Assembly (NCBI GenBank): GCA_036881865.1
Contig: JBAJNM010000016.1
Location: forward strand, 1-35,203
Reading direction: 5' to 3'
DNA length: 35,203 nt
DNA from: Parvularculales bacterium
GTDB lineage: Bacteria; Pseudomonadota; Alphaproteobacteria; JAPOUT01; JBAJNM01
Shown piece after piece: positions 1-35,203 of this stretch. The notes below the pieces were generated by a model. It saw only the letters and a list, made by a program, of their open reading frames with translations. It made no database searches and was not told the DNA's origin. Each line of letters begins with the position of its first letter. The first letter of the stretch is position 1. The position numbers and the translations under genes were made by a program.

Positions 1-734
1 CCATTGCCCGGGACAAACCACGGAGCCGAATAGTGCATCTGATAAGATGCGCCCTCTTTAGCGCCTATAAGGCTGCGTCCGAAGCCACCACTTAGATACA
101 TGTCATGATCTTCAATGAAGTCATTGGCGTCCTCTTCACCGAAGGCTTCAATGCGAACCCGTCCGCCGACCCGCAGGCCATTTTCAAGGACAGCATCGGC
201 GTCAACGACAATACGGCCAAAGCCCAGTTTCGCCTGGGTCTGGGAATATTCGTCTACCGATTCCTCCGTTGCTGCTTCTGTCTGAGTCCAATAAAGGGTG
301 TTGGCGCCCCCTGTAGGGAGTGTCATAGAGACGTGGTTCTCTTCTCCCTTTTCCACGTCTCCTTGTTTAGGCTCAAAGGGATTTTCCGCACCCCTGTCAT
401 GGTCACAGAGTCCGAAAGTATCCATCATGGCGGGGTTGCCCCGCGGCGAGAAATCCGGACCACATTCGACGCCACGAATGAGGACAGCCGGGGTCTCCTG
501 ACCCAGATTATGACGGTGCGACGCATTAGCGGCATTCCAGTCAAAATTTGCGGGAGCTGAGCGCAGGCTATATTTCTCTCTGGACGCTGCCGTTACATTA
601 TCATCGGTATCTGCGACATAGAAGCCACCGTTCATATTACCGCTGACTTTAACGGACAATTCTGCCGCCACACCCGGAGCCGCGATTAAACCCGCAGTTG
701 CCAGCGCCGTACTGCCCAAAAGCATCTTTCTCAT
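1..734 (-). CDS. Porin, outer-membrane beta-barrel (5' part, cut by window edge)
   Basis: The reading frame is open from an ATG at 734 to the left edge, giving 244 codons of the N-terminal part. The protein begins MRKMLLGSTALATAG and reaches a likely signal-peptidase site after the AAPGVAA stretch near residue 23. A strand-rich, acidic, Gly/Asn-rich sequence follows (GNMNGGFYVADTDDN near residues 32-46), and then frames such as VVDADAVLENGLRVGGRVRIEA and LSGGFGRSLIGAKEG. This pattern fits alphaproteobacterial trimeric porins that let small solutes cross the outer membrane. A purine-rich ribosome site (GAAGGAAGGG) lies just before the ATG and supports this start. The 3' half is missing, so strand count and terminal aromatic residue cannot be checked. 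The segment with GVECGPDFSPRGN and FGLCDHDRG has two cysteines, which may form a disulfide in a loop. Family assignment is by overall character, not by a unique motif. Confidence 0.72.
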   Translation of the reverse strand, partial: MRKMLLGSTALATAGLIAAPGVAAELSVKVSGNMNGGFYVADTDDNVTAASREKYSLRSAPANFDWNAANASHRHNLGQETPAVLIRGVECGPDFSPRGNPAMMDTFGLCDHDRGAENPFEPKQGDVEKGEENHVSMTLPTGGANTLYWTQTEAATEESVDEYSQTQAKLGFGRIVVDADAVLENGLRVGGRVRIEAFGEEDANDFIEDHDMYLSGGFGRSLIGAKEGASYQMHYSAPWFVPGN

Positions 735-983
735 AGTTTGCCCTTCCTTCTTTTGACCTGTTAGTCTTTAAAATAGACCCAGATTTTTAGCCCCTGTGAC
801 TGTTTCCGGTTAGTTGATGTCTGAGATTCGATTCTTTTTATCACCCTTCCCTGATAAGTGCTACCTAAAAAAGCCCCTTCTCCCCCAAATATATACCGGC
901 ATCTTAGCCCGTAAGATAGTATGTTTCCAGCTGGAGATATGGATGGTGATTACCCGTTAAAACTATATGAGTCCCCAAAAGAG

Positions 984-1012
984 GCCGGATTCTTATAGAA
1001 TCCGGCATTTTT
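984..1012 (+). terminator. Orphan rho-independent terminator
   Basis: A perfect 10-bp inverted repeat (984-993 with 997-1006) closes a 3-nt loop and is followed on the plus strand by a run of five T (1008-1012). On the minus strand no T-run follows the stem, so it should act on plus-strand transcription. No plus-strand gene is seen upstream: the only neighbour is the porin, which is transcribed away on the other strand. It may end a small RNA that starts within about 735-980. Confidence 0.6.
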
Positions 1013-1056
1013 GTTGCCTTTGTTGATTTCTTTCCCTTTATTAGAAGGAGATATTC

Positions 1057-1194
1057 ATGACAATATCCGCCACGGTTTGGTCTCGTGTGAGTCTCCCTGT
1101 GCATCGCGTAGCGCTCCGCAATAAGGTAATCCGCATGCCGGCTCTGTCGCAGGGTCAACAGCAAGGCGCAAGCGAGCTGGCTGCTCTGGTTTAG
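1057..1194 (+). CDS. Putative 45-aa small protein
   Basis: A 45-codon ORF begins at an ATG preceded by GAAGGAGATATTC, a near-ideal ribosome site with good spacing, and ends at TAG 1192-1194. The product starts MTISATVWSRVSLPVHRVAL and is basic in its first half (several Arg/Lys/His) with a Gln-rich stretch near residues 32-36. It has no membrane segment or known motif that I recognise. It lies 45 nt downstream of the orphan terminator and converges on tetR. The stop codon sits inside a perfect 7-bp hairpin (1179-1199). The strong Shine-Dalgarno is the main argument. Short length and lack of a family keep confidence low, and it could instead be part of an untranslated RNA. Confidence 0.3.
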   Translation: MTISATVWSRVSLPVHRVALRNKVIRMPALSQGQQQGASELAALV

Positions 1195-1252
1195 CAGCCG
1201 CGAAGCGCAGCCAGAACGGTGGATGCTTTGACATCGTAGGCTTTTTGCAAAT

Positions 1253-1287
1253 AAAAAAAGCCCACTTCGTCTCCTCACCGCAGGGCT
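1253..1287 (-). terminator. Probable terminator of tetR
   Basis: On the minus strand AGCCC (1287-1283) pairs with GGGCT (1263-1259) across a 19-nt loop and is followed directly by a T-run (1258-1253). It lies 77 nt past the tetR stop. An alternative hairpin uses the same region: GGCTTTTT at 1239-1246 pairs with AAAAAGCC at 1255-1262. The large loop makes the call moderate. Confidence 0.4.
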
Positions 1288-1363
1288 AAATCTGCCGGTG
1301 GCCGATTTAACGGATCTCCAACAGATATACATAACGTGACCCGCATCCCGGTATATTAAACGT

Positions 1364-2062
1364 CTACGGGGAGGGTCCGTCCAGATTTGAAATATATTTC
1401 GCCAACCCCTCATCAACCTGCCTGTAAAAACTTTCATCTATATAAGGGGCCAGCATGAAGGCACCTTTTTGCAAGCCTCTGGCGATTTCCTGCGGACTTG
1501 TCTGATCGGGGGAGCTCCTGATTTCCGCATGACGTGGCCACGCGCTCCATAACACCCACATGCTCTCGGCCAGATAGTCACACGATTCCCGATCAACCCT
1601 GACCGGACCCGGATTGTGTTCAAAAAGATTGTCCAGCAGCCGGCGGATAGCCTCAATGCCTTCATTGGTCAGTTCCCTGAAACTGTTTTCCAGTTCCGGC
1701 GAGCGGTGCGCGAGTTCATGCCCTGCCGATATGACAAATCGGTAGCGCCACAGGATGGCCCCCCCGTTGCAATAATAGTTGACGGCCTGCGCCGGCATGA
1801 CCGGTCCGAAAGCCGGCAATGCTAAAATGTCAAGCAATTCTGAACGCAATTGATTGACGATTTCCAGGGCAATTTCGGAGAAATTATTAAAGTAGTAGTA
1901 GATATTGCCGGGGCTGATGCCGGTATGCTCGGCAATTTGTGCGGTGCCTATATTGGCTCCATGCAGATTTATTAATTCAATGGCGGCTTCAATAATACGT
2001 TCGCGGTTACCACTGCGTTGTCCTCGTGGTTTGGTGATGGCCTGGCTCATAGAGGTTTTCAT
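1364..2062 (-). CDS. TetR/AcrR-family transcriptional regulator
   Basis: The 232-aa protein has an N-terminal TetR DNA-binding domain: a helix starting near residue 20 (NRERIIEAAIELINLHG) and a helix-turn-helix at about residues 38-62 (TAQIAEHTGISPGNIYYYF). The IYYYF recognition helix is typical of the family. The C-terminal 150 residues form the ligand-binding and dimer domain, Trp- and Tyr-rich, whose ligand cannot be read. TetR proteins usually repress a nearby promoter and often their own. Here the gene stands alone, with no adjacent efflux or catabolic operon in the same block, so its target is unclear; the acyl-CoA genes are several kb away. A direct repeat TAGATTAA (2073-2080 and 2088-2095) sits just before the start and may be part of its own control region. 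No strong ribosome site is seen; ATG 2050 is an alternative start. Confidence 0.9.
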   Translation of the reverse strand: MKTSMSQAITKPRGQRSGNRERIIEAAIELINLHGANIGTAQIAEHTGISPGNIYYYFNNFSEIALEIVNQLRSELLDILALPAFGPVMPAQAVNYYCNGGAILWRYRFVISAGHELAHRSPELENSFRELTNEGIEAIRRLLDNLFEHNPGPVRVDRESCDYLAESMWVLWSAWPRHAEIRSSPDQTSPQEIARGLQKGAFMLAPYIDESFYRQVDEGLAKYISNLDGPSP

Positions 2063-2441
2063 GCCGATTTTTTAGATTAAGAGTCCATAGATTAAATAAG
2101 TCTGTAAATAAACTATACACTCTATATCTTATATCAAATAATTTTTTTTTAGAAAAACAGGTTTAGTTTTTGATACAGGGAGGTTGAGATAACTCTGGTT
2201 GCCTGTGGTGGCGGTGGAGGTATGATGGTGTCTTCAGGAACAAACATGACGACCATGACGACGCTACCCGTTAGTCGTACACTTCCTGACAAACATACCG
2301 TTACACTGTCGGCGTCAGACCAAACCTGCATGTGTACACATGATTGTATGACCGGTGATGGTACTTCCGTAGACCGTAGCGGCACGGCCGCCTTCAACGT
2401 GGAGATGGTTGTCATAAAGAGCGTAAACCTCTTTGTTGCCG
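2063..2441. other. Intergenic region tetR-thyA (AT-rich promoter zone plus unexplained stretch)
   Basis: The first 90 bp are very AT-rich, with the direct repeat TAGATTAA and a run of T near 2140-2150, as expected for the tetR promoter. The remaining 290 bp have ordinary base composition but no intact gene. On the minus strand two frames look protein-like and would join if one base near 2324 were removed. The first contains [17 protein letters not shown] and the second DADSVTVCLSGSVRLTG, followed by a Pro run and a C-terminus ending in two Phe. No start codon is evident. I regard it as a possible gene remnant, not a supported CDS. Confidence 0.3.
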
Positions 2442-3343
2442 GTGCGTCAAGCGGCAATATCTTGATCTCATGGGAGACATTCTCAGAACCGGTGTTAACC
2501 GGGATGACCGCACCGGCACTGGTGCGTGCAGCGTGTTTGGCCGTCAGATGCGCTTTGATTTGAACGAGGGCTTTTCCGCTACTGACCACACGGAAGTTGC
2601 ATGTTAAGTCCATCATCCACGAATTGTTGTGGTTCTTGTCCGGTGATACCAATGTCAAAACCCCACAGGAAAACGGAGTGAGCATTTGGGATGAATGGGC
2701 TGATGAGAAGGGTAATCTGGGTCCCATCTACGGGCATCAGTGGCGTTCCTGGACCGCGCCTGATGGCGAAACCGTTGATCAGATTGAACAGGTCATCTCT
2801 TTGATTAAAACGGACCCCAACTCCCGGCGCCTACTCGTAAACGCCTGGAATGTAGGTGAGATTAAAGACATGGCCCTCCTGCCTTGTCATTGTCTGTTTC
2901 AGTTCTTTGTGGCGGAAGGGCGGCTGTCCTGCCAGCTATATCAGCGCTCGGCAGATTTCTTTTTAGGAGTGCCTTTTAACATCGCCTCTTACGCACTGCT
3001 CACCTCCATGATAGCGCAGGTGTGCAATCTGAAGCCGGGCGAGTTCATTCATACGCTGGGTGATACCCACATCTACAAGAACCATTTTAAGCAGGCGCGC
3101 AAACAAATGACGCGCATTCCTAAGCCCTTGCCGGTGTTGTTTATGAACTCTAACATCAGGAACATCTTTGACTTTCGCTATGAGGACTTCCGGATTGTCT
3201 ATCCGGGCCACAATACGGAGGCTACGCAACGGTGCTTGAAAAAATGGAGGGAAGCGCCGGAACTGCCGGTGGGTGATAAGGCCGTAGACACGGCCAATAA
3301 GAAAAGCCCGTCTTCGCCTATCTCCGCACCGATCTCGGTGTAG
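2442..3343 (+). pseudogene. thyA: Thymidylate synthase, frameshifted
   Basis: ThyA methylates dUMP to dTMP with methylene-tetrahydrofolate. The C-terminal 248 codons (from 2597) carry the family core: [14 protein letters not shown], the catalytic Cys in [10 protein letters not shown], and [12 protein letters not shown]. The missing N-terminus lies upstream in another frame, with [19 protein letters not shown] (from 2461) and [13 protein letters not shown]. The two parts join as [13 protein letters not shown] if one T is removed from the TTTT run at 2572-2575. The 5' frame has no ATG, GTG or TTG before residue LDLM; a GTG at 2442 would fit only with a second extra base near 2451-2454, so the start is uncertain. 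The C-terminus ends PISAPISV, like the usual IKAPVAV end, but about 30 extra residues precede it. The gene converges on nrdB. It may be a true pseudogene or a sequencing indel; no thyX is in the window. Confidence 0.85.
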
Positions 3344-3402
3344 GCTGCGCAAACATTGGCAACGGGAATAAATCAATTTTGGTCTTAAGTATATAATTTC
3401 CT

Positions 3403-3444
3403 AAAAAGGGCCTGTGGGTAGACAAGTATAGTGTTCCCTTTTTT
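3403..3444. terminator. Possible bidirectional terminator between thyA and nrdB
   Basis: AAAAAGGG (3403-3410) can pair with CCCTTTTT (3436-3443) over a 25-nt loop, with T's on the 3' side in the plus direction and in the minus direction as well. It lies between the convergent stops of thyA (3343) and nrdB (3449). The stem has only three G-C pairs, so strength is doubtful. Confidence 0.35.
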
Positions 3445-3448
3445 ACGT

Positions 3449-4417
3449 TTAGTGCGTTAGTTCAAAGGCCTCTTCCCATGTGCCCTGTGTGGCGGCCCGG
3501 GAATATTCTGTAGCGCGGCCTTCAAAGAAGTTGACATGCTCAATGCCATTGAGCATCGCATCCATCCATGGCAGGGGATTATCGTCAATCTGATAGGCGG
3601 GCTTTAATCCCAACTGCACAAGGCGGCGGTCGGCGATATACCGGATATAGTCCTTAACCTCCTGACCGGTTAGCCCTTCTACGCCGCCCATTTCGAAGGC
3701 AAGGTCAATAAAGGCATCCTCATGGCTGACGATCGTATCGCAGGCCCCGTAAATCGCCTTCCGCAAATCAGGGGTCCAGATATCCTGATTCTCATCAATG
3801 AATGTGCGAAACAGCCGGATAATGGAATTGGTATGAAGCGTTTCATCCCGCGCTGACCATGTAACTATTTGCCCGACGCCTTTCATTTTATTAAAGCGGG
3901 GAAAGTTCATGAGGATGGCGAAACTGGCGAACAGTTGCACCCCTTCCGTAAAGCCCCCAAACACGGCCAGAGTCTTGGCTATGTCCTCTTTGGTTGCCAC
4001 ACCCCATGTGCGCATATAGTCATATTTGTCTTTCATCTCGCCATATTTGAGAAAGGCTTCATATTCCACTTCGGGTATGCCGATTGTATCCAGCAGATGG
4101 CTATAGGCGGCGATGTGAATGGTCTCCATGTTGGAGAACGCCGCTAACATCATGGTGACTTCGGTCGGTTTGAATACCTGCGAGTAGTGCTTCATATAGC
4201 AATTGTTGACCTCAACGTCCGCCTGCACAAAAAAGCGAAAAATCTGAGTGAGAAGATTGCGCTCGGCATCGGTCAGGTTGCGGCGCCAGTCTTTGACGTC
4301 TTCGGCCAGAGGCACTTCTTCCGGTAGCCAGTGAATACGTTGTTGTGTAAGCCAGGCGTCATACGCCCAAGGATAACGAAACGGTTTATAGACCAGACGT
4401 TCTTCCAGTAGCGACAT
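3449..4417 (-). CDS. nrdB: Class I ribonucleoside-diphosphate reductase, beta subunit
   Basis: NrdB houses the dinuclear metal cofactor and the stable radical used by NrdA to reduce ribonucleotides. The 322-aa protein keeps all ligand positions I can align to the E. coli enzyme: Asp67 (in FFVQADVEVNN), Glu98 and His101 (METIHIAAYSHLL), Glu158 (FTEGVQLF), and Glu192 and His195 (SARDETLH). The radical Tyr is present as Tyr105, so a tyrosyl-radical enzyme is expected. The C-terminal region has the usual NFFEGRATEYSRAA motif. There is no ATP-cone domain attached. The gene follows nrdA by 83 bp on the same strand, and a GAGGAGAG stretch precedes the ATG. It converges on thyA, linking two dNTP-supply functions. 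Confidence 0.96.
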   Translation of the reverse strand: MSLLEERLVYKPFRYPWAYDAWLTQQRIHWLPEEVPLAEDVKDWRRNLTDAERNLLTQIFRFFVQADVEVNNCYMKHYSQVFKPTEVTMMLAAFSNMETIHIAAYSHLLDTIGIPEVEYEAFLKYGEMKDKYDYMRTWGVATKEDIAKTLAVFGGFTEGVQLFASFAILMNFPRFNKMKGVGQIVTWSARDETLHTNSIIRLFRTFIDENQDIWTPDLRKAIYGACDTIVSHEDAFIDLAFEMGGVEGLTGQEVKDYIRYIADRRLVQLGLKPAYQIDDNPLPWMDAMLNGIEHVNFFEGRATEYSRAATQGTWEEAFELTH

Positions 4418-4500
4418 GCTGCGACTCTCTCCTCATGTGAATCATGTGATTTGCGGGTGTTAAGATTACCCTACCGGCAGTGATTAGCCTACTGGCAATT

Positions 4501-6489
4501 TTACTGACAACTTAGACACTCATCGTTGCTATAGTCCGGCACTTCTGCCGTATCGGCCCGTTGTATAGACAAGGATCGGCAATAGTAGAGGCTTTTGACG
4601 CCATTTTTCCATGCCCTGTGATGCAGCATGTGCAGGTCACGCTTGTGAACGTCCGCCGGTAAGAAGACATTGAGAGACTGAGCCTGATCAATCATCTCCG
4701 AGCGGTCGGCGGCCAGATCAATAATCCATCGCTGGTCCAGTTCAAAGGCCGTCTTGAAGACGTCTTTTTCATCTTGAGTGAGGCAGGCCAGATGCTGAAC
4801 GGAGCCGCCGTTAATGGTAATGGATGACCATACCTCTTCATTGTTTTGTCCTTTCGTCTCCAACAGGGTTGTCAGGTGACGATTGCGCACATTAAAAGAG
4901 CCGGACAGAGTTTTGTGCGTGAAACTATTGCCCGCGATGGGCTCAATGCCGGGACTGGTTCCCCCGCAAATAATGGAGATGGAGGCCGTGGGCGCTATCG
5001 CGGTTTTATAGGAAAAGCGCTCCATGATGTTGTAGTCGGCGGCATCGGGGCAGGGGTCGCGTTCTTCGGCCAGTTTGCGGGAGGCGGCGTCGGTACTCTC
5101 TTTAATATGAGAGAAAATCTTCTTGTTCCATACTTTCGCCATGACCGACTCGAAAGGAATCATCTTGCCCTGAAAAAAAGAATGAAGACCCATAACACCT
5201 AAGCCCACGCTCCGCTCGCGCATGGCGGCATATTTTGCCCGTTCCATAGAGTCCGGCCCGCGATTGATAAAGTCTTCCAGAACATTATCCAAAAAGCGCA
5301 TGACGTCTTCAATAAATTGAGAATCGCCGGACCATTCATCAAACTTCTCTACATTAAGAGAAGAGAGACAACAGACCGCCGTGCGCTCCTGATCCAGATG
5401 GTCAATACCTGTGGGCAGGGTAATCTCGCTGCACAAATTAGATGTTTTAATTTCCAGCCCGGCCAGTTTATGTTGCTCGGGGCGGGCGTTGTTGACGGTA
5501 TCTTTGAACACAAGATAAGGCTCACCGGTCTCAATGCGTGCGGTGAGCAGACGAATCCAAAGTGCCCGCGCCGATATTGTCTGAGTAGCCGTGCTATCCC
5601 GCGGACTGATGAGTGCCCAATCGGCATCTTCTTCTACAGCCCTCATAAAGGCATCTGAGATTAACACCCCATGATGCAGGTTGAGAGCCTTGCGGTTGGG
5701 ATCGCCGCCAGTGGGACGGCGAATTTCTATGAACTCTTCAATTTCCGGATGATCAATGGGCAAATAGACTGCCGCCGACCCCCGTCGCAAACTGCCCTGA
5801 CTGATGGCAAGGGTGAGGGAGTCCATCACCCGTATGAACGGAATGATGCCACTGGTTTTGCCGTTGCGTCCGACCGCTTCACCGATAGAGCGCAGATTGC
5901 CCCAATAACTGCCGATGCCGCCACCCTTGGCGGCCAGCCAGACATTTTCGTTCCACAACTCAACAATGTCTTCCAGACTATCGTTAGCCTCGTTGAGAAA
6001 ACAGGAAATCGGCAACCCCCGCTCGGTGCCTCCATTGGAGAGAATGGGTGTTGCGGGCATAAACCACAGCCGGGAGATATAATCATAAAGCCGCCGGGCG
6101 TGGTCGGTATCATCGCCATAGTAGGAGGCAACACGGGCAAATAAATCCTGGAATGTTTCGCCAGTTAGCAGGTAGCGGTCTTGCAGGGTGGCCTTGCCGA
6201 AGTCCGTTAAGAGAGCATCGCGTCCGCGGTCCACCGACACACCGCTACGCGCTTCCAACTGAACAATCTGGTCTCGACCAAACAGAGTCTCTTCTACGTC
6301 TGTAGCACCATTATGAACGGCCTGACTGTGAGGTGGCTGAATAAGGTTGGTTACAACATTGTTTTCAATTTGACCGTTGTTCATGTTTCCATTTCCTAAA
6401 CCATCGGTGTCTGCGGCCTCATTATTGTTGAACTCATCACCGTTAAAGCCATCAAGTTTAATACCTAGTTTATCGGTATCTCGAAACAT
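4501..6489 (-). CDS. nrdA: Class I ribonucleoside-diphosphate reductase, alpha subunit
   Basis: NrdA reduces ribonucleoside diphosphates in the cytoplasm with NrdB. Numbering from the ATG at 6489 (662 aa): the substrate-reducing cysteine is Cys163 (LPISCFLNEAND), the active-site NLCSEI motif is at 351-356 (Asn351, Cys353, Glu355), and the partner cysteine is at 373/374 (TAVCCLSSLN). The radical-transfer Tyr pair is in SLYYCRS, and the C-terminal re-reducing Cys pair is in DECLSCQ. The first 70 residues are Asn/Gly/Asp-rich and contain no ATP-cone. I chose ATG 6489 because CAGGAGGG lies 11 nt upstream; the frame could begin at a TTG at 6522. The upstream region has perfect DnaA boxes, suggesting replication-linked control as known for E. 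coli nrdAB. Confidence 0.95.
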   Translation of the reverse strand: MFRDTDKLGIKLDGFNGDEFNNNEAADTDGLGNGNMNNGQIENNVVTNLIQPPHSQAVHNGATDVEETLFGRDQIVQLEARSGVSVDRGRDALLTDFGKATLQDRYLLTGETFQDLFARVASYYGDDTDHARRLYDYISRLWFMPATPILSNGGTERGLPISCFLNEANDSLEDIVELWNENVWLAAKGGGIGSYWGNLRSIGEAVGRNGKTSGIIPFIRVMDSLTLAISQGSLRRGSAAVYLPIDHPEIEEFIEIRRPTGGDPNRKALNLHHGVLISDAFMRAVEEDADWALISPRDSTATQTISARALWIRLLTARIETGEPYLVFKDTVNNARPEQHKLAGLEIKTSNLCSEITLPTGIDHLDQERTAVCCLSSLNVEKFDEWSGDSQFIEDVMRFLDNVLEDFINRGPDSMERAKYAAMRERSVGLGVMGLHSFFQGKMIPFESVMAKVWNKKIFSHIKESTDAASRKLAEERDPCPDAADYNIMERFSYKTAIAPTASISIICGGTSPGIEPIAGNSFTHKTLSGSFNVRNRHLTTLLETKGQNNEEVWSSITINGGSVQHLACLTQDEKDVFKTAFELDQRWIIDLAADRSEMIDQAQSLNVFLPADVHKRDLHMLHHRAWKNGVKSLYYCRSLSIQRADTAEVPDYSNDECLSCQ

Positions 6490-6597
6490 TAGCGATACTC
6501 CCTCCTGTGCATTTTGTCCCAATCCATCTTAAGCCACCCTAATTCTTGCACTTTCTCTGCCATGCTACGGGTCCCTCCCGGGTGTTGTGTGTGGCGC

Positions 6598-6719
6598 TGT
6601 GGATGGCATTGTGGGTAATCTCGGGCATTGTGTCGTTGTTGTGTTGTCTCATGGTGTCATTGCGGCTGCAGCGTTGGTAATCGCCGAGGCTGTGGATAAT
6701 CCCTGAGCATTGTGGATAA
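6598..6719 (-). promoter_or_regulatory. DnaA-box cluster upstream of nrdA
   Basis: Read on the minus strand, TTATCCACA occurs perfectly twice (6719-6711 and 6699-6691), 20 bp apart, that is about two helical turns. Weaker matches are at 6618-6610 (TTACCCACA, one mismatch) and 6606-6598 (CCATCCACA, two mismatches). The perfect boxes lie 200-230 bp upstream of the nrdA start. In E. coli the nrdAB promoter is controlled by DnaA, so the same logic is likely here. An origin of replication is less likely because no dnaA, dnaN, hemE or parAB gene is nearby. Confidence 0.65.
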
Positions 6720-6905
6720 CTCCTTTTTTGCCGTCTGACTCCCCTCTGTCGAATAGTATGGTTAACCATCCGGAAGGAAGGCAGTATTTCTATTGATCGC
6801 TACCGTCAGCCGCTTGACCGACCTCCGCCGACTCATTGATTGGCCCTTGCAAGAGACCCCCGTTGATTTTCCCTTCCCATCATAGACGGGAAGAAATCAC
6901 CACCA

Positions 6906-6918
6906 GATATAGTATATC
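6906..6918. promoter_or_regulatory. Perfect palindrome GATATAGTATATC
   Basis: Two 6-nt arms are perfectly complementary around a central G. It lies between the nrdA control region and the iminopeptidase gene. It does not match the NrdR-box consensus well. It could be an operator or simply an AT-rich promoter element. Confidence 0.3.
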
Positions 6919-6998
6919 ACCCCCATCCAATAGTCAACAAGTAGTATGTCAGTCCCGCCCGGAAAAATGGCTGGCAATCTGCCCTGTCAACCACCATT

Positions 6999-7024
6999 GG
7001 CGTAAATTTACCGTATTTTACGCC
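6999..7024. promoter_or_regulatory. Inverted repeat GGCGTAAA / TTTACGCC
   Basis: Perfect 8-bp arms (6999-7006 and 7017-7024) enclose a 10-nt AT-rich spacer, about 100 bp upstream of the iminopeptidase start. Spacing of about 18 bp centre to centre suits a dimeric regulator. A hairpin in RNA is also possible; no T-run follows directly, so a terminator is unlikely. Confidence 0.35.
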
Positions 7025-7123
7025 ATACAAATTTTCTTTTTTGGTGCGGCCTTCCCCTGCGTGGCTTTGCCCAATATGGTAAAGGCCGTTTTATAAGGGG
7101 GGGTTCCCCCGGAAAGAGATCGC

Positions 7124-8080
7124 ATGACATCCTCAGAATACCGCCAGCCGTATCCTTCCATAGAGCCCTATGCCTCCGGCATGTTGCCGGTTTCTGATGG
7201 TCATACGATTTATTATGAAGAGTGCGGTAATCCTGATGGCAAGCCTGTGGTGATTGTTCACGGTGGCCCGGGAGGCGGATGCAATGCGGGGATGCGTCGC
7301 CTTCATGATCCGAAGGCGTATCGCATTATTTTATTTGACCAGCGCGGCTGTGGCCGTTCCACGCCCTATGCATCATTGGAGAACAACACTACGTGGCATT
7401 TGGTTGCGGACATGGAGCGGTTGCGGGAGCACTTGGGTATTGAGAGGTGGCAGGTGTGGGGAGGTTCCTGGGGTTCAACGTTATCGTTGGCTTATGGGGA
7501 ATGTCATCCTGACCGGGCGAGCGAGTTGATCTTACGGGGTATTTTTACTTTGCGGCGTGAGGAATTGTTATGGTTTTACCAATATGGTGCTCATGCGCTT
7601 TATCCTGATGCGTGGGAGGGTTATGTAGCTCCGATTCCGGAGGTTGAGCGGGACGATATGATGGGAGCTTATTATAAGCGCCTGACGGGGGATGACCCTG
7701 AGGAACAGTTGGCCTGTGCGCAGGCGTGGAGCATGTGGGAGGGGTCTACGATTTCACTACGGGAGAGTGCAGACCGTGTTGCGGCTTTTGGTCGTGAACG
7801 TTATGCGTTGGCATTTGCCCGTATCGAGTGTCATTATTTTGTTAATGGCGGTTTTTTGGAGCGTGATGATCAGTTGATTGCGGATGTTGGTAAGGTGCGT
7901 GACATTCCCGGGGTTATAGTTCAGGGCCGTCACGATGTTGTAACGCCGATGATGACGGCGTGGGATTTATCCCGTGCGTGGCCGGAGGCTGATTTTCGTA
8001 TTGTTCCGGATGCGGGTCATGCGTTGACGGAGCCCGGTATTACTTATGAGTTGTTGACGGCTAGCGACGGGTTCCGGTAG
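7124..8080 (+). CDS. pip: Proline iminopeptidase
   Basis: This enzyme releases N-terminal proline from small peptides in the cytoplasm. The 318-aa length is normal for the bacterial S33 family. Key parts are the oxyanion motif HGGPGGG (46-52), FDQRGCGRS (71-79), the nucleophile elbow GGSWGS with Ser115, the acidic residue in GRHDVVTP, and the catalytic His in DAGHALTEPG near the C-terminus. The C-terminus ends in FR, as is common in the family. The gene is alone on the plus strand, with a weak AAAGAGA ribosome site. An unusual G7-TT-C5 tract lies immediately upstream (7097-7110). It converges on the SDR gene 58 bp away. The gene symbol rests on family similarity; substrate specificity is not proven. 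Confidence 0.93.
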   Translation: MTSSEYRQPYPSIEPYASGMLPVSDGHTIYYEECGNPDGKPVVIVHGGPGGGCNAGMRRLHDPKAYRIILFDQRGCGRSTPYASLENNTTWHLVADMERLREHLGIERWQVWGGSWGSTLSLAYGECHPDRASELILRGIFTLRREELLWFYQYGAHALYPDAWEGYVAPIPEVERDDMMGAYYKRLTGDDPEEQLACAQAWSMWEGSTISLRESADRVAAFGRERYALAFARIECHYFVNGGFLERDDQLIADVGKVRDIPGVIVQGRHDVVTPMMTAWDLSRAWPEADFRIVPDAGHALTEPGITYELLTASDGFR

Positions 8081-8138
8081 TGGAGCATTGCGCGATGCGA
8101 TAAAACGGAGCGCCCGCACTCTCTTACAATAATTGGCT

Positions 8139-8909
8139 TTAATAATTGGCGCGGTCGGTCAGGGCACCGTCTACAATCATATTAATGCCGGTGGTAAAGG
8201 AAGACCGGGGGCTGGCAAGAAAAGTAGCCGCATTGGCAATATCTTCAGGAGTGGCCATACGCCTCATAGGGTTGCGGGCCATAGTGGTTTTAAACAAATC
8301 CGGCATGTCTTTCTCCACCATGTTCCACACGCCGCCCTCAAAATAAACTGTACCGGGAGAGACAACATTGGCGCGTACATGATCCCCCGCCGCCTGTTTA
8401 GCAACACCCTTAATATAATGTATAAGCGCTCCTTTGACAGCACCATAAGAGGAAGGTTCCGTAGCACTAACGGCGGATACGGAACCGATAGCGATAATTG
8501 CTGCATCTCCCGTTTTTGATGCCGATTGTTTGAGGTGTGGCATGGCCGCATCTACGGCTGCTACCGCACCCAGAATATCCACATTCATATTGCGCTGCCA
8601 TGCATCAGCACTGTTGCCGATGGCCATAGCGCCGGCGTTGGAAACCAGAATATCAAGTCCATCCATATCAAGGGCGGTCCGATCTACCCACGCTCCAAGA
8701 GCGTTGCTGTCTGCGATATCTACCGCCATTCCCATGGCTTTGACACCCTGACTTTCAAAATCAGCAACTCTTTCCGCCACCTGTTCGCCATTACGTGCGC
8801 ACAGTGCCAGAGTGCACCCTTCTGCCGCCAGAGTTTCGGCAATGGCGCGGCCGATGCCACGGGTTGCCCCCATGACAATGGCCTTTTTGCCTGTCAGTTT
8901 CAAGTCCAA
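8139..8909 (-). CDS. SDR-family oxidoreductase (3-oxoacyl-ACP reductase-like)
   Basis: This 256-aa classical short-chain dehydrogenase binds NAD(P)H through GATRGIG (14-20), has the NAG motif (91-93), and has the catalytic Ser143, Tyr155 and Lys159 (YGAVK). The C-terminal FLASPRSSFTTG and VDGA segments match the tetramer-forming end of FabG-like enzymes. It probably reduces or oxidises a 3-oxo/3-hydroxy acyl group or a small alcohol. It follows the thiolase gene (8933-10120) by 23 bp on the same strand, so a role in acyl-CoA turnover is likely, but the substrate is not readable. A 10-bp direct repeat AATAATTGGC (8128-8137 and 8141-8150) spans its stop codon. Confidence 0.92.
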   Translation of the reverse strand: MDLKLTGKKAIVMGATRGIGRAIAETLAAEGCTLALCARNGEQVAERVADFESQGVKAMGMAVDIADSNALGAWVDRTALDMDGLDILVSNAGAMAIGNSADAWQRNMNVDILGAVAAVDAAMPHLKQSASKTGDAAIIAIGSVSAVSATEPSSYGAVKGALIHYIKGVAKQAAGDHVRANVVSPGTVYFEGGVWNMVEKDMPDLFKTTMARNPMRRMATPEDIANAATFLASPRSSFTTGINMIVDGALTDRANY

Positions 8910-8932
8910 GGAAGAATATCCGTAAGGTTACG

Positions 8933-10120
8933 TTAGCAGACCTCAAACAGGCCTGCCGCACCCATGCCACCACCGATGCACATAGTGACCACCACGTTTT
9001 TAGCACCACGGCGTTTGCCCTCAATCAGCGCGTGGCCTGTAAGACGCGCACCGGTCATGCCATAGGGATGACCAACAGCAATAGAGCCGCCATTAACGTT
9101 ATATATCTCATTGTCAATGCCGAGTGTATCGCGACAATATAGACACTGGCTGGCGAAGGCTTCGTTGAGCTCCCATAAGTCAATGTCACCTACCTTGAGC
9201 CCAGCGCGCTCTAATAAGCGCGGCACGGCATAAACCGGCCCGATGCCCATTTCGTCCGGGTCACATCCGGCCACTGCAAAGCCACGGAAAATACCAAGAG
9301 GGTCAATATTGCGTTTTTCGGCCTCTTTGGAATCCATCACCACACAGGCGGCTGCTCCATCGGAGAGCTGACTGGCATTCCCCGCCGTTACATAATTGCC
9401 CACGCCTCGTACCGGTTGCAGACCGTTAAGACCTTCCAGCGTCGTGCTGGGCCTGTTGCACTCATCCTTGACCACTTCATAATCAACAATTTTCTCTTCA
9501 CCGGTTTCTTTGTTGATTTGTTTCATACGCGTTTTCATGGGCACGATTTCATCGTCAAACTTTCCGGACTGCTGAGCCGCTGCTGTGCGCATCTGGCTTT
9601 GCAGGGCGTATTCGTCCTGTACTTCCCGCGAGATGTTGTAACGCTCGGCTACAATATCGGCGGTTTCAATCATGGGCATCCATAAAGCGGGATAGGTCTC
9701 CATGAGTTTTTCCTCGGTGATGTTATTGAGGTTGATACCTTGCATTTGCACCATAGAGATAGATTCAACCCCCGCTCCGACAACAACGGAAGCGCCATCA
9801 CTAACAACCCGGCCCGCCGCCATAGCGATCGTTTGTAGACCGGAGGAGCAAAATCGGTTCACCGTAACACCTGACGTGGACGTGGGGCATCCTGCTGCTA
9901 TCGCCGCTAAGCGACCTACGTTCTGACCGGTAGCCCCTTCCGGGGTTCCGCACCCCATGATGACATCTTCTACTTCGCCCGGTTCAATACCAGCACGGTC
10001 AATAGCGTGTTTGACGGCATGGCCTCCTATGCTTGCGCCATGGGTTATGTTGAAACCACCACGGGCTGACTTGGCAAGTCCCGTACGGGCTGTCGATACG
10101 ATAACGGCTTCTCTGGTCAT
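8933..10120 (-). CDS. Acetyl-CoA C-acyltransferase (thiolase)
   Basis: Thiolases cleave 3-oxoacyl-CoA to acetyl-CoA and a shortened acyl-CoA, or condense two acyl-CoAs. The 395-aa protein has the acyl-accepting Cys91 ([10 protein letters not shown]), the NEAFA motif, the active-site His351 (VGHPYGMTG) and the second Cys381 (CIGGGMG). Length and motifs are those of the degradative type. An AGGGAG ribosome site lies 6 nt before the ATG. The gene leads a two-gene unit with the SDR downstream and is divergent from the hotdog gene at 10322. A second thiolase lies at 17280-18488, so the block carries two paralogues that may differ in chain-length preference. Confidence 0.95.
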
Positions 10121-10321
10121 GAAATCTCCCTCTTAAAAATAAACGAGTAGCAAATTTATATCTTGTGCAACCCAAACCATAGACACTCCGGCAAGGTGCG
10201 CCAAGTAAAAAAACACCATGGCTACGGATACCTCGAGGAGCCTCTGGACAGGAGCATTATAAAAGCCATACTCTTAGGCGTTTAGGGGTCCGTTGTCCCT
10301 TTTTGAGAAACATGAGAATTA

Positions 10322-10774
10322 ATGTCTTTGTCGCCCCCAACGCCTCCTGACGGGTACCAGCCCCTGTCTGCTACGGGTCTTCTGGTCTCTGTCGGGGCTG
10401 TTTTTTGCCGTTCTGACGAGACCGCCGGACAAGAGGAGACGCATTTATGGTGTCACCCTGAGACGGGTGTTTCTGAGGGGGGGCTTATGCTGGAGTTAGC
10501 GCGGAGTGCGCTTGAGGTTCATGGGCGGTTTATGACGACGTCAGAGGTAGGTGAACTGCTTTCCCTGTCATGCGATTTCACTAGTGCAGGAGGGGATGCA
10601 CCGGAGTTAACGCCTAATGTTTCGCTCGTAGCCCTTGCCCGTGTTATACGTGCGACACGTTCTATTTTATTTTTGGAGGCCACGGTGCATCATGCCGTCC
10701 CTCCTGATGTTAATCCTGATAGCAAGGATGCCTCACCGCTTCTTATGGCCAGTGCTTTATGGCGGCGGGGATAA
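10322..10774 (+). CDS. Divergent PaaI-like hotdog thioesterase (putative)
   Basis: The 150-aa protein starts MSLSPPTPPDGYQPL and shows the layout of a single hotdog fold: a central helix around EGGLMLELARSAL (52-64) followed by strands ending in LVALARVIRATRSILFLEA. In PaaI-like thioesterases this helix normally begins HGG and carries an acidic catalytic residue (about LaDxA). Here the His is Glu and the acid position is Arg, so catalysis may differ or be lost. Known family members hydrolyse acyl-CoA or aryl-CoA thioesters. The gene is alone between the divergent thiolase and the convergent dienoyl-CoA isomerase, a context fitting acyl-CoA metabolism. Family assignment is tentative. Confidence 0.5.
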   Translation: MSLSPPTPPDGYQPLSATGLLVSVGAVFCRSDETAGQEETHLWCHPETGVSEGGLMLELARSALEVHGRFMTTSEVGELLSLSCDFTSAGGDAPELTPNVSLVALARVIRATRSILFLEATVHHAVPPDVNPDSKDASPLLMASALWRRG

Positions 10775-10858
10775 GCAGATGAGGACTTAATACTCTAGGG
10801 ACGTGGAAACGGTCTTGAGAAAACGGCCTGACTTTTCCCTGATTTTTCTTTGTCCGTG

Positions 10859-11704
10859 CTAGCCTGCTTTGCGGTCGGCGAGCAGGTCAGAGAATGTCGG
10901 GTCGCGTTTTTCAGCTTTGGCGGTTACGGCCTCTCCAATATCACGGTTCGGCATCATGCCTGACTGCCAAAGGGCTACATGTCTGAGCCCTTCTTCAATG
11001 GTATGATCACGACCATAGTTGAGGATTTCCTTCGTACCCCATATCGCCATGGGAGAACGGGCGGCAATCTCGCGGGCCAGTTCCATGACCTTTGCTATCA
11101 TGGCGTCATGGTCAGCAAAGACCTCGTTGATAAAACCCAACGCTTTTGCTTCTTCCGCATACAAGCGGCGACCCGTATAGGCTAACTCGCGCGCTAAGCC
11201 TTCAGGTACAAGACGTGGGAAGCGCGGGAAAGTACCAACATCGGCCGTGAGGGCGATATTGATTTCCTGAATACAGAAAAACGCATCTTGTGTGGAATAG
11301 CGCATATCGCAAGCCGAGGCGAAATCTACAGCACCTCCGATACATGCTCCATGTGCGGCCATCAGCACCGGAGCCCGGGCAGCTTCAAGGCAGGAGAATG
11401 TTTTCTGAAGTTCTAAGACATGACGAAAAAATTGTCCGCGTGTCCGGGATTGCTCAGCTTTCTCTTGGTCTGCGGCATCGCTACTGAGGCCTCCAAAGGC
11501 CGATAAATCCAGCCCTGCCGAAAAATGACGTCCCTGAGCCGAGATAACAATCACCCGGGCACGGGCGTTTTCATCAATATCCCGAACAATCTCCGGCAAT
11601 TCGCGCCAGAAAGCCGGTGTTATGGTGTTGAGCGCCTCGGGTCGCGATAACACAATATGGGCAATATTTTTGTTGATAGACACATCAAAACATTCGTAAG
11701 CCAT
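10859..11704 (-). CDS. Delta3,5-Delta2,4-dienoyl-CoA isomerase-like crotonase
   Basis: This 281-aa crotonase most resembles the dienoyl-CoA isomerase (ECH1) branch. That enzyme shifts 3,5-dienoyl-CoA to 2,4-dienoyl-CoA during breakdown of odd-numbered double bonds. All three acidic residues of rat ECH1 have counterparts: Asp127 (GGAVDFASACD), Glu147 (IQEINIAL) and Asp155 (TADVGTFPR). The oxyanion-hole segment is RHFSAGLDLSAF (59-70). An ordinary enoyl-CoA hydratase would have Glu at the first of these positions. An AAGGA site precedes the ATG. It is divergent from the MaoC gene and works logically with the 2,4-dienoyl-CoA reductase at 21347. Family is certain; the isomerase subtype is likely. 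Confidence 0.88.
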   Translation of the reverse strand: MAYECFDVSINKNIAHIVLSRPEALNTITPAFWRELPEIVRDIDENARARVIVISAQGRHFSAGLDLSAFGGLSSDAADQEKAEQSRTRGQFFRHVLELQKTFSCLEAARAPVLMAAHGACIGGAVDFASACDMRYSTQDAFFCIQEINIALTADVGTFPRFPRLVPEGLARELAYTGRRLYAEEAKALGFINEVFADHDAMIAKVMELAREIAARSPMAIWGTKEILNYGRDHTIEEGLRHVALWQSGMMPNRDIGEAVTAKAEKRDPTFSDLLADRKAG

Positions 11705-11785
11705 GAGGATATTCCTTCTCGTTTATTGATAGCACCGCCACCGACAGCACTGACCAGTTTGCCGATAGCGCTAACAGGGATTACT

Positions 11786-11803
11786 CTGCTATTAATTTAG
11801 CAG
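11786..11803. promoter_or_regulatory. Palindrome in the ech/maoC divergent promoter
   Basis: CTGCTA (11786-11791) and TAGCAG (11798-11803) are perfect inverted arms around TTAATT. The element sits in the 140-bp region between the divergent isomerase and MaoC genes, 42 bp before the MaoC start, so one regulator bound here could control both directions. The regulator is unknown; a TetR- or FadR-type protein would be typical for such pathways. Confidence 0.4.
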
Positions 11804-11844
11804 GGCTTTGCCGTAACGCAATAAGCAAAAAAGAGAGGAAACCC

Positions 11845-12696
11845 ATGGCCATAGATTATGACCACATTATGTCGCTGCAAAAAAAAGATGAACCATTCTC
11901 CTACACAGACCGGGAGACCATGCTGTATGGGTTGGGAGTAGGGTTTGGTCGCGACCCGATGAACGAGAATGAACTCGCCTTTGTCTATGAGAAAAACCTC
12001 AAGACGATACCATCCATGGCGACGGTCATTGCGTGGGGTGCGGGTTCTATGCGCGAGAGCGGCATTAACTATCTGATGGTCGTTCACGGTGAGCAGCGGT
12101 TGACGCTGCACCGTCCCTTGCCTGCAGTGGCGGATATTTTGGCGGACAGCCGGGTGACGGGAGTTTATGACAAGGGAGCCGATAAGGGAGCCCTTATTGT
12201 AACGGAGACCGCATTGCGCCTTGCGGATACGGGCGAGCCTTTGTGCACACTGGGCTCAACGACGTTTGCCCGTGGTGATGGTGGCTTTGGGGGACCAAGG
12301 GAGGGTGCTCCGACACCCCATATATTACCTGATCGTGTCCCTGATCTGACATGTGAAGTTGAAACCCGTCCTGATCAGGCCTTGTTGTATCGTTTGTCGG
12401 GAGACCGTAATCCTCTTCATTCTGATCCGGAGGTTGCTTCGGATGCCGGATTCCCCAAGCCTATCCTCCATGGGCTCTGTACGTATGGTTCGGCCTGTCG
12501 TGGGCTTATCGGCAGCGTTTGTGATTTTGATGCCGCCTCTATTCGCCAGTTTGACGTGCGGTTTTCATCACCTGTCTTTCCCGGTGAAACCGTAGTATTG
12601 GATATTTGGCGTGATGGCGATGTGGTATCTTTCCTTGCCCGTGTTAAAGAGCGGGATGCGACCGTGCTCAACAATGGCAAATGCATTTTGGGTTAG
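11845..12696 (+). CDS. MaoC-family (R)-specific enoyl-CoA hydratase, double hotdog
   Basis: The 283-aa protein has two hotdog halves. The C-terminal half carries the hydratase-2 motif YRLSGDRNPLHSDPEVA (182-198) with Asp187, Asn189 and His192, followed by FPKPILHGLCTYG. The N-terminal half is degenerate and likely binds the acyl chain. This layout is that of the hydratase-2 domain of peroxisomal multifunctional enzyme 2 and of bacterial homologues, which hydrate trans-2-enoyl-CoA to (3R)-hydroxyacyl-CoA. GAGAGGAAA precedes the ATG. The next gene overlaps its 3' end by 16 nt, so the two are translated from one mRNA. With the FadB-like enzyme, which is expected to give the (3S) form, the block could make both stereoisomers. 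Confidence 0.92.
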   Translation: MAIDYDHIMSLQKKDEPFSYTDRETMLYGLGVGFGRDPMNENELAFVYEKNLKTIPSMATVIAWGAGSMRESGINYLMVVHGEQRLTLHRPLPAVADILADSRVTGVYDKGADKGALIVTETALRLADTGEPLCTLGSTTFARGDGGFGGPREGAPTPHILPDRVPDLTCEVETRPDQALLYRLSGDRNPLHSDPEVASDAGFPKPILHGLCTYGSACRGLIGSVCDFDAASIRQFDVRFSSPVFPGETVVLDIWRDGDVVSFLARVKERDATVLNNGKCILG

Positions 12697-13613
12697 GGTC
12701 GGTGGAAGAGCTCGTTCGCAATAGCGTTCAGACGTGGGAATGCGACCAGATGGGGCATCTCAACGTACAGTTTTATTTAACGCGTGCTGATGAGGGTCTG
12801 GCCATCCTCGGACATAAAGTAGGGTTAGGTCCCGGAACGCTCCGTGAGGCGGGCCTTGTGCTGACGGCACAGGAGCAGCACATACGGTTTCATCGTGAAC
12901 AACGCCCGGGGGCAGCTTACTTTCTGCGTGGTGGTATTGTAAGTCACAGGGCGGAAGCCCTGAGCGTGTATCAGGAAATGGTCAGCACCATATCCGGAGA
13001 GGTTGCTGCTACCATGGCGGTTGAGGCGGTTGTTGCTGAAGTTCATACCCGTAGTGTGCGTGTGATGCCGGATGGGGTGAGTGGAAAGGTGGGCGGTATT
13101 ATGGTTACCGTGCCCGATCATGGTAAGCCGCGCGGTATTACTATGACACCGCCTGTTCCGACACCACAGTGGACCGAAGCGCTGGCCTCCGGTATGCGGC
13201 CTATCTGGCGGGGGGCAGTTGAGCATTATATGTGTGCTCCGGATGGTGTGATGACCGGCCAGTATCTTGTGGGATGTATCTCTGCGGGTATTTCTAATTT
13301 GTTGTTTCAGACATCGGGTCGTAACCGTGAAGGTGAAGAAAATATCGGCGGTGCGGTGTTGGAGTATCGCTTGCTTCACCACAACCGGCCCCAAGCAGGA
13401 GATATAGTGGGAGTTTGCAGTGGCTTAAAGGCCGTAGGCGGCAAAACTCTAACGTGGATTCATTGGATTTTTGATTTAGAATCAGAAACCATCGCCACGA
13501 CTGCTGAAGCAGTTGCCGTTACGATGGATTTAAGAGAGCGTCGCGCCGTTGCCATGCCTGATGAGATGCGCACCCGAATGGAAGATCAAATTATCCCCGG
13601 CATTGGGGTGTAA
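12681..13613 (+). CDS. Tandem hotdog acyl-CoA thioesterase (4HBT-like)
   Basis: The 310-aa protein has two hotdog repeats. The first has the 4HBT-type motif WECDQMGHLNVQFYL near residues 19-33, where Asp is the usual catalytic acid. The second has PIWRGAVEHYMCAPDGVM and a GHxN-like region replaced by other residues, so probably only one active site works. Such enzymes hydrolyse acyl-CoA to free acid and CoA. The ATG at 12681 lies inside the end of the MaoC gene in another frame; a GTG at 12702 is an alternative start. It converges on the alpha/beta hydrolase with 5 bp between stops. Coupling with MaoC suggests release of CoA or removal of blocked intermediates. Confidence 0.8.
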   Translation: MHFGLGSVEELVRNSVQTWECDQMGHLNVQFYLTRADEGLAILGHKVGLGPGTLREAGLVLTAQEQHIRFHREQRPGAAYFLRGGIVSHRAEALSVYQEMVSTISGEVAATMAVEAVVAEVHTRSVRVMPDGVSGKVGGIMVTVPDHGKPRGITMTPPVPTPQWTEALASGMRPIWRGAVEHYMCAPDGVMTGQYLVGCISAGISNLLFQTSGRNREGEENIGGAVLEYRLLHHNRPQAGDIVGVCSGLKAVGGKTLTWIHWIFDLESETIATTAEAVAVTMDLRERRAVAMPDEMRTRMEDQIIPGIGV

Positions 13614-13618
13614 CGCTA

Positions 13619-14521
13619 TCAGCATAAGGCGCTAAGGCGCTCAATGACGTTGCGGGCGTGTTCCGGTTTTTCCATGGGTAGGAAGTGACTTGCTCCCAAA
13701 CAACATTCCATAAAGGCTAAAGAGCGTTTTTGACGCAAGGCGACTCGGGTAAGGGGGCGGCAGGTAGAGCCGGTTTGCGCATATAAGACGGCAAAGGAAT
13801 GAGACATCTGCCGTATTAACTTCAGCGCGTTATGGGAGCGGCTTTCAAATGTCGCCGCCTCCCATGCCGGACGGCATGACAGGGTTACGCCGTCTTTTGT
13901 GTCACGCATGCCGTCTTCCACATAATCCCGCAACATAGTCTCCGGCCAGCTGCGAAAGGCGCCCTTTCCCTGCCAGGCGCGTATGGCAGTCTCCCGTGAT
14001 GGCCAGTCGGTGCGTCTTCGCCGTGCGCTCGTTGCCAGAGACGATGCCCCACCGGGTGAGGGCAAGTGCAACAGGTGCGCCCAATGTACTAGACTATAGG
14101 CGCTGCGGGGGATCAGAACCGGATCTAACAGCGCCAGCCCGCGTACTAAGTCCGGTCTTTTTACAGCTGCCATCATGCTGGTTGTGCCCCCCATAGAATG
14201 TCCTGCCAACAATACCGGCTCTCCGGTTTCATGAACTATGGTTTCAAGCACATGAATGAGATCGTCCCGGTATATGCTCCAGTCCTGTGCCATCTCTTCC
14301 GGTGTAGGAAGGTCCGTCGTGCCATGACCACGGGCATCGGAGGCCCAAACATGAAACTGTGCTGCAAGAGGCGAGAGAAGTTCTTTGTACGTGTGGGCGT
14401 TAAATCCGGTGGCATGGGCAAAGTGAAGGGCAGGGCGATGTTCACCTGACGGCGGACACCACTCCAGAAACGAAACCGCACCGGTATCTCTCTCCAGAGA
14501 GCGCCGGGTCATCTGTGTCAT
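13619..14521 (-). CDS. Alpha/beta hydrolase
   Basis: The 300-aa protein has an alpha/beta-hydrolase core: the oxyanion region FAHATGF (34-40), DARGHGTTD (62-70), the nucleophile elbow AGHSMGG with Ser109, and a C-terminal His in GASHFLPMEKPE. It probably hydrolyses an ester or thioester; the substrate is not readable. A cap region around residues 150-200 is rich in Arg and Trp. Its ATG follows the stop of the FadB-like gene with no spacing (TAA then ATG), so it is translationally coupled to that enzyme and likely serves the same pathway. This is the last gene of the 18488-13619 minus-strand unit. Confidence 0.88.
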   Translation of the reverse strand: MTQMTRRSLERDTGAVSFLEWCPPSGEHRPALHFAHATGFNAHTYKELLSPLAAQFHVWASDARGHGTTDLPTPEEMAQDWSIYRDDLIHVLETIVHETGEPVLLAGHSMGGTTSMMAAVKRPDLVRGLALLDPVLIPRSAYSLVHWAHLLHLPSPGGASSLATSARRRRTDWPSRETAIRAWQGKGAFRSWPETMLRDYVEDGMRDTKDGVTLSCRPAWEAATFESRSHNALKLIRQMSHSFAVLYAQTGSTCRPLTRVALRQKRSLAFMECCLGASHFLPMEKPEHARNVIERLSALC

Positions 14522-16738
14522 TTAAGCGGCCCGTTTGGCTTCCGGATTAAAGCGGGCATAGAATGTGTCGCCCTTTGCTGCCATATCGCGTAACAGGGCA
14601 GGGGGAGAAAAGCGCTCACCATATTGTTGCGCCAAACGGTCACACTTCTCAACAAAGGCGGCAACACCAACCATGTCAATCAAAGAGAGCGGTCCGCCTG
14701 TCCATGGTGCAAAGCCCCAGCCCAGAATAGCACCCACATCTGCATCACGCACATCAGTGACCACCTGCTCCTCAAAACAACGGGCCGCTTCCAGCGCTTG
14801 GATATACAAAAAGCGGGTCTTTAACTCTTCCACATCCACCTCATCCATGCCTTTGTGGGCAGGTGTTAGATCAGCCAGTCCCGGCCATAAACATTTCTCG
14901 TCTTTTTTGTTCCCGTCTGCCGGATAGTCATAAAAGCCTTTGTTATTTTTGCGCCCCAAACGACCATGCGTGACCACCATTGCCTCAATGAGGGCATCCG
15001 CCGGAGATTCACGATATTTATCGCCCAAATCTTTGCGGGTCTGCTGGCGAACCTTGTATCCCAGTTCAAGGGATATTTCGTCATTGAGAGCCAGAGGGGC
15101 TACAGGCATACCGGTCATGCGACCTGCATTCTCAACCATCGCCGGAGCAATCCCTTCTGCCAGCATAGCGATGCCTTCGCCTACATAGGTGCCAAAACAG
15201 CGCGAGGTGTAAAACCCGCGGCTATCATTGACCACAATAGGGGTTTTGCCGATGGCACGGACATAATCTATGGCGCAGGCAAGGGCTGCATCGTTTGTCT
15301 CCTGACCCAAAATGATTTCCACCAACTGCATCCGGTCAACCGGAGAGAAAAAATGGATGCCGATAAAGTGATTCTTGTTTTTGCTCACCTCAGCAAGACC
15401 CGTAATGGGCAGGGTTGAGGTGTTAGAGGCAAAAACGGCCTGACCTTCTAGCTGCGCCTCTGCCTTTTTGGTTACATCTGCTTTTATGACGCGGTCTTCA
15501 AAGACAGCCTCTATCACCAGATCACACCCCTGAAGATCTTCATAGGATTTAGTAGGTGTGATACGCGCAAGAAGATCTTGTTTCTTGTTTTCTGTGGTTC
15601 TGCCTTTTTCAATTTGCTTGTCCAGCAAGGTGGTGGAGTAGGCTTTGCCCTTTTCGGCAGAATCCTGATCACGGTCCAGCAATATGACGTTCATTCCCGC
15701 CTTTGCTGATACGTAGGCAATACCGGCACCCATCATGCCGGCACCAAGGATGCCGAGTTTTTTCACGGAGCGGGGGGCTATGTTTGAAGGGCGACGTGCT
15801 CCCTTGTTGAGAGCCTGCATGGATAAAAATAAAGAACGGATCATGTTTTTTGATACCGGATGCAGCATGGCTTTGGTGAAATAGCGGGATTCAATACGCA
15901 GGCCCGCCTCAATGGGGACCTGAAGCCCTTCGTACACACAGGACATAATATATTCCTGAGCGGGATAGTTGCCGAATGTGTTCTTGCGCAATTGAGCATT
16001 GCCGAAGGTAAAGGCTGCACGGCTACCCATATCATGGGGGCCGCCGCCCGGAATGCGGTATCTTTTTTTATCCCACGGTTGGGTGGAATCGCCGTCTTCA
16101 CGAATCCAGCGTTTCGCTTCATCTACCAAAACGTCCGGTGATACCACTTTGTGAATGATGTTTTTCTCCAGTGCTTTTGCAGGTGATAGGTTTTTTCCCT
16201 GCATAATAAGGGGAAGCGCCTGAGCAGCACCAATCATGCGGGGTAGGCGTTGTGTGCCACCTCCGCCCGGTAGCAGACCAACTTTGGCTTCGGGAAGACC
16301 CAGTTGGGTTTTGGGGTTATCCGATGCCACCCGATAATGACACGCAAGAGTTACCTCAAGACCACCTCCAAGGGCTGAGCCATTGATCGCCGCTGCAACC
16401 GGTTTTCCACTGGTTTCCAGTTTGCGTAACTGCATATTAAAGCTCAGATTGTTCTCATAGAGGGTGCGGGTGCGTTCTTCTTGTGAGAGAGGTGCCTGTT
16501 CGCCGTTTCGGGGGGTTGATTCCAGCATGGATAAATCAGCACCGGCACAAAAAGCATCCTTTCCGGAGGTGATGACTGCTCCTTTTATGGAGCCATCGGT
16601 TGCGATCTGGTCAATAATGGTGCTTAGCTCTGTAAGCGAACTCTGGCTTAGTACGTTCATAGAGCGGTTCGGCATATCCCAAACAACAAGTGCTATACCA
16701 TCTTTGTCTACGTCAAGGGAGAAGTTTTCAAAAGCCAT
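14522..16738 (-). CDS. Bifunctional enoyl-CoA hydratase / 3-hydroxyacyl-CoA dehydrogenase (FadB/FadJ-like)
   Basis: The 738-aa enzyme carries two beta-oxidation activities. The N-terminal crotonase domain (about 1-190) has the oxyanion stretch [10 protein letters not shown] (61-70) and both catalytic Glu: Glu128 ([10 protein letters not shown]) and Glu150 (GLPEAKVG). The dehydrogenase domain starts near residue 330 with [15 protein letters not shown], the NAD-binding fold. It contains [15 protein letters not shown] with the catalytic-His region, then the C-terminal 3HCDH repeats that include NNKGFYDYP. Both active sites look intact. An AGGAAAC site precedes the ATG. It lies in a unit with thiolase, VOC and alpha/beta hydrolase genes, so a hydration-oxidation-thiolysis route is encoded together. 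fadB and fadJ cannot be told apart by sequence alone here, so no symbol is given. Confidence 0.95.
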
Positions 16739-16813
16739 TGATGTTTCCTGTTTTTCTTTTTGTTAATTTTCGTGAGTTGGTTTACTTAAATGGTGTTGTG
16801 TTGACCTATGTAA

Positions 16814-17248
16814 CTATGCAGCACCGGAGTGCCGGTGGGTTGAATTATGGGACGCGATTTCAGTATCCTGTCCATAGGATATTTCAATCGTATGACCGTC
16901 AGGGTCGCGTATCAACGCCCAATAGCCTACCGGCGGTCCGTAATCTTCAGGGCCGGAAACGAGAACATCATCACCTTTGGCATCATCGCACAACCGGTCA
17001 ACCTCGGCGCGGGAGGGACATGCAAACCCCAAATGAGAAATAGGCTGAAGCGGGACAACTTTTTCCGCTTCAATCAGCACTAAAAGAAATGGCCGCCTGC
17101 CGTCGTCCAGCCACACAACCCGCCGGTCCGTGGTGCTGTCCACACGCTCATCTACCAGCGAGAGGGCACCATAGTGTTCATAAAATGAACGACTGGCCCC
17201 CGCATCCCGCACCGTAAGAGCAATATGGGTAAAGCCCCTATCGGTCAT
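16814..17248 (-). CDS. VOC-family protein (glyoxalase/dioxygenase superfamily)
   Basis: The 144-aa protein has two beta-alpha-beta-beta-beta halves. The first starts FTHIALTVRDAGASRSFY (6-23) and the second begins ISHLGFACPS near residue 70. The end has the typical ALIRDPDGHTIEISYG segment with the metal-binding Glu. Metal-ligand candidates are His8, His72 and that Glu. The family includes glyoxalase I, extradiol dioxygenases, fosfomycin-resistance proteins and methylmalonyl-CoA epimerase; this one cannot be placed further. AGGAGG lies 5 nt before the ATG. Location between a thiolase and the FadB-like gene in one transcription unit suggests an acyl-CoA or aldehyde substrate, by inference only. 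Confidence 0.88.
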   Translation of the reverse strand: MTDRGFTHIALTVRDAGASRSFYEHYGALSLVDERVDSTTDRRVVWLDDGRRPFLLVLIEAEKVVPLQPISHLGFACPSRAEVDRLCDDAKGDDVLVSGPEDYGPPVGYWALIRDPDGHTIEISYGQDTEIASHNSTHRHSGAA

Positions 17249-17279
17249 AAACGCCTCCTGTCCTGTCTTGCCTGCCTGA

Positions 17280-18488
17280 TCAAACCCTTTCTATAATGGT
17301 GGCGGTTCCCATACCTGCTCCAACGCACAAGACAGCAAGAGCCGTGTTTAAGTCGCGCCGTTCCAATTCGTCCAGAACAGTGCCTAAAATCATAGCTCCC
17401 GTAGCCCCCAGAGGGTGACCCATGGCGATGGCCCCTCCATTGACATTAACTTTGTCGTGGTCAAGTTCCAGAACTTTCATAAAGCGTAGCACAACACTGG
17501 CAAATGCTTCATTAAGTTCGTACAACTCAATGTCGCCAGCTTGCATGCCGGCACGCTTAAGAGTTTTTTGGGCTACATCTCCAGGCCCTGTAAGCATGAT
17601 GCAAGGTTCAGAGCCGATAGAAGAAAACGCCCGGATACGTGCGCGGGGTTTCAGACCCTGAGCCTCACCGGCTTCTTTGGTCCCCAGCAATATGCCTGCC
17701 GCACCATCTACAATGCCGGAAGAATTGCCTGCATGATGCACATGATTGAGTTTTTCAATATCGGGATAACGCTGAATGGCAACATCATTAAAGCCAGAGA
17801 GGGCTCCCATTTCCGCAAAGGAGGGAGTAAGAGCGGCAAGAGATTGCATAGAGGCTTCAGGGCGCATGTGTTCGTCGCGATCCAGCACCGTTAGGCCATT
17901 GACATCCTTAACGGGCAAGATGGAGTCAGCGAAATAACCCTGCTCCCATGCGTGGGCCGCCCGCTTCTGGCTTTCTACGGCGTAGGCATCCACATCATCG
18001 CGGCTAAACCCATCACGGGTGGCAACCAAATCGGCGCTTACACCCTGAGGTGTGAAATAGGACCTCATGGCAATAGAAGGATCTGATGACCACGCCCCGC
18101 CGGAGGCTCCCATGCCGACCCTCGACATAGACTCGACGCCGCCCCCTATGGTCATGTCCGATTGACCCGACATCACCTGTGCGGCGGCCATATTGGTGGC
18201 CTCCAAACCGGAGGCGCAAAAGCGGTTGATCTGGACACCTGCCGCGGTTTCCGCATAATTGGCATTCAAAACGGCGATGCGGGCGATATCGCCGCCCTGC
18301 TCGCCGATCGGGTCCACACAGCCAAACACCACATCATCCACTACGCTGGTATCCAGTTCATTGCGATCCCGCAGTCCTTTCAGCACCTGAGTACCAAGTT
18401 CCAGAGCGGTAATATCGTGCAAAGCGCCATCTTTCTTCCCGCGCCCACGGGGGGTGCGTACATGGTCGTAAATATAGCAATCCGTCAT
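17280..18488 (-). CDS. Acetyl-CoA C-acyltransferase (thiolase), second copy
   Basis: Numbering from the ATG at 18488 (402 aa), the nucleophile is Cys91 (INRFCASGLEATN). The remaining motifs are NEAFAS, the active-site His in AMGHPLGATG, and the Cys in CVGAGMGTA near the C-terminus. I chose this start because AGGAGG lies 6 nt upstream and the protein then begins like other thiolases (MTDCYIYDHVRTPRGRG); the frame extends 28 codons further up. It is the first gene of the minus-strand unit thiolase, VOC, FadB-like, hydrolase. With the FadB-like enzyme it probably forms the functional equivalent of FadA with FadB. A small hairpin (GGTGC, AAA, GCACC) flanked by T-runs lies in its leader near 18515-18535. 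Confidence 0.95.
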   Translation of the reverse strand: MTDCYIYDHVRTPRGRGKKDGALHDITALELGTQVLKGLRDRNELDTSVVDDVVFGCVDPIGEQGGDIARIAVLNANYAETAAGVQINRFCASGLEATNMAAAQVMSGQSDMTIGGGVESMSRVGMGASGGAWSSDPSIAMRSYFTPQGVSADLVATRDGFSRDDVDAYAVESQKRAAHAWEQGYFADSILPVKDVNGLTVLDRDEHMRPEASMQSLAALTPSFAEMGALSGFNDVAIQRYPDIEKLNHVHHAGNSSGIVDGAAGILLGTKEAGEAQGLKPRARIRAFSSIGSEPCIMLTGPGDVAQKTLKRAGMQAGDIELYELNEAFASVVLRFMKVLELDHDKVNVNGGAIAMGHPLGATGAMILGTVLDELERRDLNTALAVLCVGAGMGTATIIERV

Positions 18489-18726
18489 GAAATTCCTCCT
18501 CAGCATTTTTTGGGGTGCAAAGCACCATAGGTTTTTTGGGTGTGGAGCCTCCAGCTTCTTCTGCGGTTGCAAGCCCCGGGCGGGGGTGTTCTCTCTATTC
18601 TATCTCTTTTTATGAAAAAGTCACTCCGCAGGTTTTTCCCTATGCAACCCTATGCAAATCAGGACTATCTGTGCTAGTCCCAATTATTGCGCCGGTTTAC
18701 CGCATTAAGACACCGGGGTGTTCCTC

Positions 18727-19656
18727 ATGCAGATTTATCTGCCCATTGCCGAATTGCCGCTTCATGTCCTTTTGCCTTTAGGACTGGGGGCTGTGGTCGG
18801 CTTTTTGTCCGGTATGTTTGGGATAGGGGGCGGATTTCTTATGACGCCGCTCCTGATATTTTCCGGCATTCCTCCGGCTATTGCTGTGGCCACCGAGGCC
18901 AATCAAATCACCGCCTCGTCGGTTTCCGGCATGATTGCCCATTGGCGCAGACGGGCAGTGGATTTCAAAATGGGAAGCATCCTGATGGTCGGCGGCATCG
19001 GCGGGTCGGTGGTGGGGGTGAGTCTGTTTCGGGAACTTCTCCGGACGGGTCAGGTGGATTTAATGGTTTACCTAACCTATGTGGTGCTTCTGGGGGGGGT
19101 CGGTTTTTTAATGATGGTTGAGAGCGTCCGCAGTCTGTATGCCGCCCGCACCGGACGGCCTCGTCCGGCACGGCGCGCCGGACAACATAATTGGATTCAT
19201 GGCCTGCCTTTTAAGATGAGATTTCATCGCTCACGGCTTTATATCAGTGTTATTCCACCACTGGTTCTTGGGTTTGTGGTTGGGTTGTTGGCGGCCATCA
19301 TGGGCGTGGGAGGAGGCTTTATTATGGTTCCGGCTATGATTTATTTGCTTCGGATGCCCACCATGACGGTTGTCGGTACGTCATTGTTTCAGATTATTTT
19401 TGTTACGGGGTTTGTGACCATTCTCCATGCCGTTGAAAATCAGACGGTTGATGTGGTGCTGGCGCTTTTGCTGATTATAGGCGGTGTGATTGGGGCGCAA
19501 TTTGGAGTGCGTGCAGGGGAGAAACTTCGGGGGGATCAATTACGCGGTCTTTTAGCTTTGGTGGTGCTAGGTGTTTGTGCGCGGTTTGTTTATGATTTAA
19601 CGGTTGAACCGGTGAGCCTTTATTCCATTGCGCCCTTTATGGGGGGTAATCAATAA
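18727..19656 (+). CDS. TSUP (TauE/SafE) family permease
   Basis: The 309-aa membrane protein has the duplicated TSUP layout. Each half starts with a Gly-rich re-entrant motif: GFLSGMFGIGGGFLMTPLL near residue 30 and GLLAAIMGVGGGFIMVPAM near residue 195. About eight membrane segments flank a basic cytoplasmic loop (residues 140-165, Arg-rich). Family members export sulfite, sulfonates or other sulfur anions. I start at ATG 18727 because the protein then begins MQIYLPIAEL as in its homologues; a GTG at 18718 is possible. The next gene (TIGR02186) overlaps by 1 nt. That pairing is common in Alphaproteobacteria and suggests a joint transport unit. Confidence 0.9.
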   Translation: MQIYLPIAELPLHVLLPLGLGAVVGFLSGMFGIGGGFLMTPLLIFSGIPPAIAVATEANQITASSVSGMIAHWRRRAVDFKMGSILMVGGIGGSVVGVSLFRELLRTGQVDLMVYLTYVVLLGGVGFLMMVESVRSLYAARTGRPRPARRAGQHNWIHGLPFKMRFHRSRLYISVIPPLVLGFVVGLLAAIMGVGGGFIMVPAMIYLLRMPTMTVVGTSLFQIIFVTGFVTILHAVENQTVDVVLALLLIIGGVIGAQFGVRAGEKLRGDQLRGLLALVVLGVCARFVYDLTVEPVSLYSIAPFMGGNQ

Positions 19657-20489
19657 TGTTGTTGGTGAGGTGTGGCCTTTTTGCGACGGTTCTTTTTATA
19701 TCTTTGGCGATGGCCGGGGGAGGGGGTGTCCGGGGGCAGGGACTGGTAACGGATTTATCTGAACGTTTGATTTCCGTTTATCCTAGTTTTTCGGGTGCCG
19801 AGATTTTGATTTTTGGGGCTGTTGAGGCACCTCTTGGAGATGTAGTGCGGGAGGGGGGTGATTTTTCATGGGGTGCCATGGCAGAACGCGATATAGTGAT
19901 TGTGGTGCGGGGACCTCAAAAACCGGTGATTGTGCGCCGTAAATCTCTTTTTGCAGGCATCTGGGTCAATACGGATTCTGTCGTTTTTGATAAGATTCCC
20001 GGCTATTATGCCGTGATGAGTACAAGACCTCTGGAGGCCATAGCCTCGCCTGTCGCTCTGCAACGTTATGCTATCGGTATGAATCATTTGCCTTTGGACT
20101 CCGGTGCTCTTTTACCGGAACGCAATACAGAAAACCCCAATAGCGAAAACTTAAGGCCGTGGACGAACGCTATTGTTCAAAGCAACAAAGAGCAGGGGTT
20201 GTACACAGAGACCTCCGGCAACATCACTCTTCTGGGTAATACTGTGTTTCATGCAACGCTCAACCTGCCGGCCAATGTGCCGGTCGGCAATTATGTAACA
20301 GAGGTTTATATGCTCCGTGATGGGGTTGTGGTGGATGCGCAAAGCTCACCCCTTTATGTGAGCAAGGCCGGTTTTGAGCGTGCCATTTTTCGTCTGGCGT
20401 ATCAATGGCCTTTACTCTACGGCATCGGTGCTGTTCTTATAGCATTGGTAGCAGGGTGGTTGGCCTCTGTCGTGTTTAATCGTCCATAG
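19656..20489 (+). CDS. TIGR02186 family periplasmic, membrane-anchored protein
   Basis: The 277-aa protein has an N-terminal signal sequence (hydrophobic residues 5-20, then a Gly-rich stretch) and a C-terminal membrane span near residues 250-270 (LLYGIGAVLIALVAGWLAS). The middle is a beta-rich domain with SGAEILIFGAV and IVIVVRGPQKPVIVRRKS, typical of this uncharacterised family. It should sit on the outer face of the inner membrane. Start and upstream stop overlap (TAATG), so it is coupled to the TSUP permease. The function is unknown; an accessory role in periplasmic handling of the exported sulfur compound is an inference from pairing alone. An alternative is a structural partner of the permease. 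Confidence 0.85.
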   Translation: MLLVRCGLFATVLFISLAMAGGGGVRGQGLVTDLSERLISVYPSFSGAEILIFGAVEAPLGDVVREGGDFSWGAMAERDIVIVVRGPQKPVIVRRKSLFAGIWVNTDSVVFDKIPGYYAVMSTRPLEAIASPVALQRYAIGMNHLPLDSGALLPERNTENPNSENLRPWTNAIVQSNKEQGLYTETSGNITLLGNTVFHATLNLPANVPVGNYVTEVYMLRDGVVVDAQSSPLYVSKAGFERAIFRLAYQWPLLYGIGAVLIALVAGWLASVVFNRP

Positions 20490-20527
20490 TTATTTAGAAC
20501 ATAATTGTTTAGAAAAAAGACGCCGCC

Positions 20528-21313
20528 ATGGAAGAAATATTTATTGCCCATATCATTGCTACCGGGGGTGGACTTATCAGCTTTCTCTCTCCGTGTGTGT
20601 TGCCTTTGGCTCCCGCGTATTTGTGTTTTGTAGCCGGAATATCGCTGGAGGACATGGATCTGATGGAAAAGGGGGAAAGGGCAGAGGAGGCAAAACTCCG
20701 GTTAGATGTGGTGGTGAGCGCTGTTTTTTTTGTGCTCGGGTTTTCAACAATATTTATAGCCTTAGGGGCTACGGCAGCGGCGATGAATCCTTTGATTTTG
20801 GAGCACAAAATCTGGCTGGAGAAAGTAGCCGGTGGCGTTATAATTTTGTTTGGGTTGCACATGATGGGTTTGTTGCGGATTGGATTTTTGAATCGCGACA
20901 TTCGCTTTAATCAACCTTCCGTTAATCTTGCCGATAAACAAGAAAAACAGAGTCTCATGCATATGGGGAGTGCCTATGTTTTGGGGCTGGCGTTTGCGTT
21001 TGGGTGGACACCCTGTATAGGCCCCATTCTGGCAACGGTTTTAACGGTCGCCGCCGGTCAGGATAGTTTGGGTGAGGGGGTTTCTTTGTTGACGGCATAT
21101 TCTTTCGGGCTCGGCTTGCCTTTTATTGCGGCAGCGCTGGGCATTAGCAAATTGTTGCATTTTTCCCGCCAATTTCGTCCATATTTACGAACGCTGGAGA
21201 TTGTAACCGGCGGTCTTTTAGCGGTAACGGGACTTTTGATTGCTACCGGTCTGCTGGAGCGGTTGGCGTGGGCGCTGATTGAGTATTTTCCTGTTTTGGG
21301 AAACATAGGATAG
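20528..21313 (+). CDS. ccdA: CcdA-type thiol-disulfide electron transporter
   Basis: CcdA carries reducing power from cytoplasmic thioredoxin across the inner membrane, usually for cytochrome c maturation or periplasmic thiol repair. The 261-aa protein has six hydrophobic segments and the two conserved cysteines in matching membrane positions: Cys23 (FLSPCVLPLAPAYL) and Cys163 (GWTPCIGPILATV). A charged cytoplasmic loop spans residues 42-60. No thioredoxin domain is fused, unlike DsbD. It lies 38 bp after the TIGR02186 gene on the same strand. No ccm or cyc genes are nearby, so its partner may be in the TSUP/TIGR02186 pathway or elsewhere. The symbol is used in the family sense. Confidence 0.9.
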   Translation: MEEIFIAHIIATGGGLISFLSPCVLPLAPAYLCFVAGISLEDMDLMEKGERAEEAKLRLDVVVSAVFFVLGFSTIFIALGATAAAMNPLILEHKIWLEKVAGGVIILFGLHMMGLLRIGFLNRDIRFNQPSVNLADKQEKQSLMHMGSAYVLGLAFAFGWTPCIGPILATVLTVAAGQDSLGEGVSLLTAYSFGLGLPFIAAALGISKLLHFSRQFRPYLRTLEIVTGGLLAVTGLLIATGLLERLAWALIEYFPVLGNIG

Positions 21314-21346
21314 TATGAACTCAGTAGATGCACAGAGTGATAAAAA

Positions 21347-22240
21347 ATGACTTCTATGTTTCGGAATGACCTCCTAAAGGGCAAACGTATTCTGGTGACC
21401 GGTGGCGGTACGGGTCTTGGCCGCGAGATGGCGGAAGACTATTTACGACTGGGGGCAACGGTTTACATCTGCGGGCGGCGTCAGCAGATTCTGGATGACA
21501 CGGCGGCGGAACTCATAGGGCGTCACGGAGGTGAGGTGAAAACCCATGCTGTCGATATTCGGGTTGCGGGCGCTGTAGATGATATGATTGAAACTATCTG
21601 GAATGACGGTGGCCCTCTTACGGGGTTGGTCAATAATGCGGCAGGAAATTTTATCAGCCGGACGGAAGATTTAAGCCCGCGGGGGTTTGATGCTATCGCC
21701 AACATTGTTTTTCATGGGTCGTTTTATGTCACCCATGGGTGTGGTACACGCTGGATCAGAGATGGTGTGGGGGGTAGCGTTATCTCTATTCTGACGACGT
21801 GGGTATGGACAGGTGGTCCGTTTACAGTGCCGTCTGCCATGTCCAAGTCTGCTCTTAATATTATGACGAAATCTTTATCTGCCGAGTGGGGGCGTTATGG
21901 TATTCGGCTGAATGCTATAGCGCCCGGGCCGTTCCCCACCAAGGGGGCCTGGGAGCGGTTGTCTCCGGGTCAGGCGACAGATGGTAGCGATACTGCCACG
22001 CGGGATATTCCGCTTGGCCGTGTCGGGGAGATGGAGGAGTTGCGCAATCTTGCTACGTTCTTAATGGCAGACGGGTGTGACTACCTAACCGGCCAGACTA
22101 TCGCCATTGACGGTGGAGGTCATTTGATTAACAGCGGTAGTTTTTCACGGCTGTCCGGTCTGAGTGATGAGGACTGGACTAATATCCGCGAGACCATTCG
22201 TGAAACCAACGAAAAAGACAAAGCTAAACGCAGCGTTTGA
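21347..22240 (+). CDS. 2,4-dienoyl-CoA reductase (SDR, mitochondrial DECR type)
   Basis: This SDR reduces 2,4-dienoyl-CoA with NADPH, a step needed for polyunsaturated fatty acids. Evidence for the subtype: TGGGTGLG (about 19-26), NNAAGNF, the region PSAMSKSALNIMTKSLSAEW where Ser replaces the Tyr of the usual YxxxK, PGPFPTKGAWERL (like the PIKTKGAFSRL of mammalian DECR1), and a C-terminal tail (SDEDWTNIRETIRETNEK) also present in DECR1. The classical bacterial enzyme FadH is an unrelated FMN/Fe-S protein. ATG 21347 overlaps by 4 nt an 11-codon ORF beginning at 21315; ATG 21356 is another possible start. It ends the plus-strand unit 18727-22240 and is functionally linked to the dienoyl-CoA isomerase at 10859. 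Confidence 0.9.
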   Translation: MTSMFRNDLLKGKRILVTGGGTGLGREMAEDYLRLGATVYICGRRQQILDDTAAELIGRHGGEVKTHAVDIRVAGAVDDMIETIWNDGGPLTGLVNNAAGNFISRTEDLSPRGFDAIANIVFHGSFYVTHGCGTRWIRDGVGGSVISILTTWVWTGGPFTVPSAMSKSALNIMTKSLSAEWGRYGIRLNAIAPGPFPTKGAWERLSPGQATDGSDTATRDIPLGRVGEMEELRNLATFLMADGCDYLTGQTIAIDGGGHLINSGSFSRLSGLSDEDWTNIRETIRETNEKDKAKRSV

Positions 22241-22275
22241 TCGTCTTTTTGTTTGCTTAAAGGTCAACATACTCC

Positions 22276-22911
22276 CTATTTATTGAGAGAGTGAACGGCT
22301 ATCTGAACGTTTGCCACAATATCCGGACCGGCTTTAGCAGGCGAACCGGCATCAAAAGGCGGCTCGGGATCGTATTCAATAGAGAGTTGAATGGTCTTGG
22401 CTATTTCTTCATTTGTTAGTCTGGCGGCTAACAGAAGGGCCATATCGATACCAGCAGAAACACCGGCGGCGGTAATAAGACGTTCGTGTTCTACAACCCG
22501 GCGCTCCGTGTAACGTGCACCAAACTGCTCAAGTTGTTCGCGGCTGTTCCAGTGAGTCGTAGCTTCAAGCCCCTGCAATAACCCCGCCGCAGCCAGGAGC
22601 AGACTGCCCGTACATACCGAGGTAGTATAGCGGGTCGTTTGGTGGAGTGCCGCAAGCCGTGCAAGCAGAGTTTTATCTTTCACCAGAGGACGCACACCAA
22701 AGCCACCCGGGATAAGCAACACGTCAACGTCCTCAAGGTTTTGGATATCTGTGTGGGGCGTTAGGGTTACACCAGATATGGATGTGATAATTGGACTCAT
22801 CGAAGGTGCAAACAGGATAATTTCCGCCTTCGGTAACCGCGAGAGAACCTCCAGAGGTCCAAGCAGATCTAAAACTGTAATATCGTCAAAAATCAAACAT
22901 GCCAAGCGCAT
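22276..22911 (-). CDS. DJ-1/PfpI family protein, isonitrile hydratase-like
   Basis: The 211-aa protein has the DJ-1/PfpI fold with the nucleophile elbow Cys100-Thr101 (TTSVCTGSLLLAAAG), PGGFGVRPL (68-76), and Asp15 in FDDITVLDLLGPLEVL. This Asp/Cys/Thr set resembles isonitrile (isocyanide) hydratase, which turns an isonitrile into an N-substituted formamide. Other members are glyoxalases, deglycases or chaperones, so the substrate is not certain. Its ATG overlaps the stop of the quinone oxidoreductase gene by 1 nt (TAATG), so the two are coupled. It converges on the dienoyl-CoA reductase gene. Confidence 0.88.
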   Translation of the reverse strand: MRLACLIFDDITVLDLLGPLEVLSRLPKAEIILFAPSMSPIITSISGVTLTPHTDIQNLEDVDVLLIPGGFGVRPLVKDKTLLARLAALHQTTRYTTSVCTGSLLLAAAGLLQGLEATTHWNSREQLEQFGARYTERRVVEHERLITAAGVSAGIDMALLLAARLTNEEIAKTIQLSIEYDPEPPFDAGSPAKAGPDIVANVQIAVHSLNK

Positions 22912-23933
22912 TAATGTGCCTTCTCCTGTTCGCGGTCCATCATTACAACTATTTTGCCGATAGCTTGGCGGGTTTCCAAAAGGCGCATAGCATCTACAGC
23001 TTGTTCTAGTGGAAAACGCGCACCAATGTAAGGGCTTATTTTGCCTTCCGCAGCCCAGCCATCAATGGTAGCGATGTTTTGTGCACCCGCCTGCGGGTCA
23101 CGCCGGCCATATTCTCCAGCGCGAACCCCTACAATAGAAAACCCCTTAATAAGAGGTATGTTCACAGGTGCTACAGGAATACGTCCACTGGCAAAACCTA
23201 CCACCAAAAGACGTCCGTTCCAGCGTATGCATCGCAGAGACTCGTCAAACACATCACCACCAACCGGATCGTAGATAACATCGGCCCCCTGACCGTTTGT
23301 TAGTTCCAGAACCTGTTCACGAAATCCGTTTGTAACATTCACCACCGCATCTGCGCCCCGCGTTTTAACCACAGCGAGTTTGTCATCTGATGCTGAGGTT
23401 GCTATCACCCGTGCGCCTAAAATCTTACCTACCTCTACAGCCGCCATGCCAACACCTCCGGCAGCGCCATGGACTAAGAGGTTCTCGCCAGCCTGTAAAC
23501 TACCCCGACACACCAGCGATACATAAGCCGTCAAATAGGCGGTACCATAGGCAGCACCCTCTGCAAAGGTGAGGCCTTGCGGTAGAGGCCGCACAGCTCC
23601 GGCGCGAACATTGGTAGCCTCAGCAAAGCCGCCAATACCTAGTCCGGCGATTATTTTATCACCGACATTAAAACCGGAGACCTCTGCGCCTACTTCTGTT
23701 ACAACTCCTGTGCCCTCCATGCCGGGTACAAAAGGTAAAGACGGTTTGTGTTGATATTTGCCCTGAACCATCAACAGGTCAGGAAAATTAACGGATGCCG
23801 CCTTGAGGTTAATCTGCACCTCTCCTGTTTTCGGAGGTGGCAGGCTTATGGTTTCACACCGGGCTATTCCGATGTCGTTTGATAATTCACGAACCATAAT
23901 CGCCCGAATAGACCTAGCTTTGGCATCACTCAT
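22911..23933 (-). CDS. NADPH:quinone oxidoreductase-like MDR enzyme
   Basis: The 340-aa protein is a zinc-free medium-chain dehydrogenase/reductase. It has ASVNFPDLLMVQGKYQ (46-61), PGMEGTGVV, the nucleotide-binding HGAAGGVGMAAVEVGK (about 154-169), and YDPVGGDVFDESLRC. Zinc-ligand cysteines of alcohol dehydrogenases are absent. The family reduces quinones or alpha,beta-unsaturated carbonyls with NADPH. The start lies 3 nt after the esterase stop and uses a GGAG inside that gene's end. The three-gene unit esterase, oxidoreductase, DJ-1 protein looks like a small detoxification or catabolic cassette. Confidence 0.9.
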   Translation of the reverse strand: MSDAKARSIRAIMVRELSNDIGIARCETISLPPPKTGEVQINLKAASVNFPDLLMVQGKYQHKPSLPFVPGMEGTGVVTEVGAEVSGFNVGDKIIAGLGIGGFAEATNVRAGAVRPLPQGLTFAEGAAYGTAYLTAYVSLVCRGSLQAGENLLVHGAAGGVGMAAVEVGKILGARVIATSASDDKLAVVKTRGADAVVNVTNGFREQVLELTNGQGADVIYDPVGGDVFDESLRCIRWNGRLLVVGFASGRIPVAPVNIPLIKGFSIVGVRAGEYGRRDPQAGAQNIATIDGWAAEGKISPYIGARFPLEQAVDAMRLLETRQAIGKIVVMMDREQEKAH

Positions 23934-23936
23934 AAT

Positions 23937-24986
23937 TTACATAGCCGCTCCGCTCAATACACGGCGAACATCATCAACGATTTCAAGACAAGCTGTGCGC
24001 GCTGCTGGGATAACTCCCGTCATGGCCGTAAAGCCATGGGCTAACCCATCATAGCAACGCTCCGTTACCGGAACACCGGCCTCTGCGAGGGCTTCAGCAT
24101 ATGCGTGTCCCTGATCGCGGAGGGTATCAAAACCCGCCGTTATAACAACCGCTGGTGCAAGACCGGTCTTATCGGCAAACTTAAAAGGCGAAGCCCGTAC
24201 ATCACTGGCTTCATCGGGTGCATTGAGATAATGGCCGATAAACCAGTCCATTAATTCTCGCGTTAGGGGTTGAATGTTGGCACAACTATCCAGAGAACCT
24301 CCCTGAGCTGTCATATCTACTACCGGATAAATTAAGAGTTGCAACTGAGGCAGGGGGCCGTTTGTCGCTTTCATTTGCTGAGCGAGGACAGCGCTGAGAT
24401 AGCCGCCTGCGGAATCACCTCCTACGCCAAGGCGTGTTGTATCAATACCTAAACTCTCTCCGTGAGACGTAAACCATCGCCATGCGGCAAGAGCATCTTC
24501 CACCGGAGCAGGGAAGGAATGTTCCGGAGCAAGGCGGTAGTCTACCGAAGTCACAGCAAGTTCTCCACGGGCAGCCAACATGGAGCAAAACACATGGCAA
24601 GTATCAAGGTTGCCGATTACGCATCCGCCCATGTGAAAATATAATAGTCCGGGTAGTTGTCCGGCGATATTCGTAGGACGATAAAGTCGCACCGGAAGAG
24701 ATCCCCCGGGCCCTTCTATTGAACTCTGGGTTATGGTCACGCCGCGTTCAGGCTTATCGGCTAACATCTCAAGGCCCGTTTGCATCGCCGCCCGCGCCTC
24801 GGTTGGTGTCATGGTTGCTAACTGTGGTCCTCGGGCTGACTGTACGCCTAAGAACTGAGCCCGTACATCTTGCTTTCGATCATCAACGACAATCGGCACG
24901 CCACCGGCCATTTTGAGTATTATGTTGTCCGGCAAGCGCAGTATTGTTCGCGCTACCGCTCGTTCTATTGTCGCCTTGAAGCTCAT
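23937..24986 (-). CDS. Alpha/beta hydrolase, hormone-sensitive lipase family esterase
   Basis: The 349-aa enzyme belongs to the HSL (bacterial family IV) esterases. The oxyanion motif is HMGG at 118-121 in place of the usual HGGG, the nucleophile is Ser192 in GGDSAGGYLS, and YRLAPEHSFPAPVEDA (150-165) is the typical following block. The acid lies in TAGFDTLRDQG and the His in GLAHGF. The N-terminal 90 residues form the cap. It should hydrolyse short acyl esters. AAGGA precedes the ATG. It is the first gene of the unit with the quinone oxidoreductase and DJ-1 protein and is divergent from the MATE gene. Confidence 0.92.
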   Translation of the reverse strand: MSFKATIERAVARTILRLPDNIILKMAGGVPIVVDDRKQDVRAQFLGVQSARGPQLATMTPTEARAAMQTGLEMLADKPERGVTITQSSIEGPGGSLPVRLYRPTNIAGQLPGLLYFHMGGCVIGNLDTCHVFCSMLAARGELAVTSVDYRLAPEHSFPAPVEDALAAWRWFTSHGESLGIDTTRLGVGGDSAGGYLSAVLAQQMKATNGPLPQLQLLIYPVVDMTAQGGSLDSCANIQPLTRELMDWFIGHYLNAPDEASDVRASPFKFADKTGLAPAVVITAGFDTLRDQGHAYAEALAEAGVPVTERCYDGLAHGFTAMTGVIPAARTACLEIVDDVRRVLSGAAM

Positions 24987-25038
24987 GATGCGTTCCTTAT
25001 GGCTTTATTTCTTTGTGACCCTATATTATAGGGGTCTT

Positions 25039-26374
25039 ATGGCGGATAGGAAAACACCGGATATAACACCGCTCACTCACAAGGCGGTGTTTTGGATTGC
25101 CGTGCCTATTGTGATGGCCAATATTGCCACTCCCCTGCTTGGGGTGGTTGACACGGCTGTTGTCGCCCAAAGTGGTGACCCGCGCCAAATTGGGGCAATT
25201 GCTTTGGGCGCGTTCGCCTTTTCTGCATTGTTTTGGATGTTCGGCTTTTTGCGTATGGGAACCTCCGGTCTTACTGCTCAGGCTTATGGAGCTACGGATT
25301 GGAATAGTATGCGGGTTATTCCCGGGCAGGCATTATTGATGGCATTGGGTTTTGGGGGTTGTGCTGATTGTCGTGCAGCAGCCTTTGGGAGCGGTGGTTT
25401 TGTTATTACTTGGCGGCTCGCCTGCCGTGAAGGCGCTGACTCATGAGTATTTTATCATTCGAATATATGGTGCTCCGGCAACCCTTATTGGTTACGTCAT
25501 TCTTGGCTGGTTTATCGGCTTGGGGCGTACGTCTATGGTGCTGTTTTTGCAGCTTGTTCTTAATGTTCTTAATATTGCATTGGACATGTTGTTTGTTCTT
25601 GGGTTTGGGTGGGGGGTTGCGGGGGTTGCTCTGGGTACGGTGATTGCTGAGATGGTTATGGGTGGCGTGGGGCTTTGTGCCATGGTTTGGTTTTTGGCAG
25701 ATAAGCCTGGCACGTTGGACTGGCAGAGGGTGCGGTCATGGGCGGGGTTTAGACGCATGGCAGTGATGAGCCGGGATTTGACTATACGCACGTTGGGTTT
25801 GTTGTTTGCTTTCTTTTGGTTTTTATCGCAAGGGGCGCGATCAGGAGATGGTATTCTCGCCGCTAATGCGATCCTGATGCATTTTGTCACGATTACTTCG
25901 TGGTTTTTAGATGGATTTGCTTTTGCGGCTGAAACCTTGACTGGGCAATCTATTGGTGCACGGAATCCCCGCGCTCTTGGACAGGCCGTCCGGCTCTCAA
26001 CGCTGCAAGCGGCGGGTGCTGCACTGTGCCTTACAGTGTTGTTTGCTCTTTCTGGTCCGTGGGTGACGGATTTTCTGGGCTCTGATGCTCAAACACGTCT
26101 GCTGGCTTTGGATTATTTGCCGTGGGTTGTTCTGGTACCTCTTGTAGGAGTGTGGTGTTATCAGTTGGATGGTATTTTTATCGGAGCAACAGAAACGGCC
26201 ATTATGCGCAATGTGACGATTATTCCTCTTGTGGCTTATATAGGGTCGTGGGCTGTTTTGTTTCCGGTCTTTGGTAATCATGGGCTGTGGGCTTCTTTTA
26301 TAGTATTTTTGGTAGCGCGGGCTTTGAGCCTGTGGCCGTTTTATCCTGCCGTGCGCCGCCGGGCTATAGGATAG
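25039..26374 (+). pseudogene. MATE-family efflux transporter, frameshifted
   Basis: MATE proteins export drugs or organic cations in exchange for Na+ or H+. The N-terminal part from ATG 25039 begins MADRKTPDITPLTHKAVFWI, then IVMANIATPLLGVVDTAVV, and runs about 105 codons before entering nonsense. The remainder continues in the next frame from about 25352 to 26374, with YGAPATLIGYVILGWFIGLG and DGFAFAAETLTGQSIGARN. Removing one G from GGGGG at 25354-25358 restores a continuous protein of about 444 aa with 12 expected membrane spans. The rest of the coding sequence is undamaged, so the lesion is recent, phase-variable or a sequencing error. Its end overlaps the convergent arsC by 11 bp. Confidence 0.85.
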
Positions 26375-26717
26375 ATAGCACTTGTTCCGGCGGACGTCCG
26401 ATACTGGCTTTGTTGCCATACACAACAATCGGACGCTCTATTAGAATCGGGTGAGTTATCATGGCCTTGATGAGGGTGTCATCATCAAGGGTATCGTCGT
26501 TGAGGTTTAGTTTTTTGTAGAGTGTTTCTTTTTTGCGCATTAAATCCCGCGGTGCCATTTTTAATAAGGTGAGCAATTTTTTGAGGGTTGCTGCATCAGG
26601 CGGCGTCTGGAGATATTCGATAATCTCCGGCTCCCTATTGTGTTCACGCAATAGGTCAAGGGTCTGTCGGGATTTTGTGCATTGGGGGTTATGATAGAGG
26701 GTTAGAGTTTTTGTCAT
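26364..26717 (-). CDS. arsC: Arsenate reductase, ArsC/Spx thioredoxin-fold family (glutaredoxin type)
   Basis: The 117-aa protein has the catalytic Cys13 in HNPQCTKSRQTL and the closing block ERPIVVYGNKASIGRPPE with the arsenate-binding Arg region. This glutathione/glutaredoxin-dependent type reduces arsenate to arsenite in the cytoplasm. Spx regulators and YffB-like proteins share the fold, but the CxxS start and the length favour ArsC. It is the last gene of a unit with pyrD (7 nt away) and lysK, an arrangement without an obvious arsenic theme, so a housekeeping role is possible. No strong ribosome site is seen. A second, unrelated arsenate reductase lies at 33792-34274. Confidence 0.85.
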   Translation of the reverse strand: MTKTLTLYHNPQCTKSRQTLDLLREHNREPEIIEYLQTPPDAATLKKLLTLLKMAPRDLMRKKETLYKKLNLNDDTLDDDTLIKAMITHPILIERPIVVYGNKASIGRPPEQVLSIL

Positions 26718-26724
26718 GTTATTG

Positions 26725-27882
26725 TCATTTGGAGTTGTTATCAGGGGGCCAGGTGTGTCCCTTGTTTAGGGCGTATTGTTCAGCGTGGCTGCCGATGGCG
26801 TCTTTTATTGTGGTATATCCATCGCGTGCGAGGCAAGCGGTTATCTCTTGTTTGATGCGCTCGATGAGGAGTGGCCCCTCAAAGGCGAACCCCGTATAGA
26901 GTTGCACAAGGCTCGCGCCAGCCCTTATTTTGGTGTAGGCATCTGCGCCGGAAAAAATACCACCGACACCGATGAGAGGCAAACGCCCGTGGGTTAAACG
27001 ATAGAGGTGGGCAAGCATGCGGGTTGAGGGAGCCATAAGGGGAGCACCGGAGAGACCGCCTTCTTCTTGGGCTGTTTGTGTAGATTGTGGGTGATGAAGC
27101 CCCTCACGGGCTGTAGTGGTGTTGGATATAATGAACCCGTCAATACCTCCCTCAAGAGCCGTTTCGGCTATGGTAGTTAGAGCTGCTTCGTCAAGGTCGG
27201 GGGCGATTTTGACGAGCAGAGGTGTGTCGGGTGCATCGTGCTCGGCTTTGTCGTGTCTGGCCTCGTTTAAGCGGGCTATGAGGGTTTGTAATTCCTGAGG
27301 TTTTTGTAACGTCCGCAGGCCCGGCGTGTTGGGGCTGGAGATATTGATGGTTATATAATCTGCAAGACTGCCAAATACTTTAAAGCCGCGGGTGTAATCA
27401 GCAATGCGGTCTGAACTGTTGCGTCCGGCTCCCAGATTAACCCCTACAATGCTAGACCTACCTATGTTAGATTCACTGGGTTTATTTTGTGCGCGCAGAG
27501 CTTCAAGGCGCGTTTTAACTTTGTCATGGCCATCGTTATTGAAGCCTAAGCGATTTATGATGGCGCGATCATGGGGTAGGCGAAAAATACGCGGACGACG
27601 GTTTCCATCCTGAGGGTAGGGGGTGACAGTGCCCACCTCTACAAAGCCGAAGCCGAGCCGTAGCAGTGCTACAGGGGCTTCCGCATTTTTATCAAAACCG
27701 GCAGCAAGGCCAAGAGGGTTTGGAAAAGTGCGGCCTAACACGCTAGTACGTAAAGCAGAAACATCATGTGCGGGGTTGCCATTAGGAGCCAACCCCACTT
27801 TAAGGCCAAAAAGAGCCAGCCTGTGAGCGCGTTCCGGGTCAAGGTGCGCCAGCAAGGGAGCCACTATATTATAAAGACTCAT
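26725..27882 (-). CDS. pyrD: Dihydroorotate dehydrogenase (quinone), class 2
   Basis: PyrD oxidises dihydroorotate to orotate in pyrimidine synthesis and passes electrons to membrane quinone through FMN. The 385-aa protein has the N-terminal amphipathic membrane-binding part (MSLYNIVAPLLAHLDPERAH), LGLAAGFDKNAEA, the catalytic-Ser region NISSPNTPGLRTLQ, the substrate-binding NTT in FIISNTTTAREG, and the FMN-binding PLIGVGGIFSGADAYTKI. The presence of Ser marks class 2. It is somewhat longer than the usual 335-360 aa, with extra residues around the Asn/Ser-rich segment near 130-145. It lies 23 bp after lysK and 7 bp before arsC on the same strand. Confidence 0.96.
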   Translation of the reverse strand: MSLYNIVAPLLAHLDPERAHRLALFGLKVGLAPNGNPAHDVSALRTSVLGRTFPNPLGLAAGFDKNAEAPVALLRLGFGFVEVGTVTPYPQDGNRRPRIFRLPHDRAIINRLGFNNDGHDKVKTRLEALRAQNKPSESNIGRSSIVGVNLGAGRNSSDRIADYTRGFKVFGSLADYITINISSPNTPGLRTLQKPQELQTLIARLNEARHDKAEHDAPDTPLLVKIAPDLDEAALTTIAETALEGGIDGFIISNTTTAREGLHHPQSTQTAQEEGGLSGAPLMAPSTRMLAHLYRLTHGRLPLIGVGGIFSGADAYTKIRAGASLVQLYTGFAFEGPLLIERIKQEITACLARDGYTTIKDAIGSHAEQYALNKGHTWPPDNNSK

Positions 27883-27905
27883 TTACAAGGACTCGTTATT
27901 AAAAC

Positions 27906-29498
27906 TCAGGGAACCTGATTGTTCTGGATAAGTTCACCGCTAAGAGCACGGTCAATAAGCGTGACGGTATTCTCAACCCCATAAAGAGCAATGAACGTTC
28001 CAAATCGCGCACCCGCTGAACTGCCCAACAAGGTTTGGTATAAAAAGCCAAACCATTCCCGTAAACGCGGTTTGCCATAAACCTCTTTCCCCAATTCAAA
28101 CAGTAGTGTTTGAATGGTATCGGCATCAGGGAGCTCGGGTAGGGCTATAAGATGTTCTTTGAGAGATTCAAGAGCTTGCGTGCCGCCATCATAATCGTGA
28201 GGGGCGGTGTAGTGTAGCGTGATGAAATCCTGAGCGTAAATGATAGCATGACCTGCCAGATCATCCAGTAGGGGATAGGTTTCGGGAGTCGCATCCGGTT
28301 TATAGTGGCGGATAAATCCCCACAGCATGGCTTTGTCTTGTGCTCGGCTAGCAGCGGCAAGACTTAGCAATAGAGAATAGTTGACAGGACATGAGGTGAG
28401 CGGTGGCTTGCCACTATGAATATGCCAAACGGGATTAGCTTGTTGTTCATCAGGGGTCTGGTTAGGAAAAGCGTTAAGATGTGAAATATAATTATCCACC
28501 GTTTTAGGGATGACGTCAAAATACAACCGTTTTGCCCGCCGCGGATTTTGATACATAAATAAAGACAGACTTTCAGGTGGGGCGTAGCGCAGCCATTCTT
28601 CAATGGTTAAACCATTGCCGATAGATTTTGAAATCTTGCTGCCATTCTTATCAAGAAACAGTTCGTAAGAAAATCCCTCTGGCGGCGTGCCCTTAAGAGC
28701 ACGGCAAATCTGGCTTGATTGCCGAACAGAGTCCATCAAATCTTTGCCAGACATTTCATAATCCACGCCCAATGCTACCCAGCGCATGGCCCAGTCTGCC
28801 TTCCACTGTAGTTTGCAGTGTCCGCCGGTGACGGGGGTCTCAACCTCTCTTCCATGATCAGGATGAACATAAGTGATGGTGCCCGCCTGACTGTCTTGAA
28901 CTACAACCTGAGCCATCAGGACAGTGCCGGTTTCAGAGCAGACAGGTAAAAACGGGCTATACGTCCGGCGACGCTCTTCACCAAGGGCTGGTAATATAAT
29001 TGCCATAATATCATCATAAGCAGCGAGTGCTTTCAGCAAAGTTTCATCAAAACGACCTGAGCGATAATGTTCTGTTGCGCTGGCAAATTCATACTCAAAA
29101 CCAAAACGATCAAGAAACTTCCGCAGACGCGCATTGTTATGCGCACCAAAACTCTCATACTTGCCAAACGGGTCAGGAATATCCATAAGAGGCTTGTTAA
29201 GATGTTCGCGCAACATATCTTGTTGCGGCACATTGCCCGGTACTTTTCGCAAGCCATCCATATCATCAGAAAAACATATCAAACGACACGGCCGATCCGG
29301 TGCTAACACCGAAAATGCATGACGCACCATGCTTGTCCGTACCACCTCGCCAAACGTTCCAATATGAGGCAAGCCACTCGGTCCATAGCCAGTTTCAAAC
29401 ACAACGTCCCGCACTGTCTCGCTCTGCTTTTTTAAGCGGTCAAGAAGCCTTTGAGCTTCATTAAAAGGCCAAATTGAATGATTCGACGATTCTGCCAT
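27906..29498 (-). CDS. lysK: Lysyl-tRNA synthetase, class I
   Basis: LysK charges tRNA-Lys. The 530-aa protein is the class I form, unrelated to the class II LysS of most bacteria; it is common in Archaea and Alphaproteobacteria. It has the HIGH-like motif in SGLPHIGTFGE (HIGT at 45-48), the KMSKS-like motif KISKS at 288-292, and CFSDDMDGLRKVP and VDYEMSGKDLMDS in the Rossmann domain. The C-terminal 200 residues form the anticodon-binding helical domain. It is first in a unit with pyrD and arsC and is divergent from the helicase gene. No clear ribosome site is visible before the ATG. Confidence 0.96.
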   Translation of the reverse strand: MAESSNHSIWPFNEAQRLLDRLKKQSETVRDVVFETGYGPSGLPHIGTFGEVVRTSMVRHAFSVLAPDRPCRLICFSDDMDGLRKVPGNVPQQDMLREHLNKPLMDIPDPFGKYESFGAHNNARLRKFLDRFGFEYEFASATEHYRSGRFDETLLKALAAYDDIMAIILPALGEERRRTYSPFLPVCSETGTVLMAQVVVQDSQAGTITYVHPDHGREVETPVTGGHCKLQWKADWAMRWVALGVDYEMSGKDLMDSVRQSSQICRALKGTPPEGFSYELFLDKNGSKISKSIGNGLTIEEWLRYAPPESLSLFMYQNPRRAKRLYFDVIPKTVDNYISHLNAFPNQTPDEQQANPVWHIHSGKPPLTSCPVNYSLLLSLAAASRAQDKAMLWGFIRHYKPDATPETYPLLDDLAGHAIIYAQDFITLHYTAPHDYDGGTQALESLKEHLIALPELPDADTIQTLLFELGKEVYGKPRLREWFGFLYQTLLGSSAGARFGTFIALYGVENTVTLIDRALSGELIQNNQVP

Positions 29499-29620
29499 AA
29501 TTTGACAACCCTATGACGAGCTTAAGGTAAGCGTCAATCTTATCTCCTGCTCTTGGCTCTTTCTCCGCTCCAGACGTTCTTCGTGGTCTGCCTATAGGTG
29601 GGTATAGTGTATGGTTGATT

Positions 29621-32449
29621 ATGACTTCCGTTACTTCACAATCTGGCCCTCCGATCTGCGCTCTGCCTGCGTTGGTGGCAGATGGCTGCGCCGCGCTTAT
29701 CCTAACGTCGGACGGCGAGATCGAAACCCTTGAAAGCACTGCCCTCCGTCGGCGTTTGCAGGACATGCCGCATCTTGTATGCCATCGGGCCTTTACCGCT
29801 CGCCGTCTGGGCTTAACGCACAACAGACGTCAGGATAATCTTTTTAATCTCCATACCGCCGACATTATGGAACTGTTTGCTTTTGTGTTGCCGGTTCATT
29901 TTTGTTTGCCGACCCCGCGCTCTCTGGCTCAGGCGCTGGGTATTGATGAACCTGACAGTGCTATTCAGGAGGCGCTTGTGTTGCATCGCGCCACTGGCAT
30001 CTTGATGGGATATCTGGCCTCCGGGAATTATGCCTATGGAGACAGAGCGTTTGCCTCCGCTTGTCTGCTGAGGGATCATGGCTGGCCATGGGGAGAAGCG
30101 GTGGTGGAGGCTCTTATGTCACAGCAGAAGGGGGTTGGGGCGGAGATCTCTGTTTCAGGATCGGCTCTTGATGCTTTATCTGTGTGGCGTGATCTTGCCG
30201 AGTGGCGTGATGTATCGCCTTACGATCAACTCCAAGACGATACACCTCCTACGTCTCAATCCATTGAGCAACGTCTGGCTGTGCTGAAGGGTGTGGATGC
30301 GGAAGCACGCACACCACAAGATGATTATGCGCAGGCGGCGGGCTTGGCGTTTGCCGCCTTTGAGGAGCCAAACCGGCCTCATGTAGCGCTGGTAGAGGCA
30401 GGAACGGGAACCGGCAAAACATTGGGATATATTGCACCCGCCAGCCTGTGGGCCGAACAAAACGCCGGGCCGGTCTGGATTTCTACCTATACCCGCAATT
30501 TACAACATCAGTTGCAGCGAGAGTTGACGCGTCTCAATGATTTACCCGGTTGGCGTGGTAAGAGCGGGGTTGTGATACGTAAAGGACGGGAAAATTATCT
30601 GTGTCTTTTGAATATGCAGGCAATTATGCAACGGGCCAGCGCGGGATTAGATACGGTCGCCGCTACTCTTGTGGCGCGGTGGGCGCGGTATAGCCGTTCC
30701 GGAGACATGAGCGATGATTTTCCTACGTGGCTTTTGGCGAATAATGGTCATTCACTGAGACGGGAGATGCTTGCTGACCGCCGTGGTGATTGTATTTACG
30801 ATGCTTGTCCGCATTATCGGAAATGTTTTATTGAGCGGGTTGTGCGGGATTCACGGCAGGCGCGTATTGTAGTGGCCAATCATGCGTTGGTATTGAGATG
30901 GGCAGCTTCACAGACGCTATTAGACGATACTACTGATGATATATCCTCCGGTGCATCTGATGCCACCCGTTATATTTTTGACGAGGGGCATCATTTGTTT
31001 GATACGGCGGATGGTGCTTTCTCTACTGATTTGACCATAAGTGAAGCGGCAGAGTTAAGACGTTGGCTGTTGGGCACGCAAGGAGACAGGGTGCGGGGGG
31101 CAAGGCATCAGGATGGTCTTGCGGCGCGGTTGGAAAACAACATGGCGGACGATGCGACTCTTGCGGAACTGGTTGCTAAAGTTCAGGAAGCGGCCTTGGT
31201 CTTGCCTGCTTCCGGTTGGGGTCAACGTCTTGAAAGTAACAGGCCCCATGAAATTGCCGAGCGGTTTTTTACCCTTGTGCGGCGACAGGTTCATGACCGC
31301 GCTGATGGGGAACGGAATCCCTACAGCCTTGAGGCTTCTGTCTGGCCGCCGGACAAGGCTCTTGTTGGGGCAGCACAGGATATGGCGCAGGCATTGGTTC
31401 GTTTGGCAGAATCTCTGGAGGCTGTCGTGGCTACCCTGCGGGAGGGAGATGAGGTTGAACCTCAACACCGATTACGCCGTTTTGTATTGTGGCTTGAGGA
31501 GATTAAACGTTGGCGCATGATGTTGTCAGATCTTGTATCACCTGATGCGGAAAATATAGATGATGGCAAGCAAGAGGTGTTTGTTGATTGGCTCTCGGTA
31601 GATAAACGCGAGGGGCGTGAATATGACACGGGATTGCACCGCCATTATCTTGATCCCACGGAACCCTTTGCACGTTATGTTTTGCACAGTTCTCATGGCG
31701 CTTTGATTACATCTGCAACGCTTCATGACCCGTTTCTTGATGATGAGCATGAGGTTGATAACTGGCGGCAGGCCACCTTTCGCACCGGTGCGCGGCATTT
31801 GCCGGAGCCTGCGAAGCGGTTTCGTTTTGCATCACCGTTTGATTATGCCGTGCAGACGAGAGTGTTTGTAGTCTCTGACATGGGACGTTCCGATGATATG
31901 GAGTGTGTAGCCGAGGCCTATCGTGCTTTGTTTTTAGCATCCGGTGGGGGTGCCCTTGGGTTGTTTACGGCTATCTCGCGGTTGCGATCTGTCCATGAGC
32001 GTATCGCGCCCACATTGCATGAAGCGGGGTTGGCACTTTTTGCACAACATGTGGATGCGTTGGATGCAGGTACGCTGGTGGATTTATTCCAGAATGAACA
32101 CAACAGTTGTTTACTAGGCACAGATGCATTTCGGGATGGGATCGACGTAAGTGGTGCTAGTTTGCGTCTTATGGTGATGGAGCGCACACCGTGGCCGCGT
32201 CCGAATATTCTGCATCGCGCCCGTCGTGCACATTTTGGTGGACGTCTCTATGATGATGGTCTGGCGCGATTGAGGTTGCGGCAGGCCTTTGGACGGCTTA
32301 TTCGCAAGCGGAGTGACCGCGGCGTTTTTGTGTTGTTGGATAATCGCGCACCTGGCCGGATCTTATCGGCATTGCCGGAGGATGTCATCCCTGAGCGGTT
32401 GCCGTTGGATGAGATTGTCGGTGCAACAGAGACGTTTCTTGGTCGCTGA
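29621..32449 (+). CDS. ATP-dependent DNA helicase, XPD/DinG-type with Fe-S cluster
   Basis: The protein (942 aa from ATG 29621; a TTG at 29615 is also in frame) is a superfamily 2 helicase, 5'-3' by family. Walker A is EAGTGTGKT (about 259-267) and Walker B/DEAH box is DEGH (about 454-457). Four cysteines between them (about 328, 391, 396 and 402, in GDCIYDACPHYRKC) match the iron-sulfur cluster of XPD/DinG. Helicase motif VI is QAFGRLIRKRSDRG. The N-terminal 200 residues (DGEIETLE, LVCHRAFTARRLG, LFAFVLPVHFCLPTPR) form a family-specific region resembling a degenerate exonuclease domain. Such helicases act in DNA repair and on R-loops or G-quadruplexes. It stands alone, divergent from lysK. 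Confidence 0.92.
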   Translation: MTSVTSQSGPPICALPALVADGCAALILTSDGEIETLESTALRRRLQDMPHLVCHRAFTARRLGLTHNRRQDNLFNLHTADIMELFAFVLPVHFCLPTPRSLAQALGIDEPDSAIQEALVLHRATGILMGYLASGNYAYGDRAFASACLLRDHGWPWGEAVVEALMSQQKGVGAEISVSGSALDALSVWRDLAEWRDVSPYDQLQDDTPPTSQSIEQRLAVLKGVDAEARTPQDDYAQAAGLAFAAFEEPNRPHVALVEAGTGTGKTLGYIAPASLWAEQNAGPVWISTYTRNLQHQLQRELTRLNDLPGWRGKSGVVIRKGRENYLCLLNMQAIMQRASAGLDTVAATLVARWARYSRSGDMSDDFPTWLLANNGHSLRREMLADRRGDCIYDACPHYRKCFIERVVRDSRQARIVVANHALVLRWAASQTLLDDTTDDISSGASDATRYIFDEGHHLFDTADGAFSTDLTISEAAELRRWLLGTQGDRVRGARHQDGLAARLENNMADDATLAELVAKVQEAALVLPASGWGQRLESNRPHEIAERFFTLVRRQVHDRADGERNPYSLEASVWPPDKALVGAAQDMAQALVRLAESLEAVVATLREGDEVEPQHRLRRFVLWLEEIKRWRMMLSDLVSPDAENIDDGKQEVFVDWLSVDKREGREYDTGLHRHYLDPTEPFARYVLHSSHGALITSATLHDPFLDDEHEVDNWRQATFRTGARHLPEPAKRFRFASPFDYAVQTRVFVVSDMGRSDDMECVAEAYRALFLASGGGALGLFTAISRLRSVHERIAPTLHEAGLALFAQHVDALDAGTLVDLFQNEHNSCLLGTDAFRDGIDVSGASLRLMVMERTPWPRPNILHRARRAHFGGRLYDDGLARLRLRQAFGRLIRKRSDRGVFVLLDNRAPGRILSALPEDVIPERLPLDEIVGATETFLGR

Positions 32450-32751
32450 GTCGCTGATGCATATTGTGCCACGCGCATTGCTTAGTTGGATTTGTTACGC
32501 CTAGAGTGATATCACTTAAATTTGTATAAGCTCCAAAAAAGGTGATTATATACAATAGTAGCCAATCCTCTCCCGAAGCCTGTCGGCGGCTTAACGGGAC
32601 TCAATACTGATAAGATACATCGTGCGCGGATTGACGTAGAGATGCACGGGGGTGCTATCGGGGTTTACGGTAGCAGTGATTCTCCTGTTATAGACCACTG
32701 CTTTCTCGATTGCCGCAGATGTGGCGCATTTGATAGAGTGGTGGGGAGAAA
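32450..32751. other. Intergenic region helicase-acr3
   Basis: These 302 bp between convergent genes contain a perfect 12-bp palindrome AGTGATATCACT (32505-32516) and an open plus-strand frame described separately (32546-32755). No terminator with a clear T-run, tRNA or other RNA gene was recognised. Confidence 0.4.
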
Positions 32752-32755
32752 TTAA
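32546..32755 (+). pseudogene. Possible gene remnant (unknown product)
   Basis: A plus-strand frame is open for 69 codons between a stop at 32543 and TAA 32753-32755, with the only ATG at 32642 (37 codons). The translated stretch includes MHGGAIGVYGSSDSPVIDHC followed by FLDCRRCGAF, which has the look of a parallel beta-helix repeat or another compact folded fragment. There is no ribosome site, and the frame overlaps the 3' end of acr3 by 4 nt. It may be the end of a gene lost when the ars genes arrived, or chance. Confidence 0.25.
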
Positions 32756-33795
32756 GATGTAGCAAACCAATGCCGTGTTCGTTTGGCTAGTGCCACCAAT
32801 GAGAGCATTACCGGCACTTCAACCAATACCCCGACTACGGTGGCGAGTGCTGCACTGGAATGCAGACCGAACAGGCTGATGGCAACGGCAACAGCCAATT
32901 CGAAAAAGTTGGACGTGCCGATTAATGCAGCGGGTGCGGCAGTACTATACGGCACGCGCCATAAATAAGCCCAACCATAGGCGGTGATAAAGATACCATA
33001 GGTTTGAATCAGCAACGGTATGGCAATCAGGATGATGACAAGCGGTTCATCTAATATGGTTTGCGCCTGAAAGCCGAACAGCAGTACGACCGTGGCCAGT
33101 AAGCCGATAACGGAATAAGGCTTCACCTTAGCGGTGAATCCCTCAATGTTCTCATGGTTATAGTTCTTAACCAGTTTTTTGCGGGTGGCATAGCCTGCCA
33201 CCAATGGAATGACAACATACAGGACAACGGAGAGGAGCAAAGTTTCCCACGGCACAACAATATCAGTGATACCCAGCAGGAATGCGGCCAGTGGCGCGAA
33301 GGCAAAGATCATTATGATATCGTTTACTGACACTTGCACCAGCGTGTAATTGGCATCTCCGTGCACCAGTTGGCTCCAGACGAACACCATCGCCGTACAG
33401 GGAGCCACCCCAAGTAGAATCATTCCGGCGATATATTCCTTGGCATTTTCCGGGCTGATCAGTCCGGAAAACACATATTCAAAGAACAACACGCCGAGCG
33501 CAGCCATGGTGAAAGGTTTGATTAGCCAGTTAATTACCAGCGTAATGCACAGGCCTTTGAGTTTGCGGCCTACGTCTTTGATACTGGCAAAATCAACGTT
33601 CACCATCATCGGGTAGATCATCACCCAGATAAATACGGCGACAACCAGATTTACTTTGGCGTATTCCAGACCGGCAATGGTCTGGAAGATGGAAGGGATG
33701 GCAACTCCAAGGCCTACACCGGCAACAATGCAGAACGCCACCCAAAGGGAGAGATAGCGTTCAAAGAAGCCAAGGGGGGAATGTGTTTCAGTCAT
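32752..33795 (-). CDS. acr3: Arsenite efflux permease, ACR3 family
   Basis: Acr3 exports arsenite across the inner membrane using the proton gradient. The 347-aa protein has about ten membrane segments and the family signature [17 protein letters not shown], with the conserved Cys133 needed for transport. Other typical blocks are [20 protein letters not shown] and the C-terminal [17 protein letters not shown]. Its ATG overlaps the arsC stop by 4 nt, so the two are co-translated; the ribosome site is weak. No arsR repressor is seen in either direction within the window, which is unusual for an ars operon. It belongs to the Acr3 family, not to ArsB. Confidence 0.95.
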
Positions 33796-34274
33796 AATGT
33801 ACCTATAGTCTCAAGTTGCCGTTGAAGTTCTATCTTGTTCATGCTTTCAAGTGGCAAGTGAATCAAGGCTTTGATGCGCCTTTCCAGCATGGCAAAGATG
33901 CGATTGAATTCCTGACCGGTAGCCTCCTCGCTACCTTCAAATTTGGCAGGGTCGGGCACACCCCAATGTGCTTTAAGGGGTTCACCGGGAAATATCGGAC
34001 AGATTTCACTGGCGACGGTGTCGCAGACGGTAATCACGATATCAATAGGCTGGTCGGTGAATTCGTCCCATGATTTGCTTTGATAGTCGGTAGTTGCGAT
34101 ACCGTGTGCTTTCAGCGTGGCAAGGCTTTTCGGATGAACGTCGCCGGTAGGAAAACTTCCGGCGCTGTGTGATAAAAAACGGCTACCACCGTGATGTGCC
34201 AACAAGGCTTCCGCCATGATAGAGCGGCAGGAATTACCGGTGCATAGAAATAATACGGATAGAGGGTTAGCCAT
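33792..34274 (-). CDS. arsC: Arsenate reductase, thioredoxin-coupled (LMW phosphatase type)
   Basis: The 160-aa protein has the low-molecular-weight phosphatase P-loop CTGNSCRS with Cys11 and Cys16, and two further cysteines, Cys84 ([11 protein letters not shown]) and Cys92 (ICPIFPG). The triad Cys11, Cys84, Cys92 corresponds to Cys10, Cys82, Cys89 of the plasmid pI258 enzyme, so it should be regenerated by thioredoxin. The product arsenite is then exported by Acr3, encoded next. CGGAGGG lies 6 nt before the ATG. A 14-codon ORF (34311-34267) begins directly after the stop of the upstream gene and overlaps this start, possibly coupling translation. This enzyme is unrelated to the glutaredoxin-type ArsC at 26364. 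Confidence 0.94.
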
Positions 34275-34311
34275 TAACCGCCCTCCGCTTTTGCATCTGC
34301 AGTTCTTTCAT

Positions 34312-35080
34312 CTAATTTTCCTCACCCGAAAATCTAGATAACTCATTTGCAATGACACGCCCTCCGGTGCCATGTGCTCGTAGCGGCAGCTGACACGCAT
34401 CAGCGACCTGATACTTGGCGTTACGTCGTAGGCTGTGCTTAAATGAGCCATCATGGCCAGCGTGGACCCGTGCTCCCGTGATCCGATGCCCAGAACAGGA
34501 GGGGCCTGAAGCAGGAGATACGAATTCCGCATCAACCTGCAACAGGTCTCCCGTCAGTGCCAGTTCTATACGTGGAGGGTGGCTTTCTTCCAGACTACTA
34601 CCATCCACGAAAGCCTGTAAGGAAAAGGCACCTAACCCCTCCCCAATTTCAGCGCCTAGGAAGGAAGAAGGCGCCGGGAGAACTGCGGAGAGGGGTTGTT
34701 CTACCGGGATGGCAAAGTCCCGTTCATAATCGTCAAATCCGGCAACGGCCACGAATCCGGTCATGGGGGTTCCGCTACAGTTTACAAGCCGGTTAATTTT
34801 ATTCTGCAAGCTCGGTCGTTGAACCCAAGTCTTCAAGCAGTACATTGCTGTCTTCGTAACTACCAGACGCTTCAATACATCCGAAAACGCTACAGTTATG
34901 GTCGCGTTCGGTATTTATGCTACCATGATGACCACCACCACCACTAACACCTGCGTGAGCGGGTCCGCTAATAGCAGGAGCTATCACAACAACAACGCCC
35001 ACAATCAAGGCCACCGGCAAAGCCGCAGGCAAAGATAATCGCCCCGCCATCGGGGCCAGTTCTTTCAGGTTTGATACCAT
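34312..35080 (-). pseudogene. Secreted protein of unknown function, frameshifted
   Basis: The 5' frame starts at ATG 35080 (GGAG 9 nt upstream) and encodes 93 aa. It has a basic/polar N-terminus, a hydrophobic core (LPVALIVGVVVVIAPAI, 21-37) and a likely signal-peptidase site after PAHA (43), then a Gly/His-rich stretch and two Cys (63, 68). It stops at TAA 34801-34799. Directly there another frame continues with KINRLVNCSGTPMTGFVAVA and runs to 34312 with beta-rich sequence ending SRFSGEEN. Skipping one base at 34801 joins them into about 255 aa without gaps. I recognise no family. It lies 37 nt upstream of arsC on the same strand. A single-base lesion, a sequencing error or +1 frameshifting at GAA-UAA are the options. 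Confidence 0.5.
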
Positions 35081-35096
35081 CTGAATAATCTCCAAG

Positions 35097-35194
35097 GATT
35101 TTTTTACTTACAAAATGGCAAAGCAATACAAGGTGCATCGCTCTGATGGGCGCACCTTTGACAGGAATCAAATTACATTGCAAGTAAAAAAATC
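35097..35194. repeat. Nested inverted repeat upstream of the secreted-protein gene
   Basis: GATTTTTTTACTTACA (35097-35112) and TGCAAGTAAAAAAATC (35179-35194) are inverted arms matching at 15 of 16 positions. Nearly concentric with them, AAGGTGC (35130-35136) pairs with GCACCTT (35152-35158). On the minus strand the whole dyad lies just before the ribosome site of the gene starting at 35080, so it could be a leader-RNA hairpin or a pair of operator sites. The sequence ends 9 bp beyond the outer arm, so it could also be part of a larger element not seen here. Confidence 0.5.
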
Positions 35195-35203
35195 GCTAAT
35201 TTC

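Follow-up and report, generated by a model that had tools for sequence, protein, structure and literature searches.

Two exact DnaA boxes in the predicted nrdA leader of an alphaproteobacterium, and class-wide enrichment of such boxes at nrdA

The ribonucleotide reductase genes nrdA and nrdB of an alphaproteobacterium are preceded by a cluster of DnaA boxes that, judged from sequence, is probably a DnaA-binding site tying nrdAB expression to the replication initiator. The cluster lies in the window (the whole 35,203-nucleotide stretch of DNA analysed here), whose class is that of the named relatives of its NrdA and which is contained in an assembly of 2.33 Mb in 89 contigs. Here nrdB lies downstream of nrdA, with both genes on the minus strand; nrdA was identified by NCBIfam PRK09102 (999 bits, E 5.7e-301; frame from 6522), and its ATG was placed at 6489. 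The features of the region are as follows.

3449..4417, minus strand: nrdB, beta subunit (NCBIfam PRK09614.1-5, 571.5 bits)
4501..6489, minus strand: nrdA, class I ribonucleotide reductase alpha subunit of the PRK09102 type, 662 aa (NCBIfam PRK09102)
6490..6902, minus strand: predicted nrdA leader, ~410 nt, containing the DnaA boxes (from the predicted promoter and the ATG)
6598..6606, minus strand: weaker DnaA-like site CCATCCACA, two mismatches (pattern scan)
6610..6618, minus strand: weaker putative DnaA box TTACCCACA, one mismatch (pattern scan)
6691..6699, minus strand: exact DnaA box TTATCCACA (pattern scan)
6711..6719, minus strand: exact DnaA box TTATCCACA (pattern scan)
6900..6915, minus strand: predicted NrdR box 2, ATACTATATCTGGTGG, overlapping the -10 element (matrix prediction)
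6909..6937, minus strand: predicted sigma-70 promoter of nrdA, TTGACT-17-TACTAT (consensus search)
6932..6947, minus strand: predicted NrdR box 1, ATACTACTTGTTGACT, overlapping the -35 element (matrix prediction)
7124..8080, plus strand: pip, prolyl aminopeptidase, divergent from nrdA (TIGR01249, 435.6 bits)

An earlier note on this DNA had claimed two exact DnaA boxes, two helical turns apart, and two weaker ones upstream of nrdA. On rescanning, the coordinates and sequences of all four proved right, and the exact pair measured 20 bp from start to start (~1.9 helical turns, taking 10.5 bp for each turn), with an 11-bp gap. DnaA itself is encoded in full in the same genome (contig C1, 545 bits) and carries the signature GGRDHTTV, which we take to pair with the box TTATCCACA. 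The box-bearing stretch is GT-rich, and GGCATTGTG and GCTGTGGAT are among the short repeats found in it. Two GANTC motifs, which may be CcrM sites, also lie in the nrdA upstream region, at 6737 and 6830; by arithmetic this is about the number expected by chance.

How unusual are these boxes in their own genome? Plain site counts in the window proved uninformative, because single near-consensus sites match chance frequency: the window contains four TTWTNCACA sites against 2.9 expected, and eight sites with at most one mismatch against 8.6 expected. In contrast to single sites, the tight pair is unusual. Exact TTATCCACA sites number 23 in the 2.33 Mb; from this figure, only ~0.003 same-strand exact pairs with a gap of at most 31 bp would be expected genome-wide (arithmetic), and the pair at 6691-6719 is the only one in the genome. 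As for the other exact sites, 17 of the 20 examined fall inside open frames of at least 70 aa, and none of the ten neighbouring proteins scanned is a replication protein. Autoregulation of dnaA through such boxes was considered and rejected: the dnaA region contains no exact DnaA box, and its sites with one or two mismatches number 25 against 22 expected from shuffles.

We then compared nrdA loci across Alphaproteobacteria, where this NrdA is present in 122 of 289 genomes (123 matches). The nrdA set comprises 120 of the 123, leaving out G076 (185 nt of upstream sequence) and G249 and G261 (partial matches) and keeping G181, G199 and G152 despite a stop just after the match start; upstream regions were 700 bp long (578 nt at one locus), from start codons estimated by script. 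We found that boxes occur at nrdA above chance in this class: 24 exact boxes lie at 20 of the 120 loci, against 0.62 expected from per-genome rates that are genome-wide and include coding DNA, and 17 of the 24 lie within 300 bp of the estimated nrdA start, against 0.26 expected. The acnA control, which consists of upstream regions, yielded no box at 40 loci, so that loci with a box number 20/120 for nrdA versus 0/40 for acnA (Fisher p 0.004), the rows being phylogenetically non-independent. This is the fair comparison; the acnA controls were hand-picked from genomes of the nrdA set, deliberately including many with nrdA boxes, and the same-genome figure of 12/40 for nrdA is inflated by that choice. 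By hand count, the 20 box-bearing loci span 14 family labels. The trait is nevertheless patchy, since 100 of the 120 nrdA loci contain no exact box.

An earlier, partly overlapping set of 104 loci gave 14 exact boxes, spread over 12 loci, where 40 rounds of shuffling averaged 0.8 and never exceeded 3, and a box density near nrdA 10-fold that of the rest of the loci. When 200 permuted 9-mers were counted in this set, their mean was 0.7, but one reached 16, above the 14 for the DnaA box; one-mismatch boxes numbered 30, versus 13-26 in six shuffles. We also found that exact boxes of the 120-locus set often have a partner (at most two mismatches, gap of at most 12 bp): 8/24 have a direct and 8/24 an inverted partner, counting both boxes of a pair, versus ~5% each at random positions. 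At the nrdA genes of G201, G068, G121 (L174) and G224, boxes stand head to head with a 2-bp gap, downstream of the predicted NrdR pair, as TTATCCACA-N2-TGTGGATAA or with one mismatch in the second box. We found no description of a class-wide enrichment of DnaA boxes at nrdA in those parts of the open-access literature that were searched.

Conservation of the boxes at the nrdA genes of relatives, which the earlier note had named as a check, gave a divided answer: boxes are enriched across the class, but the exact arrangement is absent from the relatives read. The search for relatives returned 59, none of the same family and three of the same order; the only one of those three with this NrdA (G001) has no box at up to one mismatch. 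The pip-nrdA neighbourhood is kept in six relatives (L010, L039, L041, L042, L048 and L049), and none of the six has an exact box beside it; L039 has a one-mismatch site, ATATCCACA, in a region that includes a run of N. In each of the genomes with the highest NrdA identity (G021 and G250, 80%), a lone exact box stands upstream of the NrdR pair and promoter. A single exact box upstream of the nrdA promoter, in the orientation opposite to nrdA, was seen at L011, L040 and L043-L047, in genomes bearing PS1 clade, Rhodobiaceae and Alphaproteobacteria names and in G021.

These data bear on the possibility that the pair is chance or evolutionary debris, two functionless 9-mers in a GT-rich, somewhat repetitive stretch. 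Such an origin would fit the short repeats, a spacing unlike that of the E. coli double box and the failure to find the arrangement in the relatives read. We nonetheless consider it unlikely, as so few such pairs are expected genome-wide and boxes are enriched at nrdA across the class.

To see where else the arrangement occurs, we turned to tandem exact pairs in the class as a whole: the tandem pattern is present at 53 places in 37/289 genomes, and a reversed control pattern in 0/289. Thirty loci of the 53 places were looked at, with a selection of neighbours scanned (40 flanking proteins and three of L174/L175). Ribonucleotide reductase genes follow the pair at 3/30 (nrdA of the window, nrdA of G121 at L174, and the class II gene nrdJ of G124 at L175); the pair stands beside hemE at 2/30 (L153 and L178), before uvrC at 2/30 (L150 and L163), before thyX at 1/30 (L161) and at a plasmid-type RepA at 1/30 (L152). 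Most of the 30 loci lie away from replication and dNTP genes or have unassigned neighbours; neighbours with no clear link include glutamine synthetase (L173), a threonyl-type tRNA synthetase (L172), a histidine kinase (L179) and a phage baseplate gene (L154). At L166, tandem exact boxes lie ~550 bp from a ribose-phosphate pyrophosphokinase-like gene. At L153 (G257), which is probably a chromosome origin, fourteen exact TTATCCACA sites crowd into ~270 bp flanked by Maf-like and hemE genes.

Could the window pair instead be a DnaA titration or recycling site, akin to datA or DARS, that sits beside nrdA without regulating it? The E. coli chromosome is reported to titrate DnaA (PMC12371093), and the status of the window pair as the sole tandem exact pair in its genome would suit such a role. 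A site indifferent to its neighbour, however, would not give a class-wide association with nrdA. The exact IHF consensus is missing from 6489-7123, whereas datA and DARS2 are reported to rely on IHF. We therefore regard a titration or recycling site as distinctly improbable.

A binding site that regulates nrdAB has to be read against the promoter. We found a predicted tandem NrdR-box promoter ahead of nrdA: two predicted NrdR boxes, about three turns apart, overlap the -35 and -10 elements, and an NrdR gene is present on contig C33 of the same genome. With a matrix trained on the same nrdA loci that it scored, the NrdR pair reaches 29.8, against a highest score of 16.6 and a 95th percentile of 9.0 for shuffled upstream regions; pairs above 9.0 occur at 109 of the 120 nrdA loci. 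The promoter call is weak on its own, with one site in 6400-7200 against 1.1 expected in shuffles; a similar layout was seen by eye in several relatives. The nrdA transcript would begin near 6902. Because the predicted promoter and NrdR boxes, which the earlier note had overlooked, lie upstream of the DnaA boxes, the latter would fall within the leader, ~180-300 nt past the promoter. The predicted leader is long, with 410 from NrdR box 2 to the nrdA start, versus a median of 126 at the nrdA loci of the class.

The position and orientation of the boxes vary at other nrdA genes: 15/24 lie downstream and 9/24 upstream of the NrdR pair, whose prediction is weak at G240 and doubtful at G055, and both orientations occur. 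Boxes on both sides and in both orientations are more easily explained by a protein that binds DNA than by an element acting as RNA.

Two small ORFs with ribosome-site-like sequence are present in the nrdA leader. The first, MLRDYPQPRRLPTLQPQ (6710-6657, minus strand), has its ATG directly after the first DnaA box and AAAGGAG before that box; the second, MAEKVQELGWLKMDWDKMHRREYR (6563-6489, minus strand), ends in a TAA that overlaps the nrdA ATG. We considered these as leader peptides and set the idea aside: a small ORF abutting nrdA with ribosome-site-like sequence occurs at only 2/120 loci.

The small ORFs, one of them starting right after the first box, would also suit an element acting at the level of RNA, with DnaA or the ribosome acting on the leader transcript, for instance by attenuation; DnaA-dependent attenuation has been proposed for the E. 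coli his leader (PMC10989985). The rarity of the abutting ORF across the class and the mixed box orientations speak against an RNA element, as do the ordinary folding of the leader (6470-6903, z-score -0.66) and the lack of any Rfam match in the window at the gathering threshold. We judge an RNA-level element very improbable.

That the boxes mark all or part of a replication origin, as tandem boxes between divergent genes and a cumulative GC skew of -0.07 to -0.02 until ~7 kb of the window and rising thereafter might suggest, is extremely doubtful: G+C is 44-57% (80-bp steps) across 6490-7129, with no AT-rich stretch; the window skew has no negative arm to the left; and hemE, beside which exact box clusters lie in two other genomes of the class (L153 and L178), is on another contig (C1), where the 600 bp upstream of it are only 26-34% G+C and, by raw count, contain two one-mismatch and five two-mismatch boxes. 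The AT-rich stretch just upstream of hemE in the genome of the window (L145, 901-1500) is a candidate origin.

Together, these comparisons favor the reading of the cluster as a DnaA-binding site that links nrdAB to the initiator. On this reading, DnaA would occupy the two consensus boxes from one side of the helix, and bound DnaA would alter the yield of nrdAB transcript from the NrdR promoter. The simplest routes would be that RNA polymerase is hindered or paused in the leader, or that promoter DNA is contacted through a loop; a roadblock, a pause or a loop seems more natural than direct promoter contact because the boxes lie downstream of the predicted promoter. Two inputs would then set nrdAB expression: dATP/ATP, sensed by NrdR at the promoter, and DnaA, whose amount or nucleotide state would be conveyed by the boxes. 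The net effect could be activation or repression.

The earlier note had proposed that coupling of dNTP supply to replication initiation, as known for E. coli nrdAB, also exists in this lineage. By comparison this appears likely, given the class-wide enrichment, the intact DnaA gene and the Caulobacter precedent; the absence of the arrangement from the relatives read counts against it. The main doubts are the 11-bp gap, with no partner box at 2-3 bp, and the scarcity of close relatives among the genomes compared.

A broader hypothesis, which we advance only tentatively, is that DnaA boxes have been gained repeatedly in alphaproteobacterial nrdA leaders, just past the NrdR promoter, with DnaA blocking or gating transcription after it has started. 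If so, dNTP supply would pass a second checkpoint, one that is independent of NrdR and differs from the promoter-region control of E. coli.

In E. coli, nrdAB is under DnaA control through boxes in the promoter region (PMC8203912), and ChIP-seq found DnaA bound upstream of nrdA (PMC11317965). In the same data, all but one of the 16 bound regions matched a double box whose two sites are 2-3 bp apart, and of the 32 exact consensus boxes only 13 coincided with a bound region (PMC11317965). NrdR boxes overlap the polymerase site, and NrdR also binds the E. coli nrdAB promoter (PMC12176259). The window resembles this system in having consensus DnaA boxes upstream of a class Ia ribonucleotide reductase operon and NrdR, by prediction, at the promoter. 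It differs in that E. coli nrdAB has a double box, gTTATCCACAaagTTATGCACTt, with a 3-bp gap, whereas the window pair has an 11-bp gap, and in that the window boxes lie ~180-300 nt downstream of the predicted promoter. An E. coli-type double box is absent at the pair: neither exact box has a partner at 2-3 bp, the best candidates having 7 and 6 mismatches. By the E. coli rule, such a pair would be predicted to bind poorly; this rule may not fit alphaproteobacterial DnaA, and 22 of the 24 exact nrdA boxes of the class likewise have more than two mismatches in any partner at that distance. With the window boxes in the predicted leader and at a spacing unlike that of the double box, the E. coli mechanism is not simply transferable.

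A similar arrangement precedes nrdA of G121 (L174), where two exact boxes in direct orientation closely follow the predicted NrdR pair; it differs in its 5-bp gap, in a third, inverted box (TTATGCACA) and in that the NrdR pair stands 146 nt before the estimated start. Closer in descent than E. coli is Caulobacter crescentus, of the same bacterial class, whose nrdA and nrdB have been assigned to the DnaA regulon: nrdA (CCNA_03607) is tabulated as such (PMC3973325), NrdB is named among the direct DnaA targets (PMC3193534), and a review terms the role of DnaA at the Caulobacter nrd genes "proposed" (PMC8203912). Published work thus already covers DnaA control of nrdA and nrdB in E. coli and, in the form of a regulon entry, in Caulobacter, and the window would be a further case. 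With the counted enrichment, the connection between DnaA and the nrd genes is extended beyond these two model species to a broad alphaproteobacterial sample. In addition, lineages differ in where the boxes stand with respect to the NrdR promoter, so that activator, repressor and roadblock roles of DnaA at nrdA become directly testable.
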